From NCBI GenBank assembly GCA_003762715.1, contig RIBJ01000042.1:1-64000 (forward strand): a stretch of 64,000 bases of DNA, given 5' to 3'. Below the pieces are notes generated by a model. It was not told the DNA's origin and ran no database searches. It saw only the letters and a list, made by a program, of their open reading frames with translations. The translations under genes and the position numbers were made by a program. The stretch is from Muribaculaceae bacterium Isolate-104 (HZI). Its GTDB lineage: Bacteria; Bacteroidota; Bacteroidia; Bacteroidales; Muribaculaceae. This document shows, one piece after another, positions 1-64,000 of this stretch (position 1 is the first letter of the stretch; every line of letters starts with the position of its first letter).

Positions 1-16
1 GGTCTCTTTAACCTTA

Positions 17-123
17 TTCAGGTGGTGATAGCGTAAGGGCTCCACCTCTATCCATTCCGAACAGAGAAGTTAAACCTTACCACGCCGATGATACTGCGAA
101 AGCGGGAAAGTAGGTAACCGCCC
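17..123 (+). rRNA. rrf: 5S ribosomal RNA
   Basis: Conserved 5S blocks are visible: the loop-A/helix II segment with CTCCACCTC near 40-48, the invariant CCGAACAGAGAAGTTAA near 57-73, the CACGCCGATG block near 81-90 and the GTAGGTAACCGCC 3' segment near 110-122. The layout matches Bacteroidota 5S genes of about 110 nt. It is probably the last gene of an rrn operon whose 23S lies before the window. The ends are set by pairing of the terminal stem and could be off by a few bases. Confidence 0.93.
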
Positions 124-131
124 CCTTGCGA

Positions 132-168
132 AGAGCCGCGACTCACACGAGCCGCGGCTCTTTTTTTA
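132..168 (+). terminator. Rho-independent terminator of the rRNA operon
   Basis: An 8-bp GC-rich stem, GAGCCGCG at 133-140 pairing with CGCGGCTC at 153-160, is followed by seven T. It lies directly after the 5S gene in the same direction. Confidence 0.9.
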
Positions 169-315
169 TATATACCTGCGGCAAATGCCCGCCTGCCGCA
201 ATTGAATGCCTGCGGGCTTCATAACCAGCCGGATTTATATACCTGCTGCTGCGCGCGTCATCTCAGCGCCGCCGCGCACGCGTGGTGGACTACACCCGGC
301 TCTCAGCTCTGTGCA

Positions 316-344
316 TTAAAAAAGCAGCGTCACAGGCGCTGCTT
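316..344 (-). terminator. Terminator overlapping the end of the glycosyltransferase gene
   Basis: On the minus strand AAGCAGCG (344-337) pairs with CGCTGCTT (329-322) across a 7-nt loop, followed by a run of six T. The first arm encodes the last residues of the upstream gene and the TGA stop sits in the loop. Confidence 0.85.
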
Positions 345-1325
345 AATTCTTGAAAGTAATTTTATTGTCCGCGGTATTGTTGCGTGAATATGGTATTTGA
401 GGCGTTTCTTAAGGGGTTCTGAACGCCAGTATGGGTTGCTTCGCCAGTTTTCTATGTAATGGTTTATTCCCGACCTGACTTCGGCTATGCGATGGGTCTG
501 TACTGAGTCAAAGCGGTAAATGGCACCGAAAACGGTGTGTACGAGGTACTGGTTTATGAAGGCGAAGTCTATTTCGTTTTTGTATGAGCCGTATATGCCC
601 AGCCGTCTGAGGTGTTGCAGCAGGGTCACGGCGGAGCTGATGCGGTCAAAGAAGTGCGGGTTGTTGTTTGACCTGGTTACTGATGTGTTGTCCTGTCTGT
701 ACAGGTACAGCGGTTCGTTTATGTACTTCGGCTTGGATGCGCTCAGCTGCAGCGCAAGGGCTATGGCGTTGTCTTCGTAGAATACCCCTTCCGGAAACCA
801 AAGGTCATTGCTGAAAAAGAGTTTTTTTGAATACATGGAACACCATATGGAAGTGGTGCGCAGTATGTATCTGCGTCTGAGCTCTTCAGCAGAAATATGC
901 GGAGCATCAGACCCAAGCAGGCACACATTGTCGAGCCTGCCGGTTGCCGAGTGCCAGTTGCAGTATGCGAAACTCACGAGGTCGGTTTCTTTATCGGCTT
1001 CGTTCATACACTTTTCGAGGGTGTCGCTTCTCAGTGCATCATCGGCATCCATGAAAATTATAAAGGAGCCGCGCGCCGCGCGTATTCCTGCGTTGCGCCC
1101 GGCTCCTTGTCTTACATTTCTTGGTGAGTCTATGATTTTTATCCTGCTGTCTGAAGCGGCTCTGCGTGTGAGGATTTCAAGGCTTGAGTCGGTAGAAGCG
1201 TCATTAAAGCATATCAGCTCGAAATCGGCGAATGTCTGTCTGAGAACAGAGTCAATGGCTGTGTCGAGAAAATCTGCGGCGTTGTACACCGGCATAATGA
1301 CGCTTACAGCAGGAGTTGTGTTCAT
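330..1325 (-). CDS. Family 2 glycosyltransferase
   Basis: A 331-residue GT-A-fold glycosyltransferase, expected to move a sugar from a nucleotide-sugar donor to a growing glycan on the cytoplasmic side. The N-terminus has the GT2 start VSVIMPVYNAADFL (about 7-20), then NDASTDSS (about 41-48), and the metal/donor-binding MDADDALRSD (about 92-101). The second half resembles LPS or capsule transferases of the WaaE/WcaA type, but acceptor and donor cannot be told from sequence. There is no signal peptide or clear membrane anchor. Its ATG overlaps the stop of the upstream Tricorn-like protease gene by 4 nt (ATGA), so the two are translationally coupled, although no shared role is evident. The stop codon lies inside its own terminator loop. 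Confidence 0.88.
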   Translation of the reverse strand: MNTTPAVSVIMPVYNAADFLDTAIDSVLRQTFADFELICFNDASTDSSLEILTRRAASDSRIKIIDSPRNVRQGAGRNAGIRAARGSFIIFMDADDALRSDTLEKCMNEADKETDLVSFAYCNWHSATGRLDNVCLLGSDAPHISAEELRRRYILRTTSIWCSMYSKKLFFSNDLWFPEGVFYEDNAIALALQLSASKPKYINEPLYLYRQDNTSVTRSNNNPHFFDRISSAVTLLQHLRRLGIYGSYKNEIDFAFINQYLVHTVFGAIYRFDSVQTHRIAEVRSGINHYIENWRSNPYWRSEPLKKRLKYHIHATIPRTIKLLSRIKQRL

Positions 1326-4300
1326 TTTTTAGCGATGGCTTTCAACATTTCTTTTACAGCGGCCTCGAGCTGGGCATCTTCGCCGGCAAGCTGCTGTTCG
1401 GGAGTATTGTACACCTCGATGTCGGGGCGGAGTTCAGCGTTTTCGAGATATTTCCCCTGCATGTCGGCAGTGCCTACCTGAGGTATGCCGAATACGATAG
1501 AGGGGTCTATCTGGCTTTCCCACCATACCGCTGTCATGGTTCCGGGCACCGGTGCTCCGATGAGTTTGCCGAGTCCGAGGGTTTTGTATGTCCAGGGAAA
1601 TCCGTGGGCGTTGGAGTAGTTGTCCTCGCACATGAGTACGCAAGAGGGCTTGAACCAGCGGTTGAACGGGTCGCTGCCGATGTATTGACCTCTGGGTGTG
1701 AACCGGGCGAATTCTGTGCCGCTGAGAAGTATCGCGAGGTCTTCGTGCAGCCAGCCGCCGCCGTTGTGGCGTGTGTCTATGACAATGGCGTCGCAGTTGC
1801 GGTAACGTCCCATAAGGTCCGAGAATGTTTTTCTGAAGCTTTGGCTGTCCATGCCTTTGATGTGTATGTAGCCGACTTTGCCTCCGCTCATTTTTTCAAC
1901 TTTAGCGCGGTTGTTTTCAATCCAGCGGTTGTACAGCAGGTTTGACTGCTCGCCGGAGCTTATTGCCTTTACTGTCTGTTCAAAAGCTTTGCCTGAGGCG
2001 TCTTTGCCCGAGATGATTACCTTTTTGCCGGCTTTGCCTGCGAGCAGGGGCAGGTAGTTGTCAGTTGCGTTGATAGCCTGTCCGTCAATTTTTTCAATTA
2101 TGGCACCGGCTTTGACTTTGGAGTCGGCTCCTGACAGCGGTCCGTTTTTGAGTACTTCTTTTACTTTTAGACCGTTGCCTTTGTAGTCGTTGTCATAGAA
2201 TGCGCCAAGGGTTGCTACAGCGGGAGCGGATGACGGCGCGTAGTAGCGTGCTCCGGTGTGTGAGCCGTTGAGTTCGCCGAGCATTTCGCCGAGCATTTCA
2301 GCGAAGTCGTAGTTGTTTGTAATGTGGGGAAGGAAACGTGCGTAAGCATCGTGATAGCCCTTCCAGTCTATTCCGTGTATTTCGGGGTCGTAGAATTTGT
2401 CAAGAACCTGACGCCATGCGTGGTTGAAGATGTACTCACGTTCCTGGGCAGGGCGCCAGTTGAACTGTGCGCTGAAAGGAATGTTTTTGACCTTGGCATC
2501 CTTGAAGCTGACTTCGCTCAGACCTCCGCGAGAAGCGATATATACCTTTTCTCCGTCTTTGCCGGGGTTCATGAAGCCGCCTACTCCTTTGATGAGTATG
2601 CTTGTGGTGTTGTTTTTGAGGTCGTGCTGCCACAGGTCGTAGCCGCCTTCAAATGCAGCCATGTAGTAGAGTTTGTCACCTTTTGGCGACAGTACGGCAT
2701 CGCCCATGTGCGATGAGTTTACTGTGAGTCTTGCAATTCGGTCCTGACGACCTTCGAGTTCGAATTTCAAGTCTTTCACAGCCGGTTTGTCATCCTTTTT
2801 GTCGCCGGCTTTGGTGTCTTTTTTGTCTTTTTTCTTGTCTTTGGCCTCTTTGTCGGCATTGTCTTTAGAGTCTTTTTCTGCCTTTTCTTTTTCTTCGAGC
2901 AGTTCAAGTTCCTCTTTATTCAGGCGGAAGCGATCCCATGCTTCGGGGTCGAAAAACATTATATAAGTGTCTTCCTGCGAGCCCCAGCTGCCGTGGCTGC
3001 GGTAGCCGGCGCGGTCGCTTGACCAAATCATGGCTTTGCCGTCGAGAACCCATTTGGCGTTTCCATCGGAATATCCGCTTTCGGTGAGGTTGGTGATATT
3101 GCCGCTGCCGTCGGCTTTTACGAGAGCCACATCCTTGTTGTTCCAGCCGCCGGTGCCAATGTAGTCGACAAGGAACCATTTGCTGTCGGGACTCCAGCGA
3201 TATGTCACGTCGCCGTCGGTGTAGGAGTAGTTGTATTTGCCGTCGAGTACGGTGCGTATTTTCTTAGATGCGAGGTTGATGACGCGGAGAGTTGTGCGAT
3301 TTTCAAGAAACGCCACTTCTTTTCCGTCAGGCGAGTAATAGGGCTGGAATGATGTTTCGGAGCCGTTTACAAGCGGGGTTTCTGTGATTTCTGTAGCGTA
3401 GGTGAAGAGTTTTTCTTCGGGGCGGGTTATTTTGCTTTCGTATATGCCCCATGTGTCGCCGCGCTCGGCAGAATACACAAGCGAGCGTCCGTCCGGGCTG
3501 AAGTCTATGTCGCGTTCCTGCTGGGGTGTGTCTGTGATGCGTTTGGTTGTGTTGTATTCTATGGATGTCACATAAACATCGCCGTGCAGTATAAATGCTA
3601 CTTCTTTGCCTGAGGGTGAAACTGCTATGTCGCTGGCTCCGTTGGTTCTTGTCTGGGCAATCATCGGTTTCTCAAGGTTGTCCTTGACAATTGTAACCTT
3701 TACTTTGGATGGTTCGCCGCCTTCGGTTATGGTGTACAGTTCGCCGTCGTACGAGTAAGCCATTTTGCCGTTGTCGGCAATGCTGAGAAAGCGCACCGGG
3801 TGAGTGGTGTGGCTTGTGATTTTCGACGGTTTTGCACCGGGAGCTGCTTTGTAGATGTTGAAAGAGCCGTCCTGTTCGCTCAGGTAATAGTATGATTTCG
3901 CATCGGGAGCCCAGACAGCGTTGCGGTCTTCGCCGGGGAAATCGGTCAGTTTTTTAAACCCGGTCCTAGCATCGGCGTTCACGCTCCATATGTCGCGTGC
4001 GATAGAGGATGTGTGGTGTTTTCGCCAGGGGTCTTCGTAACCTTTTTTGTCTGTATAGAGCATTGCTCCGGTCTTCGGGTTTATGGATATGTTTTCCATT
4101 GCCAGCGACGAGAACATCTGTGGTCGCCCTCCGTTGACGCTTATGCTGTATATCTGCGGAAACTGTGCCGAGGGAAACTGGATGTCTGCCGCATCGGGCA
4201 TCACAGCCGAGCGAAACAGCACTGTGCCGTTGTCGCGGAATGTCACGGGGTACTCTGCGATTGAGTTGGTTGTAAGGCGTTTCGGCGCACCTCCCTTTGC

Positions 4301-4597
4301 CGACATGACATAAACGTCCATGCTGCCTTCGCGGTCGGAGGCAAAAGCGATAGTGGAGCCGTCTGGACTCCATACCGGGTTTGTGTCATAAGCCGGGTTT
4401 GTAGTAAGCTGGGTTGCCGTGCCTCCGGTGGAGGGCACGGTGAAGATGTCGCCCTGATAGCAGAAAGCTATTGTTTTGCCGTCGGGCGAGATTGCCGGGT
4501 AGCGCATCCACAGTGGAGCGCCGGCATCGTTTGCCACGGCAGTGAATGTCGTGGCGGCAAGAGCAAGGGCTCCTGCCATAATCACTGATTTTTTCAT
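1322..4597 (-). CDS. Tricorn-like S41 protease with beta-propeller and PDZ domains
   Basis: A 1091-residue secreted protease related to archaeal Tricorn. It starts with a signal peptide (residues 1-22, ending TAVA). Many PD40/TolB-type blades follow (repeated SPDG motifs, about 30-550), then a very charged Lys/Asp/Glu linker (about 560-605), more blade-like sequence, a PDZ-like segment (about 800-850) and an S41 catalytic core. Candidate catalytic residues are His in GSHTGA (about 778), Ser in YSNAHGFPW (about 995) and Glu in ENAELRP (about 1055), the Tricorn His/Ser/Glu arrangement. It probably trims peptides in the periplasm. Length and order match the Bacteroidota homologues. The start is chosen by the signal peptide. 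It is the first gene of a pair with the glycosyltransferase. Confidence 0.9.
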   Translation of the reverse strand: MKKSVIMAGALALAATTFTAVANDAGAPLWMRYPAISPDGKTIAFCYQGDIFTVPSTGGTATQLTTNPAYDTNPVWSPDGSTIAFASDREGSMDVYVMSAKGGAPKRLTTNSIAEYPVTFRDNGTVLFRSAVMPDAADIQFPSAQFPQIYSISVNGGRPQMFSSLAMENISINPKTGAMLYTDKKGYEDPWRKHHTSSIARDIWSVNADARTGFKKLTDFPGEDRNAVWAPDAKSYYYLSEQDGSFNIYKAAPGAKPSKITSHTTHPVRFLSIADNGKMAYSYDGELYTITEGGEPSKVKVTIVKDNLEKPMIAQTRTNGASDIAVSPSGKEVAFILHGDVYVTSIEYNTTKRITDTPQQERDIDFSPDGRSLVYSAERGDTWGIYESKITRPEEKLFTYATEITETPLVNGSETSFQPYYSPDGKEVAFLENRTTLRVINLASKKIRTVLDGKYNYSYTDGDVTYRWSPDSKWFLVDYIGTGGWNNKDVALVKADGSGNITNLTESGYSDGNAKWVLDGKAMIWSSDRAGYRSHGSWGSQEDTYIMFFDPEAWDRFRLNKEELELLEEKEKAEKDSKDNADKEAKDKKKDKKDTKAGDKKDDKPAVKDLKFELEGRQDRIARLTVNSSHMGDAVLSPKGDKLYYMAAFEGGYDLWQHDLKNNTTSILIKGVGGFMNPGKDGEKVYIASRGGLSEVSFKDAKVKNIPFSAQFNWRPAQEREYIFNHAWRQVLDKFYDPEIHGIDWKGYHDAYARFLPHITNNYDFAEMLGEMLGELNGSHTGARYYAPSSAPAVATLGAFYDNDYKGNGLKVKEVLKNGPLSGADSKVKAGAIIEKIDGQAINATDNYLPLLAGKAGKKVIISGKDASGKAFEQTVKAISSGEQSNLLYNRWIENNRAKVEKMSGGKVGYIHIKGMDSQSFRKTFSDLMGRYRNCDAIVIDTRHNGGGWLHEDLAILLSGTEFARFTPRGQYIGSDPFNRWFKPSCVLMCEDNYSNAHGFPWTYKTLGLGKLIGAPVPGTMTAVWWESQIDPSIVFGIPQVGTADMQGKYLENAELRPDIEVYNTPEQQLAGEDAQLEAAVKEMLKAIAKK

Positions 4598-4695
4598 TAG
4601 TTATGTGTAAGCAATAAAATTGGTTTATATTGCGAAAATACTCAATAAATGCCAAACGGAGAGGATATTTGTGTGATGAAATGATTTTTTAGGTC

Positions 4696-4731
4696 AAAAA
4701 TATAGCCGCAGGGGGTGGTTCCTGCGGCTAT
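4696..4731 (-). terminator. Terminator after the DUF308 gene
   Basis: On the minus strand ATAGCCGCAGG (4731-4721) pairs with CCTGCGGCTAT (4712-4702) around an 8-nt loop, followed by ATTTTTG. It lies just past the stop of the DUF308 gene. Confidence 0.85.
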
Positions 4732-4756
4732 GTGCGTTTCTGATTGATTCGGAGGG

Positions 4757-5320
4757 TTATTGCTCAATCTGATTTTTGGTTCGCGCGGGGTTGGTGGCGG
4801 AAATCTCAAGCACGGAGTTGACAGAGGAAGCAACCAGCGCAATGCCTGTTATGAGCACAACCGCCGAGTTTATGGTGCGAACATCTGTGCAGAGAATCAC
4901 CACTCCGGCTATAATCATCAGAACGGGAATGAGATAGAACCACCAGGGAAGTATGAAGGGGCGACTCCACACTGCCACTACTATGATGTGGAAAATGCCG
5001 TAGAGTATGAGTATGGCTCCGAAAATATAGGCGAGGAGTCCGACAAAGAAAGCCGGGGATACGACCATCCACACTCCCAGAGCAATAGCTCCAAGGCTTG
5101 CCACTATGGTTGATGATGCCGCGGAATAGTCGGTATTGCCGCGGTTTCTTTCGCTTTTTCGCACCAGTGCCGATATGCAGCTGTACAGTCCGGGAACAAT
5201 GAGCATTATTCCTACGGCGATAACAATCCAGTTAAGGACATCTACACGTTGATGCCATACAATGAGGAGAATGCCTACAAGCATTACTATAAGAGCTGTG
5301 AGCCAGTTGTTGGATTTCAT
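4757..5320 (-). CDS. DUF308 (HdeD-like) membrane protein
   Basis: A 187-residue integral membrane protein with about six hydrophobic segments arranged in pairs (about 8-25, 29-46, 73-90, 95-114, 123-142, 146-165), the spacing seen in the DUF308/HdeD family. In E. coli HdeD is linked to acid resistance, but most members have no known job and none is claimed here. The N-terminus (MKSNNW) leads straight into the first helix, which supports the start. The C-terminal 20 residues are polar. It has its own terminator and a gap of 84 bases from sufS upstream, so it may form its own unit or be read through from the suf operon. Confidence 0.8.
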   Translation of the reverse strand: MKSNNWLTALIVMLVGILLIVWHQRVDVLNWIVIAVGIMLIVPGLYSCISALVRKSERNRGNTDYSAASSTIVASLGAIALGVWMVVSPAFFVGLLAYIFGAILILYGIFHIIVVAVWSRPFILPWWFYLIPVLMIIAGVVILCTDVRTINSAVVLITGIALVASSVNSVLEISATNPARTKNQIEQ

Positions 5321-5363
5321 AATAGTTGAATTTTATATAAACTATTACGAATTTTCGGGGGCA

Positions 5364-5405
5364 ATTGTTCGGAACCGGCTGTAATATTGTTCGGAAACCG
5401 GTTGT
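5364..5405. repeat. Short imperfect tandem repeat after sufS
   Basis: ATTGTTCGGAACCGGCTGT (5364-5382) recurs as ATTGTTCGGAAACCGGTTGT (5386-5405), differing by one substitution and one inserted base. The second copy reaches the sufS stop codon. Each copy carries a CCGG core. Confidence 0.75.
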
Positions 5406-6640
5406 CAGGACAGCATGGCTGCCACCCGGCGCACGGCTGCTATGAAGGCATCGCATTCGGCAATGGTGTTGTACACGCCGAATGATGCGCGCACTGTACC
5501 GGTAATGCCGAGTATGTGCATGAGCGGCTGGGCGCAATGGTGACCTGTACGCACCGCTATGCCGAGTTTGTCAAGTAGCATGCCTGTGTCGTAATGATGT
5601 GCGTCGCCGATGAGAAATGATATAATGGCGCTTTTGTGTGGGGCGTTTCCGAATATTCTTACTCCCGGAATGTCAAGCAGAGCCGGTGTAGTGTATCTGA
5701 GCAACTCGTCCTCATGGGCGGCGATGGATTCTATGCCTATGCTTTTAATGTATGAGATTGCTGAATTGAATGCAGCTATGCCTACAAAGTCGGGAGTGCC
5801 GGCTTCGAATTTGAACGGGAGGTCGGCGTATACGGTTTTTTCAAACGATACGGTCTTGATCATTTCTCCGCCTCCCTGGTACGGCGGCATCTCCTCGAGC
5901 AGCTGCCGCTTGCCGTACAGCACCCCGACTCCGCAGGGACCATACATTTTGTGCGAGGAGAATACATAAAAGTCGGCATCAAGAGCTTGTACATCCACGT
6001 TGAGGTGAGCTATCGCCTGTGCTCCGTCAACAATCGTTACCGCACCGGCTCTGTGGGCGCAGTCAATTATTTCCTTGACAGGATTTATTGTGCCGAGCAC
6101 ATTGCTGACATGGGTTACAGCGACAATTTTTGTGCGGGGCGACAGGAGGCTGCGGTAAGCGTCCATGTCGAGCTCGTCGTTGTCGGTAAGGGGTATTACT
6201 TTTATTACGAGTCCGCGTTTTTCTGCAATCAGCTGCCATGGCACAATGTCAGAGTGGTGCTCCATGGCGGAGAGTATTATTTCGTCGCCCGGTTCGAGCA
6301 GCAATCCATAGCTTGCCGCCACAAGGTTTATTGCCTCGGTTGTGCCTCGGGTGAAGATTATCTGTTCCGTAGATGGGGCGTTGATGAATTCAGCGACGAC
6401 AGAGCGCGTTGATTCCATCATGGATGTGGCTTCCTGAGAGAGTGTGTGGACTCCTCTGTGAACATTTGCCTTGTGGGTGTAGTACATGGAGTCTACAGCC
6501 TCGACAACTTGTCTCGGGGTTTCGGTGGTGGCGGTATTGTCGAGGTATATCAGCTGCCTGTCGTAGATTTTCCGGTCGAGAATAGGAAAGTCCCGACGGA
6601 TGCGCATTATGTCATCAGTCGTTAGGTTTTTCATTGTCAT
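5405..6640 (-). CDS. sufS: Cysteine desulfurase SufS
   Basis: A PLP enzyme that takes sulfur from cysteine and hands it, as a persulfide, to the SufBCD scaffold. Seen: the N-terminal IRRDFPILDR and LDNTATTETP, the aldimine Lys in FSSHKMYGP (about 230), and the RTGHHCAQPLM loop carrying the catalytic Cys (about 368), all typical of class II desulfurases. The length of 411 residues is normal. The reading frame is open further upstream from a TTG, but that part lies inside sufD. ATG at 6640 or 6634 is the likely start because a purine-rich AAAAAGAGA precedes them and the family needs only a short lead. It overlaps the sufD end by about 20-26 nt and ends the suf operon. No sufE or sufU is in the window, so the sulfur acceptor partner must be elsewhere. 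Confidence 0.95.
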   Translation of the reverse strand: MTMKNLTTDDIMRIRRDFPILDRKIYDRQLIYLDNTATTETPRQVVEAVDSMYYTHKANVHRGVHTLSQEATSMMESTRSVVAEFINAPSTEQIIFTRGTTEAINLVAASYGLLLEPGDEIILSAMEHHSDIVPWQLIAEKRGLVIKVIPLTDNDELDMDAYRSLLSPRTKIVAVTHVSNVLGTINPVKEIIDCAHRAGAVTIVDGAQAIAHLNVDVQALDADFYVFSSHKMYGPCGVGVLYGKRQLLEEMPPYQGGGEMIKTVSFEKTVYADLPFKFEAGTPDFVGIAAFNSAISYIKSIGIESIAAHEDELLRYTTPALLDIPGVRIFGNAPHKSAIISFLIGDAHHYDTGMLLDKLGIAVRTGHHCAQPLMHILGITGTVRASFGVYNTIAECDAFIAAVRRVAAMLS

Positions 6641-7994
6641 TCTCTTTTTTATGACATGAAGAACGGCATTCTCCGCAGAGAGCTTCGGCTCCGGCAAACC
6701 GCTTTTCTACAAGGTGTCTAAGCCGGTCGCGAAGACCGTCCATGCGCACTGTGTCAATGACATCTGTCATGAAAGCCTGCATCAGCATCACTTTTGCCTC
6801 GCGTTCAGGAATGCCGCGTGTGCGCATATAGAACAGAGCTTCGTTGTCAAGCTGTCCGGTAGTGGCGCCGTGCGAGCATTTCACATCGTCGTTGTATATC
6901 TCCAGCTGGGGGCGGGTGTGCATCCTCGCGTCCGGGTGGGCGAGGATGTTGCGGTTGCTCTGATAGGCTTCTGTAAAGGGAGCTCCGGGAGTTACGAGTA
7001 TGCTGCCTTCGAAAGCGCCGGAGGAGTGGTCGTCAAGCACATATTTGAACAGCTGACGGCTGTTGCAGTGCGGCGCGAGGTGGCGTATTATGCTGCTGTT
7101 GTCCACATGCATGTTGTCTGAGCCGACTGCCATTCCTGCAAGGGTTGTTTCGCAGTCTGTTCCGTCAATATCAATAGAATAGTCGTTTCGGGTGGTGCCG
7201 CAAGTGAGTGTTATTCCGTTTACAAGCAGGTTGCTGTTTTTGCTCTGACGGGCAAAAAGATTGCTTGAACGTCTGGTGAGGGGCGATGATTCCTCTATGT
7301 CGTAGTAATCGAATCTGGCTCCGTGTCCGAGTGCTATTTCCACAACCTGCGATGACAGGCAGTCGGTGGCGGCAGACTGAGTGTGGTCACACACCAGCAG
7401 CTGGGCTGACGAGTTGCGTCCGAGTACAACCAGCAGACGCCTTACAGCCATTACGGGAGCCGGTGTTGCGAATATGTTGACGAGCTGCAGCGGTTTTTCA
7501 ACGGTAACTCCGTCGGGTATATATATCATGACTCCGTCCTGGGCAAGGAGGGTGTTCAGCGCCACTTCGGGGCGTGCAAGCGGTGCGAGGGTGCCGTAAT
7601 AAGCCTCTACAATGTGCGGAATTTGTGTTGCGGCGTTTCTTATGGATGTGAACACTACACCGTCAGACAGACGTTGTTCCAATCCTGACACAGGATGAAA
7701 CGAGTCGTTGACGCACACTCCGAGAAGGGTGCTCATATTGGGCACATCGCAACGGAATGACGCTGCAATGTCGGCTGTCATATCCACGCGGTTGACATTT
7801 ATGCCGAAATCAGGCGAGAACATTTCATCAAGAGATGTCTTTTCGTAGCCTTCATCGCCTTTCTCCGGCAGGGATTTGCCGCGGAGGCTTCCGTAAGCAG
7901 CCATGCGTAGCCTGTTCATTGCTTCCGGCGAATCTTTGTCAAAAGCCTCGCGGTTGCGTGTGAACAAATCGATATACTGGTCTATGCTTTTCAT
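6615..7994 (-). CDS. sufD: Fe-S cluster assembly protein SufD
   Basis: A component of the SufBC2D scaffold on which Fe-S clusters are built, paralogous to SufB. The C-terminal half carries the beta-helix core with LAHPDARMHTRPQLEIYNDD and the DVKCSHGATTG motif typical of SufD, followed by ALFYMRTRGI. The protein has 459 residues. I set the start at the ATG at 7994. A TTG two codons earlier overlaps the sufC stop, but the ATG fits a 2-nt gap after it. The C-terminus ends in an unusual Cys/Lys-rich tail (CGECRSSCHKKENDNEKPND), a possible extra metal or redox feature. It lies between sufC and sufS. Confidence 0.93.
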   Translation of the reverse strand: MKSIDQYIDLFTRNREAFDKDSPEAMNRLRMAAYGSLRGKSLPEKGDEGYEKTSLDEMFSPDFGINVNRVDMTADIAASFRCDVPNMSTLLGVCVNDSFHPVSGLEQRLSDGVVFTSIRNAATQIPHIVEAYYGTLAPLARPEVALNTLLAQDGVMIYIPDGVTVEKPLQLVNIFATPAPVMAVRRLLVVLGRNSSAQLLVCDHTQSAATDCLSSQVVEIALGHGARFDYYDIEESSPLTRRSSNLFARQSKNSNLLVNGITLTCGTTRNDYSIDIDGTDCETTLAGMAVGSDNMHVDNSSIIRHLAPHCNSRQLFKYVLDDHSSGAFEGSILVTPGAPFTEAYQSNRNILAHPDARMHTRPQLEIYNDDVKCSHGATTGQLDNEALFYMRTRGIPEREAKVMLMQAFMTDVIDTVRMDGLRDRLRHLVEKRFAGAEALCGECRSSCHKKENDNEKPND

Positions 7995-7996
7995 TT

Positions 7997-8764
7997 TCAA
8001 TTGTCTACCTCTTCCTTAATCCAGTCATAACCGCGCTCCTCGAGTTCGAGTGCCAGTTCGGGACCTCCGGTGCGCACAATCCGCCCTTTGTACAGAACAT
8101 GCACGAAATCGGGCTTTATGTAGTCCAGCAGTCGCTGATAGTGGGTGATGACGATGGTTGCGTTGTCTGAGTTTTTTAGAAGGTTGACCCCCCCTGCAAC
8201 AATCCGCAGCGCGTCAATGTCAAGACCGGAGTCTGTTTCGTCAAGAATGCTCAGTCTCGGTTCGAGCATAGCCATCTGGAAAATTTCGTTGCGTTTCTTT
8301 TCTCCTCCGGAAAAGCCTTCGTTCACAGACCGGGATGCGAGTTTGTTGTCAAGTTCCACAATCTCGCGTTTCTGGCGCATCAGCTTCAGGAAGTCTGTTG
8401 CGCTTATGGGCTGTTCGTTGAAGTATTTGCGCTTGGCGTTCAGTGCGGCTCTCATGAAATTGACCATTGACACTCCGGGAATTTCCACGGGGTACTGGAA
8501 CGAGAGGAAAAGCCCTTCGTGCGAGCGGTCCTCGGGAGACAGCGCCAGCAGGTCAACGCCGTGAAAGTCAACAGAGCCGCCGTTTACAGTAAACGCGGGG
8601 TTGCCTGCAAGCACTTCGCTGAAAGTGCTTTTTCCGGAGCCGTTGGGTCCCATTATGGCGTGAACTTCTCCGGGACGCACGGTAAGGTTGACTCCCTTAA
8701 GTATTTCTTTTCCTTCTACTGATGCCTTGAGGTCTTTGACCTGCAACAGAATATCTTCTTTCAT
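7997..8764 (-). CDS. sufC: Fe-S cluster assembly ATPase SufC
   Basis: The ABC-type ATPase of the SufBCD complex; ATP hydrolysis drives the shape change needed for cluster assembly. Seen in 255 residues: Walker A GPNGSGKST (about 39-47), the Q-loop in FQYPVEIPG, the signature FSGGEKKRNEIFQMA (about 150), Walker B LSILDETDSGLD with the SufC-type DETDSGLD, and the switch His in VITHYQRLLDYI. SufC-type GEKKRNE rather than GQ(Q/R)QR is diagnostic. It sits 22 nt after sufB and 2 nt before sufD. Confidence 0.96.
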   Translation of the reverse strand: MKEDILLQVKDLKASVEGKEILKGVNLTVRPGEVHAIMGPNGSGKSTFSEVLAGNPAFTVNGGSVDFHGVDLLALSPEDRSHEGLFLSFQYPVEIPGVSMVNFMRAALNAKRKYFNEQPISATDFLKLMRQKREIVELDNKLASRSVNEGFSGGEKKRNEIFQMAMLEPRLSILDETDSGLDIDALRIVAGGVNLLKNSDNATIVITHYQRLLDYIKPDFVHVLYKGRIVRTGGPELALELEERGYDWIKEEVDN

Positions 8765-8786
8765 TGTTCGGTTGGATTGTAAATGT

Positions 8787-10274
8787 TTATCCTACGCTGC
8801 CTTCAAGGGTTATTTGCAGCAGTTTCTGAGCTTCCACGGCAAATTCCATGGGTAGTTTGTTCATGACTTCCCTTGCGTATCCGTTGACAATCAGACCTAC
8901 AGCTTCCTCGGTAGGAATGCCTCGCTGGTTGCAGTAAAAAATCTGGTCCTCGCTTATTTTCGATGTGGTTGCCTCGTGTTCCACGACGGCGGTGTCGTTG
9001 AGCACATCTATATATGGGAAGGTATGTGCGCCGCAAGTAGAGCTAAGCAGCAGGCTGTCGCACTGGGTGTAGTTTCTGCATCCGTCGGCATTCGGTGCAA
9101 TCTTCACGAGTCCGCGGTAAGAGTTTTGGCTGTGACCGGCGGATATGCCTTTGCTCACTATGGTGCTGCGGGTGTTTTTGCCGGTATGTATCATTTTTGT
9201 GCCTGTGTCTGCCTGCTGGTAGTTGTTTGTCACAGCCACGGAATAAAATTCGCCCACACTTTCGTCGCCGGCAAGAATACAGCTGGGGTATTTCCATGTT
9301 ATAGCCGAGCCTGTCTCTACCTGTGTCCAGGACAGCTTTGCCCTGTGTCCGCGGCATAGTCCGCGTTTAGTCACGAAGTTGTATATGCCTCCGCGCCCGT
9401 TTTTGTCACCGGCATACCAGTTTTGCACTGTGGAGTATTTTACCTCTGCGCGCTCTTCCACTACAATCTCCACAATAGCCGCGTGCAGCTGGTTTTCGTC
9501 GCGCATGGGTGCCGTGCATCCCTCGAGATAGCTGACGTAAGAGTCGTCATCTGCTACAATGAGGGTGCGTTCAAACTGACCTGTGCCTCCGGCGTTTATG
9601 CGGAAGTATGTCGACAGTTCCATGGGGCATCGCACTCCTTTGGGAATGTATACGAACGAGCCGTCGGAAAAGACTGCCGAATTTAGCGCGGCAAAGAAGT
9701 TGTCGCGATAGCTGACAACTCTGCCGAGATAGCGTTTCACCAAATCGGGATAATCTTTTACGGCTTCCGATATGGAGCAGAAAATCACACCCATTTCGGC
9801 AAGTTTCTCGCGGTGGGTGGTCTTTACGCTTACAGAGTCCATGACGGCATCCACTGCCATTCCGGAGAGCGCTTTCTGTTCTTCAAGAGGAATGCCGAGC
9901 TTGTTGAATGTGTCAATAAGCTGCGGGTCTACCTCGTCAAGGCTTTTGGGGGCATCGCTTTTTGCTTTAGGAGCGGCATAGTAGCTTATTGCCTGATAGT
10001 CGATTTCGGGGATGTCAAGGTGAGCCCATTTCGGCATTTCAAGTGTGAGCCAGTGGCGATACGCCTTGAGTCTGAAATCGAGCAGCCATTCAGGCTCGCC
10101 TTTCTTTGCCGATATGAAACGCACAACATCCTCGTTGAGTCCGTGTTCGAGAATTTCAGTAGGGATGTCGGTTGTGAATCCGTACTTGTATTCGCCGGAA
10201 GTGACTTTGCCTATGATGTCGTCAGTATTGTTTTCTGTATGTTTTGTTTCGTCCAAGTCTTTGTTTTTGTCCAT
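8787..10274 (-). CDS. sufB: Fe-S cluster assembly protein SufB
   Basis: The core scaffold subunit that receives persulfide sulfur and holds the nascent cluster. The 495-residue protein has the N-terminal helical part ([16 protein letters not shown]), the beta-helix, and the C-terminal [20 protein letters not shown] segment with conserved Cys, then [16 protein letters not shown] including the Glu/His cluster ligands known in E. coli SufB. The start is taken as ATG at 10274. A TTG five codons upstream is also in frame but less likely. It directly follows cvpA (18 nt gap), the usual order in Bacteroidales, and heads sufB-C-D-S. Confidence 0.95.
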
Positions 10275-10292
10275 ATCCGTCCGTTTCAAGAA

Positions 10293-10826
10293 TTAGAACA
10301 AAGTTTCGGGTGAGTTGGTTGCCATGCCCTTCAGCACGCCGAGAATCCACGGTGTCATTTCCATGACGAGTCTGAGCAGTTCTCCTCCGGCGAGTTTGCT
10401 TGATGAGAAAAGCGGGCTTTCAGGGTCTATGATTTTCCAAAGGTTCAGCATGAGGCTTATAACCATGAACCATTTGAGTATAAGAAACACTGAGCCGGCT
10501 ACCCTGTCAACGGTACCGAGCATTATAGCGTGTGTGGCTTTTCTGAAAAATCCTGCAATGAGCCAGACTCCGAGCCATACGATTCCGAACAGTGCGCCGT
10601 AGCCGAGTACTTTTGCCGAGTAAATGGTCATGGATGAGGCGGCTGGGTCGTCAGCTCCTAAAAACCGGGCTGCAATCTCCGCAGCCCATTCGCCGGATGT
10701 GCGGCAAGCTATCACAGCTGCGGCTATAGCCGCCAGAGAGCCTATCTGCGCGATAGCGCCTTTGCGGTAGCCGATTACGGCTCCACCGGCAAACAGTATT
10801 ATGAATATGATGTCGAGAAAACCCAT
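10293..10826 (-). CDS. cvpA: CvpA family membrane protein
   Basis: A 177-residue inner-membrane protein with four hydrophobic segments (about 5-22, 29-46, 68-92, 105-125). The opening MGFLDIIFIILFAGGAVIGYRKG is the CvpA signature (helix, then G-x-x-x-G-x-(K/R)-G). In E. coli CvpA is needed for colicin V export and bile-salt resistance; its molecular role is not settled. It lies just before sufB, a conserved pairing in this phylum that makes it the first gene of the suf transcript. A -7-type box sits 8 nt before the ATG. Confidence 0.86.
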   Translation of the reverse strand: MGFLDIIFIILFAGGAVIGYRKGAIAQIGSLAAIAAAVIACRTSGEWAAEIAARFLGADDPAASSMTIYSAKVLGYGALFGIVWLGVWLIAGFFRKATHAIMLGTVDRVAGSVFLILKWFMVISLMLNLWKIIDPESPLFSSSKLAGGELLRLVMEMTPWILGVLKGMATNSPETLF

Positions 10827-10834
10827 TGCAGCTG

Positions 10835-10842
10835 CGAAGTTA
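10835..10842 (-). promoter_or_regulatory. Probable -7 box of the cvpA-suf operon
   Basis: TAACTTCG on the minus strand matches the Bacteroidota -7 consensus TAnnTTTG with one change. It ends 8 nt before the cvpA ATG, implying almost no leader. I see no TTG at the usual 19-22 nt upstream, so support is partial. Confidence 0.45.
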
Positions 10843-10868
10843 CAAAAAAATCGCCAAGGGGAAGCGTG

Positions 10869-11621
10869 TCAGAGCCGATGAATTTCGGAATTGGCGCAAT
10901 GGGGATTCATGGGAACATCCACTTTGCAGAAATCCATGGTGAGGGTGTCGACCCTCAGCAGCTTTCCTGTGAGTAGTTCTCCGATTCCGGAGAGGTATTT
11001 TATGGCTTCGGCGGCCTGGATTGTGCCTATGATGCCGGCAGTGACGCCAAGCGGGCCTCTTGCCGGCGCTTGCTCGGGGTCTGTCTCGAACAGGCAGCTG
11101 TAGCATGGGGTGCCGGGCAGTACTGTCATGGTGTGTCCGAAGTAGCGCCAGATAGCTCCGTGGCTGAATGGCTTGCCGGCATGTACGCACGAGTCGTTTA
11201 TAAGACGTTTTGCAACGAAGCTGTCGGTGGCATCAATAATAAAGTCATAGCCGTCGATGAAACTTGCAATGTTGCTGCCGTCAATAAATTCGGGCATTGC
11301 GATTATCTCTATTTCCGGGTTTAGCTCTCTCAGCACGGCGGCTCCATTGCAGGCTTTAAGCTCTCCGACACGGGGGGTTGAGTGAAGTATCTGACGTTGC
11401 AGATTGCTTAAATCCACGCGGTCGCCGTCGGCAAGTCCGATGCGTCCCACACCTGCTGCCGCGAGATACAGAGCTGCAGGAGAGCCGAGACCTCCGGCTC
11501 CTATTACAAGAACCGATCCGGCTGCAAGGCGTTTCTGGGCCTCTTCTCCAAAACCGGGCAGGTTCAGTTGGCGCGCATAGCGTTGGCGCTCGTCGGCAGA
11601 AAAATCATGCTGTATGTTCAT
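10869..11621 (-). CDS. HesA/MoeB/ThiF family adenylyltransferase
   Basis: An E1-like enzyme that adenylates the C-terminus of a ubiquitin-like sulfur carrier (ThiS or MoaD type). Seen in 250 residues: RYARQLNLPGFGEEAQ, the nucleotide loop VIGAGGLGSP (about 39-48), DRVDLSNLQRQIL (about 67-79), and DATDSFVAKRLINDSC. The zinc site is odd: the first pair CYSC is present (173-176), but the expected second CxxC near the C-terminus reads C242-A-N-S245, so one ligand is Ser. Substrate (thiamine, molybdopterin or another pathway) cannot be told, because no ThiS, MoaD or ThiG gene is near. It follows the EnvC-like gene by 9 nt and is probably the last gene of the dut operon. Confidence 0.85.
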   Translation of the reverse strand: MNIQHDFSADERQRYARQLNLPGFGEEAQKRLAAGSVLVIGAGGLGSPAALYLAAAGVGRIGLADGDRVDLSNLQRQILHSTPRVGELKACNGAAVLRELNPEIEIIAMPEFIDGSNIASFIDGYDFIIDATDSFVAKRLINDSCVHAGKPFSHGAIWRYFGHTMTVLPGTPCYSCLFETDPEQAPARGPLGVTAGIIGTIQAAEAIKYLSGIGELLTGKLLRVDTLTMDFCKVDVPMNPHCANSEIHRL

Positions 11622-11630
11622 AAGTTAAAG

Positions 11631-12953
11631 TTATCTGACCCAAAGCGACGGGTTGAGTTTAGTGCGTTCCTTTCTCAGCTCAAAGTGCAAAATCGCGCGG
11701 TTTTCTTCGTCAGGGTCTGTCAGGATTGTGCCTATGGTCTGCCCGGTTTTTACCTTGTCGCCGTTTTTTACGTTTATGCCGTCGAGGTTGGCGTATATAG
11801 TAAGGTAGTTGCCATGGCGTATCATGACAATAGTGCCGTAGCCGGGCTGGCGGAAAGTGGCGGAAACAGTGCCCTCAAATACGGCACGTGCATTTTTAGA
11901 GCCGAGTGCTTCAATGTCAATGCCAGAGTTTTCGGTTTCCACATGTTCGAGCTGCGGGTGCTTCTGTCTGCCGAATCCGCGCACAATGCGATATTTTCCT
12001 GAAACAGGAAACAGTAGTCTGCCCTTGTTTGCCTCAAACGAGCCGGTGAGCGCTCTGTCGGCTGCAGCAACAGAAGTGGCGGTGTTTGAGGAGGATGCCG
12101 GTTTGGAAGAAGAGGAGGTTGAAGACCCGGAGGATGAGGCATGGGTGTTTCCCTTGGATTTTGCAGCCGCCGCTTTTTTCTCGGCTTCTTTTTTCTGCCG
12201 CTCTATGCGGGCCTGTTCCTCGGCAATTATTTTGTCAAGCTCGCGGTCAAGGCGCCGTGCCTGTTCCTGCTTTTCTTTAAGGAGCGCTTTGAGTGAGCCG
12301 CTTTCGCTTTTGAGGTTGGCAACAACCTTGTCGGTCTCGGCTTTTGTTGATTCCAGCTCTTTTCTGGCTTTGTTGAGTTTAATCAAAGCTGCCGTGTGAG
12401 AGCGCTGCACTGTGTCAAGTTTGTTTTTGCGCTCGTTCAGCAGTGCGGCAGTGGCGTTGATGTCACCGGCTTTGCGTTTTCGCCATTTGTCAAACTGTTG
12501 CAGGTAGCGTATGCGCCTGTATGCGTCAGTGAAGGATTCGGATGAAAATATGAATGAGAGTGTGCTCATGGAAGTGTTTGAACCCTGGAGCTTGCGCAGA
12601 GAGGCAATGTAGCTTTGCCGCAGGTTTTCCATGCGTTTGTCAAGAATGGCAATGGAGTCGGATATATGCGATATGCTTGCGTTGAGGGAGTCAACACCGT
12701 TTTGAATCTGTGTTATCTGCTGTCCTTTGGAGGTGATTTCGCTGTTAAGAGAATTAAGCCGGGCAAGCTGTTTTTTTGTCTCGCGAGTATTTACGGTCAG
12801 CTTGCGGGTGGTTTCTGTAATGGCTTTTTTTGTAGCCTGCTGTTCTTTTCGCACCTTTGCCGCATCGCGTTTCTGCCGGGGCTTTGCCGCATAGCTGTCC
12901 GCGCACAACCCCATACATAATGCGATAATAACAAGTATGGTATATCTCCACAT
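11631..12953 (-). CDS. EnvC-like murein hydrolase activator (coiled coil + degenerate LytM)
   Basis: A periplasmic 440-residue protein with a signal peptide (MWRYTILVIIALCMGLCADSYA), a long coiled coil (about 30-280, Lys/Glu/Arg-rich), a Ser/Ala-rich linker and a C-terminal LytM/M23 fold (about 330-440). The M23 zinc ligands look lost: the HxxxD motif reads NSGID with Asn for His, and the HxH motif reads ILHFE with Ile for the first His. This is the EnvC/NlpD situation, where the domain activates amidases instead of cutting peptidoglycan. The frame is open upstream for 22 more codons but these run toward the DUF4292 gene; the signal peptide fixes the start at 12953. In Bacteroidota it is usually found beside the DUF4292 gene, as here. 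Confidence 0.88.
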   Translation of the reverse strand: MWRYTILVIIALCMGLCADSYAAKPRQKRDAAKVRKEQQATKKAITETTRKLTVNTRETKKQLARLNSLNSEITSKGQQITQIQNGVDSLNASISHISDSIAILDKRMENLRQSYIASLRKLQGSNTSMSTLSFIFSSESFTDAYRRIRYLQQFDKWRKRKAGDINATAALLNERKNKLDTVQRSHTAALIKLNKARKELESTKAETDKVVANLKSESGSLKALLKEKQEQARRLDRELDKIIAEEQARIERQKKEAEKKAAAAKSKGNTHASSSGSSTSSSSKPASSSNTATSVAAADRALTGSFEANKGRLLFPVSGKYRIVRGFGRQKHPQLEHVETENSGIDIEALGSKNARAVFEGTVSATFRQPGYGTIVMIRHGNYLTIYANLDGINVKNGDKVKTGQTIGTILTDPDEENRAILHFELRKERTKLNPSLWVR

Positions 12954-12996
12954 AGTCAAAATTGTCTGCTTTTTCCTTGGTTGCACTTGTCGCCGT

Positions 12997-13707
12997 TTAT
13001 AATCCGGCTGTCTTTGCAATGTCTGACGGGTTTATTTTTTTATATGAATCTGACAGTTTTATTTCTCTTACATCGACATCCGAGTTCCACCGGGCTTTGT
13101 TCCAGTTCCAGTCTATTGTCACAGAGTATTTCTTAGATTTGACAGGTACGGAAATGCCTGTGGTTGAGGCTCTCAGCCCGAAAGGAGTCATAACCGGTCC
13201 GCCGTATGTAATCTGTACCGGGTCGTCGGCTCCCGGACGGGTAACGGTCATGGAGGTCATCAGCCCGTCTTGTTGTGCAATGTCGCAGCTTACACCCTGT
13301 GGCAGGGCTTTGTACGGAATCGCAACCGGAATTCCGGACAAGAAGTCTTGGACGGTGTTTATGTCGAACGGCATCCGAGCCATAGAGTCGCTTAGGCTCT
13401 CCGCGATGTATTGCCTGTGCATTTTGTCAATGACAAGAGCTGTGTCGTTTGTGGCGTGGAGCAGGAATACTTCCATGCCGAGAAATCTGGCGGACACTGT
13501 TATGCTTGTGTCGCGCACAAATGTTATGTTTGCGCCTGCCGATACATTCAGAGGTGCGCCTATGCGAATGTTTGCCGGCACTCTGACCCGCTGCCAGGCG
13601 GTGGGTACGGACTCGGTTTTGTGTATGTCGCGCGATGAGCGGCATGATACCGCTCCGAGGCAGAGTATTGTCAGGATGAGAAAAAGTATCGGCTGTTTAC
13701 GGTTCAT
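12997..13707 (-). CDS. DUF4292 outer-membrane lipoprotein
   Basis: A 236-residue lipoprotein with signal peptide and lipobox (LCLGAVSC, lipidated Cys22). The rest is mostly beta, with a YGG and a C-terminal segment KKYSVTIDWNWNKARWNSDV typical of DUF4292, a family with a LolA/LolB-like fold predicted. A lipoprotein or lipid carrier role is inference only. The ATG overlaps the TPR gene's stop by 4 nt (ATGA), and the EnvC-like gene follows after 43 nt. The set TPR - DUF4292 - EnvC recurs across Bacteroidales, pointing to an envelope role. Confidence 0.83.
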   Translation of the reverse strand: MNRKQPILFLILTILCLGAVSCRSSRDIHKTESVPTAWQRVRVPANIRIGAPLNVSAGANITFVRDTSITVSARFLGMEVFLLHATNDTALVIDKMHRQYIAESLSDSMARMPFDINTVQDFLSGIPVAIPYKALPQGVSCDIAQQDGLMTSMTVTRPGADDPVQITYGGPVMTPFGLRASTTGISVPVKSKKYSVTIDWNWNKARWNSDVDVREIKLSDSYKKINPSDIAKTAGL

Positions 13708-15452
13708 TTGGCGAAGTAGGTTTTATGCTTTACCTTTTTTGCTATAAGTTCGTTTTGCGGGTCCAGCTCGAGCGCTTTGCGCCATTCGGCGACAGCGCGG
13801 TCGTAGTCCTGGTTCATGAACGCTATGTCGCCGGCGTGGTCGAAAAGGTCGGCGCTGGGTTCGGGGCTGTTTGCTATCGCTGTGTCGATGACTTCAAGAG
13901 CTCTTTCGTATTCTTTTTTCTTGAACAGTACCCATGCGTAGGTGTCAAGTGAAGTAGGCTCGTCGGGACGCTCGGCAACCACTCGCAGTATCATGTCCTC
14001 GGCTTTGTCAAGGTCTCTGTCGGAGCAGGCGAGGTAGTAGGCGCAGTTGTTCAGCGCGGTCATGTTTTCGGGGTCGAGTTCAAGAGCCTTGTTGTAATAT
14101 GAGAATGCGCTGTCAAGCTCCTCGCGGGCATATAGTATGTCGCCTACAGCGGTAAGGAGTTCCGATCTGATTTCATAGTCGGTGCTGTCTGCGACCTGTA
14201 GCCCTTTGGTCAGTTGGTTCATTGCGCGGTCGTAGTCTTTCATCTGGGTCAGGTTCGCGCTTGCGAGGAGGTAGAGGGTGGCGTTGTCTGGATAGAAATG
14301 CTCCGCTCTGAGAGCCGATTCGAGCGCCTTGTCAAACTTTGAGCTGCGCATGTAAAGGCTTGTTAGGGCAAGCCACTGGCGCTCGTCGGAGGGGTTTATG
14401 TCGAGAGAGTACTGAGCCTGTTCGGCTGCCGCGGGATAGTTTTCAATCGCTATGAGGTAGTCGCGGTAAAGGTTGTGTATGGCGGCTTCATGAGGGTGGA
14501 TTTCAATCAGGCGGCGATACATTTTGTCGATTTTGGGGCGCTGGAGAGTGTCGTTGTACAGCCCGGCGGTGTAATCGCGAAGTATTTCAATCTTGGGCTC
14601 TACTTCGAGGCTTTCCTCTTCAAGGGCTCTGAAAATGTCGCGGTCGTAAGAAAGGCTGTCGCCGGTGGCGCGGAAAAAGGAGGCGCGCGAGTAGTAGGCG
14701 AGTCCGTTGGAGGGGTCGAGCTCCACGGCTTTGTTGTAGAACATCAGTGCCGAATCGCGGCTGTTCAACTGAAAGTATATGTCTCCGGCAAAGATGTTGT
14801 AGTCGGGGTTTGCGGGGCTTTGTCTTACGAGATTTCGCACTTCGTTCAGCATGGCCGAGGTGTCGGCATCCATGTAGTAAAGCTGTATTTTTCGGGATGT
14901 CAGCTGCATGCCGGCTCCCTGTGAGGCTTCAAGGGAGTCGTAAAGCTCAATGGCTTTCGCTATGTTAAGGCTGTCGCCGCTGCCGCCGAGAACTTCGGCA
15001 TAGCGTGCGGTGAGTTCCGGGCGGGACGGGTGGTTGCGGTGCAGCCGCCCCCATATTGCTATTGCGTTAGAGTCCTGACCTATCTGGGAGGATATCGCGG
15101 CGTAAACTACGTTGTTGTAGAAGTCATCGGGGTTGTCGGTCACATATCTGCCCATGAGTTTATAGCCTTCTGCGAGCGCTGCGGAGTCTCCGCGCGAAAG
15201 TCGCACAAGGTTGTAGCCGTGCTCGAAGCCGAGATACTCGTCATCGGGGTTAAGGGCGTAGGCGTGGCGCACAAGTTCGAAATAACTGTCGGGACGGTCG
15301 TTGCCTCTTGCTTTTGCGGCTTCAAGATATACATAGTCGGCTTTTGCCTCTTGCCGGTTGGCTGAGGTGTCGGCGACTATTGCGCGAGAGCCTGAGCAAG
15401 CGAATGCCAGGCATACGCATAGTAGGGCAAGTGTGTGGGTCAGATATCTCAT
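13704..15452 (-). CDS. TPR-repeat lipoprotein
   Basis: A 582-residue lipoprotein (lipobox LAFACS, Cys19) built almost wholly from tetratricopeptide repeats, with at least ten units visible; the clearest are ALMFYNKAVELDPSNGLAYY, AFSYYNKALELDPENMTALNN and AVAEWRKALELDPQNELIAKK. TPR arrays bind other proteins; the partner is unknown. It lies between dut and the DUF4292 lipoprotein, overlapping the latter by 4 nt, so a shared outer-membrane assembly task is plausible. Residues YLGFEHGYNLV near the N-terminus differ from TPRs and may form a cap. Confidence 0.85.
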   Translation of the reverse strand: MRYLTHTLALLCVCLAFACSGSRAIVADTSANRQEAKADYVYLEAAKARGNDRPDSYFELVRHAYALNPDDEYLGFEHGYNLVRLSRGDSAALAEGYKLMGRYVTDNPDDFYNNVVYAAISSQIGQDSNAIAIWGRLHRNHPSRPELTARYAEVLGGSGDSLNIAKAIELYDSLEASQGAGMQLTSRKIQLYYMDADTSAMLNEVRNLVRQSPANPDYNIFAGDIYFQLNSRDSALMFYNKAVELDPSNGLAYYSRASFFRATGDSLSYDRDIFRALEEESLEVEPKIEILRDYTAGLYNDTLQRPKIDKMYRRLIEIHPHEAAIHNLYRDYLIAIENYPAAAEQAQYSLDINPSDERQWLALTSLYMRSSKFDKALESALRAEHFYPDNATLYLLASANLTQMKDYDRAMNQLTKGLQVADSTDYEIRSELLTAVGDILYAREELDSAFSYYNKALELDPENMTALNNCAYYLACSDRDLDKAEDMILRVVAERPDEPTSLDTYAWVLFKKKEYERALEVIDTAIANSPEPSADLFDHAGDIAFMNQDYDRAVAEWRKALELDPQNELIAKKVKHKTYFAK

Positions 15453-15483
15453 CGGCAGAGTGGGGGTTGGTTAGTGGGGGGCA

Positions 15484-15927
15484 TCAGTTGGTGCCGGTGT
15501 GTCCGAAGCCTCCGTCGCCGCGTTTTGTCTCGTCGAGTTCTTTTGCCGGTTCCCATTCGACACGCGAGTGGCGTGTTATCACCATCTGGCATATACGTTC
15601 GCCGTCGGTAATGGTGTAAGGCTCGTTGGAGAGGTTTATGACAATAGCGCCTATTTCTCCGCGGTAGTCGGAGTCGACAGTGCCTGGAGTATTTACAAGC
15701 GAGATGCCTTTCTTGAGCGCGAGTCCGCTGCGGGGGCGCATCTGGCATTCGTAGCCTACGGGCAGCTGTATGCGCAGCCCTGTGGGTATAAGCGCTCTTT
15801 CAAGGGGCGCGAGAGTGACAGGTTCGTCAAGACATGCGCGCACGTCCATGCCGGCGCTGTGAGGGGTTTCATACGCGGGAAGCTCGTTGCCTGAGCGGTT
15901 TATTATTTTTACCTTTATGTTGTCCAT
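15484..15927 (-). CDS. dut: dUTP diphosphatase
   Basis: Hydrolyses dUTP to dUMP and PPi, keeping uracil out of DNA and supplying thymidylate synthesis. All five motifs of the trimeric enzyme are present in 147 residues: AGMDVRA (1), [11 protein letters not shown] (2), [14 protein letters not shown] (3), GERICQMV (4) and [12 protein letters not shown] (5, P-loop-like). The first gene of the dut-TPR-DUF4292-EnvC-ThiF run, with a -7 box 63 nt upstream. Confidence 0.96.
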
Positions 15928-15989
15928 ATCAGGGCTGTATATTAGGGCAGATACGTTGTTGACGTGCCTGTAGGTTTCTATTTAAACGA

Positions 15990-16022
15990 CAAAAGTAGCC
16001 AAAAATATCTCAATCACCGCAA
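15990..16022 (-). promoter_or_regulatory. Promoter of the dut operon
   Basis: Minus strand: TTG (16022-16020), 22-nt spacer, then TACTTTTG (15997-15990), an exact match to TAnnTTTG. The start site would fall about 55 nt before the dut ATG. Confidence 0.6.
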
Positions 16023-16067
16023 AAATGTTGTAACAATGTGCTTTGTGGCAGGGTTGGGGGCATATAC

Positions 16068-16102
16068 AAAAAAAGTGTCCGGCACAATCATGCGCCGGAC
16101 AC
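16068..16102 (-). terminator. Terminator after hppA
   Basis: Minus strand GTGTCCGGC (16102-16094) pairs with GCCGGACAC (16083-16075) across a 10-nt loop and runs into seven T. Confidence 0.92.
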
Positions 16103-16127
16103 CTGTATGTGTTTCCTGGGTGTGAAA

Positions 16128-18362
16128 TCAGAAGAGACTCCAGCTTACAGTAAGCCCTGCCATGACTATGGCGACCATAGACATGAGTTTTATGAGAATG
16201 TTGAGGCTGGGACCGGATGTGTCCTTGAACGGGTCGCCGACGGTGTCGCCTACAACTGTGGCTTTATGAACGTCGCTACCTTTGCCTCCGAAGTTGCCTT
16301 CTTCGATGTATTTTTTGGCGTTGTCCCAAGCGCCGCCGGCGTTTGCCATGAATATTGCAAGTACGAAGCCTGCGCTAAGTCCGCCGGTGAGGAGTCCGAT
16401 AACGCCGGGAACTCCGAAAATCAGACCGACAGCTATAGGCACTGCAATAGCAAGAAGTGACGGGAAAACCATTTCGCGCTGAGCGCCTTTGGTGGAAATC
16501 TGTACGCAGCGGGCGTAGTCGGGTTCGGCTTCGCCGGTGAGGATGCCTTTGATTGTGCGGAACTGGCGGCGCACCTCCTCAACCATGTGGGCGGCTGCGC
16601 GCCCTACAGCGTTCATTGTCAGTCCGCAGAAAAGAAATGCCATCATTGCGCCAATGAACATGCCGGCAAGAACCATCGGGTTCATGAGGTTGACGTTGTA
16701 TGCCATCATGAAGTCGGTGAATGTGGCTGACTCAAGGGGTATTCTCACAGGGGTGTCATCGGTGAGAGATGTGCCTATCTGAATGAATTCGGTGCCGATG
16801 CGGTGCAGTCCGATGCGTATTTCCTCTATGTACGAGGCGAGCAGCGCGAGCCCTGTCAGAGCGGCGGAGCCTATTGCGAATCCTTTGCCGGTGGCGGCAG
16901 TGGTGTTTCCGAGCGAGTCAAGAGCGTCGGTGCGTTTGCGCACGGCTTCACCGAGTCCGCTCATTTCGGCATTTCCTCCGGCATTGTCGGCAATGGGACC
17001 GTATGCGTCAGTGGCGAGGGTGATGCCGAGGGTGGAGAGCATGCCCACTGCTGCTATGCCGATGCCGTAAAGCCCCCATGATATGTTGGCGAAGTCAAAT
17101 CCGGCGGCAAGCCAGTACGAGAGTATGATACCTGCCACAACAGCTATGACCGGCAATGCTGTGGAAACCATGCCGAGTCCTACACCAGAAATTATGACTG
17201 TTGCCGGACCGGTCTGACCGCTTTCGGCAAGTTTTTTGGTGGGTTTGTAAGACTGCGAGGTGTAGTACTCGGTAGCTCTGCCTATTATTATGCCAACAAG
17301 AAGACCTACCACTACGGCAAATGCTATGTTTACCCAATTGGGTATCTGCAGCAGGTAAAGAATGGCGAAAGAGGCTATTACTATAAGGAGTGAGCTTAGG
17401 TTGGTGCCTACGGCGAGCGAGTTGAGGAGGTTTTTGATTGAGGCGTTCTCTTTGGTCTTTACGGCAAAGATGCCTATTATGGACAGTACTATGCCGACAG
17501 CGGCTATAAGCATGGGTGCGAGAACAGCCTTGACCTGCAGGGCTATGGCTCCGTCTGTGCCGAGTGTGGTCACGGCTCCGGCTCCGGCAGCCGCGCCAAG
17601 AGCCGCGGTTGCAAGAATCGAGCCGCAATAGCTTTCGTATAGGTCGGCTCCCATTCCGGCTACGTCGCCTACATTGTCGCCTACGTTGTCGGCAATAGTG
17701 GCAGGATTGCGCGGGTCATCTTCCGGAATTCCAGCCTCGACTTTGCCTACGAGGTCGGCGCCTACGTCGGCAGCCTTGGTGTATATGCCTCCGCCGACGC
17801 GTGCAAAAAGAGCCTGCGTGGAAGCTCCCATGCCGAATGTCAGCATTGTCGTTGTTATCATGGTGAGTTTGTGGGTGCCTTCGTTGGGTTCAAGCCAGGT
17901 CAGAAGCAGATACCAGAAGGAGATGTCGAGAAGTCCGAGTCCAACCACAACAAGACCCATAACGGCTCCGCTGCGAAACGCAACTCTTAAACCCGAGTTT
18001 AGGCTTTTGCTTGCCGCGTTGGCGGTTCTTGCCGAGGCATGTGTTGCGGTTTTCATGCCGAGGTAACCGGCAAGTCCGCTGAAGAAGCCTCCGGTCAGGA
18101 ATGCCACCGGCACCCAGTTGTTCTGGAGTCCGAAACCGTATGCCATGACGGCAAACAAAATTACAAGTACGAGGAATACAAGCCCTACAACTTTGTACTG
18201 CTGACGAAGATAAGACATTGCTCCCTGACGCACATAAGAGGCTATTTTGCGCATGGTGTCGGTGCCTTCACTCTCGCGCATCATACCCCGGTAAAAGTAC
18301 CATGCCATGCCAAGAGCGAGCAGCGATGCGGCAGGTACAATCCAAAATAAGATACTTTCCAT
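16128..18362 (-). CDS. hppA: Membrane-bound ion-pumping pyrophosphatase
   Basis: Couples PPi hydrolysis to pumping of H+ and/or Na+ across the inner membrane, saving energy from biosynthetic pyrophosphate. The 744-residue protein is almost all membrane helix (about 16). Active-site loops are intact: [28 protein letters not shown] and [21 protein letters not shown] (about 200-245), [18 protein letters not shown] (about 450), and the C-terminal [15 protein letters not shown]. The motif [15 protein letters not shown] carries Ala where K+-independent enzymes have Lys, so this belongs to the K+-dependent class. Many K+-dependent Bacteroidota members move Na+, or Na+ and H+ together; which applies here is not decided by sequence alone. 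Monocistronic, with a strong terminator. Confidence 0.95.
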
Positions 18363-18387
18363 TGAAAACGTGATTTAAAATTTAAGG

Positions 18388-18432
18388 TAAAAAGACATTG
18401 TTTGCCGTGCAGGAATGCCGACGGCAAACAAT
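18388..18432 (-). terminator. Strong hairpin between argH and hppA, probable arg operon terminator
   Basis: A perfect 12-bp stem: ATTGTTTGCCGT (18432-18421, minus strand) pairs with ACGGCAAACAAT (18408-18397) over a 12-nt loop, followed by GTCTTTTT. It lies 62 nt after argH and 26 nt before the hppA ATG. Confidence 0.75.
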
Positions 18433-18494
18433 CGCTCAAAGTTAATAAAAATAATGAGAGTCAGATGTCTCGGAAAATATGTTATTGGGCAGGT

Positions 18495-19787
18495 TTATGA
18501 CATTTTGTCCATTACTGTTTCCATTTTAGCCGCAATCTGAGCGTTGCAGAGGTTTCCGATGCTGCCTTCGTGGGTGTGGGAAACGCTGCGGGTGGGTACA
18601 TATTCTCCATTCTGCACCTGCATGCCTACAGTGCGGTATGCTTCTCTGAAGGGCATGCCGCCGAGGGCAAGGCGGTTTACATCCTCTACCGTGAAGAGGT
18701 AGTCGTATTTCGGGTCGTCAAGAATGTTTTCTTTTACTTTTATGTGTGACAGCATGAAGTCGCACATGTCCAGACAGCTCCGGAGCTCGCTGAATGCGGG
18801 GAAGATAATGTCTTTGAGCAGCTGAAGGTCGCGGTTGTAGCCTAGAGGCAGATTTGCCGTGAGCAGGGCTATTTCATTCGGTATCGACTGGAGGCGGTTG
18901 CATTTGCCGCGCATAATTTCAAACACGTCGGGGTTCTTTTTATGCGGCATTATGCTTGAGCCGGTGGTAAGTTCGTCCGGGAATGAAATGAAAGCGAAGT
19001 TCTGACACATCCACATGCACACATCCATTGCGAAACGCCCGAGGGTGGAGGCTACCGCGGCTATAGCCATGCCGGCTGCCCGTTCGGTCTTGCCACGGCT
19101 CATCTGTGCCGCCACTACGTTGTAGTGCATGGTTTCGAATCCGAGCAGTTCGGTTGTCATGGTACGGTTCAGTGGGAAAGATGAGCCATAACCGGCAGCT
19201 GAGCCGAGCGGGTTCTGGTTTGCAATGCTGTAGGCGGCTGCAATCATCTGCATGTCGTCTACAAGAGCTTCGGCGTAAGCCCCGAACCAGAGTCCGAAAG
19301 AAGAGGGCATGGCTATCTGAAGATGAGTGTAGCCTGGCATAAGAGCGTCTTTGTGCTTTTCGCTCAGGAGCTGAAGTCTGTCAAAAAGGTGTTTTATGCT
19401 TTGAGATGTTGTTTTCAGTTCGTCCCGAATGAATAGTTTGAGGTCAACGAGCACCTGGTCGTTTCGTGAGCGTCCGCTGTGGATTTTCTTGCCAGTGTCG
19501 CCAAGCCGCTGTGTAAGCATAAATTCCACCTGCGAATGTACATCCTCGATGCCCGGCTCTATGGTAAATTCTCCACGCTCTATGATTGCGGCAATGTCTT
19601 CAAGAGCCTCAAGCAGTGATTTGAGCTCGTCGCCTGAGAGCAGTCCGATGCTTTCAAGCATCCGTATGTGAGCCATAGACCCCATGACATCGTAGCGCGC
19701 GAGCTTCAAATCCAGTTCGCGGTCGTTTCCAACGGTAAATTCCTCTATCATTTTATCCGGTTCAAAGCCTTTGCTCCAAAGTTTCAT
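18495..19787 (-). CDS. argH: Argininosuccinate lyase
   Basis: Last step of arginine synthesis: argininosuccinate to arginine and fumarate. Shows the superfamily signature GSSIMPHKKNP (about 277-287) with the catalytic Ser loop, HSGRSRNDQV (about 104-113), and TAxL-type TANLPLGYNRDLQ. At 430 residues it is slightly shorter than the E. coli enzyme (457). The ATG overlaps the argE' stop by 4 nt; it is the last gene of the operon. Confidence 0.95.
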   Translation of the reverse strand: MKLWSKGFEPDKMIEEFTVGNDRELDLKLARYDVMGSMAHIRMLESIGLLSGDELKSLLEALEDIAAIIERGEFTIEPGIEDVHSQVEFMLTQRLGDTGKKIHSGRSRNDQVLVDLKLFIRDELKTTSQSIKHLFDRLQLLSEKHKDALMPGYTHLQIAMPSSFGLWFGAYAEALVDDMQMIAAAYSIANQNPLGSAAGYGSSFPLNRTMTTELLGFETMHYNVVAAQMSRGKTERAAGMAIAAVASTLGRFAMDVCMWMCQNFAFISFPDELTTGSSIMPHKKNPDVFEIMRGKCNRLQSIPNEIALLTANLPLGYNRDLQLLKDIIFPAFSELRSCLDMCDFMLSHIKVKENILDDPKYDYLFTVEDVNRLALGGMPFREAYRTVGMQVQNGEYVPTRSVSHTHEGSIGNLCNAQIAAKMETVMDKMS

Positions 19788-20842
19788 TTCAGGTTGTTTA
19801 ATATGTCTATGTAAGTTTTTAATCCGGTGTCGATTTCCGAAATTTCAATATATTCGTCTGCGGTGTGGCTTCTGGATGACTCTCCCGGACCTATTTTCAG
19901 CGAGGGAAATGAGTGCATCACAGCCATGTCGCTCATAGTAGACGAAACAAATGGTTTTAGTCCGAGGGCGGTGCATGCGCGAACCAGCTCGTGGTTGAGG
20001 TCGATAGCGTTTGCCCGCAGTCTGGTTGACCGTGGTACTGCTTCCGATTTTATTGCCGAACGTATGATTTCCACTGTTTCTTCGTTGGTATATGCGTCGG
20101 TAGTGCGCACGTCTACCACGAATTTGCATTCGTCAGGCACAACGTTGTGCTGCTTGCCCGCGTTTATAACGGTAGTAGTCACCGAGATAGGACCAAGGAG
20201 TGCCGATTGCCTTTCGAATTTTATGTTGCGCAGGGCATTGATGTCGTCTATGGCGGCGTAAAGCGCGTTGATGCCTTCGCCCCTTGCCGCGTGTCCCGAC
20301 ACGCCTGTCGCCGTGCAGTCGAGAACCACAAGCCCTCTTTCGCCGACAGCCGGCTGCATTGAAGTGGGTTCGCCGACTATTGCCATGTCAATTTTGATTC
20401 CGTTGGACTGTAGTTCGGGCAGCATGGCTCTCATGCCGTTCTCTCCAGTCACTTCCTCTTCGGCTGTCATTGCGAGAATGAGGTTGAAAGGCAATGGCGC
20501 GGAACGGAAGTGGCTGAACACATGGGCGAGTGATACCAGTGACGCGCCCGCGTCGTTGCTTCCGAGACCGTAAAGACGACCGTTCTCTATAGTGGGTGTG
20601 AAAGGCTCCCGGGTGTATCCGGCAGCAGGTTTCACGGTGTCGTGGTGGCTGTTGAGCAAAAGGGTTTTCCGCGCGGGGTCGTACCTGTCCGACACTGCCC
20701 AGACGTTGTTGTGGTGTCGGTGGGCGGTAATGCCCTTGCTGACAAGCCATTGTTCAAGGATGTCGGCGGTGCCGTTCTCCTGCCGTGATAGTGACGGAGT
20801 GACTATGAGCGAGGATAGTAGAGCTACTGCGGAGTCTGTCAT
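19784..20842 (-). CDS. argE': M20 deacylase (N-acyl-citrulline/ornithine deacylase, ArgE-like)
   Basis: A 352-residue zinc peptidase-family deacylase. The five metal ligands are present: NSHHDTV, LGSNDAGAS, AEEEVTGENG with the catalytic Glu, VGEPTSMQP, and the C-terminal SRSHTADEYIE. In an operon with a succinylornithine-type transcarbamylase the expected substrate is N-succinyl-L-citrulline, giving citrulline for ArgG; N-acetylcitrulline is the alternative. The specificity is inferred from the neighbour rather than from this protein. ATGA overlaps on both sides (argB upstream, argH downstream) show tight coupling. Confidence 0.88.
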   Translation of the reverse strand: MTDSAVALLSSLIVTPSLSRQENGTADILEQWLVSKGITAHRHHNNVWAVSDRYDPARKTLLLNSHHDTVKPAAGYTREPFTPTIENGRLYGLGSNDAGASLVSLAHVFSHFRSAPLPFNLILAMTAEEEVTGENGMRAMLPELQSNGIKIDMAIVGEPTSMQPAVGERGLVVLDCTATGVSGHAARGEGINALYAAIDDINALRNIKFERQSALLGPISVTTTVINAGKQHNVVPDECKFVVDVRTTDAYTNEETVEIIRSAIKSEAVPRSTRLRANAIDLNHELVRACTALGLKPFVSSTMSDMAVMHSFPSLKIGPGESSRSHTADEYIEISEIDTGLKTYIDILNNLK

Positions 20843-21609
20843 GTCTTTATTGTGGTGCCTCTGTTGCTCAGCAGGTTGTCGGAATGCTTTATGGTTACGG
20901 ATTCAACTCCGGCGGCTATCGCAGCAAAAGCGTTGTCGATTTTGGGAATCATGCCGCGGTTCACAGTGCCGTTGTCGCGGAGTTCAGAGTAGCTCTCGCG
21001 GCTGATGTCGGCAATAAGAGAGTCGGGGTTGTCTATGTCGCGGAGCACTCCGTCCTTTTCGAAGCAGTAAATCAGTTTTGCCGGAGACAGATAGCTCATG
21101 GCAACGGCAACGGATGAGGCCACAGAGTCGGCGTTACAGTTGAGCAGAGTGCCGTTGCCGTCATGGGTTATGGCGCAGAATACAGGCGTTATGCCGTTGT
21201 CAAGCAGGCTGTTTATAAACAGGTTGTTGATTTCTGTCGGGTTTATGTCGCCGACAAATCCGTAATCAATTGGAGATGCGGGTCTTTTTGTGGCTTTGAT
21301 TACACCGGCATCGGCACCTGAAAGTCCGATTGCATTGCATCCGGCAGCCTGAAGAGCGGCGACGATGCGTTTGTTGACGAGTCCGGCATAAACCATCGTC
21401 ACCACATCGAGGGTTTCGCGCGAGGTTACCCGGCGTCCCTCTATCATGGTGGTTTCTATGCCCAGTTTCTCGCTCAGACGGGTGGCTTCCTTGCCGCCTC
21501 CGTGAACAAGAATCTTTTTTTCCGGCATCTGGGCGAAATCTCTTACAAAGCGGCAGAGAGCGTCAGGGTTGTCAACGACATTGCCTCCGATTTTTATTAT
21601 AGAAATCAT
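20839..21609 (-). CDS. argB: N-acylglutamate kinase
   Basis: Phosphorylates the gamma-carboxylate of N-acyl-glutamate (acetyl in most bacteria; probably succinyl here). In 256 residues: the N-terminal KIGGNVVDN with the catalytic Lys, VHGGGKEATRLSEKLG, the sugar/acyl-binding Arg in MIEGRRVTSRETLDVV, and the C-terminal GTVNRGMIPKIDNAFAAI with the phosphate-binding Lys. Overlaps argF' upstream and argE' downstream by 4 nt each. Confidence 0.94.
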   Translation of the reverse strand: MISIIKIGGNVVDNPDALCRFVRDFAQMPEKKILVHGGGKEATRLSEKLGIETTMIEGRRVTSRETLDVVTMVYAGLVNKRIVAALQAAGCNAIGLSGADAGVIKATKRPASPIDYGFVGDINPTEINNLFINSLLDNGITPVFCAITHDGNGTLLNCNADSVASSVAVAMSYLSPAKLIYCFEKDGVLRDIDNPDSLIADISRESYSELRDNGTVNRGMIPKIDNAFAAIAAGVESVTIKHSDNLLSNRGTTIKT

Positions 21610-22562
21610 GCCAGCTCCTCCAACATTCTTTTTAGTACTGTCTGAGCCGAGATTTCTCTGTTGGCGGCTTCGGGTATCACTATGCTTTTGGGCGATTCTA
21701 TGACTTCGTCTGTAACAATCATATTGCGCCTTACCGGAAGGCAGTGCATGAAAAAGGCATCGTTTGTCAAAGCCATTTTTTCCGAATCGACTGTCCAGGA
21801 CCAGTCGGTGCTTAGAATTTTGCCGTAATTCGGGTCGTTGAAGGCGCTCCAGTTTTTGGCATATATGAAATCGGCTCCTTCAAACGCTTTTTTCTGGTCA
21901 TATTCGATAGTGGCTCCGGCGGTGAATTCGGGCGCGAGTTCGTAGCCGTGCGGATGTGTTATGACCACATCGTAGCCGGCAGCGACACTCCACTGGGCGA
22001 ACGAGTTGGGCACTGCCTGAGGCAGCGCCTTGGGGTGAGGGGCCCAGGTCAGCACTACTTTCGGGCGCTGAACGGATTTGTGTTCCTCAATCGTTATTAT
22101 GTCGGCAAATGCCTGCAGCGGATGTCCTGTAGCGGCTTCCATGCTGAATACCGGACGTCCGGAGTACTTTATGAACTGGTTGAGTACTTTTTCGTTGTAG
22201 TCATCGTTTTTGTCTGTAAGTCCGGCAAACGACCTCACGCCGATAATGTCGCAATAGCTTGCCATAACGGGGATTGCTTCGAGCAGGTGCTCGGCTTTGT
22301 CTCCGTCCATGATTACTCCGCGCTCTGTTTCGAGTTTCCAGGCTCCCTGGTTGACATCCAGTACAATCACATTCATGCCGAGGTTCATCGCGGCTTTCTG
22401 GGTGCTGAGACGTGTGCGCAGGCTTGAGTTGAAAAACAGCATAAGCAGGGTTTTGTCGTGACCCAGGTTCTTGAACGCGAATCGGTTGGTTTTTACTTCA
22501 AGAGCTTCCGCGACAGCTTTCTTTATATCGCCTATGTCGGCAACAGTTGTGAAATTTTTCAT
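21606..22562 (-). CDS. argF': N-succinyl-L-ornithine carbamoyltransferase (SOTCase type)
   Basis: Carbamoylates acylated ornithine to acylated citrulline. The 318-residue protein has the carbamoyl-phosphate loop FFNSSLRTRLST (about 43-54), VRSFAGL, HPLQAFAD and the C-terminal HCLPVRRNMIV. It is very close along its length to my recollection of the Bacteroides fragilis succinylornithine enzyme. The residue known to set specificity (Pro90 in B. fragilis, Glu92 in the Xanthomonas acetylornithine enzyme) is Ala90 here, in DKAEHL. The frame is open 18 codons upstream, but the ATG at 22562 overlaps the argD stop as ATGA and matches the family N-terminus. Annotation pipelines often miscall it ornithine carbamoyltransferase. 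Confidence 0.92.
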   Translation of the reverse strand: MKNFTTVADIGDIKKAVAEALEVKTNRFAFKNLGHDKTLLMLFFNSSLRTRLSTQKAAMNLGMNVIVLDVNQGAWKLETERGVIMDGDKAEHLLEAIPVMASYCDIIGVRSFAGLTDKNDDYNEKVLNQFIKYSGRPVFSMEAATGHPLQAFADIITIEEHKSVQRPKVVLTWAPHPKALPQAVPNSFAQWSVAAGYDVVITHPHGYELAPEFTAGATIEYDQKKAFEGADFIYAKNWSAFNDPNYGKILSTDWSWTVDSEKMALTNDAFFMHCLPVRRNMIVTDEVIESPKSIVIPEAANREISAQTVLKRMLEELA

Positions 22563-23680
22563 AAAGCGGCTTTGAATTCGTTGAGGAAATGGTCGGCAAG
22601 TTGTTTGTTCAGACACAGGGCAGGCAGCAGACGCACAGTGTGAGCACCTGCACCGCCGGTAAATATGTGGTGGTCGAAAAGCAGTTTTTTACGGAGTTCG
22701 GATGCGTTGCCTTCGATTTCAACACCAATCATGAGTCCGCGTCCGCGCACTTCTTTCAGGGCGGGTATTTTTTTGAGTTCGCCGATAAGGTAAGCACCGG
22801 TATCGGCGGCGTTTTCAATCAGTTTTTCCTCTGCCATGACATCGGCAACGGCAATGGCGGCGGCGCAGGCGAGGTGGTTGCCTCCGAAGGTTGTGCCGAG
22901 CATGCCTTTGACCGGCTTGAGTTCCGGCGAAATCAGCACTGCTCCGATAGGAAATCCGTTGCCTATGCCTTTCGCCATGGTTATTATGTCGGGGCTGATG
23001 CCGCTTGTCTGGTGGGCGAAGTAAGTGCCGGTGCGTCCTGTGCCGCTCTGTATTTCGTCAAGAATCAAGACAACTCCCTGGCTTTTGGTTATATTTCTGA
23101 GCTGGCGTAAAAAATCGTCGCCCGGTTCGTGGATTCCGGATACTCCCTGAATGCCTTCGATGATTACTGCGCAGAAATCGCCGGATGACAGCTTTTCCCT
23201 GACATCATCTATGTTGCCGAATTGTGCGAACTCGACGTTTGCCGTGCGGTTGAACGGCGACACAATGGCCGGGTTGTCGGTGGCGGCTACCGCGCCGCTT
23301 GTTCTGCCGTGAAACGCTTTAGAAAAGGCGAGTACTTTTTTCTTTCCGGTTGTAAAACTTGCAAGTTTTATTGCATTTTCGTTGGCTTCCGCTCCGGAAT
23401 TGCACAGAAACAGCTGGTAGTCGGGATAGCCTGTAAGAGTTCCGAGTTTTTCGGCAAGGGTTGTCTGTAGAGAATTTTCAACAGAGTTGGAGTAGAATCC
23501 GAGTTTGCTTACCTGGTCGGAGATGGCTTTGACGTAACGGGGGTGTGCGTGTCCTATGGAAATGACCGCGTGCCCTCCGTACAGGTCAAGATACTCGGTG
23601 CCGTCGGCTGTGTAGACAAATGAACCTTTGCCGGCAACCGGCTCTATGTTGTATAATGAATAAACGTCAAAAAGAGTCAT
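22559..23680 (-). CDS. argD: N-acylornithine aminotransferase
   Basis: PLP-dependent transamination of N-acyl-glutamate semialdehyde to N-acyl-ornithine. Seen in 373 residues: FLCNSGAEANENAIKLA, AFHGRTSGAVAATD, the PLP Asp in LILDEIQSGTGRTG, the PLP Lys in MAKGIGNGFPIGA (about 236) and TTFGGNHLACAAA. In Bacteroidota this would act on the succinylated substrate. It sits 11 nt after argC and overlaps argF' by 4 nt. Confidence 0.94.
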   Translation of the reverse strand: MTLFDVYSLYNIEPVAGKGSFVYTADGTEYLDLYGGHAVISIGHAHPRYVKAISDQVSKLGFYSNSVENSLQTTLAEKLGTLTGYPDYQLFLCNSGAEANENAIKLASFTTGKKKVLAFSKAFHGRTSGAVAATDNPAIVSPFNRTANVEFAQFGNIDDVREKLSSGDFCAVIIEGIQGVSGIHEPGDDFLRQLRNITKSQGVVLILDEIQSGTGRTGTYFAHQTSGISPDIITMAKGIGNGFPIGAVLISPELKPVKGMLGTTFGGNHLACAAAIAVADVMAEEKLIENAADTGAYLIGELKKIPALKEVRGRGLMIGVEIEGNASELRKKLLFDHHIFTGGAGAHTVRLLPALCLNKQLADHFLNEFKAAL

Positions 23681-23691
23681 AGCTGAGAGTG

Positions 23692-24651
23692 TTAGAATGC
23701 GGATGGCTTGAGGTTGAGTCCGGCGCGTTCGTCAAATCCGCACATAATGTTCATGTTCTGTACTGCTTGTCCGCTTGCGCCTTTGAGGAGGTTGTCAATC
23801 GCCGTTGTGACGAGCAGGTAGTCGCCATGCTTTTCCATCCCTATAATTGCTTTGTTTGTGTTGACAGCCTGTTTGAGATCCACATCTCCGGGGGCTATGT
23901 GGGTAAACGGCTCTCCGGCATAAAAGCGGGTGTAGGTATCGCGGGCTTCCTCTATTGAAAGGTCGCTCTTGAGCCAGGATGCAGCAAAGATGCCCCTTGC
24001 GAAGTTGCCGCGCATAGGCACAAAGTTTATACTGCAGCTGAATTGCGGCTGAAGCAGAGTCAGTGTACGGTTAATTTCAGCCAGATGCTGGTGAGTGAAC
24101 GCCTTGTAGACCGACATGTTGTCGCTGCGCCAGCTGAAATGGGTGGTTGCTCCAGGTTTTACTCCGGCACCGGTAGAGCCGGTTATGCCTGTTATCTGTA
24201 TGTCTGACACCAGTTTGCCGGCTGCGGCAAGCGGCAGCAGCGACAGCTGCAGTGCGGTGGCGAAGCAACCGGGGTTTGCAACAAGCCTTGAGGATGCGAT
24301 TCTGTGGCGGTTTACTTCCGGCAGTCCGTAGACGTACCCGTTGCTCTCATCGCGGAAATCCTGGGCGAGGTCAATAACCTTCAGGTTGGCCGGCAATGGA
24401 TTTTCTTTCCAGAAAGCGGTGCTTTTTCCATGTCCTGAGCACAGAAACAGTATGTCAACAGAGTCAAGCGGGTGGTCGGCACTGAATTTCAGGTCGGTTT
24501 CTCCTATAAGTCCGCCGTGCACGTCTGTAACCGGATTGCCGGCATTACTTGACGAATGAATAAATCCGATTTCTATTTCCGGATGGTTCAGCAGCAGTCT
24601 TATGAGTTCTCCGGCGGTGTATCCTGCTCCTCCGATTATTCCGGCTTTCAT
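23692..24651 (-). CDS. argC: N-acyl-gamma-glutamyl-phosphate reductase
   Basis: NADPH-dependent reduction of N-acylglutamyl phosphate to the semialdehyde. The N-terminus GIIGGAGYTAGELIRLL is the dinucleotide fold of ArgC, the catalytic Cys lies in NPGCFATALQL (about 127), and STGAGVKPG follows. Length 319 is usual for the short ArgC type. It overlaps argG by 4 nt. Confidence 0.94.
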   Translation of the reverse strand: MKAGIIGGAGYTAGELIRLLLNHPEIEIGFIHSSSNAGNPVTDVHGGLIGETDLKFSADHPLDSVDILFLCSGHGKSTAFWKENPLPANLKVIDLAQDFRDESNGYVYGLPEVNRHRIASSRLVANPGCFATALQLSLLPLAAAGKLVSDIQITGITGSTGAGVKPGATTHFSWRSDNMSVYKAFTHQHLAEINRTLTLLQPQFSCSINFVPMRGNFARGIFAASWLKSDLSIEEARDTYTRFYAGEPFTHIAPGDVDLKQAVNTNKAIIGMEKHGDYLLVTTAIDNLLKGASGQAVQNMNIMCGFDERAGLNLKPSAF

Positions 24652-25859
24652 TCTGCTTTGCCGTTACGTTTCTGTACGTTGTGGTATATCTTCATCTGAT
24701 TGCCGAGAATCTTGGTGAAGCCTTTCACATCGTCTGCGCTCCATGCTTTGTTCACTTCGCCGTATTCACCGAAGTCTGTTTTCATGAGGTCAAACGAGGT
24801 GTCTACACCGACAAGGGTGTATGAGTACGGGCGGAGAAGTATCTCCACTGTGCCTGACACATTGCGCTGTGATGTCTCGAGCATGGCTTCCATGTCGCGC
24901 ATAACCGGTTCCAGGTACTGTGCTTCATGAAGGAACATGCCGTACCATGTGCCGATCTGGTCTTTCCAGTACTGCTGCCATTTTGTAAGAGTATGCTTTT
25001 CGAGCATCTTGTGAGCGGCGATTATAAGGATAGGTCCTGCAGCCTCGAAGCCTACACGACCCTTGATGCCTATTATTGTGTCGCCTATGTGCATGTCGCG
25101 ACCTATGCCGAATTCGGCGCCGGCTTTTTCCACGGCACGGATTGCCGCTATGCGGTCGGTGTATTCCTTGCCGTTTACGGCGGTGAGTTCACCTTCGGTA
25201 AAGGTTAGCTTGAGAGTTTCGGTGTCTGTTCTTGTTATCTGGCTGGGATAAGCGTTTTCCGGGAGTGTCTGTTCGGACTTGAGTGTTTCTTTGCCGCCGA
25301 TGCTTGTGCCCCAGAGACCTTTGTTGATGGAGTATTCCATTTTTTTGAAATCTGCCTCGTAGCCGTGATTTTTGAGATAGTCTATCTCGTACTCTCTGGT
25401 TAGAGTCATGTCGCGGGTGGGTGTTATGATTTCGATTTCGGGAGCGAGAATCTGGAATGTAAGGTCGAAACGTACCTGGTCGTTTCCGGCGCCGGTAGAG
25501 CCGTGAGCCACAGCGTCAACGCCGATTTTCTTGGCATATTCTATAATGGCGATTGCCTGGAAAATTCGCTCGGAGGAAACGCTGATAGGGTATGTGCCGT
25601 TGCGCAGCACATTTCCGGCAATCATGTAGCGGATGCTCTTGGAGTAGTAGTCGCCGGTAACGTCAAGAGTGGCGTGGCTTGCCGCTCCGAGGCGCTTTGC
25701 CTTGTCGGCTATTATTTCGAGTTCTTCGTCAGAAAAACCTCCGGTATTTGCTATTGCGGTGTGGACTTCGTAGCCGAGGTCCTCGCTAAGATATTTTACG
25801 GCAAATGATGTGTCAAGACCTCCGCTGAACGCAAGAAGCACTTTCTTTTTGTTTTCCAT
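24648..25859 (-). CDS. argG: Argininosuccinate synthase
   Basis: ATP-dependent joining of citrulline and aspartate. The pyrophosphatase-type P-loop LLAFSGGLDTSFAVKYL opens the 403-residue protein; GSTGAGNDQVRFD and the C-terminal SYTLVGVDTSFDLMKTDFGEYGE fit the family, although the exact sequence is of the divergent Bacteroidota type. It is unusual for argG to come near the start of the operon, before argC, argD and argB. It follows the GNAT gene by 14 nt. Confidence 0.93.
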   Translation of the reverse strand: MENKKKVLLAFSGGLDTSFAVKYLSEDLGYEVHTAIANTGGFSDEELEIIADKAKRLGAASHATLDVTGDYYSKSIRYMIAGNVLRNGTYPISVSSERIFQAIAIIEYAKKIGVDAVAHGSTGAGNDQVRFDLTFQILAPEIEIITPTRDMTLTREYEIDYLKNHGYEADFKKMEYSINKGLWGTSIGGKETLKSEQTLPENAYPSQITRTDTETLKLTFTEGELTAVNGKEYTDRIAAIRAVEKAGAEFGIGRDMHIGDTIIGIKGRVGFEAAGPILIIAAHKMLEKHTLTKWQQYWKDQIGTWYGMFLHEAQYLEPVMRDMEAMLETSQRNVSGTVEILLRPYSYTLVGVDTSFDLMKTDFGEYGEVNKAWSADDVKGFTKILGNQMKIYHNVQKRNGKAE

Positions 25860-25873
25860 ATCAGTAATGTTAT

Positions 25874-26494
25874 TTATTTTTTCAAATGAAGGAGTTTGCT
25901 GATTTTGCTTTTAATCAGCATTTTGTAAGGAGTGGCTGTGGATGGGTTGGCAACCGGTGCGGCGGGGTCGTACAACATTCCTGTGCAAAGGCACATGCGC
26001 CGGTTGTTGCGCTGGAGTATGTCAAAGTTCACACATCCCTGGCAGCCTTGCCAGAATTCTTCGTCGTCGGTGAGTTCGGAGAATGTCACGGGTCTGTAGC
26101 CCATGCGGCTGTTCAGCTTCATGACGGGCAGCGATGTGGTGATGCTGAAAATTTTGGCAAAAGGAAATCTGAGACGTGCGAGTTCAAATGTCTTTTCCTT
26201 GATGCGTCCCGCCAGCCCGAGATGGCGGTAGTCGGGGTCGACTATGAGTCCGGATGTGGCAACAAAATCACCGTGTCCCCAGCATTCTATGTAGCTGAAG
26301 CCTATGAGCTTGTCGCCGTCAAGGGCTACTACTGCCTTGCCTCCGGTTATTTTTGCAGAAATATAATCGGGCGAACGGCGTGCTATACCTGTGCCGCGCT
26401 GAAGGGCAGATTCGTAGATCAGTGTGCAGATGCGCTCGGAGTGGACTGTGTGTTCAGGCTCGGCAAACGCAACTTTAATATTATCCGCGTTCAT
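25874..26494 (-). CDS. GNAT acyltransferase, first gene of the arginine operon
   Basis: A 206-residue GCN5-type N-acyltransferase: VALDGDKLIGFSYIECW, the acyl-CoA loop region LIVDPDYRHLGLAGRIKE (about 85-105), then FSITTSLPVMKLNSRMGYRPVTF. Its place at the head of the operon makes it the best candidate for the first step, acylation of glutamate; with a succinylornithine-type enzyme downstream, succinyl-CoA would be the donor. That is inference; the sequence shows only the fold. The C-terminus contains MCLCTGMLYDP and a basic tail. No ArgA/ArgJ homologue is otherwise visible. Confidence 0.82.
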   Translation of the reverse strand: MNADNIKVAFAEPEHTVHSERICTLIYESALQRGTGIARRSPDYISAKITGGKAVVALDGDKLIGFSYIECWGHGDFVATSGLIVDPDYRHLGLAGRIKEKTFELARLRFPFAKIFSITTSLPVMKLNSRMGYRPVTFSELTDDEEFWQGCQGCVNFDILQRNNRRMCLCTGMLYDPAAPVANPSTATPYKMLIKSKISKLLHLKK

Positions 26495-26555
26495 TTTGAA
26501 GGTTTGTTTTTATTATTATAGTTGTGCAGATAAGAATCCGAATTAAATACGGCGG

Positions 26556-26588
26556 CAAAGTTACATAAAAAACTGGATATTCATACAA
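26556..26588 (-). promoter_or_regulatory. Promoter of the arginine operon
   Basis: Minus strand: TTG (26588-26586), 22-nt spacer, TAACTTTG (26563-26556), an exact TAnnTTTG. It gives a leader of about 55 nt. I see no clear ArgR box in the leader. Confidence 0.65.
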
Positions 26589-26593
26589 AAATA

Positions 26594-26656
26594 AAGAAAA
26601 AAACAGAACACCTCCCTGAAAAAACGGATTTTACCGGTTTGTCTTGCAGGGAGGTG
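26594..26656 (-). terminator. Terminator after fucO
   Basis: Minus strand CACCTCCCTG (26656-26647) pairs with CAGGGAGGTG (26618-26609); the loop holds a smaller CGG-AAAATC-CG hairpin. After the stem comes a TTCTG spacer and seven T. Confidence 0.75.
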
Positions 26657-26674
26657 CTGTGTTTAAATAATGTG

Positions 26675-27829
26675 TCAGAGAACTTTTTCGTAGAGAGCTT
26701 TGATGTCGTCAAGTGTTACTTCACGCGGATTGCCCGGCGTGCATACATCTGAAATGGCTTGTTCTGCCAGCGCAGGAATGTCGGCGGAAGATATGCCGAG
26801 TTCTGACAGGTGCTGGGGTATACCGACTTTAACCGCGAGGTCGCGAACCGCGTCAACAGCTGCCTGTGCGGCTTCTTTTTTGCTCATTCCGGAGGTGTCC
26901 ACTCCCATGGCTTTTGCTATTTCGGGGTATTTGTCAAGACATGCGGGCATGTTGAATTCCATTATAGTCGGTAACAGCAGAGCGTTTGCAACGCCGTGCG
27001 GCACATCGAACAAAGAGCCCATCGGATGTGCCATGCCGTGAACCAGTCCCAGTCCGACATTTGAGAATGCCATGCCGGCAATGTACTGGGCGACAGCCAT
27101 GCCGTTGCGCCCTTCGGGGTTGGAAGGTTCGTTTACAGCAACGGGGAGGTAGCGGGCTATCATTCTGACAGCTTCTATTTCAAACATGTCAGACATTTCC
27201 CATGCGCCCTTGGTGATGTAGCCTTCAATGGCATGTGTCAGCGCGTCCATGCCGGTGGCTGCGGTGAGTCCTTTTGGCAGCGAGTACATGAGCTCGGCGT
27301 CAATAATTGCAACCGCGGGGATGTCATTGGGGTCGACGCACACCATCTTTTTCTGTTTGTTCTCGTCGATTATGACGTAGTTGATAGTGGTTTCGGCTGC
27401 GGTGCCTGCTGTTGTAGGCAGTGCCACAATAGGTACGCTTTTGTTTTTTGTGGGAGCGCAACCTTCAAGCGACACAATGTCGTCAAACTCGGGGTTGTTG
27501 ATTACTATGCCGATGCCTTTTGCGGTATCCATAGCCGAGCCGCCGCCTATTGCTATTATAAAGTCGGCTCCGGCTTTTTTGAAGCTTTCTATGCCTGCTT
27601 TTACATTGGACACGGTCGGGTTTGGCTTGACGTCGCTGAATATGTCATAGGATATGGCTGCTTCGTCAAGTACGTCTGTGACCATTTTGGCTACGCCGAA
27701 CTGTATGAGTCCTTTGTCGGTCACTACAAGCGCCTTGACTTTGTTCAACCGCTGCACAACTTCCGGCAATACCTTTCTTGCGCCCGGTCCGAAGTACGAT
27801 ACTTCGTTTAGAATAAATCTGTTTATCAT
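26675..27829 (-). CDS. fucO: Iron-dependent alcohol dehydrogenase, lactaldehyde reductase type
   Basis: Reduces L-lactaldehyde from fucose or rhamnose breakdown to 1,2-propanediol with NADH. The 384-residue protein has the group III ADH layout: NAD-binding IGGGSAMDTAKG (about 97-108), PTTAGTAAETT, and iron ligands in GMDALTHAIE (Asp and His) and GLVHGMAHPMGSLFDVPHG (two His). Overall close to E. coli FucO; a related alcohol substrate cannot be excluded. It follows the sialidase gene by 17 nt, linking it to host-glycan sugars, although no fucI/fucK/fucA is in the window. Confidence 0.87.
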   Translation of the reverse strand: MINRFILNEVSYFGPGARKVLPEVVQRLNKVKALVVTDKGLIQFGVAKMVTDVLDEAAISYDIFSDVKPNPTVSNVKAGIESFKKAGADFIIAIGGGSAMDTAKGIGIVINNPEFDDIVSLEGCAPTKNKSVPIVALPTTAGTAAETTINYVIIDENKQKKMVCVDPNDIPAVAIIDAELMYSLPKGLTAATGMDALTHAIEGYITKGAWEMSDMFEIEAVRMIARYLPVAVNEPSNPEGRNGMAVAQYIAGMAFSNVGLGLVHGMAHPMGSLFDVPHGVANALLLPTIMEFNMPACLDKYPEIAKAMGVDTSGMSKKEAAQAAVDAVRDLAVKVGIPQHLSELGISSADIPALAEQAISDVCTPGNPREVTLDDIKALYEKVL

Positions 27830-27846
27830 GATTGTCAGGTTTGGGT

Positions 27847-29010
27847 CTATTTTTTGTCACCCGCAAGAATCACTTCGATTGGCAGTTTGGTAAACCAGAT
27901 GTCATAGCTGTAGTGGTTGTTTGCGCTTTCTTCAGTGAGAATGCCTATGCTTCCGTCGGGCATTTCTGTCATGGATGAGTATGCGCTGGGTATGGTGACC
28001 ACAGTTTTTTTGATAGGCCATGTCTTGCCGCCGTCCTTGCTGACGTATATGGCAACGTTGTTGCGCCCCTTGGGGTCGCCGGGCAGTGACTGGAGCAGGA
28101 GGTCTTCGCCGTTGTGGGTGTAGCGGATAATATCACCGTTGCATCGCGGGTCGGGGAGCCCTTCTACAGGCATGGGTTCGCTCCATGTAGTGCCGTTGTC
28201 TTTTGAGAAAGAGAATTTACGGAGCGAGCCAAAGCGGTTGCGTATGCTCATTATTACTGTTCCGTCGGCAAGCTGCACGGCTTTGCTTTCATCGCCGTCG
28301 CATGTGGCGGGATTTTTTGATACATTCCATGTTTTGCCGCTGTCATCGGAGTAAATGGCGTACACTTTGAATTTCGGGTTGTTTTCTTCTCTGACAACGA
28401 GGGGAAACAGTATGCGTCCGTTGGCAAGCTGTGTGGCTCTGCCGGATGACGCGAACGCGCTGGTGCATTTGATAGGCTGTTTGCCGTTGGGGTCGGTTGT
28501 CAGAATCTGTGGGTTGATGTCGACCATCTTTCCCCAGGTCTTGCCGTTGTCTTTGCTTCGGGCAACGCTTATGTGGGCGGGCTCTTTTTGCCAGAGTCCG
28601 TTGCCGTGGCTGAAGATTGCCAGAATGTCGCCGGTTTTGCTGTCTACTACCAGTGCGGGGTCGCCGCATCCGCCAACTTCGTCATGCTGCGCTACTGTTA
28701 CATAGTTGCTCCAGGTTTTTCCGCCGTCGGTGCTTCGGCGCGATACCACGTCGATTTTTGCGGGGAGGTCGCCGTTATGTTCAATTCTTTTGTCGGCTAC
28801 GGTTACAAGAGAGCCGTCTTTTGCTGTGACGATTGCCGGAATGCGGTAAAACTTGGAATCAAAATCTCCGGGACGGTAAACAAGTGAACGTTCTACTCCA
28901 TTGCCCCATGTTTCGGTGTGGGTCTGCTGGGCGTTCACGGCTACAGGCACAAGTGTCGCCGCAGCGATAACTGAAGAACAGATTATTCGTTTGACATCGG
29001 ATTTGTTCAT
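27847..29010 (-). CDS. Secreted sialidase (GH33)
   Basis: Removes terminal sialic acid from host glycans. The 387-residue protein starts with a signal peptide (ending VNAQQ). The FYRIP motif gives Arg56, followed by five Asp boxes (SxDxGxTW) near residues 93, 152, 222, 269 and 324, one per blade of the six-bladed fold. Candidate catalytic residues are Asp81 (HNGD), Glu241 (GDES), Arg257/259, Arg316 and Tyr344 (AYSSM), so the active site looks complete. No carbohydrate-binding module is attached. An upstream in-frame ATG at 29055 lies within the promoter, which favours the start at 29010. Cotranscribed with fucO. Confidence 0.92.
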   Translation of the reverse strand: MNKSDVKRIICSSVIAAATLVPVAVNAQQTHTETWGNGVERSLVYRPGDFDSKFYRIPAIVTAKDGSLVTVADKRIEHNGDLPAKIDVVSRRSTDGGKTWSNYVTVAQHDEVGGCGDPALVVDSKTGDILAIFSHGNGLWQKEPAHISVARSKDNGKTWGKMVDINPQILTTDPNGKQPIKCTSAFASSGRATQLANGRILFPLVVREENNPKFKVYAIYSDDSGKTWNVSKNPATCDGDESKAVQLADGTVIMSIRNRFGSLRKFSFSKDNGTTWSEPMPVEGLPDPRCNGDIIRYTHNGEDLLLQSLPGDPKGRNNVAIYVSKDGGKTWPIKKTVVTIPSAYSSMTEMPDGSIGILTEESANNHYSYDIWFTKLPIEVILAGDKK

Positions 29011-29052
29011 GTGGTTTAAGGTGTTAACAGGTTTATAAAAAATTGAATGATA

Positions 29053-29060
29053 CAAATGTA
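29053..29060 (-). promoter_or_regulatory. -7 box of the sialidase-fucO operon
   Basis: TACATTTG on the minus strand is an exact TAnnTTTG, 42 nt before the start codon. No TTG lies at the normal spacing (an ATTGG is only 12 nt upstream), so the -33 element is weak or replaced by an activator. Confidence 0.5.
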
Positions 29061-29275
29061 GAAAATAATATCCAATGAAAAAATATCTTACGGCTGCTTA
29101 TGGGAATATTTGTGAGGACTTTTAATTATAATTATATGTAGGTGTCCAAAATTTAAACGATAGCAAGTGAAAATAAATCCTTTATGCACTCTGCGGCTTC
29201 TTCTTTTTTCGCTCCGCACCGGAATCGCATGAAGACAAGCTCTTACTTGCTTCACAAGCGTTTGATAATAAAGAC

Positions 29276-29308
29276 AACGGGCGAAGAACATTGAATTCCT
29301 CGCCCGTT
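29276..29308 (-). terminator. Probable terminator after slyD
   Basis: A 9-bp stem AACGGGCGA / TCGCCCGTT (29276-29284 with 29300-29308) follows the slyD stop. On the minus strand it is followed by GTCTTTATT, a poor T tract. The rest of the 319-bp gap up to the sialidase start holds only the sialidase -7 box; I see no gene in it. Confidence 0.5.
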
Positions 29309-29329
29309 TCTGTTCGTTGACCAGCTTTT

Positions 29330-29893
29330 TTAGTGACAACCGCAGGAGTCGTGACCGCAGCCGCAGTCATCGCCGCAGTCGTTGTGGTCACAGCCGCAAC
29401 CACAGCCGTGAACCGGCTGCAACTCTTCGGGAGTGGCATCGCGCACAACGATGATTTTGCCTTTGAAGCGCACGTCTTTGCCTGCAAGGGGGTGGTTGAA
29501 GTCCATTTTTACATGGGTGTCTGTAACCACCTCGACAACTCCGTTTATACGGTAGCCGTCTGCTGTCATCATGGGCAGTACTGCTCCGGGGGTGATTGCT
29601 TCGTTGTCGAATTTGCCGTCAACTTCGAATATATCTTTTTCAAGAGTGACAATCTGTTCGGGGTCACGGGGACCGAACGCTTCGTCAGCCTTTACAGTGA
29701 CGTCAAATTCGCCTCCGGCTTCAAGTCCGTCAATAGCGGTTTCCAAAGGACGAATCATGCCGCGTGTCACACCGAAAACTATCTTTTCGGGGTCTTCCGC
29801 GTCGGTCTGATGAACCAGAACATCGCCAGTTGGAGTCACTTCGTAGAGGTCGTAGCCCAATTCTACATATTTACCGGGTTGGATTTTTTCCAT
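29330..29893 (-). CDS. slyD: SlyD-type FKBP peptidyl-prolyl isomerase with metal-binding tail
   Basis: A 187-residue prolyl isomerase/chaperone of the SlyD branch: a split FKBP domain with the inserted IF flap (about 65-130) and the conserved NHPLAGKDVRFKGKIIVV (about 140-158). The last 26 residues contain 8 Cys and 4 His in a Gly/Asp background (HGCGCGCDHNDC...), the nickel/zinc-binding tail of SlyD, richer in Cys than the His-rich E. coli version. In E. coli SlyD supplies nickel to hydrogenase; no nickel enzyme gene is nearby here. Cytoplasmic, as there is no signal peptide. Confidence 0.93.
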   Translation of the reverse strand: MEKIQPGKYVELGYDLYEVTPTGDVLVHQTDAEDPEKIVFGVTRGMIRPLETAIDGLEAGGEFDVTVKADEAFGPRDPEQIVTLEKDIFEVDGKFDNEAITPGAVLPMMTADGYRINGVVEVVTDTHVKMDFNHPLAGKDVRFKGKIIVVRDATPEELQPVHGCGCGCDHNDCGDDCGCGHDSCGCH

Positions 29894-29948
29894 ATTGATA
29901 ATAATTAAAATGTTTTTGAAATGTATGATGCAAAAACCATGCCAGTAA

Positions 29949-30089
29949 CTACATCATGTAAAAATAAGCGAGAATGCCGGCGGCTATAATTACCGCAGCT
30001 ATTATTATTGCCGCCCATGTGCGCCGCCTTGAGTTTGGGGGATACACGCATCCTTGTTCGGAATTTCTGTTTTTTTCATTTGCTGCCAT
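29949..30089 (-). CDS. Small single-helix membrane protein (46 residues)
   Basis: An ATG at 30089 opens a 46-residue frame ending TAG: a polar, basic N-terminus (MAANEKNRN..., then SRRRTW) followed by one strongly hydrophobic helix (AAIIIAAVIIAAGILAYFY) and a two-Met tail. The charge pattern predicts the N-terminus in the cytoplasm. It lies between slyD and the tyrosine phosphatase gene, on the same strand, with a TATTTTTG box about 39 nt upstream. I do not recognise a family. It is short enough to be missed by ordinary gene calling; the clean signal-anchor pattern is the main reason to believe it. Confidence 0.6.
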   Translation of the reverse strand: MAANEKNRNSEQGCVYPPNSRRRTWAAIIIAAVIIAAGILAYFYMM

Positions 30090-30175
30090 GATGTGTTGTG
30101 TTAATGGTTTTGTACATAAGCAACTCACAAAAATAACTCGCGGTTAATTTTTGCGGGTTTACTTAATAAAAACCA

Positions 30176-30706
30176 TTACACCTTGTCTAATGTTTCTGCG
30201 GTCAGTGTGTCAAACAGGTTCTGACATCCGTCCTGAAGCAGATCGAGAACCAGTTCAAAGCCTTCCGCGCCCTCGTAATAGGGGTCGGGAACATGGTCGT
30301 GGCGGGTGGCAAGGGTGAAGAATTTCGCCATGGGTATGATTTTCGACTCGTCTTCCGGCGAAGGAGCCATGGCGCGCAGGTTGCGTTCGTTGGAAGCATC
30401 CATCGGAACAATGATGTCGAATTCGTCAAAGTCACACGGGTGTACCTGCCGGCATCTGTGGGTGAGTTCAAGCCCGCGGCGTCGTGCGTGGGCTCTCATT
30501 CTTGAGTCGGGAAGGTCGCCGATGTGGTAGTTGCCTGTGCCGGCGGAATCTATTACCCATTTCTCTGTGGCATTATTCTCCTCTACAATGCTTTTTAACA
30601 CGCCTTCTGCTGCCGGACTTCTGCATATGTTGCCGAGGCAGACAAACAAAACTTTTATTGGGGCGTTGTGGCGCAGAGGTGGGTATTTAAGCGAATCTAT
30701 AATCAT
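30176..30706 (-). CDS. Low-molecular-weight protein-tyrosine phosphatase
   Basis: The phosphate loop VLFVCLGNICRSPAAEG (catalytic Cys27, Arg33) and the general-acid loop PDPYYEGAEGFELVLDLL (about 140-155) define the family. The protein has 176 residues, with about 18 extra at the N-terminus. Homologues reset tyrosine kinases for capsule export or act on phosphoarginine; the target here is unknown. It overlaps lpxB by 4 nt (ATGA) and is the last gene of the fucosidase-lpxB transcript. Confidence 0.92.
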   Translation of the reverse strand: MIIDSLKYPPLRHNAPIKVLFVCLGNICRSPAAEGVLKSIVEENNATEKWVIDSAGTGNYHIGDLPDSRMRAHARRRGLELTHRCRQVHPCDFDEFDIIVPMDASNERNLRAMAPSPEDESKIIPMAKFFTLATRHDHVPDPYYEGAEGFELVLDLLQDGCQNLFDTLTAETLDKV

Positions 30707-31830
30707 GATTTGTCAAGGTCTGTTACAATAGCGGCGGCGGCTTTTTCTGCCGCGCCGTGGGTTCCGAGTTTTGAGCGTATAAGGTCGTAGCCTTCAAGCA
30801 TCCGGCGCTGTCCCGGAGTGCCGGGCATAATGGCTTTCAGCTCAGCGTCTACAGAGTCGGCAGTACAGAGGTGAACAAGCATCTCGGCAATCACGCGTTT
30901 GCCGGCAATAAGGTTTGGCAAGGACACAAACGGTATGTGAAGAACCATTTTCATGAGGTTATAGCTCAGTCTGGAGCCATTTGCTCTGTAGCACACAACC
31001 TGTGGCGTGCGTGCGAGGGCGCATTCGAGAGTGGCTGTGCCTGAGGTGACCAATGCGGCGTCTGCAATAGCCATTATTGTAAATGTAGAGTCAAACACCA
31101 CCGGAATGCCTGCGGCACAAGCGTAGTCTTCTGCGTACCTGCCCGGGGCTCCGGCTATTATCGGCTGGATTTCCGGGTGTCGCGATGCGACTTCTGCCAT
31201 AATAGGCAGGTTGTTGCGTATTTCGCCTTTGCGGCTTCCGGGCACAAGTGCCAGAAGCGGTTTGTCGGCGGGGAGTCCGTGCTGTCGGCAAAATTCGTTT
31301 TTGTCGGGGGTACAGGTGAGTCTGGCGTCGATTTCTTCCAGACTCGGATTGCCTACATACACCGCATCGACGCCACGTTGTCTGAAATAGTCGATTTCAA
31401 ACGGCAGTATGCACAGCATTTTGCGCACATAACGCCGGAGTGATTTCACCCGGTACTCTTTCCATGCCCATACTTTTGGCGAGATGTACCAGTACACCGG
31501 AATGCCGAGCCGGTAAGCGGCTTTTGCAAGCTTGAGGTTGAAACCCGGGTAGTCGACCGCAATGAAGCAGTCGGCTCCCGAATTTTTCAACGCGTTTTTT
31601 GCGGTTTTCATGTTGCCTGAGATGGTGCGCAGGTTGCGCAGCACCTCGCTGAATCCCATAAAAGCCATGCGGCTGTAGTGAATCAGCGGCTTTTTGCCGG
31701 CGGCTTCGCTCATAAGGTCTCCTCCGAGAAATGTGAACGATGCCTCTGTGTCAATTCTGCCAATAGCAGCCATCAGGTGGCTGGCATGAAGGTCGCCCGA
31801 AGGCTCTCCCGCACAAATGAAGTAATGCAT
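30703..31830 (-). CDS. lpxB: Lipid-A-disaccharide synthase
   Basis: GT19 enzyme joining UDP-2,3-diacylglucosamine and lipid X to form the lipid A disaccharide at the inner membrane. Shows the family start FICAGEPSGDLHASHLM, DCFIAVDYPGFNLKLAK, YWYISPKVWAWKEYRVK, LPFEIDYF, LALVPGSRKGEI and SGTATLECAL. Length 375 is standard. In Bacteroidota lpxB usually follows surE; here surE is 26 kb away and lpxB instead follows the fucosidase gene with a one-base overlap (TAATG). Confidence 0.96.
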   Translation of the reverse strand: MHYFICAGEPSGDLHASHLMAAIGRIDTEASFTFLGGDLMSEAAGKKPLIHYSRMAFMGFSEVLRNLRTISGNMKTAKNALKNSGADCFIAVDYPGFNLKLAKAAYRLGIPVYWYISPKVWAWKEYRVKSLRRYVRKMLCILPFEIDYFRQRGVDAVYVGNPSLEEIDARLTCTPDKNEFCRQHGLPADKPLLALVPGSRKGEIRNNLPIMAEVASRHPEIQPIIAGAPGRYAEDYACAAGIPVVFDSTFTIMAIADAALVTSGTATLECALARTPQVVCYRANGSRLSYNLMKMVLHIPFVSLPNLIAGKRVIAEMLVHLCTADSVDAELKAIMPGTPGQRRMLEGYDLIRSKLGTHGAAEKAAAAIVTDLDKS

Positions 31831-34244
31831 TACTTAACGGTTACGCTGCCTCCTGCCGGTATGGTCACTTTGCGTTTTTTGCCGTTATAGCATACGGTGG
31901 CGGAGGTCCCTTTTTCAGACGAGAGTCTGGCTTCGGTCACTTTGCCTTCTGCCCAGTCGATGTCTACTTCAATGCCGCCGCGGGCGCGCAGACCCTTCAC
32001 GCTGCCGTTGGCCCATTGCAGTGGCAGTGCGGGCAGCAGGGTGATTGTTTCGGGAGTTGACTGCAGCAGAATCTCTGCCACTCCGGCTGTGCCGCCGAAG
32101 TTGGAGTCTATCTGGAAAGGCGAGTGAGCTCCGAGCAGGTTGGGGTATGTGCCGCCGCCTCTGCGGGCGTCTTTGCCTTTGTATCCGTCGGGGCTTACAT
32201 ATTTTAGCAGTGTGCGGTAGGTCTGGTATGCTTTTTCTGCGTTGAGCAGTCTTGCAAAAAGGCTTATTCTCCAGCCGGTGCTCCAGCCGGTTGTTTTGTC
32301 GCCTTTGATTTCGAGAGTGCGTTCGGCAGCTTTTGCCAGAGCGGGGTCAGATGCCGGGGTGATGTGTCTGCCGGGATAAACTCCGAACAGGTGGCTCTGG
32401 TGACGGTGGGTCGGCTCGCTGTCTTCCCAGTCGTAGTACCACTCCTGAAGGTTTCCTTTTTTTCCTATCTTGTAGGGGTGCAGTTTCTTGAGGGTACGGT
32501 CAATACGGGCGCGCAGCTCTTTGTCCACGCCAAGTGTCTTAGCCGCGTCGCGAGTGTCGGCGAGGCATTGGCGCACCATGGCAAGGTCGGCTGTGCCTCC
32601 GTAAAGTGTCGCTCCGTGGTAGCCTTCGGGGGTGATGTATATGTTTTCAGGAGAGGTGCCGGGAGAGGTTATCAGCTCTCCGTCGCGCTCAATCAGCCAG
32701 TCAAGGCAGAACAGGGCTGCGCCTTTAAGGGCGGGGTACATTTCTTTCAGCTCGTTTTTGTCGCCTGTAAACAGGTAGTGGTCCCACAGGTGGGTGGCAA
32801 GCCATGCGCCTCCCATAGTCCAGTTAGCCCAGGAGGGGTGTCCTACATTGAGTCCTACGGGGTTGGTGGTAGCCCAGATGTCTGAGTTCTGACCGAGAGC
32901 CCATCCTCCGTTGTCAACGCCGTAATAGCTGCGGGCGGTAGCCTGCCCCGCGTTTTCAGATGACAGGTTTCTGATGAATGATATGAGCGGATTTGCGAGT
33001 TCGCTGAGGTTGGTCACTTCCACAGGCCAGTAGTTCTCTTCAAGATTTATATTGGTTGTGTAGTTGGAACTCCACGGCGGCAAGAGGTATTCGTTCCACA
33101 GTCCCTGCAGGTTTGCCGGAACGCCCTGAGTGCGGGAGCTTGATATGAGCAGGTATCTGCCGTATTGGAAAAACAGTTCCTCAAGGTCGGGGTTTACTGT
33201 AGCTGAATCGGTGTAAAGAAGCAACTGCTTGTCGGTGGGTAATGCCGCCAATGCGGGGTCAGTGGTTCCAAAGTCAATGCTTACTCTGTCAAACAGTTTT
33301 TTATAGTCGGCGATGTGGCGCTGTTTCAATGCGTCATAGCCTAAGGCTACGGCATTGTCGATGCGCTTGCGCGACAAGGTTTTGTAGTCTTTTCCCTCTG
33401 TTGCCGGATTTTTGTCAAATCCGTTGAAGCTGGTTGCGTTTGTAAGCACAATAAACACGTCATTGGCGTTTTGAACTTTAAGCTGTCCGGCATCAGTGGC
33501 TTTTACAGTGCCCTTGCCCGGTATCGCTTTTACTATTGTGCGGAAGCGGGTGCCACGGTCGGGGTCGTAAGAGTGCTTTTCCTTTCCACGGCTGTTGTAA
33601 TATCCGGGCAGTGAGCTGTAGGCGGCATAGCCTGTCGACACTATCTCGTTGCCGGATGCTGTTGAGGAGTGAGGCAGCTGGCTGTCAAGCGAAATGATTG
33701 CGTTTATGCCAGCGGGGTCGGCGGTGTTCAGGTGCAGTACAATGACAGAGTCGGGAGCCGAGGCAAAATACTCGGTGGTTACTTTGTAGCCGTTGGCGGT
33801 GTAGCTTGCCGAGGCGAGAGAATTGTCTATGTCAAGAGCCCTGCGGTAATCTGCGGGGAGCTGCACGGGGCTGTTGAGATAGTCGATTTTCAGAGTGCCG
33901 AGCGGCTGATAGTTGTCGGTGTAATGACCCTGCACCTTGAGCTGCAGAGAGTCAGCCGCGCGGTAGTCTCCACGGTCAAGCGCCGCTCTTATTTCCGGAA
34001 TAGCCTTGTAGGCGTCCGGGGTGGTAACTCCGTTTTCGGGCTCGCCTGTCCAAAGGGTTATATCGTTAAGAGACAGCTTCTCTCCGTTCTGATTGCCGTA
34101 GACAATGGCTCCGATGTTGCCGTTGCCGATAACAAACGCTTCTTCAAAGAATGTTGCAGGTCGGTTGTAATGAAGTACATTGTTTGCATGAGCAGAGCAT
34201 ACGCAGGCAGCCAGTCCTGCAAGAAGTAAAGGTATTTTGTTCAT
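31830..34244 (-). CDS. Secreted GH95 alpha-L-fucosidase
   Basis: Cleaves alpha-1,2-linked fucose from host glycans (GH95; some members act on galactose). The 804-residue protein has a signal peptide (MNKIPLLLAGLAACVCSAHA), the N-terminal beta domain (FFEEAFVIGNGNIGAIVYG), then the (alpha/alpha)6 barrel with NLEENYWPVEVTNLSEL (catalytic-acid Glu region), HRHQSHLFGVYPG and IDSNFGGTAGVAEILLQS (catalytic Asp region). The frame is open 31 codons further up, but those overlap the promoter; the signal peptide fixes the ATG at 34244. First gene of the run with lpxB and the phosphatase. Confidence 0.93.
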   Translation of the reverse strand: MNKIPLLLAGLAACVCSAHANNVLHYNRPATFFEEAFVIGNGNIGAIVYGNQNGEKLSLNDITLWTGEPENGVTTPDAYKAIPEIRAALDRGDYRAADSLQLKVQGHYTDNYQPLGTLKIDYLNSPVQLPADYRRALDIDNSLASASYTANGYKVTTEYFASAPDSVIVLHLNTADPAGINAIISLDSQLPHSSTASGNEIVSTGYAAYSSLPGYYNSRGKEKHSYDPDRGTRFRTIVKAIPGKGTVKATDAGQLKVQNANDVFIVLTNATSFNGFDKNPATEGKDYKTLSRKRIDNAVALGYDALKQRHIADYKKLFDRVSIDFGTTDPALAALPTDKQLLLYTDSATVNPDLEELFFQYGRYLLISSSRTQGVPANLQGLWNEYLLPPWSSNYTTNINLEENYWPVEVTNLSELANPLISFIRNLSSENAGQATARSYYGVDNGGWALGQNSDIWATTNPVGLNVGHPSWANWTMGGAWLATHLWDHYLFTGDKNELKEMYPALKGAALFCLDWLIERDGELITSPGTSPENIYITPEGYHGATLYGGTADLAMVRQCLADTRDAAKTLGVDKELRARIDRTLKKLHPYKIGKKGNLQEWYYDWEDSEPTHRHQSHLFGVYPGRHITPASDPALAKAAERTLEIKGDKTTGWSTGWRISLFARLLNAEKAYQTYRTLLKYVSPDGYKGKDARRGGGTYPNLLGAHSPFQIDSNFGGTAGVAEILLQSTPETITLLPALPLQWANGSVKGLRARGGIEVDIDWAEGKVTEARLSSEKGTSATVCYNGKKRKVTIPAGGSVTVK

Positions 34245-34305
34245 GGGTATGGTATGTTTGCGAAAAATAAACTGGAAAGCAAATGTCTGTTGCCCCGTCC
34301 CGCTA

Positions 34306-34337
34306 CAAAGATAGCAAATTGTGAAGTGGAAAACCAA
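34306..34337 (-). promoter_or_regulatory. Promoter of the GH95-lpxB operon
   Basis: Minus strand: TTG (34337-34335), 21-nt spacer, TATCTTTG (34313-34306), exact TAnnTTTG. About 55-60 nt of leader before the ATG. Confidence 0.75.
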
Positions 34338-34343
34338 AAAAAA

Positions 34344-34375
34344 TTGGAATATGGTGCAACTTGTTCGTATATTTG
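34344..34375 (+). promoter_or_regulatory. Promoter of the TPM gene
   Basis: TTG (34344-34346), 21-nt spacer, TATATTTG (34368-34375), exact TAnnTTTG. It is back to back with the GH95 promoter, the two -33 elements being 6 nt apart. Confidence 0.75.
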
Positions 34376-34395
34376 CGTTATATGTAATAGGAACT

Positions 34396-34419
34396 AAAGA
34401 TTAGATGAAAGATTAGATG
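34396..34419 (+). repeat. 12-bp tandem duplication at the TPM start codon
   Basis: AAAGATTAGATG occurs twice in direct succession (34396-34407 and 34408-34419). The ATG of the second copy is the gene start; that of the first opens a three-codon frame (ATG AAA GAT TAG) ending immediately before it. Confidence 0.9.
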
Positions 34420-35679
34420 AATAAAATCATATATATAATAGGTGTGCTGCTTGCGGTGGCATTTACCGCAGTGGCGAGAAGTGTCGGCGATGTGCCTAAT
34501 GTGCATGTCGCTGATGCCCGTAAGTATGTGTCCAACCCTGATGGTGTGTTGTCTGAAACGACTGTAGCGCGCCTTGACTCCATTATTGCAGGGGTGTGGC
34601 GCGGCAGCAGTGCTGAGGTCGTTGTGGTAGCGGTCGGGGATGTCGGTGGCGAGGATGTCAACGATTACGCAACTGAGCTGTTTGAAAAATGGGGCATCGG
34701 CAAGAAAGACAAGGACAACGGGCTTCTTATTCTGGTCAGTGAAGGCGACCGGAAGGCTGTGTTTCGTACCGGATACGGTATGGAGGGCGTTTTGCCGGAT
34801 GCGCTGTGTGGCAGGATTATACGCAATGTGATGGCTCCGCATTACCGCAACGGCGATTATGACGGAGGCACGGTGGCTGCGGTCAGTGCGGTGGCGGATA
34901 TTCTCAGCAAGCCGGATGCGGTGGACGAGGTGATGTCGAAATATGCGAACGACAGCAGGGCAGACCGGCTCAATGAAGGTGAAGATGAGGACCTTTTCGG
35001 GATGCTTGCCGTTTATTGGATTATTATGCTTGGCGTGGCGCTTTGCATAGTAGGGTATAATGTGTTTTCGTCGAAAAAGCTTCAGCCCGTAGAGCGCTAC
35101 CGGAGGCTTGAAAAAGTGAAAATGCCGGTGCTGATGCTGGGTTGTATCGGTCTTGGTGTGCCATTTCTTGCGTATTTGTGGCTAAGCCGGTCAATGAAAA
35201 AAGTGCGCAACGGAGCGAGACCTTGTCCGAACTGCGGGCATAAAATGCACAAGCTCGATGAGGTTCACGATAATGATTACCTGACACCGGCACAGGATGT
35301 CGAAGAAAAAATAGATTCGGTAGACTACGATGTGTGGCTGTGTGACAATTGCGGAGAAAAGGATATTATACCGTTTGTCAATGATAAAAGCAGCTACCAG
35401 GTGTGTCCGAAGTGCGGGGCGAGAGCGTCTTACCTTATGAACAATCGGGTGCTGGTGCGACCGACTGTGACATCGCCCGGTCGCGGCGTGAAGATATACG
35501 GATGCAAGAACTGCGGGCAGATAAGCAATGTGGCGTATGAGTTGCCCAAGGTGCCTGTGCCGCCAGTAGTGATATTGCCCGGCGGCAGGGGTGGAGGATT
35601 CGGAGGCGGAGGCGGCTTTGGCGGCGGTAGCTTCGGAGGAGGAATGACCGGCGGCGGTGGAGCATCCGGCGGCTGGTAA
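34417..35679 (+). CDS. TPM-domain membrane protein with two zinc ribbons
   Basis: A 420-residue protein: signal peptide (MNKIIYIIGVLLAVAFTAVA), a TPM domain (about 28-165: YVSNPDGVLSETT, ELFEKWGIGKKDKDNGLLILVS, YGMEGVLPD), two membrane helices (about 192-212 and 235-253), then four CxxC pairs (CPNC, CDNC, CPKC, CKNC) forming two zinc ribbons, and a Gly-rich tail ending GGGASGGW. TPM proteins in other bacteria help photosystem repair or membrane protein quality control; the role here is not known. The zinc ribbons and Gly-rich tail resemble the YgcG-like group. Followed by the DUF4491 gene after 40 nt. Confidence 0.85.
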   Translation: MNKIIYIIGVLLAVAFTAVARSVGDVPNVHVADARKYVSNPDGVLSETTVARLDSIIAGVWRGSSAEVVVVAVGDVGGEDVNDYATELFEKWGIGKKDKDNGLLILVSEGDRKAVFRTGYGMEGVLPDALCGRIIRNVMAPHYRNGDYDGGTVAAVSAVADILSKPDAVDEVMSKYANDSRADRLNEGEDEDLFGMLAVYWIIMLGVALCIVGYNVFSSKKLQPVERYRRLEKVKMPVLMLGCIGLGVPFLAYLWLSRSMKKVRNGARPCPNCGHKMHKLDEVHDNDYLTPAQDVEEKIDSVDYDVWLCDNCGEKDIIPFVNDKSSYQVCPKCGARASYLMNNRVLVRPTVTSPGRGVKIYGCKNCGQISNVAYELPKVPVPPVVILPGGRGGGFGGGGGFGGGSFGGGMTGGGGASGGW

Positions 35680-35719
35680 ATTATAGTAGTAACTAAAAGT
35701 AATTAAAAAGGTAACAAAT

Positions 35720-36052
35720 ATGACAGAACTGCTTTCCCAATATCATCTGTTGGGATTATTCATAGGCTTATGCACTTTCCTTATCATAGGACTTTTTCAT
35801 CCGGTGGTAATAAAATTTCATTACCGTTTCGGCACCGGATGCTGGTGGTGGTTTCTTGTGCTGGGACTGGCGGCTGTAGCCGCATCTGTGGCTGTAGCCT
35901 CTGTGGTGTGGTCAAGTCTGCTGGGCGTTTTTGCGTTTTCCTCCTTCTGGACAATCAAAGAGATTTTTGAGCAGGAAGAGCGGGTAAAGAAAGGTTGGTT
36001 TCCGTCAAATCCCCGCCGCAACGCCCTGAGGCAACGCGATAAAGGTCAGTGA
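35720..36052 (+). CDS. DUF4491 membrane protein
   Basis: A 110-residue protein with three hydrophobic segments (about 9-31, 41-61, 64-80) and the family features LFHPVVIKFHYRFGTGCWW and IKEIFEQEERVKKGWFPSNP. The basic C-terminus is cytoplasmic by charge. No function is known for DUF4491. Likely cotranscribed with the TPM gene; it ends 8 bp before the convergent porin gene. Confidence 0.83.
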   Translation: MTELLSQYHLLGLFIGLCTFLIIGLFHPVVIKFHYRFGTGCWWWFLVLGLAAVAASVAVASVVWSSLLGVFAFSSFWTIKEIFEQEERVKKGWFPSNPRRNALRQRDKGQ

Positions 36053-36059
36053 GTCAGGA

Positions 36060-37073
36060 CTAAAAGCGCAGAACCATTTCCGCCACAATCTTGTCGGCAT
36101 ATTCAGGTGAAGCCTTTACATTGTGGAGGTAGAAGTTTTTCTCGTAGTCTACTCTGAAGTCAAAGTACATGTTCTTTGCCTTCATGGTTGTCAGTGTGCC
36201 TCCGACAGTTACGCGGTTGCGGGCAGGGTCTGTTAGAGTCAGGCAGTTGTTCTCGTCAGGAATGGCATCTGAGTGGTCGGTTATTCCGTCAAATCGCCCC
36301 TGAAACGAAAGCCGGTTGAATATTCCGGCTTTTACAGGCATCTGGTAGCTTGAAAAAACAGAGTAGGCGTGAGCTTTCTTGAATGCGTTGTTGACATAGT
36401 GCTTGTGCATGTACTCCCCTTCTACTATCCAGCGGGCGTGGCTCCAGCTTGCCGAAGCTCCGAGCAGGTTTGCCCGTTTGCCTGAGGGTCGTATTGATGA
36501 AGCTCCTGCAGAAAACTTCATGTTGCCGGCTGAGAGCGTGGCTTTGCCTGCTGCGGCAATGGCCTTTTCCCAGACGGCATGATCGCCTATGGTGTACGGG
36601 TTGAATGCTCCGGCTTCCAGTTTTAGCGGTAATTTTGAGAAATTATATATGAGCATTGCGCCGACAGCCCTGTAGTTGCACATCTGTTTGCCGATAAACG
36701 AGCGGTTTGCGAAATAGTACTGGTGGGGAGCTCTGAAAGGGTCTACTCCGAACGGCATTCTGAACTGACCTGCCTGAAGGCTGAGATTGGGCACAAACTC
36801 CATTTTTGCCCACGCGTCAAGAATCTTCATTTTTCCCCGGTCGCAGAGGTCGGTATTGATGAAGTATGATATTTCCTTGGTAATGCTGCCGTCTATTGAA
36901 AATCTGGCGTTGCGCACTTGAAAACGGTAATCGCCGCTTTCGGTCGCGTACTCGAACCGAGACCTGACAGTGCCGTGAAAATGCGGCATGTAACTTATGG
37001 AATCTTCCTTGTCCTGTGCGCCGGCACACAAAGCAATTGCAGCACTGGCGCAGATTGTGAGTAACTTTTTCAT
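36060..37073 (-). CDS. Outer-membrane porin (OprO/OprP-like)
   Basis: A 337-residue beta-barrel protein with signal peptide (ending LCAGAQ), alternating amphipathic strands (RSRFEYATE, YRFQVRNARFSIDG, SYFINTDLC), the loop LDAWAKMEFVPNLSLQAGQFRMPFG seen in phosphate-selective-porin family members, and a terminal Phe (VAEMVLRF) expected for insertion by BamA. The substrate is unknown; phosphate selectivity should not be assumed. At 337 residues it is short for the family. A -7-type box lies 8 nt before the ATG. Confidence 0.78.
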   Translation of the reverse strand: MKKLLTICASAAIALCAGAQDKEDSISYMPHFHGTVRSRFEYATESGDYRFQVRNARFSIDGSITKEISYFINTDLCDRGKMKILDAWAKMEFVPNLSLQAGQFRMPFGVDPFRAPHQYYFANRSFIGKQMCNYRAVGAMLIYNFSKLPLKLEAGAFNPYTIGDHAVWEKAIAAAGKATLSAGNMKFSAGASSIRPSGKRANLLGASASWSHARWIVEGEYMHKHYVNNAFKKAHAYSVFSSYQMPVKAGIFNRLSFQGRFDGITDHSDAIPDENNCLTLTDPARNRVTVGGTLTTMKAKNMYFDFRVDYEKNFYLHNVKASPEYADKIVAEMVLRF

Positions 37074-37081
37074 TGCGAGTG

Positions 37082-37089
37082 CGAAATTA
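37082..37089 (-). promoter_or_regulatory. Probable -7 box of the porin gene
   Basis: TAATTTCG on the minus strand (TAnnTTTG with one change), ending 8 nt before the ATG. No TTG at normal spacing. Confidence 0.4.
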
Positions 37090-37112
37090 CTAAAAATATC
37101 GGTCAGTAAGAC

Positions 37113-38189
37113 TCAGATATGAAGCAGATCTCTGAAAATGTCAAGAGCTGTAGAAATTTCTTCGGGAGTAGCGGTGCAAGAAACGTCAACATCTCCCGGT
37201 TTTCTCAAAAGAGTGAAAGCGATAGTGCCGTCGCCGGCATTTTTTTTGTCATGGCGCATATAGTCAATCAGTTGCGGGTAGTCTTTGCAGTCAAAGAGCA
37301 GTCTGCCATAAGTATTCTCTACAAGAGATGTCACATTGCGCAGCGAGTCGGATGAAAAACCTAATTTAAGATGTGACAGCACCAGGTCTACAACGAGTCC
37401 CCATGCCACAGCGTAGCCGTGAGGCACCGGTTTGCCGTTTGCCAAAGCCCATGACTCGAAAGCGTGTCCTGGGGTGTGTCCCAGATTCAGAGCCTTTCGC
37501 AGCCCTTTTTCTGTCGGGTCCTCCTCGACAATGCGTTTCTTTACCAGCACACTTTCTTTGAGGAGTTCCAGAAGTTCCTGCTCGGAAAATTCGGCAGGGC
37601 TTTTTTCTGTCAGCCGGGCGTATGCGTCGTTGCCGGAAAGAAGGGAGTGCTTGAGCATTTCGGCGTATCCGCTTAAAAATTCCGATTGGGGCAAGGTTGA
37701 GAAAAAGCGGGTAGAAATTATCACCGCCTCTGCGTTGCAAAATGCGCCAATCTCGTTTTTCAGCCCGTTGAAGTCTATTCCCGTTTTGCCACCTACGGCA
37801 GCATCCACGGCGGCGAGTAGGGTGGTTGGGATGTTGATGAAGCGTATGCCACGTTTGAAGGTGGCGGCTGCAAATCCACCCATATCGGTGACGACTCCGC
37901 CTCCGAGGTTTATGACTGCTGCCGAGCGGGTGGCGCCTCTTGTGCATAGGGAGTCCCATATTGAAGCCAGAGTGTCCAGCGTTTTATGCTCTTCCCCGGC
38001 AGGGATGACTATTTGTTCTGCCGAAGACACTGCCAAGCTGTTTTTGCTGATAATCGGCAGACACAGCCTGGCGGTATTGGAGTCGGCAATTATGAAGATA
38101 CGCGAGGGGAGAGTTTTTGCAGCCCAGGAGTCTATGGCTTGGGCTATATCGTTGGTGAATATGAGTTGTTGTGACTTGGCTGATGTCAT
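37113..38189 (-). CDS. aroB: 3-Dehydroquinate synthase
   Basis: Second step of the shikimate pathway (DAHP to dehydroquinate, NAD- and metal-dependent). The 358-residue protein shows LGGGVVTDMGGFAAATFKRG (NAD loop), PTTLLAAVDAAVGGKTGIDF, the metal ligands Glu in SGYAEMLKH, His in LNLGHTPGHAFE and His in PHGYAVAWG. It follows the HAD hydrolase by 22 nt as the last gene of the AsmA-HAD-aroB run. Confidence 0.95.
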   Translation of the reverse strand: MTSAKSQQLIFTNDIAQAIDSWAAKTLPSRIFIIADSNTARLCLPIISKNSLAVSSAEQIVIPAGEEHKTLDTLASIWDSLCTRGATRSAAVINLGGGVVTDMGGFAAATFKRGIRFINIPTTLLAAVDAAVGGKTGIDFNGLKNEIGAFCNAEAVIISTRFFSTLPQSEFLSGYAEMLKHSLLSGNDAYARLTEKSPAEFSEQELLELLKESVLVKKRIVEEDPTEKGLRKALNLGHTPGHAFESWALANGKPVPHGYAVAWGLVVDLVLSHLKLGFSSDSLRNVTSLVENTYGRLLFDCKDYPQLIDYMRHDKKNAGDGTIAFTLLRKPGDVDVSCTATPEEISTALDIFRDLLHI

Positions 38190-38211
38190 AATATCAATGA
38201 GCTTTCTGATG

Positions 38212-38961
38212 TCAGTTCAGGTTGCGCCGGTGGGTTGAGAGAGCGTAAATCAAAATAGGCAGATGCTCGGCGAGTGTTTCCATGTCAGGAAACACAATCG
38301 CTGCACCGGCTTCCTTGAGGGCGGCGCCGGGTATGGGTCCTGTCGTCACCCCAATAGTGAATGCACCGGCGGCATCACCTGATTCCACGCCAAGGGGGGC
38401 GTTTTCAATAACTATGGATTGAGCCGGGGTCACACCGGCTTTTTTCATGGCAATGAGAAACGGATCGGGAGCCGGCTTGCCGTTGACGGTATCTCTGCCG
38501 GTAACCATCATTTCGGGAGTGAATGCTCCCGGAAAATCATTGTCCAGCCGGTTTATTAGCGAGCTTTGACCCGATCCGGTGACAAGTACTCGTTTCATGC
38601 CGACTTTCTTGAAAAAATCAAGCATTTCGGCGGCTCCGGGCATAGGCTCCACATCCGGCAGCTCGTTGAAGTATACCGTCTTGCGGTGGTATAGCTCTTT
38701 AATCTCACACTCAGTGGCATCACGGTGAAACTCTCTGTTGAACAACAGGTTGATAGTGGACGCTCCGGTTCTGCCCTCATACATGAAAAACTCTTCACGG
38801 GTAGCCTCTATGCCAATCTCGGACACCATTCTCAGCCATGCGTCGGCATGGCGCGGCATGGAATCGTACAATGTGCCGTCCATGTCAATCAGCGCCGCTC
38901 TCGGCTCAAGTGCGATATAATTGTGTCGCGCAAGAAAAGAATCTATTTCACTATTGAACAT
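38212..38961 (-). CDS. HAD-family phosphatase/phosphomutase
   Basis: A 249-residue subfamily IA HAD protein: motif I LIDMDGTLYDSM (nucleophile Asp27, acid/base Asp29), cap domain with EGRTGASTINLLF, motif II VLVTGSGQSS, motif III Lys in NGKPAPDPF and motif IV IENAPLGVESG. The cap and the KPAPDPF/ENAPLGV forms are those of beta-phosphoglucomutase-like enzymes and sugar phosphatases; the substrate is not determined. Start codon and AsmA stop share one base (TGATG). Confidence 0.88.
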   Translation of the reverse strand: MFNSEIDSFLARHNYIALEPRAALIDMDGTLYDSMPRHADAWLRMVSEIGIEATREEFFMYEGRTGASTINLLFNREFHRDATECEIKELYHRKTVYFNELPDVEPMPGAAEMLDFFKKVGMKRVLVTGSGQSSLINRLDNDFPGAFTPEMMVTGRDTVNGKPAPDPFLIAMKKAGVTPAQSIVIENAPLGVESGDAAGAFTIGVTTGPIPGAALKEAGAAIVFPDMETLAEHLPILIYALSTHRRNLN

Positions 38962-41900
38962 CAGCGTTTTTTCTTAGTTTTTTTATCTGCCGGTTGTGTC
39001 AGGGGAAAGGGCGGCTCCGGCGGCCCGTCTATAGCCCCTCCCTGAATCAGAATGACAGAATCCGCGTGGGTCAGCGTGTCGGAAATCATAAACTCTGAAG
39101 CATTTGGCTTAGGACTGTCAATCATGAGCTTGGTTCTCTTGCCGTTGCGCACTCCGAACTGGAACACCTCCTTGATTTCGTGAACAAGATTCATGCGCAG
39201 GGTATCGGTGAGCTGGCGGCTGAAGGCAATGCGGTTTTCATCAAAATTGGCTTTGCCGAGACGTATCTTCATGTGGTCCGGAGTACCTTTTATGTTGATT
39301 CCGAATTTGAATGGCAGAGGCGATTTGAGCACAGCCACATGGTAGTCCAGATCCATGTCAAGAGTGTTGTGTCCGCTTACACCGATGCGGTACCGGTCTA
39401 TGTCAAACACAAACGGAAACACATCAAGTTTGGTGTCCTTGATCATCAGCTCAACCTTCATGCTGTTGATTATGTTCTTGTCCTTGTGCTTGAACATCAG
39501 CCATTTTGCCATTTTGCGGAAGGTGTCGCTGTCTAAAAGCACCAGACTGTCACCCGACAGCTTCAATACAAGATTGAGCGTATTGAACTTGAGGTTCATC
39601 ATGGAGTCTATTTCTGTAGACATAGCCATTTCGGCGGTTATAATGCCGTCTACCTCACGGAGCAGGGGCAGCACGGAGTCAATCTCCGGCAAAAGGTGCA
39701 GGAACTCCTTCAGTCTGAGACTCCTCACAACGGCTCCGGCAGCAAAATTGACTTCATGTTTGGTGGGAGCGCTGTAAAGGGCGGTGAAGTTAAGCGAGCC
39801 TATTGGCGTATATCCCGCAAGCTCGTTAAGGTGTATCGCTCCGTCTTTGATGCCTACGTTGCCTTTGAGCCTTTGAAGCCATATGTCGGCATACAAAACC
39901 TCCTTGGCTCGTATGTTCAGCTGGGCGTCTATGTTAGACGGAATCACCAGAGCAGGCTGGTCATACGAGTTGCTCTGGCTGTCAAGGGCAGCCTGTAGTT
40001 TGTCGTCCTCAACCCCCGAGGCTATGACAAGTTCTCCCGATTTTAGTTTTTCGGCAAAAGCCGAGCCGTTGACCGACGCCTGATAAATCTCGTTGATATT
40101 GACAGTGTCGCATGTTATGTCGAAATTGATTTTCAGCGGCGAGCCGCGCCGGGATGTCAGAGCTCTTGATATGTTTGAAATAGAGCCGTTGACAAGAAAA
40201 TCGCTTGAACCGAGAGTGTATCGGGTGTTTCTGATAACAACGCTGTCGGTTGAGAATGTCATGTCGAGATTTCTCAGAGTGTTTCTGACCGGGAAATAAG
40301 GTGTTACAAGTCGGCCTCGCTTGGCTTTGATGTTGCCCGTCGCTTTCCATTTTCGCAGCAGGGCGGCGACGCTGCGGTCAACCTCAAAATCAAGATTTTC
40401 CTTTCCGCTTGCTGCCGAAATGGAGTCAAGGGTGTGTCGTCTCCTGGCAAATCGGGCTCTTGACACAGAGTCAAGCCGCGCTGTTCGGCGCACGGTGGGG
40501 TGAACCGACATCGAGGCTTTGGCATCTGTGAGCGCAACACGGTTTACCGCATCCGAATATCTGGCTCTGCCGGTGGAAACCATAAGATTCAGCAGCGGTT
40601 GCTTCGCGGCGCCGTTGAACCTCAACAGACTTGCCGTTACGGCGGCATCGCGCAATGACAGTCGTACCGAATCACTGTCGGTGCGCACATAAAGTCTTTT
40701 CGCCCGGAGCGCCATGCCTAAAGGATTGATTTTTGTTGTGTCGAGGCTGGATGCCGTGTTTCGGGCTGCAATAACAAAATTGGCGCCGGTGGCGGCAAGC
40801 GCTATGCCTTCGCCTTTGAACCTGAGCGAGTCTGACTCAAGAGATATTTTTAAAAGCGAATCCGCCCGTAAAGAGTCTGCAATGGTAATTTTTGCATCGG
40901 TTCCAAATGCCATTTTCATGCTTTTGGTGTCAAAGGCGAGCGTGGTATCGGCGGTCAAGAACGCAAAGTCATGCAGTCTTAGCTGTCCCGAAGCCTTGAG
41001 GTTGTGAAATCCCTTTGCCGAAAGGTCGCTTGCCCGCATGTTTACATAAGCGTCGCCGGACATCACCCCCTTAGCAGAGCATTGCAGCCGGTCCCATAGG
41101 GCGTCGGGGAGTGTGTTCAGATTCAGTTTTCCATGAAACTCTCCGGATATTGCCGGGTCGGAGGCGATATGCGAACATTTTGCCGAGATGGAAAAATCTA
41201 TGCTGCGCCCTTTTACAGAAAACTTGTTTATGCTGATGGTCGAGGCGTCCGGGCTGCTGCCTGATATAAAAGCATTTACATCCGCAGTCAGACTGTTTAT
41301 ATGTATTCTGTCGAATGTCACGAATCCGTCTGGAACAGACAGGCTGATATTTATGTCAGGCAAAGTTGATGATGACAATGAATAAGGACTTGCCAGGCTT
41401 GCCGACAGATCTGCTACAATATCGGTTTCGAGCCGGGATAATTGACCGGTCATACTTTCCGGCAATAGAGCAATCACCTTGTTTACATCCACGGACGCAG
41501 CATCGGCTTTCAGCGACTTTATTGTAAAATCATTCTCGAAGTCAAGCGCGGAGGATATGCTCACGCACACATCATTGGCGCATACGGTGAGATTGCTTAT
41601 TTCAAGCTGTTTGGGCGCGCGCTGATCCCAGTCGACTCTCCCGTTTATGGAAAAAGGCACGTCCGGCAACACAAATCCGCTGAACAGTTCGCCGCCGCCG
41701 TTTCCTGCCACCTCAAACGTGTATTGCGGAGCTTTCGCTCCTGTCAGGTTTGTCGATGCGAGCTTCATGCGCACATCCATTGTGTCTGACAACGAGTAAT
41801 ACCTTACAGGAGCGTCACCTATGAGCGAGAACCTGTTTATTGCTATGCGGGGCATTGCCGAAGGCTCGGTCTGGCTTTCGTCAGGTGGCACTATCAGATA

Positions 41901-42392
41901 ATTTGCCACCGAGTCATTGACCATGACGATATTGGCTTCCGGCTGCTCAAGTCTCACGTCATACAGCATCACGGTGCCCCCTATCATAGCCCAGATGTTT
42001 ATACCGCCCGAAAACCGCTTTACAGTGAGCAGTGTATCGGCGTTTTCAGGCAGTCGCAACCGCACACTGTCCGGTATCTGCTCAAGAGATTTGCTGACAA
42101 CAGTGAGATTCTCGACATCGAGAGACACTTTCGGAAAGGTTGACCAGAACTTAAGCTCTACTTTCTCTGCTGATACATCCGCGTTGAGATAGTGCGACGA
42201 GTATCTTGACACCATGGGAGTCAGCTCCTCCGGCGACAGCATCCACACCGCAACACCGACCGCCGCCGTGACAAACAGCAGTATCGCACCGGCGGAAATC
42301 AGAAACCACTTGACGATTCTTTGCCACAGATGCGGGCGCCTGCGCTCTGTCGGGGCTGCATCAGATGTTTTTTTGTCAATATTGTTATCCAA
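38961..42392 (-). CDS. AsmA-like inner-membrane-anchored lipid-transport protein
   Basis: A 1143-residue protein with one N-terminal membrane helix (about 28-50: WFLISAGAILLFVTAAVGVAV) and a very long periplasmic, beta-rich part, the AsmA/TamB/YhdP pattern thought to bridge the envelope as a lipid groove. The N-terminal ADVSAEKVELKFWSTFPKVSLDVENLTV and C-terminal FKFGINIKGTPDHMKIRLGKA fit AsmA. The start is a TTG: an in-frame TAA lies seven codons upstream with no ATG between, and the next Met is beyond the membrane helix. It ends in a Pro/Lys-rich tail (PPFPLTQPADKKTKKKR). First gene of the AsmA-HAD-aroB run. Confidence 0.85.
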   Translation of the reverse strand: MDNNIDKKTSDAAPTERRRPHLWQRIVKWFLISAGAILLFVTAAVGVAVWMLSPEELTPMVSRYSSHYLNADVSAEKVELKFWSTFPKVSLDVENLTVVSKSLEQIPDSVRLRLPENADTLLTVKRFSGGINIWAMIGGTVMLYDVRLEQPEANIVMVNDSVANYLIVPPDESQTEPSAMPRIAINRFSLIGDAPVRYYSLSDTMDVRMKLASTNLTGAKAPQYTFEVAGNGGGELFSGFVLPDVPFSINGRVDWDQRAPKQLEISNLTVCANDVCVSISSALDFENDFTIKSLKADAASVDVNKVIALLPESMTGQLSRLETDIVADLSASLASPYSLSSSTLPDINISLSVPDGFVTFDRIHINSLTADVNAFISGSSPDASTISINKFSVKGRSIDFSISAKCSHIASDPAISGEFHGKLNLNTLPDALWDRLQCSAKGVMSGDAYVNMRASDLSAKGFHNLKASGQLRLHDFAFLTADTTLAFDTKSMKMAFGTDAKITIADSLRADSLLKISLESDSLRFKGEGIALAATGANFVIAARNTASSLDTTKINPLGMALRAKRLYVRTDSDSVRLSLRDAAVTASLLRFNGAAKQPLLNLMVSTGRARYSDAVNRVALTDAKASMSVHPTVRRTARLDSVSRARFARRRHTLDSISAASGKENLDFEVDRSVAALLRKWKATGNIKAKRGRLVTPYFPVRNTLRNLDMTFSTDSVVIRNTRYTLGSSDFLVNGSISNISRALTSRRGSPLKINFDITCDTVNINEIYQASVNGSAFAEKLKSGELVIASGVEDDKLQAALDSQSNSYDQPALVIPSNIDAQLNIRAKEVLYADIWLQRLKGNVGIKDGAIHLNELAGYTPIGSLNFTALYSAPTKHEVNFAAGAVVRSLRLKEFLHLLPEIDSVLPLLREVDGIITAEMAMSTEIDSMMNLKFNTLNLVLKLSGDSLVLLDSDTFRKMAKWLMFKHKDKNIINSMKVELMIKDTKLDVFPFVFDIDRYRIGVSGHNTLDMDLDYHVAVLKSPLPFKFGINIKGTPDHMKIRLGKANFDENRIAFSRQLTDTLRMNLVHEIKEVFQFGVRNGKRTKLMIDSPKPNASEFMISDTLTHADSVILIQGGAIDGPPEPPFPLTQPADKKTKKKR

Positions 42393-42507
42393 TAGTTTTT
42401 GAGTTTGTTGTTATAATCGCCACACACGCCTGAGCCGTAAGATTACAGAGACTATAATGGGTGGCGGAAGTGTTTTGTTCCTGGAAAATAAAGGAAGTTT
42501 GAGAGCG

Positions 42508-42539
42508 TAAAATTACAAAGAATCCTCCAAAATAGGCAA
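42508..42539 (-). promoter_or_regulatory. Possible promoter of the AsmA gene
   Basis: Minus strand: TTG (42539-42537), 21-nt spacer, TAATTTTA (42515-42508), one change from TAnnTTTG. It would give a leader of roughly 110 nt. Confidence 0.45.
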
Positions 42540-42616
42540 TTTGCGCGTAATTATTGCTAATTTTGCATACTTTGTACTTCGCCATGCGTTCTTTATAAAG
42601 AATAATAACCGGAAAT

Positions 42617-43861
42617 ATGAAAGATTTGATTATAGATAAGGAAAGCTCGGAAAGAGCTGTGATCATTGGGCTGATTACCCCTCAGCAGAATGAGGCAAAG
42701 GCAAGGGAGTACCTTGACGAGCTGGAATTTCTGGCAGATACCGCCGGAGCTGTCACTGTGAGGAAATTTACTCAGAAAGTGAATGGAGCAGACAGCAGGA
42801 CATTTGTCGGTAAAGGTAAGCTGGAGGAAATCCGCCAATATGTCGAGGACAACGAGATTGGCATGGCTATTTTTGATGATGACCTCACGGCAAAGCAGGT
42901 TGCGAATATAGAAAAAGAGCTGAAGATAAAGATTCTTGACCGCACAAGTCTCATTCTTGACATATTTGCCAGACGTGCACAGACGGCAAACGCGAAAACG
43001 CAGGTAGAGCTTGCCCAGTATCAATATCTTTTGCCCCGGTTGACACGGATGTGGACTCACCTGGAGCGCCAGCGTGGCGGCATCGGTATGCGAGGCCCCG
43101 GTGAAACGCAGATTGAAACCGACCGCCGTATAATACTTGACAAAATATCGCGGCTGAAAGCCGAACTTAAAGATATCGACCGCCAGAAGTCAATACAACG
43201 CAAAAATCGCGGCAAGCTCACCCGGGTGGCATTGGTGGGGTACACCAATGTGGGCAAATCCACCCTTATGAACCTGCTTAGCAAAAGTGATGTTTTCGCC
43301 GAGAACAAACTGTTTGCCACCCTTGACACTACTGTGCGCAAAGTGATTGTCGACAACCTTCCGTTTCTTCTGACAGACACGGTCGGATTTATACGAAAGC
43401 TGCCCACGCACCTTGTGGAATCGTTCAAATCTACCCTTGACGAGGTGCGCGACGCCGATGTGCTTGTGCATGTGGTGGATATATCGCATCCCAATTTCGA
43501 AGAGCAGATAGAGGTGGTAAACAAAACACTGTCAGATGTGTGCGGCAGTGCTGACAAGCCCATGATAATGGTGTTTAACAAAGTGGATGCCTTCTCGTTC
43601 ACACCCAAGGACGAAGATGACCTGACACCCAAAACCAGGGCAAATTACTCTCTTGACGAACTTAAATCATCGTGGATGAGCAAGCTGGGTGATGACGCTG
43701 TGTTTATATCCGCAAAAAAAGGCATCAATATAGACGAACTTAAAGCCAAGATATATGAAAAGGCAAAACAGGTTCATCTCACCCGATTCCCCTACAACGA
43801 CTTCCTTTTTCAGAAATATGACGAAGATTTTGACGCTACAGCCGGTTCCTCGGACGATTGA
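42617..43861 (+). CDS. hflX: Ribosome-associated GTPase HflX
   Basis: A GTPase that binds the 50S subunit and rescues stalled ribosomes. The 414-residue protein has the HflX N-domain (TFVGKGKLEEI, about 58-68, and IFDDDLTAKQVANIE), the Gly-rich linker GMRGPGETQIETDRR (about 156-170), then the G domain with G1 GYTNVGKST (about 208-216), G3 DTVGF, and G4 NKVD. Length is usual. It stands alone and is divergent from the AsmA gene. Confidence 0.95.
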   Translation: MKDLIIDKESSERAVIIGLITPQQNEAKAREYLDELEFLADTAGAVTVRKFTQKVNGADSRTFVGKGKLEEIRQYVEDNEIGMAIFDDDLTAKQVANIEKELKIKILDRTSLILDIFARRAQTANAKTQVELAQYQYLLPRLTRMWTHLERQRGGIGMRGPGETQIETDRRIILDKISRLKAELKDIDRQKSIQRKNRGKLTRVALVGYTNVGKSTLMNLLSKSDVFAENKLFATLDTTVRKVIVDNLPFLLTDTVGFIRKLPTHLVESFKSTLDEVRDADVLVHVVDISHPNFEEQIEVVNKTLSDVCGSADKPMIMVFNKVDAFSFTPKDEDDLTPKTRANYSLDELKSSWMSKLGDDAVFISAKKGINIDELKAKIYEKAKQVHLTRFPYNDFLFQKYDEDFDATAGSSDD

Positions 43862-43875
43862 ACCGTCAAAATGAC

Positions 43876-43905
43876 ATGATACTCACATATATGAGACATT
43901 TTTTT
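43876..43905 (+). terminator. Weak terminator after hflX
   Basis: CTCA/TGAG stem (43882-43885 with 43892-43895) extended by ATG/CAT beyond a small internal loop, followed by seven T. The stem is short and AT-rich. Confidence 0.45.
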
Positions 43906-43935
43906 GTTTAAGTTGCGAAAAAATGTGTAACTTCG
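43904..43935 (+). promoter_or_regulatory. Promoter of the orphan lipoprotein gene
   Basis: TTG (43904-43906), 21-nt spacer, TAACTTCG (43928-43935), one change from TAnnTTTG. It leaves an untranslated leader of about 120 nt with several GC-rich self-complementary stretches. Confidence 0.6.
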
Positions 43936-44063
43936 CGTCATAAGACTGGCGTTTGAAACAAGCCGGGCGCTCGCGGTGCGATAGCCTCACTTTGAATGTG
44001 CCGGTCGAGCGGCGGGCGGAGTTGCCCCCATGCAATGGTCAATACAGCGAAAAACGGGTTGAT

Positions 44064-44816
44064 ATGAAGAACCTCCTATACATTTTGTCAGCATTATGTC
44101 TCATTGTGTTTCCTTCATGCTCGGATGACGATGAGGATAAGGTGCCAGTTCTTCCTGCAGAATTTCCTACGCAGGACTATACGATACGTGCCGGTATAGC
44201 GACCACAATCAGCTTTGCCCACGGCGGCGGCAATTACGATATTGAGGTCGGCGACCAGAATGTACTCGGTAAGCCGTATATGAACATAAACGGTCACAGC
44301 GTTTATGTATTGCCTTTGTCTACAGGCAAATCAACCATGACTGTAAAAGATTTGAGAACCAAGACATCCGCAACCGTAAATATAACCGTTGTGGAAATGT
44401 ACATGGAGTTCAAGATAACTGAAATTAAAGAAGGTAATGTCACCCCCGATATTCAGGTCGGTGACGAACTCCGTTTTGTAAGAGCGAGCGGCAACAAACG
44501 CAAACTTGAATTATGGCGCGGAGGCACCATGATTAAGGAAGGCAAGTTTGACATTCTCATGAACAGCATCGCTACTATGGAATTCTATTTCCCCGATCCG
44601 GACAGTGACGATGACAAGGATTTCATAACCTACCGGTATGACATGACCGGCACCCCTTCAATATTTGTGCTGTTCAACAAGGGATTTGGCTTTAACTGGG
44701 AAAAAATTGTAGACTGTCGTGGCGCGGTACACCCGACTCCAATGATAATGCGCCTGACCGACAAAAATACCCGCGCAGACATTGTTTGCTCATGCGAGCT
44801 TAATGTAGACATCTGA
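44064..44816 (+). CDS. Orphan lipoprotein of unknown function
   Basis: A 250-residue protein with a lipoprotein signal (MKNLLYILSALCLIVFPSC, Cys19) followed by the acidic SDDDEDK typical of surface-exposed Bacteroidota lipoproteins. The N-terminal half looks like a Big/Ig-like beta sandwich (YTIRAGIATTISFAHGGGNYDIEVGDQNVL, then KSTMTVKDLRTKTSATVNITV); the C-terminal half (about 110-250) is also beta-rich with no recognised family. The frame is open 37 codons upstream, but the lipobox fixes the start. It has its own promoter and no operon partner. Confidence 0.75.
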   Translation: MKNLLYILSALCLIVFPSCSDDDEDKVPVLPAEFPTQDYTIRAGIATTISFAHGGGNYDIEVGDQNVLGKPYMNINGHSVYVLPLSTGKSTMTVKDLRTKTSATVNITVVEMYMEFKITEIKEGNVTPDIQVGDELRFVRASGNKRKLELWRGGTMIKEGKFDILMNSIATMEFYFPDPDSDDDKDFITYRYDMTGTPSIFVLFNKGFGFNWEKIVDCRGAVHPTPMIMRLTDKNTRADIVCSCELNVDI

Positions 44817-44886
44817 TGCACAACCGGGCATATCCCGGCTATGCACCCGGGGCGTAATGCCGTTTTAATCTTTACGGAGCATTACA

Positions 44887-44905
44887 CCTATATATATTAT
44901 ATAGG
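44887..44905. other. Perfect AT-rich hairpin after the orphan lipoprotein
   Basis: CCTATATA (44887-44894) pairs with TATATAGG (44898-44905) around a 3-nt loop. No T run follows, so it is not a standard terminator. A looser GTAATGC/GCATTAC pair lies just before it (about 44862-44885). Confidence 0.6.
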
Positions 44906-44949
44906 CGGATTTCAGGCAGCAATTTTAGGGTAAAGAGCCTTAAGCAGTT

Positions 44950-44978
44950 TTGTCAACGGTATTTTCTGATTAACTTTG
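44950..44978 (+). promoter_or_regulatory. Promoter of the ABC-OmpA-GSCFA-murF operon
   Basis: TTG (44950-44952, in TTTTG), 18-nt spacer, TAACTTTG (44971-44978), exact -7 match; spacing one short of the usual range. About 22 nt of leader. Confidence 0.6.
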
Positions 44979-45005
44979 TGCGGAATAATATAAAACAATC
45001 CGTAT

Positions 45006-46850
45006 ATGGGAGAATTTTTTAAGGTGCTCAGACGATTTGTGCCACCATACAAAAAATGTCTGGCTCTGAATATAATATTTAACATCCTCGCTGCATTTCT
45101 GACGCTTTTTTCCTTCGCGGTCATTATGCCGATTCTGGAGATGCTGTTTGAAATACGCGAAAAGGGCTACCATTACATGCCTATGTCGGATGTGAGTGTA
45201 GGAGCTCTTGCCGATGTTATTGTCAACAACTTCTACTATATCACGCAACTGGCTATAGAATCATGGGGGGCGAGCTGGACACTTGCCGTGCTTGGTCTGC
45301 TGCTGATTGTGATGACCGGACTGAAAACCGGAGCGACTTTTCTGGCATCTTATTTCATAATACCGTTGCGCTCGGGTATTGTACGCGATATACGCAATGC
45401 GGTATACGACAAAATTGTCAGTCTGCCCATCGGATTCTTTACTTCAGAGCGCAAAGGCGATGTAATGGCGCGTATGAGCGGCGATGTCGCAGAGATTGAA
45501 AACTCCATTATGTCGTCGCTTGACATGATGTTCAAAAACCCTGTAATGATTGTGGTGTGTCTGCTTATGATGGTTTTTATAAGCTGGCAGCTTACAATCT
45601 TTGTGCTCGTGCTGTTGCCTATAGCAGGCATGGCAATGGGGCGCATAGGCAAAAGCCTGAAACGCAAAAGCCTTGCCGGTCAGCAGCAGTGGGGTAAAAT
45701 AATGAGTAACATAGAGGAAACACTTGGCGGCCTCCGTATAATAAAGGCTTTCAATGCGGAGCGCAAAGTGGAAAAACGCTTCCATGAGGATACACAGACT
45801 TTCTATGAGCTGTCAAACAGAGTTGCGCGCCGTCAGGCTCTGGCTCATCCTATGAGTGAGTTTCTCGGCACAATCACAATATCGATAGTCTTGTGGTTTG
45901 GCGGCTCGCTGATTTTGAGACACAGCAGCGGCATTGATGCACCCATGTTCATATATTACATGGTGATATTCTATAGCATAATCAATCCGGCGAAAGACCT
46001 CAGCAAGGCAATGTACTCCGTGCAGAAAGGTCTTGCGTCGCTTGAAAGGGTCGATAAGATTCTTTCGGCACACAATCCTATTACAAACCCGCGTCATCCC
46101 CATAAACTGCCTGACGAATGCGGAGAAGTGCGCTATGAAAATGTGACATTCGGGTATGACCCCGGAGTGCCGGTTGTCAAAAACGCCAGCCTGACAATAC
46201 GTCCCGGCGAAACTGTCGCTCTTGTGGGGCAGAGCGGTAGCGGCAAATCTACCCTCGCCGACCTGCTGCCGCGTTTCTATGACGTGAACGCAGGCTGTAT
46301 AAGCATTGGGGGCGTGGATATACGCGACCTCAAGGTACATGATTTGCGTTCTCTTATGGGAAATGTCAATCAGGAGGCCATTCTGTTCAATGACACATTC
46401 TATAACAACATTACCTTCGGTGTGAAACATGCTACAATGGAACAGGTGATAGAGGCTGCCAAAGTGGCTAACGCACACGAATTCATTATGGCGAGCGAGA
46501 ACGGCTACGATACAAACATAGGCGACCGCGGGTGCAAGCTCTCGGGGGGGCAGCGACAGCGCATTTCCATTGCGAGGGCAATACTGAAAAACCCGCCCAT
46601 ACTCATTCTTGACGAGGCGACATCTGCCCTTGACAGCGAGAGCGAGCAGCTTGTGCAGCAGGCTCTTGACCGTCTTATGAAAGATCGCACAACCCTTGTC
46701 ATAGCCCACAGGCTCTCGACTATTAGAAACGCAACCCAGATATGTGTAATGCACGAAGGCGAAATTGTGGAGCGGGGCACACACGACGAACTGCTTGCCA
46801 TTAACGGATACTATACCAAACTTGTGGAAATGCAGAACGTAAATTCATGA
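45006..46850 (+). CDS. ABC exporter, permease-ATPase fusion (MsbA-like)
   Basis: A 614-residue half-transporter: six membrane helices in the first 330 residues, then an ATPase with Walker A GQSGSGKST (about 409-417), signature LSGGQRQRIS (about 510), Walker B ILILDEATSALD and the switch His in VIAHRLSTI. The architecture is that of MsbA and multidrug/lipid exporters; lipid A flipping is possible but not shown by sequence. It overlaps the downstream OmpA-like gene by 4 nt (ATGA), so it is coupled to an envelope operon. Confidence 0.92.
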   Translation: MGEFFKVLRRFVPPYKKCLALNIIFNILAAFLTLFSFAVIMPILEMLFEIREKGYHYMPMSDVSVGALADVIVNNFYYITQLAIESWGASWTLAVLGLLLIVMTGLKTGATFLASYFIIPLRSGIVRDIRNAVYDKIVSLPIGFFTSERKGDVMARMSGDVAEIENSIMSSLDMMFKNPVMIVVCLLMMVFISWQLTIFVLVLLPIAGMAMGRIGKSLKRKSLAGQQQWGKIMSNIEETLGGLRIIKAFNAERKVEKRFHEDTQTFYELSNRVARRQALAHPMSEFLGTITISIVLWFGGSLILRHSSGIDAPMFIYYMVIFYSIINPAKDLSKAMYSVQKGLASLERVDKILSAHNPITNPRHPHKLPDECGEVRYENVTFGYDPGVPVVKNASLTIRPGETVALVGQSGSGKSTLADLLPRFYDVNAGCISIGGVDIRDLKVHDLRSLMGNVNQEAILFNDTFYNNITFGVKHATMEQVIEAAKVANAHEFIMASENGYDTNIGDRGCKLSGGQRQRISIARAILKNPPILILDEATSALDSESEQLVQQALDRLMKDRTTLVIAHRLSTIRNATQICVMHEGEIVERGTHDELLAINGYYTKLVEMQNVNS

Positions 46851-48823
46851 AAATAAGGTTCTTTGCATTCGGATTGTTTATGTATGGCATACTGGCGCTG
46901 TTGTCAGGCTGCCGGGGCGCCCGTCTGTCTGTCGCTGACGAGCAGATGGCGAGGGGAGAATATTACGAGGCTGCCCGTACTTACAGAAAGGTCTACAACA
47001 AACTGAAAAAACCGTCTGAAAGAACACTGAGAGGAGAAGTTGCCTACAGCCTCGGTACCGCCCATTCCAGACTTAGCCAGTCGGCAAGAGCGGCAGCGGC
47101 GTACAGAAACGCGCTGCGTTACGGGTGTTCCGACTCACTTTTGTATCGTCATCTGGCGCAGGCGCTGCATGCCGATGGCAAATATGCGGCGGCAGAGGAA
47201 GCGTACAGGCAATACCTGATGCTTGCCCCGGATGACAATGTTGCAAAAAACGGCTTGCGCGGAGCGCGGTTTGCCGGGAACGCACGAAAAAATCCTACAC
47301 GCTACAAAGTGTCGAATGCAAAACTTTTTAATTCACGCAGGGCTGATTTCTCTCCGGTAATAAATGGCGACAAACTTTATTTCACCACAACAAACGAAAA
47401 GGTTTCCGGCGATTCAAAAAGCGAGGTAACCGGTATGCGGCGGGGCGACATATGGGTTGCGCAGAAGGACGAGCAGGGCAGGTGGCAACGACCGGAACCG
47501 CTTAAGGGGGAGCTGTCCACAGCAGCCGATGAAGGCGTGGCATGTTTTTCGCCCGACGGCAGAATGATGTACTATACCAGAGCTTTGCGGCGAGCCGATT
47601 CCGATACCAAAATCGAGATAATGACATCGACACGAAGCGATGCCGAGTGGAGTGAAGGCAGAAAACTTGACCTAATAGAGGATACTGTTGCCAATTACGG
47701 GCATCCGAGTGTGGACCCCTCCGGCACATACATATATTTCGCCTCTGATCGCGGAGGCTCTTTCGGCTCATACGACATATGGCGCATGAGGCTCGATTCG
47801 CCCGGCGGTGCTGTGCCGGAGAATCTCGGAGCAGCAATAAACACTTCGGGCAGGGAGCTGTTTCCCTGCGCTTTTTCCGACAGCATTTTGTTTTTTGCAT
47901 CTGACGGTCATCCCGGAATGGGCGGGCTGGATATATTCAGGGCTGTGTTGCAGCCGTCGGGCAGCTGGAAAGTTGAAAATATGGGTGTGCCGCTGAACTC
48001 TTTTGCCGATGATTTCGGAATAACCTTTTTTCAGGACAGGCATGCCGGCTATTTCAGTACAAACCGAGGTGATGCGCGGGGGTATGACCATATCTACTCC
48101 TTTGAGCTTCCCGACCTTAAAATAACGATAAGCGGAACAGTGAGCGACCTGGAGGAGGAGCCTATAGCGGGCGCCCGCATCCGCATTATCGGACGAGACG
48201 GCTCCAACCGGCGCACCGTCAGCCGTGACGACGGCAGCTTTATGTTTGACCTTGAGCGGGGCGTGAGCTATGTAATGCTTGCCGGGGCGAAGGGGTATAT
48301 GAACGCTCGCCAGGAATTTACAGCGGATACCGCCGAACAGGATGCGGATTACGAGGTGAATTTCATGCTCGCTTCTCTTACCGCTCCTAATGTCGTCGAA
48401 AATATTTTTTATGATTACGACAAGGCTACTCTTCGCCCGGAGTCAGCCGCAGCACTCGACTCACTTGCAGGGTTGCTGAAAGACAACCCTGCAATCACCG
48501 TGGAAATGTCATCGCACACCGACCGTGTAGGTTCGGAAGCATACAACATGCGGCTTTCAGAGCGCAGAGCCAAATCGGTGGTGGATTACCTCATCGGTGC
48601 GGGTATAAGTGCGGAACGCCTCAAATGGAAAGGTTACGGCAAGAGTGTGCCGAAAAAGGTTACAAAGCGTATTGCAAGACTGTATCCGCAGTTTGAAGAG
48701 GGGCAGACTCTTGACGAGGAGTATCTTGACACGCTCGGTGATGAGGACCGCGCAGCAGCAGACCAGATAAACCGGCGGACAGAGTTTAAAGTAGTATCAA
48801 CAGATTTTGAATCACCGCTGTAA
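46847..48823 (+). CDS. PorE-like lipoprotein: TPR, beta-propeller, CRD and OmpA domains
   Basis: A 658-residue lipoprotein (lipobox LLSGC, Cys23). Domains in order: TPRs (about 30-140), a PD40-type propeller (about 155-420, repeated FSPDG/SDRGG), a carboxypeptidase-regulatory-like Ig domain (about 430-520, ISGTVSDLEEEPIAGARIRI) and a C-terminal OmpA domain (about 530-650) with SSHTDRVGS and LSERRAKSV, the Asp and Arg that hold diaminopimelate in peptidoglycan. This order and length match Porphyromonas PorE, which anchors the type IX secretion system to the wall. The window has no other type IX gene, so function is left as cell-wall-anchored envelope protein. It shares one base with the GSCFA start (TAATG). 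Confidence 0.85.
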   Translation: MKIRFFAFGLFMYGILALLSGCRGARLSVADEQMARGEYYEAARTYRKVYNKLKKPSERTLRGEVAYSLGTAHSRLSQSARAAAAYRNALRYGCSDSLLYRHLAQALHADGKYAAAEEAYRQYLMLAPDDNVAKNGLRGARFAGNARKNPTRYKVSNAKLFNSRRADFSPVINGDKLYFTTTNEKVSGDSKSEVTGMRRGDIWVAQKDEQGRWQRPEPLKGELSTAADEGVACFSPDGRMMYYTRALRRADSDTKIEIMTSTRSDAEWSEGRKLDLIEDTVANYGHPSVDPSGTYIYFASDRGGSFGSYDIWRMRLDSPGGAVPENLGAAINTSGRELFPCAFSDSILFFASDGHPGMGGLDIFRAVLQPSGSWKVENMGVPLNSFADDFGITFFQDRHAGYFSTNRGDARGYDHIYSFELPDLKITISGTVSDLEEEPIAGARIRIIGRDGSNRRTVSRDDGSFMFDLERGVSYVMLAGAKGYMNARQEFTADTAEQDADYEVNFMLASLTAPNVVENIFYDYDKATLRPESAAALDSLAGLLKDNPAITVEMSSHTDRVGSEAYNMRLSERRAKSVVDYLIGAGISAERLKWKGYGKSVPKKVTKRIARLYPQFEEGQTLDEEYLDTLGDEDRAAADQINRRTEFKVVSTDFESPL

Positions 48824-49809
48824 TGACTGTCAATTTTCGCACACTGGTGTCGCCGCTTGATTTCCGTGGAATGATAAATCATTCCACCCCCATGCTGTCG
48901 CTTGGAAGCTGTTTTGCAGCGAATATAGGGTCGCGGCTCGAAAAAGAACTTTTTGATGTTGAGGTAAACCCCTTGGGCACACTGTACAATCCCGCAAGTA
49001 TATACACGGTTATATACAAAATAGCGACTGAGGCTATGTTTGTCGCGCCGGGAGACATTGTTGAGCGTGACGGCATGCGCCACTGCTGGCTGTGCCATTC
49101 GTCGTTGTCGTCTCCGGAGCCGGAGCAGGTGTATGTTGAACGGTTGAACGATATGGCGGCGGTTTTGAGAAGAAAAATCGCAAATGTGCAGGTGGCGGTG
49201 CTTACTTTCGGCACAAGACATGTGTACAGACTGAAGTCTGACAACTCCATAGTTGCCAACTGTCACAAAATGCCTGCCTCATTTTTTGCCGAGTCGGACC
49301 TGTCTTTGCACGATTGCGAGAGTTATATCTGCCGGACAGTCGAGGCATTGCGCAGTCTGAATCCGGCAATGAAAATAATTCTTACGGTCAGCCCTGTACG
49401 CTATGTGGGAGAGGGACTGCACCGCAGCACATTGGGCAAGGCTACTCTCCTGCTTGCATGTGAGGCAGTGACACGGGCGTTTTCCGATGTGATCTATTTT
49501 CCGTCGTATGAAATAATGATGGATGACTTGCGCGATTACCGTTTCTATGCCGCAGACATGAAGCATCCGAGCGAAGTTGCCGTCGACTATATTTATGATA
49601 TATTTGCAGAATCATTTTTCGACAAGGCTACGCGCGACCTTGCTGTGAAAGCGTCAAGACTGTCGGCGCGTATGGCTCACCGGAATATTTGTGCCGCAAG
49701 TGAGGCTACCGCGTCATTTCAAGCCAAGACCCTGGAAATGGCACGCCGACTGTCGGAAGAGTATCCTGAAGTATCACAACAAATAATGAAACATATCCAA
49801 TTGCCATGA
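48823..49809 (+). CDS. GSCFA domain protein
   Basis: A 328-residue protein with the family motif LGSCFAANIG (about 27-36), then LGTLYNPAS, ILTVSPVRY, and MKHPSEVAVDYIYD near residue 250. This is the layout of the SGNH/GDSL-like hydrolase fold (GSCF as block I with the nucleophile Ser, HPS at the end), so an esterase or acyl-group activity is likely; no substrate is known. It is tied by overlaps to the OmpA lipoprotein before and MurF-Alr after, suggesting a peptidoglycan or envelope role. Confidence 0.85.
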   Translation: MTVNFRTLVSPLDFRGMINHSTPMLSLGSCFAANIGSRLEKELFDVEVNPLGTLYNPASIYTVIYKIATEAMFVAPGDIVERDGMRHCWLCHSSLSSPEPEQVYVERLNDMAAVLRRKIANVQVAVLTFGTRHVYRLKSDNSIVANCHKMPASFFAESDLSLHDCESYICRTVEALRSLNPAMKIILTVSPVRYVGEGLHRSTLGKATLLLACEAVTRAFSDVIYFPSYEIMMDDLRDYRFYAADMKHPSEVAVDYIYDIFAESFFDKATRDLAVKASRLSARMAHRNICAASEATASFQAKTLEMARRLSEEYPEVSQQIMKHIQLP

Positions 49810-52277
49810 CATATACTGTTGAAGAAATAGCCGCTATAATCAAGGTGCAGGCAGCGACCGGTGCGAAACAGGAGATATCTGTGCTGCTCACAGACAGCCG
49901 CAGTCTTACATTTCCGGAGCGGACGATGTTTTTTGCGCTTGAAACCAGAAACAACGACGGTCACCGTTACATGCGCGACTTGTATGACCGTGGGGTAAGA
50001 AATTTTGTGGCAAGATATGTGCCGGATGATATGAAGGATGTCACAGACGCCAATATTTTTGTTGTCGGCGATGTGGTCAAGTCGCTTCAGGCTATATCGA
50101 GAAACCACCGTTCGCGTTTTTCAGCGCCTGTAATAGGTATTACAGGCAGCAAGGGTAAGACAACGGTAAAGGAATGGCTGTATCAGTTGCTTGCCGATGA
50201 TTTCAACATAGTGCGCAGTCCGCGCAGTTATAATTCACAGATAGGAGTGCCGCTTTCAATATGGGAGATGAATGAAGAAACCTCGCTCGGTATTTTTGAG
50301 GCAGGAATATCTCAGCCGGATGAAATGCCCGCGCTTCAGTCCATAATAAAACCAAACATCGGAATAATAACCAACATAGGGTCGGAACATGCCGACGGCT
50401 TTTCTTCGTACAGGGAGAAATGTGATGAAAAAGCTATATTGCTTCGCGATTGCGACTGTGTGATTTATTGCGGCGATGACCCTCTTATAAGCGAGGCGGT
50501 AGCGGATGCCTGCATTCCCGCAAAGGAAATAGCATGGTCAACGGTTGACAGCGACAGACCGTTGTTCATATCCACTATAACGCGTCATCGTGAGAATACG
50601 CGAATCGATTATTCTTATCTGCGTCAGGACGGTTCGGTGACAATACCTTTTACGTCTGAGGCTGATATTCAGAATGCCATTCACTGCCTTGCGGTGATGC
50701 TGTATCTGAACCGTCCCGCGGATATCACGGCAGCGCGGATGGAAACCCTGTCGCCTGTCGGCACCCGTATTCAGGTTATGGAAGGTGTCAACAACTGCCT
50801 GGTGGTGTATGACGCGTATACATCGGATTTGAACTCGCTTGCTCCGGCTTTGGACTTTATGACCCGCAGGCGCACCCGCTCGCGTGGCACAACGGTGATT
50901 ATAAGCGATGTGATGCATGAGAACCTTGAGCCGTCACGTCTGTACAAAGAGGTGGCTGAGCTGCTTCAGAGCAAGGGTGTAGAGCGAGTAATCGGAATAG
51001 GGGAGGAGATAAGCCGCAACAGCAGATACTTTCCGGCAGACAGCCGCTTCTTTCCCTCTACATCCGCATTTCTTTCAGAGATGAGCGCGGGCGATTTCGA
51101 ACGTGAGCTTATTCTGATAAAGGGAGCGGCGCAATTTCATTTCGAACTCATTGCTGAACTCCTTGAGGCCCGTCAGCATGAGACTGTGCTGGAGGTTAAT
51201 CTGGATGCCATGGTTCACAATTTCAATACATTCAGAGCAATGCTCCGCCCGACTACGGGGCTTGTGGCAATGGTCAAGGCATCGGGTTACGGAGCCGGTT
51301 CCTATGAGCTTGCCAAGACACTGCAAAGTCAGGGCGCGGCGTATCTTGCCGTGGCTGTGCTTGACGAAGGTGTGGGGTTGCGCCAGGCGGGAATCACAAT
51401 GCCTATAATGGTTCTTAATCCGAGGGTGGTGAACTACAAGACTCTTTTTGCCTACAATCTCGAACCGGAGATATACAGTTTCGAGATTTTACGCGAGATA
51501 ATAGCGGAGGGTGAGAAATACGGCATGGTGGACTACCCGGTGCACATAAAACTTGATACCGGTATGCATCGTCTCGGTTTCACCGACAAAGATATTCCGG
51601 AGCTGCTTTCTTTGCTCAAGCATCAGAAAGCGGTGAAGCCACTGTCTCTGTTCAGTCATCTGGCAACGGCTGACTGCCCCGACCTGAACGAGTATACATT
51701 GCAGCAGCTCAATACATTTGATTCGTGGTGCACAACCATAGAAAAAGAGTTCAATCACAGAATCATGCGCCATATATTGAATTCGGCGGGCATAATAAGG
51801 TTTCCGGAATGGCAGTATGATATGGTGCGTCTGGGCATAGGGTTGTATGGCATACCTGTGCTGAATGACGGCAGCGAGGATTCTTTGCGTCCGGTGTCGT
51901 CTCTCCACACGGTGATAATATCCATAAAAGAGCTTCCCGCCGGTTCAAAAGTGGGTTACGGATGCAAAGGCAGTGTAGACCGGCCGTCGCGTATAGCCAC
52001 ATTGCCTGTCGGGTACGCAGACGGTATAGACCGACATCTTGGCAACGGCGGCATGAAGGTGTGGATAAACGGTCACCGTTGTCCTACCATAGGGAATATT
52101 TGCATGGATGCCTGTATGATTGATGTTACCGATGCCGACTGCGAGGTGGGCGACCGTGTTGAGATATTCGGCGAGAATGTGCCTGTATCGGAGCTGTCCG
52201 ATGTGCTTGACACAATACCATACGAAATTCTCACCTCTGTTTCCACCCGAGTCAAACGGGTGTACTTCAGAGAGTGA
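49806..52277 (+). CDS. murF-alr: Bifunctional MurF ligase / alanine racemase
   Basis: An 823-residue fusion feeding peptidoglycan synthesis: the alanine racemase half makes D-Ala and the MurF half adds D-Ala-D-Ala to UDP-MurNAc-tripeptide. MurF part (about 1-455): ATP loop GITGSKGKTTVKEWL (about 115-130), FEAGISQPDEM, NIGSEHADGF. Racemase part (about 460-823): the PLP Lys in MVKASGYGAGSYEL (about 487; usual form VKANAYGHG), HIKLDTGMHRLGF, LGIGLYGIP, and the second catalytic Tyr in SKVGYGCKGS. This fusion is known in Bacteroidota. It overlaps the GSCFA gene by 4 nt and is the last gene of the operon. Confidence 0.95.
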   Translation: MTYTVEEIAAIIKVQAATGAKQEISVLLTDSRSLTFPERTMFFALETRNNDGHRYMRDLYDRGVRNFVARYVPDDMKDVTDANIFVVGDVVKSLQAISRNHRSRFSAPVIGITGSKGKTTVKEWLYQLLADDFNIVRSPRSYNSQIGVPLSIWEMNEETSLGIFEAGISQPDEMPALQSIIKPNIGIITNIGSEHADGFSSYREKCDEKAILLRDCDCVIYCGDDPLISEAVADACIPAKEIAWSTVDSDRPLFISTITRHRENTRIDYSYLRQDGSVTIPFTSEADIQNAIHCLAVMLYLNRPADITAARMETLSPVGTRIQVMEGVNNCLVVYDAYTSDLNSLAPALDFMTRRRTRSRGTTVIISDVMHENLEPSRLYKEVAELLQSKGVERVIGIGEEISRNSRYFPADSRFFPSTSAFLSEMSAGDFERELILIKGAAQFHFELIAELLEARQHETVLEVNLDAMVHNFNTFRAMLRPTTGLVAMVKASGYGAGSYELAKTLQSQGAAYLAVAVLDEGVGLRQAGITMPIMVLNPRVVNYKTLFAYNLEPEIYSFEILREIIAEGEKYGMVDYPVHIKLDTGMHRLGFTDKDIPELLSLLKHQKAVKPLSLFSHLATADCPDLNEYTLQQLNTFDSWCTTIEKEFNHRIMRHILNSAGIIRFPEWQYDMVRLGIGLYGIPVLNDGSEDSLRPVSSLHTVIISIKELPAGSKVGYGCKGSVDRPSRIATLPVGYADGIDRHLGNGGMKVWINGHRCPTIGNICMDACMIDVTDADCEVGDRVEIFGENVPVSELSDVLDTIPYEILTSVSTRVKRVYFRE

Positions 52278-52307
52278 GAATCAATGCGGCAACGGGTTAT
52301 GCGTGTG

Positions 52308-52760
52308 TCAGCGCATGCGGTCGTATGACCGGAGCAGTTTCTGGTCGGCGCTTACTCCGCGATAGGCTCCGAGCAGAGCCAGTTCGGCAGCTACAAGAAG
52401 CAGACCTCCTCCGCCCCATACGGTGCGTATTGCAATATCAGGGTCAGTATCTTTATAGCCTGCTGTGAGGTAGTATATCACAATGCCGATACAAGCACCG
52501 ATGATAAGAGCCGACAGCCCTATAAGCATTTTCTGAGCCGACAGGTTTTTGAAAGAGAAAAGGGCAATGACCATTGTGAGGAGAGACAGCGATACGGGTA
52601 TTATCAGGCTGATTCCCTGGTTAAGACCGGTCAGCGGCTGCTCGAAAAATGCGCTTTCGCTTACAACAGTGTCGACGTTATAGCCGAACGGCACAAAAAA
52701 GAAGGCTACCATAAGACCGATGGCAATCAGCAGGTAGAGGGATTGAATTCGTTGAATCAT
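52308..52760 (-). CDS. DUF4293 membrane protein
   Basis: A 150-residue protein with four membrane helices (about 6-25, 52-70, 78-100, 110-132), opening MIQRIQSLYLLIA as in DUF4293, a family of four-helix proteins found only in Bacteroidota and of unknown function. Convergent with the murF-alr gene (30 bp between stops), monocistronic. Confidence 0.82.
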   Translation of the reverse strand: MIQRIQSLYLLIAIGLMVAFFFVPFGYNVDTVVSESAFFEQPLTGLNQGISLIIPVSLSLLTMVIALFSFKNLSAQKMLIGLSALIIGACIGIVIYYLTAGYKDTDPDIAIRTVWGGGGLLLVAAELALLGAYRGVSADQKLLRSYDRMR

Positions 52761-52898
52761 AGTTGAAGTGATTTTAAATTTGGTTATGTTTCTACTAAGA
52801 TAAACTAATAACCGTTGGAGAGTATGCTCGGTTGTCGTTTTATGCCTGAAAAAACACTTTTTGGGTAAATATTTCGGATGTGGATGTGTGTCGATAGC

Positions 52899-54002
52899 TC
52901 AGAATCTGACTTTCACAATGGCTGGATTTGCATCCTCCACGCCTGTCAGCTCGCTCATCGATTCGTCTAGGATCAAAAAGTAGAAACTGTCGCCGTCGCT
53001 GTATGGTATCGGCATCGTGAGCACCTCCTTGCCGTCATAGTCCATCACGAAGCCTTTGCCGCGGGTGCTGGGATCGACAGTTCTCGAAAACAGCAGTGTG
53101 CCGTCGGTGAGGTTTACGACCTGGAGATAAAGCTTGTTCTCATACATATATCCGAGCATCATCTGTTCGGCCGAGGGTATGAATCCCACTCTGATGGAAT
53201 TTTTGCGGTCAGCTTCCCAGGCGTCGAGAGTGGAGTACTTTCGCGGGTCCGGGATGGCATATTTGCCGTAATTGATCACTGCGTATGGTTTGAAGTTCTT
53301 CTCACCGGAGACGATGCTGTAGATTGTGTCGTTGAGTTTATACTGTATTAAAGCTATATCTTTCCCGGTTATGATGTCGGCTCCCATGTTGACGATCGAG
53401 TTGCCGAGGTGGGCTACGATATTGTAGACTCCGCTGGGTATGGAGTCGACAAGGCGCCAGTTGCGGTCGAATATCTTCAGACCCATCTCTTCTCCCTCCT
53501 TTGCGTTTGTAAGGCCGCCCCAGTAGTTGCCGGGCAGCGGGAAGTCGCATGTTATGCTCATGGTGTCAATCGTTCCGAGATGATTGCCGTGCAGGTCGTA
53601 GCGAAGTATCTTGTCGCTGATGAGGTCAAACACTTCCCACCCGTTGCCGTCAGTGCTTGGATAGGGGCGGATGACGGAGTTGTATTCGCCGGGACCGCCT
53701 CCGCGGCGGTTGAAGGCGCCGATGCAACGGCCGCTATTTGTGTCGAAGGTGATAAGCTGACCTTTGTCCGATACAAACAGTCGGTTGCCGACAACTCCGG
53801 ATATGTTGCTGTTGCCGAGCATGGTGGAGTCGGTTACTTCGGGATGGATGAGCATCTCCAGCCGTCCTTCGCCGGTGTCGGCGGCATCGACCAGTGATTC
53901 GATATTGATCACAGTCAGTTGCCGATCCGACTGATCGCTTCCGCATGAGTAAAGCGCTATGGCGAGCGCGGCTGTCGCCGAAAGGATTGTTTTTGTGTTC
54001 AT
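52899..54002 (-). CDS. 6-bladed beta-propeller lipoprotein (BF3164-like)
   Basis: A 367-residue lipoprotein: signal and lipobox LAIALYSC (Cys20), then a beta-propeller with GNRLFVSDKGQLITFD, FNRRGGGPGEY (the RxGxGPGEY turn typical of this family), YDLHGNHLGTID and FDRNWRLVDSI. The family is common in Bacteroidales, often many copies per genome, with no firm function. The frame is open 62 codons upstream, but that stretch is the out-of-frame reading of the ABC ATPase remnant, so the ATG at 54002 is the true start. Confidence 0.82.
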   Translation of the reverse strand: MNTKTILSATAALAIALYSCGSDQSDRQLTVINIESLVDAADTGEGRLEMLIHPEVTDSTMLGNSNISGVVGNRLFVSDKGQLITFDTNSGRCIGAFNRRGGGPGEYNSVIRPYPSTDGNGWEVFDLISDKILRYDLHGNHLGTIDTMSITCDFPLPGNYWGGLTNAKEGEEMGLKIFDRNWRLVDSIPSGVYNIVAHLGNSIVNMGADIITGKDIALIQYKLNDTIYSIVSGEKNFKPYAVINYGKYAIPDPRKYSTLDAWEADRKNSIRVGFIPSAEQMMLGYMYENKLYLQVVNLTDGTLLFSRTVDPSTRGKGFVMDYDGKEVLTMPIPYSDGDSFYFLILDESMSELTGVEDANPAIVKVRF

Positions 54003-54033
54003 GTAGTTGAAATACATATTGTGGTTTTGAAAG

Positions 54034-54237
54034 TTACTTGCTTGTGCCGTTGTGATACACCTGTCCGCTCTTCGGGGTGAGCAGGTCGGCGGTGAGGTAG
54101 AGGAGTGTCGACTTGCCGGCGCCGTTGCGCCCGAGCAGGCCGTAGATGCCTCCGTCGCGGAAGTTGGCCGAAAAGTTGTCCAGCACAAGCGGGCTGTGGC
54201 GGCCGTAGCTGAAGGTGATGTTTTTTATTTCGAGTAT
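54034..54237 (-). pseudogene. Truncated ABC transporter ATPase remnant
   Basis: On the minus strand a 67-residue frame reads as the N-terminus of an ABC ATPase: ILEIKNITFSYGRHSPLVLD, then IYGLLGRNGAGKST (Walker A), LLYLTADLLTPKSGQVYHNG, then a stop. No Q-loop, signature, Walker B or switch remains. The normal first codon appears as ATA instead of ATG, and there is no other in-frame start nearby. So both start and the C-terminal two-thirds are lost, with the break about 30 bp before the propeller gene. Confidence 0.85.
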
Positions 54238-54286
54238 AGTGTAATAGTGGAATAGTACACTGCAAATGTGAGCATAATTTTTTAAT

Positions 54287-54331
54287 TCACAAAAAGTATT
54301 TCACAAAAAAATGTATTTAATAATTTTGTGA
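54287..54331. repeat. TCACAAAA repeats before the AAA/DUF4143 gene
   Basis: TCACAAAA occurs at 54287-54294 and 54301-54308 and, inverted, as TTTTGTGA at 54324-54331, in a very AT-rich gap. Confidence 0.6.
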
Positions 54332-54396
54332 TAGTCAAAAAACATATAACGCGCAATGATATAACCTTGATGACTTAGGATTATTTTATCGCAAAT

Positions 54397-54441
54397 AACC
54401 AAAATAGAATGCCACAAGAAACCAAAATGGAATACCACAAA
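54397..54441. repeat. 23-bp-period tandem repeat before the AAA/DUF4143 gene
   Basis: Two 22-bp units (54397-54418 and 54420-54441), both of the form AACCAAAATnGAATnCCACAA, with 19 of 22 positions the same. They lie 16 bp upstream of the -33 element of the ATPase promoter. Confidence 0.75.
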
Positions 54442-54456
54442 AAAACAAAATACAGT

Positions 54457-54486
54457 TTGTAAGTACGCTTAAAATGACTATCTTTG
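54457..54486 (+). promoter_or_regulatory. Promoter of the AAA/DUF4143 gene
   Basis: TTG (54457-54459, in TTTG), 19-nt spacer, TATCTTTG (54479-54486), an exact match in both boxes with the classic spacing. About 10-12 nt of leader. Confidence 0.75.
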
Positions 54487-54502
54487 CAGACGAAAACCAA
54501 TA

Positions 54503-55801
54503 ATGTCGGATATGGCATACTTACCTCGAATTGCAGACCATATATTAAAGGAGTATTTGGATGCATTTGGCGCTGTTCTTATTGAAGGACCTAAATGGTG
54601 TGGCAAAACGACTACAGCCGAACAACAAGCCAATAGCGAACTGAAACTCCAAAACCCGGACACACGGGATGGCTATCTTGCTACCGCCGCTACATGTCCC
54701 TCTCTTCTTTTGGATGGAGCGACTCCGCGCCTGATCGACGAATGGCAGGATGCGCCTACTTTATGGGATGCAGTAAGGACAGCCGTAGACGAGCGTCAGA
54801 AAGTCGGACAATTCATACTTACCGGATCAAATTCTGTAGATAAATCCAAAATACGTCATACCGGAACAGGCCGCATAGCACGGATGCGGATGTTTCCTAT
54901 GAGTTTGTGGGAATCGGGTGAATCAACAGGAGAAATATCCCTTACAGAGCTTTTTAATAATCCGGACTTGGTTATTGATGGTAAAAAATCAAAACTTGAC
55001 ATAAAACAGCTTATATTCGCTTCATGCAGGGGCGGATGGCCTGCATCGTTATTGGGAACTACTTCTCGCGCAAAATTGTTGGTCGCCAAGAATTATCTAC
55101 AAAGTGTTTGTTCAAGTGATATCTCTACGGTTGATGGCGTGGACCGGAATGAAAAGCTTGCACGTGAAATATTACGCACGTATGCCCGTAATATTTCTAC
55201 GCTTGCCAAAAAGAGTAAAATGATTCAGGATGTGGCTTTGACGACAGAGAGTTGTACGGAGCCAACATTTGACAGTTATGTGTCGGCATTGGAAAAACTG
55301 TTTGTTATTCAAGATATTGATTCTTGGTCGCCTGCTGTCCGTTCTGCAACAGCAATAAGAAGAGGGAAAAAAAGAGGTTTTACAGATCCATCTATTGCCG
55401 TGGCCGCACTTGGATTATCACCCGAACTGTTGCAGATGGATTTAAAGACCTATGGATTTATTTTTGAATGTATGGTCATGAGGGATTTGCGGGCATATTC
55501 CCAATCATCATACGGATCAATTTCGTATTATCATGACAGGTATGACCTTGAAGCGGATGCTGTTCTTCATCTTGATGACGGACGCTATGCGCTCATTGAG
55601 TTCAAACTTGGAGGGGCTGAAATTGATATGGGAGCAAAACATCTTTTGGAAATTAGGGAACTTGTAAGAAAAAAGAATAAGAAGGAAACTCAAATAAAGA
55701 TGAGAGAACCAGACTTGTTGTTGATTATCACCGGTGGTCCAATCGCATATACGCGTCCTGACGGCGTAAAAATAATTCCGTTGGCTTGTCTTAAAAATTG
55801 A
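54503..55801 (+). CDS. AAA ATPase with C-terminal DUF4143 domain
   Basis: A 432-residue protein of the AAA_14/DUF4143 type. N-terminal ATPase: Walker A IEGPKWCGKTTTAEQ (about 28-42), Walker B PRLIDEWQDAP (about 75), sensor ILTGSNSVD and the Arg-rich GTGRIARMRMFPMSLWE. The C-terminal DUF4143 part (about 200-400) has YLQSVCSSDISTVDGV, FTDPSIAVAALGL and an Asp...EFK pair (YALIEFKLGG) resembling the PD-(D/E)xK nuclease-like fold. Such genes are common in gut Bacteroidota and Archaea, often near mobile DNA; function is unsettled. Its base use looks more AT-rich than its neighbours, suggesting transfer. Confidence 0.86.
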   Translation: MSDMAYLPRIADHILKEYLDAFGAVLIEGPKWCGKTTTAEQQANSELKLQNPDTRDGYLATAATCPSLLLDGATPRLIDEWQDAPTLWDAVRTAVDERQKVGQFILTGSNSVDKSKIRHTGTGRIARMRMFPMSLWESGESTGEISLTELFNNPDLVIDGKKSKLDIKQLIFASCRGGWPASLLGTTSRAKLLVAKNYLQSVCSSDISTVDGVDRNEKLAREILRTYARNISTLAKKSKMIQDVALTTESCTEPTFDSYVSALEKLFVIQDIDSWSPAVRSATAIRRGKKRGFTDPSIAVAALGLSPELLQMDLKTYGFIFECMVMRDLRAYSQSSYGSISYYHDRYDLEADAVLHLDDGRYALIEFKLGGAEIDMGAKHLLEIRELVRKKNKKETQIKMREPDLLLIITGGPIAYTRPDGVKIIPLACLKN

Positions 55802-55899
55802 TTTTAATAGAGGGAGGATACCATCAATATTAAAATCATTTTCCAACTATCGCAAAATTTGTGACGGTCGGAAAGCGATGTGCATTTTTTACACATTGC

Positions 55900-56136
55900 T
55901 TATGATTGTGACCATGCATTTTGTACCGATAGCATAACCTCTTTTTCGAGTTCGGCATATTTTTCAATCCTGGATTATAGTTTATAGCGGAACTTTGCAA
56001 GCGTTTCATCTTCTACCTCATTGAATAACAGATTATTCTGCCGCGGGTATTCAAGATATTCCTGTTCCTTGCGTCGGGCTATTGTGATTTGGGCCTTCGC
56101 CGCAGACAGTCTGGAGAGGGCAGATCCGAAATCCAT
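55900..56136 (-). pseudogene. Short helical gene interrupted by a nonsense codon
   Basis: An ATG at 56136, directly after the stop of the 172-residue gene, opens 53 residues (MDFGSALSRLSAAKAQITIA..., ending FRYKL) to a TAA at 55977-55975. The same frame goes on for 24 residues of similar character (SRIEKYAELEKEVMLSVQNA...) to a second TAA at 55900. Reading the first TAA as CAA would restore one 78-residue Lys/Glu-rich helical protein, so a single C-to-T change probably broke it. It may still make the 53-residue form. The 98 bp between this and the ATPase stop hold nothing I recognise. Confidence 0.55.
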
Positions 56137-56138
56137 AC

Positions 56139-56657
56139 TTAAATCAGTGCGCCTGTCATAATATGAGAAATATGTTCTATGACCGTATCAACATAAGTCA
56201 TGTATTGGGGACGGAACCCCATTTTAAGAGTGTCGCCGTCTATTTCGGGAACCGATGCCGACACATTGTATGTGCGGTTGAAGTATCCGATTATCCTGCT
56301 TGCAAAGTTTTGATTCGCACTGTGATTTGCGGATGCGAGCATATTGTTGGATTTGAACGGTCTGAATTCATGATGTGAATAGTTGCTGTCATCCGGATAA
56401 ACTCTCTCCCGATAAGATATCTCTCCGTTTACTTTGTAACTGATACGGTTGCTCTCACCGTATCTTTCAGCTTCTTTTGTAAAAATATCATACCAGCGGT
56501 CTATCTGGTCAAGGCTCTCGTAGAGTGCTTCCTGCTGCTTTTCGCAATAGAGCCTGTACTGTGCCGTTATCTTCTCCTCGTTCCGGATTTCCACTCCGAG
56601 AATACCGGAAAGCAGGTCGGCATTGCCGCCTGCATGTGTTGATGTTGTTGTCTGCAT
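56139..56657 (-). CDS. Unknown protein, middle gene of an accessory cluster
   Basis: A 172-residue soluble protein with no signal peptide and no family I can name. Visible: a helical, charged first half (GVEIRNEEKITAQYRLYCEKQQEALYESL, then RWYDIFTKEAERYGESN), a beta-like middle (ISYKVNGEISYRERVYPDD), and a C-terminal segment NQNFASRIIGYFNRTYNV leading to helix. The frame is open 26 codons further up into the neighbouring gene; the ATG at 56657, 11 nt after that gene's stop, is the likelier start. It sits between the 237-residue gene and the broken short gene, all on one strand. Confidence 0.7.
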   Translation of the reverse strand: MQTTTSTHAGGNADLLSGILGVEIRNEEKITAQYRLYCEKQQEALYESLDQIDRWYDIFTKEAERYGESNRISYKVNGEISYRERVYPDDSNYSHHEFRPFKSNNMLASANHSANQNFASRIIGYFNRTYNVSASVPEIDGDTLKMGFRPQYMTYVDTVIEHISHIMTGALI

Positions 56658-56668
56658 ATCGTATGGTT

Positions 56669-57382
56669 TTAATAAGTTATCGGTTGTAGTTCTATGCGGT
56701 AGAATGTAGAGATATGGCGCTCCCGGAAGCACCATATCACCAGCATGGATTCAGAATGATTGAAAACTGTCGCTTCATAGTTCTTCTTGAACCTGTCGAA
56801 GTCGGCATCGTCACGGAAAGCTGTTCCGTTGGCGACATACCGGTAGCGTGATTCCGGGTTCTCGTTGATGCGGATATACAGTTTGCGCCATGTCTCGGTG
56901 GTGAAATCTCCATAAAGGGGTTCTGGTGCAATGTATTCCCATTTGGCAACTTTCGCCATGAATCTCACACTTCCGTTGGCGCACGGTCCGCAATGTTCCC
57001 ATGCACTGAACACTCCGTCCTCCCATCCGATGAACTTCATTTCGGTGGGATCGATGCTTGTGAACGGCCCTCCGCTTACACTGAGCCATATATCAGGATC
57101 GCTGATACTTACAAACGGCACATATTGTGCAAGGCATACCAACATCTTGTCTGCCAGAAAATTCTCAAGCAACGCATATCTGTAGAAATCTCCGTCCCGG
57201 TCAACATGATGCATCCTGTCTCCGACCTTAGGTATGAGGTTTGAGCGTGAGCCTTCAATGACTTCTACGAGTATGTTAACCATATCCACATCCTGCTGTA
57301 TGAGGATACGATCCCTGTCGTATGAAACATTCAACGGCAGGAGGGTTTCAAGGGTGTACTTGTTCTTTGTTACTTCTGACAT
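56669..57382 (-). CDS. Unknown protein, possibly DUF4121-like
   Basis: A 237-residue soluble protein, first gene of the accessory trio. Notable segments: GDRMHHVDRDGDFYRYALLENF, a Cys-containing WEHCGPCANGSVRFMAKVAKWEY, YGDFTTETWRKLYIRI and a C-terminal MLVIWCFRE. The middle and C-terminal pattern recalls from memory the uncharacterised DUF4121 proteins carried by Bacteroidales conjugative elements; that match is uncertain. No integrase, relaxase or Tra gene is present here. No promoter of the usual form is evident upstream. Confidence 0.6.
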   Translation of the reverse strand: MSEVTKNKYTLETLLPLNVSYDRDRILIQQDVDMVNILVEVIEGSRSNLIPKVGDRMHHVDRDGDFYRYALLENFLADKMLVCLAQYVPFVSISDPDIWLSVSGGPFTSIDPTEMKFIGWEDGVFSAWEHCGPCANGSVRFMAKVAKWEYIAPEPLYGDFTTETWRKLYIRINENPESRYRYVANGTAFRDDADFDRFKKNYEATVFNHSESMLVIWCFRERHISTFYRIELQPITY

Positions 57383-57777
57383 ACCATCTTAATTTTTTGT
57401 TATCCCAGCTTATGCAAACTCCGTCATCTATATGGTGGTATCCTTATTCCGTATCTACTTATTGAAATACAGTCGCTTCTGCAACACGGAAAAGGCAATA
57501 TAAAAGAGAATTACGCCCCGGAATGAGGCATAATCCAAAAATAAATGCTAACTTTGCATCAAAGTAAAAGAGTTATTTGAAAGCGTGAGAAATATAGCGT
57601 AACCAAACACACTACCAATTTCTTATCCATTGCCCATCCTCACGCGAACTCTCAAAAATAACCTTGTAGTCAAAATATTAGCCCAAGACTACATCAAATA
57701 TAGCTAAAAAATTAGCTGCCTGAAATGGAATTTTTTTACTTTTGTAGTCCTATATTTAACAAATTAATGTAAGTACC
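57383..57777. other. 395-bp structured intergenic region, no gene seen
   Basis: Between the divergent accessory trio and surE. It holds an interrupted inverted repeat (AGAGTT at 57569-57574 and GCGTGAG at 57583-57589 against CTCACGC at 57639-57645 and AACTCT at 57647-57652), three TGTAGTC motifs (57665-57671, inverted 57687-57693, 57743-57749), and a lone TAACTTTG box at 57549-57556. No open frame longer than a few dozen codons looks coding. Confidence 0.6.
57737..57744 (+). promoter_or_regulatory. -7 box of surE
   Basis: TACTTTTG, exact TAnnTTTG, 33 nt before the surE ATG. No TTG at the usual distance; a TGTAGTC motif overlaps its 3' end. Confidence 0.5.
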
Positions 57778-58548
57778 ATGTCCAAACCCCTGATTTTCAT
57801 CAGCAACGATGACGGTGTGTCGGCTCCCGGACTGGCGCATTTAATAAGTGCAGTCAGCGAGTATGGCGAGGTGGTGGCTGTAGCTCCTGATTCGGAGCAA
57901 AGCGGCAAAGCGTCATCTATAACCGTCAACGCTCCATTGCGTCTGACACAGCGGGAGTCCATAGCGGGAGCGAGAGTGTATTCAGTCAACGGAACCCCGG
58001 TAGATTGTGTCAAACTTGGGCTTCACAGCCTGTTTGCCGAAGGAACCAGACCGAGTATAATGCTGTCGGGAGTCAACCATGGCTCCAATTCAGGCAACTC
58101 TGTGATATATTCAGGAACAATGGGCGCCGTCATGGAGGCTTGCATGAACGGGATTGCAGCAGTAGGATTTTCATTGCTTCATCATTCGATATCGGCTGAT
58201 TTTACTAATACAACGGCGTTCATAAAGGCGATTACCGAAAGGGTGCTTGAGTCAGGGCTTCCGGAAGAGGTGTGCCTGAATGTGAATATTCCGGCAAAGT
58301 GTGTGCCCAAAGGCATCAAGGTGGTGCGTGCCGCTCGAGGGTATTGGACAGAGGAGTATGCGCGGTACACAGACCCTCACGGCGAGCCTTATTATTGGCT
58401 TACAGGGCATTTTCTCAATGAGGAGCCGGACAATGATGCCACAGACGAGTATTGGCTAAGCCGTGAGTACGTCAGTGTTGTTCCTGTGCGGCCCGATCAG
58501 AGCGATGTCAGGGCTATGGAAGCTGTCAAGGATTTATTATGCCGGTAA
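57778..58548 (+). CDS. surE: 5'/3'-nucleotidase SurE
   Basis: A metal-dependent nucleoside 5'-monophosphatase linked to stationary-phase survival. Family marks in 256 residues: the metal site ISNDDGVSAPGLAHL (Asp11, Asp12), the Ser/Asn loop APDSEQSGKASSIT, YSVNGTPVDCVKLGL and LSGVNHGSNSG (fourth ligand Asn). It overlaps the RNA methyltransferase gene by 10 nt. Confidence 0.95.
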   Translation: MSKPLIFISNDDGVSAPGLAHLISAVSEYGEVVAVAPDSEQSGKASSITVNAPLRLTQRESIAGARVYSVNGTPVDCVKLGLHSLFAEGTRPSIMLSGVNHGSNSGNSVIYSGTMGAVMEACMNGIAAVGFSLLHHSISADFTNTTAFIKAITERVLESGLPEEVCLNVNIPAKCVPKGIKVVRAARGYWTEEYARYTDPHGEPYYWLTGHFLNEEPDNDATDEYWLSREYVSVVPVRPDQSDVRAMEAVKDLLCR

Positions 58549-59336
58549 TAGAGATAGATACGCTTGACTACCCCGGAGTGGAAGTGTTTTCTTCCATGAC
58601 CGAGGCGCAGCTTCGCCGGGCTGATTGCGCCGGGGGAATTTTCATCGCTGAGAGTCCCAAGGTGATAGATGTTGCTCTGGGCGCCGGTTATACTCCGGTG
58701 TCGATGCTTTGTGAACGCAGGCATATTGAGGGGGATGCTGCTGAGGTTATAGGCAAGTGCGGGGATAATCCTGTGTTTACCGGCAGCCGGGAGTTGCTCA
58801 GCAGGCTGACAGGTTATACGCTTACACGGGGTGTGCTGTGTGCGATGCGCCGCAAAGAGATGGCGAGTGTCGGAGATGTGTGCGCAGGAGCGAAGCGTAT
58901 CGCGGTTGTCGATGAGGTTAGCGACACGACAAACATCGGTGCGATATTCAGGAGCGCGGCAGCACTCGGTGTTGACGCGGTTGTGCTTACCCGAAGGTCG
59001 TGTGACCCTCTGAACCGGAGGTCTATAAGGGTGTCTATGGGGTCGGTGTTTCTTGTTCCCTGGACTTGGCTTGACACCGGAGTCGAGTCATTGCGGGAGT
59101 ATGGATTCAAGACAGCTGCAATGGCTTTGAGTGACAATTCGGTGAGTATAGAAGATGAGCGAGTGTGTATGGAGCCGCGTCTCGCAATAGTTCTTGGCAG
59201 CGAGGGCTATGGTCTTGACAAGGATGTGATAGACAGTTGTGACTATGTGGTCAAGATTCCGATGGCTCATGGGGTTGATTCGCTGAATGTGGCGGCGGCG
59301 TCTGCCGTAGCGTTCTGGCAGCTCAGAGTCCGCTGA
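58539..59336 (+). CDS. TrmH/SpoU-family RNA 2'-O-methyltransferase
   Basis: A 265-residue SPOUT methyltransferase. The three trefoil-knot motifs are present: NIGAIFRSAAALGVDAVVL (motif 1, about 131-149), LAIVLGSEGYGLDKDV (motif 2, about 210-225) and KIPMAHGVDSLNVAAASAVAFW (motif 3, about 238-259). An N-terminal substrate-binding part (about 1-100) precedes the catalytic domain. Target (tRNA or rRNA site) is unknown. Its last 14 bp overlap the convergent yigZ gene. Confidence 0.9.
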   Translation: MPVIEIDTLDYPGVEVFSSMTEAQLRRADCAGGIFIAESPKVIDVALGAGYTPVSMLCERRHIEGDAAEVIGKCGDNPVFTGSRELLSRLTGYTLTRGVLCAMRRKEMASVGDVCAGAKRIAVVDEVSDTTNIGAIFRSAAALGVDAVVLTRRSCDPLNRRSIRVSMGSVFLVPWTWLDTGVESLREYGFKTAAMALSDNSVSIEDERVCMEPRLAIVLGSEGYGLDKDVIDSCDYVVKIPMAHGVDSLNVAAASAVAFWQLRVR

Positions 59337-59931
59337 CGGCAGCGGTGTCTATTTCCGACAGTCTTGACGCGATGTCAGCGGCATGGTCGGTTCTGATTGA
59401 AAGACTGATTGAGCAGGTGTTGTCAAATGTCTGTCCGGTAATTTTTGCCTCTGAGTTTTTGAGGATGCGCATAATCTGGTTCATGGCTATATAGTCGAAC
59501 GACACTTCGAGGTGGACCTGCTCGAACAGAGTTATTATTTCTCCGGCTTCTATGGCGAGCCTTGCAGCTTCGCGGTATGCGGCAATGAGTCCTGATGAGC
59601 CGAGTTTTATACCACCGAAGTATCTCACAACAGCAATAGCGGTGTTTGTTATAGAAGCCGACCGTATCTGTCCCAGAATAGGTTTTCCGGCAGTGCCAGA
59701 CGGCTCACCGTTGTCGTTGCATTGAAACTCGTTGCAGTCGGCACCGAGCATGTATGCCCAGCAAACGTGCCTTGCATCGTGGTATTCGTTGGCGATACGC
59801 GCAACAAAGTCTTTTGCCTCGCCGGCGTTTCTGACCGGCGAGGCAAAAGCTATGAATTTGCTCATTTTCTCTCTGAAAACAGCCTGAGACGGCTGTGCGA
59901 GAGTACGGTATTCGCTGACTGTTTCTCCCAC
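59323..59931 (-). CDS. YigZ/IMPACT family protein
   Basis: A 202-residue protein of the UPF0029/IMPACT family: SKFIAFASPVRNAGEAKDFVARI, HDARHVCWAYMLG, DNGEPSGTAGKPIL and VVRYFGGIKLGSSGLIAAY are the family core (about 20-130), followed by a DUF1949-like ferredoxin-fold tail. Eukaryotic IMPACT regulates Gcn2; bacterial function is not established. The start is GTG: it comes directly after the queA stop (TAAGTG), and residues before the first internal Met (EYRTLAQPSQAVF) are conserved in the family. Last gene of the ftsX operon. Confidence 0.88.
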   Translation of the reverse strand: MGETVSEYRTLAQPSQAVFREKMSKFIAFASPVRNAGEAKDFVARIANEYHDARHVCWAYMLGADCNEFQCNDNGEPSGTAGKPILGQIRSASITNTAIAVVRYFGGIKLGSSGLIAAYREAARLAIEAGEIITLFEQVHLEVSFDYIAMNQIMRILKNSEAKITGQTFDNTCSISLSIRTDHAADIASRLSEIDTAAVSGL

Positions 59932-60981
59932 TTATATGATAAGCATCGCGTCGCCGTAGGCTCCGAAGCGGTATTTTTCATTTATAGCCTCTTCATATGC
60001 TTTCATGACGAGGTCGTATCCTCCGAACGCGGATGTCATCATGAGCATCACGGAATAGGGCAGGTGGAAGTTGGTGACGAGTGCGTCTGTGACGGTGAAG
60101 TCGTATGGAGGGAAGATGAATTTGTTGGTCCATCCGGAGTATGTCTTCATGTGACCGCCCATGCTCACCGCGCTTGCGATGCCACGCAGCACTGATGTGC
60201 CGACGGCGCATACTTTGTGGTTGTTGTCTTTCACTCCGTTTACAACATCGACGAGGGTCTGGGTCACTTCCATCTGTTCGGAGTCCATGCGGTGTTTTGT
60301 AAGGTCCTCGACATCTATTTCGCGGAAATTGCCCAGTCCGCTGTGTACTGTCAGGAAAGCCTGGTTTATGCCTTTGATTTCCATTCTTTTCAGCAGCTCA
60401 CGGCTGAAGTGCATTCCGGCGGCGGGAGCCACGACAGCACCTTCACGGTCGGCGTATATTGTCTGATAGCGTTCGGCATCATCGGGTTCCGGCTCGCGTT
60501 TAATGTATTCTGGCAGCGGAGTCTGTCCGAGGCTGAACAACGTTTGTTTGAATTCATCGTGGTCTCCGTCGTAAAGGAACCGGAGAGTGCGTCCGCGAGA
60601 GGTGGTGTTGTCAATAACTTCTGCAACCATGCTTTCGTCATCGCCGAAGTATAGTTTGTTGCCTATGCGGATTTTGCGTGCCGGTTCGACGAGTACGTCC
60701 CAGAGTTTGTTTTCGGCATTCAGCTCGCGTAAAAGGAACACTTCGATTCTCGCACCGGTTTTTTCTTTGTTACCGAAAAGACGTGCCGGAAATACTTTAG
60801 TGTCATTGAACACAAATATGTCGCCGTCGACAAAGTAGTTTATGATGTCCTTGAAAACACGGTGCTCGATTTCGCCGGTGGCGCGGTTGAGTACCATCAT
60901 TCTTGACTCGTCACGCTGCTCGGCGGGGTGCTGGGCAATCAGTTCCTCAGGGAGCTTGAATTTAAACTGCGAAAGTTTCAT
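59932..60981 (-). CDS. queA: S-adenosylmethionine:tRNA ribosyltransferase-isomerase
   Basis: Transfers the ribosyl part of SAM to preQ1 in tRNA, giving epoxyqueuosine at the anticodon wobble base. Family start [57 protein letters not shown] and the C-terminal [19 protein letters not shown]. Length 349 is usual. Followed without a gap by yigZ, preceded by truB at 24 nt. Confidence 0.96.
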
Positions 60982-61005
60982 ACTCTTTTATGTGGGGTTG
61001 TTTTT

Positions 61006-61734
61006 TTATACTTGTTTTGGCTGTGGGTTGTAGTTTTCGGGGAAGGAGATGTCGGTAATGCGTATGAGTTCAATGGCCTGTTCGACACTAAGGCAGTTGT
61101 CAATCCGCGCATCTCCGGAGCGTGTGCGGCGCAGGGCTGTGAGGTGTCCGCCGGAACCGAGTGCGGCTCCTATGTCGCGGGCAAGCGCTCTTATATATGT
61201 GCCTTTGCTGCATACTATACGGAGAGTGATAGATGTCGGGCTGAATGACAGCAATTCGATTTCGTCAATTACGAGTATTTTAGGCTTAAGCTCTACATCC
61301 GCTCCCTTGCGTGCCATGTGGTACGCGCGTTTTCCGTCTATTTTGCAGGCTGAAAACGCGGGAGGAATCTGTTCTATTTTTCCTGTAAACCGTTTCAGGA
61401 CTTCTTCGACGGCGGCCTGTGTTATGTGTTCGGTAGGATATGTGGCGTCTATTTCTGTTTCCAAATCAAACGAGGGTGTTGTTGCTCCGAGAGCAACTGT
61501 CGCAACATATTCCTTGACGGCAGCCTGAAGGGTGTCGATGAGGCGTGTAGACTTGCCGGTGACTATCACCATGACTCCTGAGGCGAGAGGGTCGAGGGTG
61601 CCTGCGTGTCCGACTTTCAGTTTTTTGACTCCGAGCCGGCGCAGCAGGGCGCCGCGTATGCGTTTGACAACATCGAACGAAGTCCATCCAAGCGGCTTGT
61701 CAATATAGAGGGTTTCGCCGGTAATGAAATCCAT
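61006..61734 (-). CDS. truB: tRNA pseudouridine-55 synthase
   Basis: Makes pseudouridine at position 55 in the T-arm. The 242-residue protein has the start LYIDKPLGWTSFDVVKRIR, the catalytic Asp in HAGTLDPLASGVMVI (about Asp48), KIEQIPPAFSACKIDGKRAY and SKGTYIRALARDIGAALG. A short form without the C-terminal PUA domain, as in other Bacteroidota. 14 nt after uppP. Confidence 0.95.
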   Translation of the reverse strand: MDFITGETLYIDKPLGWTSFDVVKRIRGALLRRLGVKKLKVGHAGTLDPLASGVMVIVTGKSTRLIDTLQAAVKEYVATVALGATTPSFDLETEIDATYPTEHITQAAVEEVLKRFTGKIEQIPPAFSACKIDGKRAYHMARKGADVELKPKILVIDEIELLSFSPTSITLRIVCSKGTYIRALARDIGAALGSGGHLTALRRTRSGDARIDNCLSVEQAIELIRITDISFPENYNPQPKQV

Positions 61735-61748
61735 AGGCTATATATTGG

Positions 61749-62588
61749 CTACCATAGAATGCACACAATGCCCATTGCAACGCAGTAGAGGGCGAACCAT
61801 ACGAGTTTGCCTTTCTTGACAATCTCAATCATCCACCGGCATGCCGCACACCCAACGACAAATGCGGCAATGAACCCGATTGTAAGGGGTATCGCTCCCA
61901 CAGAGCCTTGTGTGGAGCTTTCTCCGGAAATAATGTCCTTGAGTCCAAGCAGAGCCTCGCCAAGAATGGGTATTATAACCATGAAGAACGAGAATCTGGC
62001 GACGGCAGCTCTATTAGCGCCCAGGGAGATGCCTGTCGCTATTGTCGAGCCGGAGCGGCTTAGTCCGGGGAGCACGGCTATCGCCTGTGCTACTCCCATG
62101 GTCAATGCGGTGCCCCATGTGATTGATTTGTCAGCTTCTTCCTGCGATATTGCGGTGCCGGAAACTTTTGTTTCCTGACGAGTGCGGCTGAAGTAGGCGA
62201 AGCTCAGCAGTGCAGCGGTGGCAATAAGGCATATGCCGACGATGGTAAGGTCTGTGCCGAAAAAGCTTTCCACTACGTCCTTAAAGCAAAGACCTACAAT
62301 TGCCACAGGGATGCATGACACCAAAATCTTGCAGACGTATTTGAATCCGGAGTCAAACCTCAGTGTGAAGAATGATACACAAAGAGGCAGGAATTCCCGC
62401 CAAAGCACCACTATAGTACTCAGTACTGTGGCTACATGGAGCGCAACATCGAATTCAAGAGCTTCGGCGCCGCTGAGGTCAATTCCGAGTATTTCGCGAA
62501 AAATTTCGAGGTGCCCGCTCGAGCTTATCGGCAGGTATTCGGCAAGTCCTTGCACTATGCCCATTATAAGGGCGTCCAACCAACTCAT
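61749..62588 (-). CDS. uppP: Undecaprenyl-diphosphatase
   Basis: Removes a phosphate from undecaprenyl pyrophosphate to recycle the lipid carrier of cell wall and O-antigen units; also known as BacA for bacitracin resistance. The 279-residue protein has about eight membrane helices and both signature sites: GLAEYLPISSSGHLEI (Glu17 and Ser region) and PGLSRSGSTIATG (about 170). It starts within the DUF3098 stop (ATGA). Confidence 0.96.
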   Translation of the reverse strand: MSWLDALIMGIVQGLAEYLPISSSGHLEIFREILGIDLSGAEALEFDVALHVATVLSTIVVLWREFLPLCVSFFTLRFDSGFKYVCKILVSCIPVAIVGLCFKDVVESFFGTDLTIVGICLIATAALLSFAYFSRTRQETKVSGTAISQEEADKSITWGTALTMGVAQAIAVLPGLSRSGSTIATGISLGANRAAVARFSFFMVIIPILGEALLGLKDIISGESSTQGSVGAIPLTIGFIAAFVVGCAACRWMIEIVKKGKLVWFALYCVAMGIVCILW

Positions 62589-62905
62589 ACTGACTGATTT
62601 GATTTGTGTAGTATATCAATATTTTTTCCTTTCCACATTATTGCGACTCCCATGAATACAAATCCGAGAAATGCTATGGTCGGACCGACAACAATGCGCC
62701 GGGTGCTGAAGATGTCGGGGTTGAAGGCTTCTGCTGTAGAGGGCGCTCCTGTCATAAGAAGAAACCCTGACACAATCATTACGGCGGCAATGCCCATAAG
62801 AATGAAGTTGATGCGTTGCAACGGCAGTTGTGACGCCGGTTCTTTTATAAGCCGGTCGTCAATGTTGCCGGATGTTTTTTTATTGATGTCCACGTTTGGT
62901 TTCAT
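62585..62905 (-). CDS. DUF3098 membrane protein
   Basis: A 106-residue protein with a polar N-terminus and two membrane helices (about 32-52 and 76-96). FILMGIAAVMIVSGFLLMTG and the FNPDIFSTRRIVVGPTIAFLGFV segment match DUF3098, nearly always found between ftsX and uppP in Bacteroidota. Function unknown; the fixed place suggests a link to division or wall synthesis. Confidence 0.87.
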   Translation of the reverse strand: MKPNVDINKKTSGNIDDRLIKEPASQLPLQRINFILMGIAAVMIVSGFLLMTGAPSTAEAFNPDIFSTRRIVVGPTIAFLGFVFMGVAIMWKGKNIDILHKSNQSV

Positions 62906-62923
62906 ATGTGTGGTAAATTATAT

Positions 62924-63802
62924 TCAGAAGAGGTTGTCGTAGTCTAACCGCAGGTAGCGGTTTGTGGCAAACAATGCGGAGAGGGTGCAAATTATAATAC
63001 CGATAATGCACACTCCGGCAAAAACCAGAGATGCTTCATCCCATTTTATAAGTCGGGTAATCTCAGGCTCTACCGATCCGGCATAAAAAAGCACTCCGCA
63101 TAGTACTGCAATGGCTATGAATGCCGCGACAATTCCGTTGAGGATGTTTGAAATGATGAACGGGCGGCGTATGAACGAGGCTGTGGCTCCCACAAGTTTC
63201 ATTGTGTGAATGGAAAATCTGCGGGCATATACGGTCAGTCGTACAGTGTTGTTTATCAGAACAAAAGATATCAGCAGCAGAGCGGCCGCTACAAAAGTGA
63301 GCACTATGGCGAGAGAGTTTACGGTGGCGTTTATGGAACGAACCATGTCGCCTTGCAGTTTCACATCTCCTACGCCTTCAAGTTTTCGTATCGGGGCAAC
63401 TATCTTTTCAAGAGAGTCCATGTTTGAGTATTGGCTTTTGACTGCAATCTCAAACTCCGGAAAGAAGGGGTTGATGCCGAGCATTGCTGTGATGCTGTCG
63501 CCGTCCTCTGCCATTGTGCTGTTCCATCTTTCAAGGACTTCGTCGGCGGATGAGTAGCGAACTTCGGAAACATAGTGTGCGTTTTGCCAAAGGCTTTTAA
63601 GCGCGGCTGTCTGAGTGTCGGTAGCGGTTTCGTCCATAATGACGACAAAGCCTATGTGGGAGCGGATGTCGTCGCCTGCGTTTTTTGCAGCGATGCCCAT
63701 AAGGGCAATTACACCAAGTATCAGCAGTACAAGGGCAACGCTCACTGTTGCTGTGAACTGAGAACCGAGTATCGGCAATGATTTTTTGTTAGTATTCTTC
63801 AT
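62924..63802 (-). CDS. ftsX: Cell division protein FtsX
   Basis: The membrane half of the FtsEX complex that controls peptidoglycan hydrolases at the septum. The 292-residue protein has a first helix (about 15-40), a periplasmic domain (about 45-150) and three C-terminal helices (about 158-180, 210-235, 255-280), with the FtsX motif TMKLVGATASFIRRPFI (about 205). The frame is open 13 codons upstream, but the ATG at 63802 lies 8 nt after a full promoter, so the shorter form is taken. FtsE is not in the window. The EnvC-like protein at 11.6 kb could be its partner, by analogy with E. coli. Confidence 0.93.
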   Translation of the reverse strand: MKNTNKKSLPILGSQFTATVSVALVLLILGVIALMGIAAKNAGDDIRSHIGFVVIMDETATDTQTAALKSLWQNAHYVSEVRYSSADEVLERWNSTMAEDGDSITAMLGINPFFPEFEIAVKSQYSNMDSLEKIVAPIRKLEGVGDVKLQGDMVRSINATVNSLAIVLTFVAAALLLISFVLINNTVRLTVYARRFSIHTMKLVGATASFIRRPFIISNILNGIVAAFIAIAVLCGVLFYAGSVEPEITRLIKWDEASLVFAGVCIIGIIICTLSALFATNRYLRLDYDNLF

Positions 63803-63810
63803 GCAAGTTG

Positions 63811-63841
63811 CAAAATTACAACAATAAAGACCTATTGTCAA
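63811..63841 (-). promoter_or_regulatory. Promoter of the ftsX operon
   Basis: Minus strand: TTG (63841-63839), 20-nt spacer, TAATTTTG (63818-63811), exact in both boxes. The box ends 8 nt before the ATG, so the message probably starts at or within a few bases of the start codon. Confidence 0.75.
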
Positions 63842-63907
63842 GAGTTTTCGCCTAATTAATTAAAAAAGGCGGGAACGACAGGCTCTTAATTCCGACCTTG
63901 GCGTGGG

Positions 63908-64000
63908 CTATTTGCCGTTGCGCGGCGTTGAAAGGTAACGGCGGTATTCCGCCGGGTCGGAAATGAGTGTTACCGCAGCATTGTACACAGGGTTCAGGTG
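63908..64000 (-). CDS. C-terminus of an unidentified protein, cut by the window end
   Basis: The minus strand reads 30 residues in frame (HLNPVYNAAVTLISDPAEYR, then RYLSTPRNGK) to a TAG at 63910-63908. The composition looks coding and the strand matches the ftsX operon, but the piece is too short to name a family. The 66 bp between its stop and the ftsX promoter contain no clear terminator. Confidence 0.6.
   Translation of the reverse strand, partial: HLNPVYNAAVTLISDPAEYRRYLSTPRNGK

Follow-up and report, generated by a model that had tools for sequence, protein, structure and literature searches.

The closest described counterpart of the gene considered here is BT3761 of Bacteroides thetaiotaomicron, an organism in which no ArgA or ArgJ was found (GapMind, PMC7311316). 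Transposon mutant fitness marks the BT3761 mutant as an arginine auxotroph, and the protein has been described as "probably N-succinylglutamate synthase" (GapMind, PMC7311316). The same source identifies ArgB of B. fragilis as an N-succinylglutamate kinase, and associates S, P, A or V at position 90 of the transcarbamylase with succinyl preference. PMC9026213 names the family ArgA2, predicts the same role for it, and places it in 194 Bacteroidetes genomes, in 190 of which it occurs alongside ArgF3, i.e. succinylornithine transcarbamylase. A relative from Caldithrix abyssi, Cabys_1732, is stated to be >50 % identical to BT3761 (PMC7311316, PMC5317091), and has been called an N-acetylglutamate synthase on the basis of unpublished data (Kublanov et al., PMC5317091). 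A literature search for a published succinyl-CoA assay on ArgA2 returned none.

The window, a stretch of 64,000 nt from a Muribaculaceae bacterium, carries an arginine operon of eight genes on one strand, in the order argA2-G-C-D-F′-B-E-H, with most adjoining genes overlapping or standing only a few bases apart. The leading gene, argA2 (25874–26494, minus strand), begins with ATG and encodes a 206 aa GNAT protein that is very probably ArgA2, the glutamate N-acyltransferase for the first step of a succinylated arginine pathway; this prediction draws on the ORF itself, Pfam PF00583, the fold and family conservation. It is followed, all on the minus strand, by argG (argininosuccinate synthase, 24648–25859, from profile and domain matches), argC (N-acylglutamyl-phosphate reductase, 23692–24651, TIGR01850 above cut-off), argD (N-acylornithine aminotransferase, 22559–23680, NCBIfam scan), argF′ (succinylornithine transcarbamylase, 21606–22562) and argB (N-acylglutamate kinase, 20839–21609, TIGR00761 above cut-off). 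The argE position is occupied by an M20-family deacylase (19784–20842, PF01546 and PF07687), a predicted N-succinylcitrulline desuccinylase according to the role given in PMC7311316, and the operon ends at 18495 with argH (argininosuccinate lyase, 18495–19787, TIGR00838 above cut-off). The gene upstream of the operon (26675–27829) encodes an iron-containing alcohol dehydrogenase, which lies 180 bp from argA2 and is unrelated to the arginine set. Around 60 bp before the argA2 start codon is a promoter-like element of Bacteroides type, TTTG-N22-TAACTTTG (26556–26589, minus strand), proposed solely from its likeness to the TTTG/TAnnTTTG consensus; scans for promoters and terminators revealed no excess of note. 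The initial annotation, which had described an operon covering acyl-glutamate to arginine with a 206-residue GNAT protein at its head, was thus right in its gene list, which argH completes, and in placing this ORF first in the operon.

With regard to the protein itself, the GNAT cut-off of Pfam is passed (PF00583, 23.5 bits versus 20.7), whilst the scan of NCBIfam models places it in no specific family. The PRK07757-type short N-acetyltransferase model, NF005840, scores 22.3 bits versus a cut-off of 154; the classical ArgA model, TIGR01890, yields no match and no N-terminal amino-acid-kinase domain is present; and the ArgJ domain, PF01960, is absent from the Pfam scan. Across 77 relatives the near-invariant positions comprise RGTGIAxR (33–40), Y44, K48, E70, S81-G82, R90, K99, K114, K126, N128, E140, W148 and four cysteines. 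Residues 89–99 (YRHLGLAGRIK; 26198–26230, minus strand), delimited in family alignments, are what we take to be the acyl-CoA pyrophosphate-binding motif of GNAT proteins, and within them R90, I98 and K99 are near-invariant. The cysteines form a CxxC-x13-CxC motif near the C-terminus (C151, C154, C168 and C170; 25985–26044, minus strand) that is kept in 99 % of the 77 sequences and in 18/18 of a second alignment. Judging by its spacing pattern, the motif may bind a metal, possibly as a zinc site; no mention of it was met in the passages on ArgA2 consulted in PMC9026213. The structure predicted from a two-sequence alignment (pLDDT 70, with a poor C-terminus) has a GNAT fold, with N-acetylglutamate synthase (NAGS) of Neisseria gonorrhoeae (Z 15.1) and ArgA of Mycobacterium tuberculosis, Rv2747 (Z 14.4), among the best structural alignments, both of them tied with other GNATs. 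Function is not given by fold alone, and comparison of GNAT folds cannot separate acyl donors.

Evidence for the acyl group comes from the transcarbamylase. The window ArgF′ matches the solved succinylornithine transcarbamylase of B. fragilis (2fg6) over its full length (E 1.9e-161), and at the acyl-specificity residue, position 90, it has Ala (codon 22293–22295), where B. fragilis has Pro90 and the 2g7m entry has Glu. The arginine pathway of the window is, to go by these sequence features, succinylated. The acetyl-type Glu90 is absent from the ArgF′ of every ArgA2-bearing genome looked at; some of these proteins have T, Q, G or I at this position, which lies outside the tested succinyl set of S/P/A/V. 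For a comparison of acyl pockets, Glu90 was also sought in ArgA2 genomes with distant ArgF′ proteins, all of which proved to have V or A. Since these genomes offer no Glu90 ArgF′, no specificity-determining residue of ArgA2 can be inferred. In the proposed scheme, ArgA2 would convert succinyl-CoA and L-glutamate to N-succinyl-L-glutamate and CoA; ArgB, ArgC, ArgD, ArgF′ and the M20 deacylase would then carry the succinylated chain to citrulline, which ArgG and ArgH would turn into arginine.

The distribution of ArgA2 follows that of ArgF′. Amongst 296 genomes drawn evenly across the phylum, ArgA2 is found in 124, an ArgF′-like transcarbamylase in 145 and ArgJ in 122, with ArgJ and ArgA2 together in only one genome. 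ArgF′ is present in all 124 of the ArgA2 genomes (Fisher p 9e-62, a value that is descriptive only because the counts treat related genomes as independent). Within the family to which the window belongs, a set of 149 genomes divides into 93 with both genes, five with ArgA2 only, one with ArgF′ only and 50 with neither; several of the six discordant ones are incomplete assemblies. The pairing of ArgA2 with ArgF′, for which the initial annotation had proposed a survey, is thus complete across the phylum sample. In three genomes ArgA2 is fused in frame to the N-terminus of ArgG, as single reading frames of 630, 601 and 588 codons (L126, 4860–6749; L127, 4205–6007; L128, 4239–6002; all minus strand).

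Several further observations were made on this family. Long frames resembling ArgA2-ArgG also occur in the window's own family, in a few of its members. Across the 149 genomes of this family, ArgA2 falls into two groups, with approximately 66–85 % and 51–60 % identity to the window protein; several members of the latter group have argA2 and argF′ on different contigs, which suggests that argA2 has been replaced or transferred within the family. Six genomes of the class contain second ArgA2-like copies. Three of these copies were examined (L120, 4130–4822, minus strand; L122, 4576–5178, minus strand; L124, 4287–4832, plus strand); all lie outside arginine operons and have some of the invariant residues altered (A38, Y44, E70, Y133); the L124 copy adjoins an M20 deacylase, hinting at another pathway with acylated intermediates. 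Two genomes, G227 (L130) and G223 (L154), harbour ArgJ alongside a succinyl-type arginine operon, and on viral contigs ArgA2 is found at one locus only (L251).

The ArgF′ genomes that lack ArgA2 are accounted for by a different gene. A P-loop protein of approximately 360 aa is present in 21/21 such genomes of the phylum sample, and in each of the 15 neighbourhoods examined its gene lies between argG and argC, inside the arginine operon. Together, ArgA2 and the P-loop gene make up exactly the 145 ArgF′ genomes, with an overlap of one (G030). A scan of species genomes added 80 P-loop loci, a few of them from genomes already in the 296-genome draw, in Rhodothermus, Salinibacter, Rubrivirga, Balneolales, Woeseiaceae and two DPANN archaea; in all 80 the gene is beside argG and/or argC, and between them where both are in the stretch. 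In P-loop operons, position 90 of ArgF′ is occupied by A, T, S, P or Q and in no case by E. Conversely, 12 genomes with a Rhodothermota-type arginine operon are missing the P-loop gene and have ArgA2 elsewhere; in 11 of these argG directly adjoins argC, and in the twelfth the examined stretch starts at argC. A FastTree phylogeny of ArgF′ implies five changes of state between ArgA2 and the P-loop gene; well-supported branches force three of these, and long branches advise caution. Such a swap is what non-orthologous gene displacement would produce, which argues that ArgA2 and the P-loop protein perform the same step.

These findings bear on what else the window gene might be. One alternative is an accessory or regulatory acyltransferase, with the first step carried out by a different GNAT, or by some other enzyme, encoded elsewhere. 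The genome does contain 10 other GNAT matches; however, the obligate co-occurrence with ArgF′, the fusions to ArgG, the clean displacement by the P-loop gene and the arginine auxotrophy of the BT3761 mutant (PMC7311316, PMC9026213) together make this very unlikely. The initial annotation had noted no ArgA or ArgJ and held that a separate synthase elsewhere would speak against its proposal. Profile searches now extend the first point from the operon to the whole genome (99.97 % complete), where ArgJ gives no match above cut-off and the sole match to ArgA (TIGR01890) is the operon's own ArgB, at 45.7 bits versus a cut-off of 202.85. There is likewise no second copy or paralogue of the window GNAT in this genome, so that the search for a separate synthase of the ArgA, ArgJ or GNAT-paralogue kind found none.

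The other alternative concerns the donor: the enzyme could be an N-acetylglutamate synthase, or use both donors, with succinyl preference arising only in later enzymes. The published designation of Cabys_1732, given its identity to BT3761, is in keeping with this, as is the inability of GNAT fold comparison to distinguish the donors. It is nevertheless improbable, as no ArgF′ of any ArgA2 genome looked at has Glu90, and as ArgB of B. fragilis is an N-succinylglutamate kinase (PMC7311316), which would leave little use for an acetyl product. For the window gene as ArgA2, both the reaction and succinyl-CoA as its donor are inferred. The earlier suggestion that the GNAT protein makes N-succinylglutamate gains support from co-occurrence, ArgG fusion, ArgF′ residue 90 and gene displacement. 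It is correct, yet not new: the step, which the initial annotation considered not well described, had already been proposed for the orthologous family in papers of 2020 and 2022 (PMC7311316, PMC9026213). What the present work provides is backing for the annotation of the window gene from a wide genome set and independent tests, at a time when NCBIfam is still without a model.

The second candidate for the first step is the part likely to be new to specialists; no description of it was found in the searchable literature. In Pfam scans of 29 members, the P-loop protein gives only sub-threshold matches, to DUF1611, MobB and CbiA, with the first protein scanned reaching 20.3 bits for DUF1611 (PF07755) versus a gathering score of 25; a sequence search of the PDB with the P-loop profile returns only weak matches to dethiobiotin synthetase. 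The best alignment of its predicted structure (pLDDT 92.5) is to the DUF1611-type structure 2g0t (Z 17.6); 2obn (Z 16.3) and 7xrj, the structure of the N-acetyltransferase DgcN (Z 15.4), align with it too. These three alignments extend N-terminal of the P-loop domain, whilst CTP synthases tie at Z 17 over the P-loop domain only. Genes of this BioD/DUF1611-like fold lie between argG and argC at, for example, L151 (10592–11683, minus strand) and L205 of Salinibacter altiplanensis (6001–7047, plus strand), and at some 90 further loci. DgcN, a D-glutamate N-acetyltransferase from the DUF1611 group, is part of a D-glutamate pathway, and there is therefore a precedent for a P-loop glutamate N-acyltransferase. 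Rhodothermia and Woeseiales are groups for which PMC12363236 records dgcN, and some of the genes entered under that name in marine surveys, as D-glutamate breakdown genes, may be arginine-operon P-loop genes. For an arginine role of DUF1611/DgcN-like proteins, no publication was found in the open-access literature, and papers outside that set are possible.

The P-loop protein is a strong candidate for the role of N-succinylglutamate synthase, as a second enzyme non-homologous to ArgA2. It is likely that the first step of the succinylated arginine pathway is served by two unrelated enzymes that have displaced each other several times: ArgA2, a GNAT protein, and a BioD/DUF1611-like P-loop protein whose gene sits between argG and argC in members of the Rhodothermota, Balneolota and Woeseiaceae and in some DPANN archaea. 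If true, N-succinylglutamate synthase would gain a new isofunctional form with a P-loop fold, which would be a new fold for glutamate acyltransferases, and this stand-in for ArgA2 would close the gap that the succinylated pathway shows at its first step outside the class Bacteroidia. In that event, a dgcN-like gene within an arginine operon should not be scored as D-amino-acid catabolism.

Set against known systems, the P-loop protein, as opposed to the window gene, has its best fold match in a DUF1611-type structure, with DgcN also aligned and CTP synthases tied, and is unlike DUF1611 and DgcN proteins in falling short of the Pfam cut-off and in sitting between argG and argC. The window gene is closest to ArgA2/BT3761, with which it shares GNAT family membership, an arginine operon, a succinyl-type ArgF′, the lack of ArgA and ArgJ, and nearby genes for ArgG (BT3760) and an ArgD-type aminotransferase (BT3758). 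No difference between the two was found, their orthology being assigned by shared gene order and role rather than sequence identity. Cabys_1732 belongs to the same family according to the published account and likewise heads an arginine locus (argAGCBEH), differing from our reading of the window gene in its designation as an N-acetylglutamate synthase. Classical ArgA and the short NAGS Rv2747 have in common with the window protein the GNAT fold and glutamate N-acylation; the window protein departs from them in having no kinase-like domain, in not reaching the NCBIfam models, in its C-terminal four-cysteine motif, and in its expected donor, succinyl-CoA.
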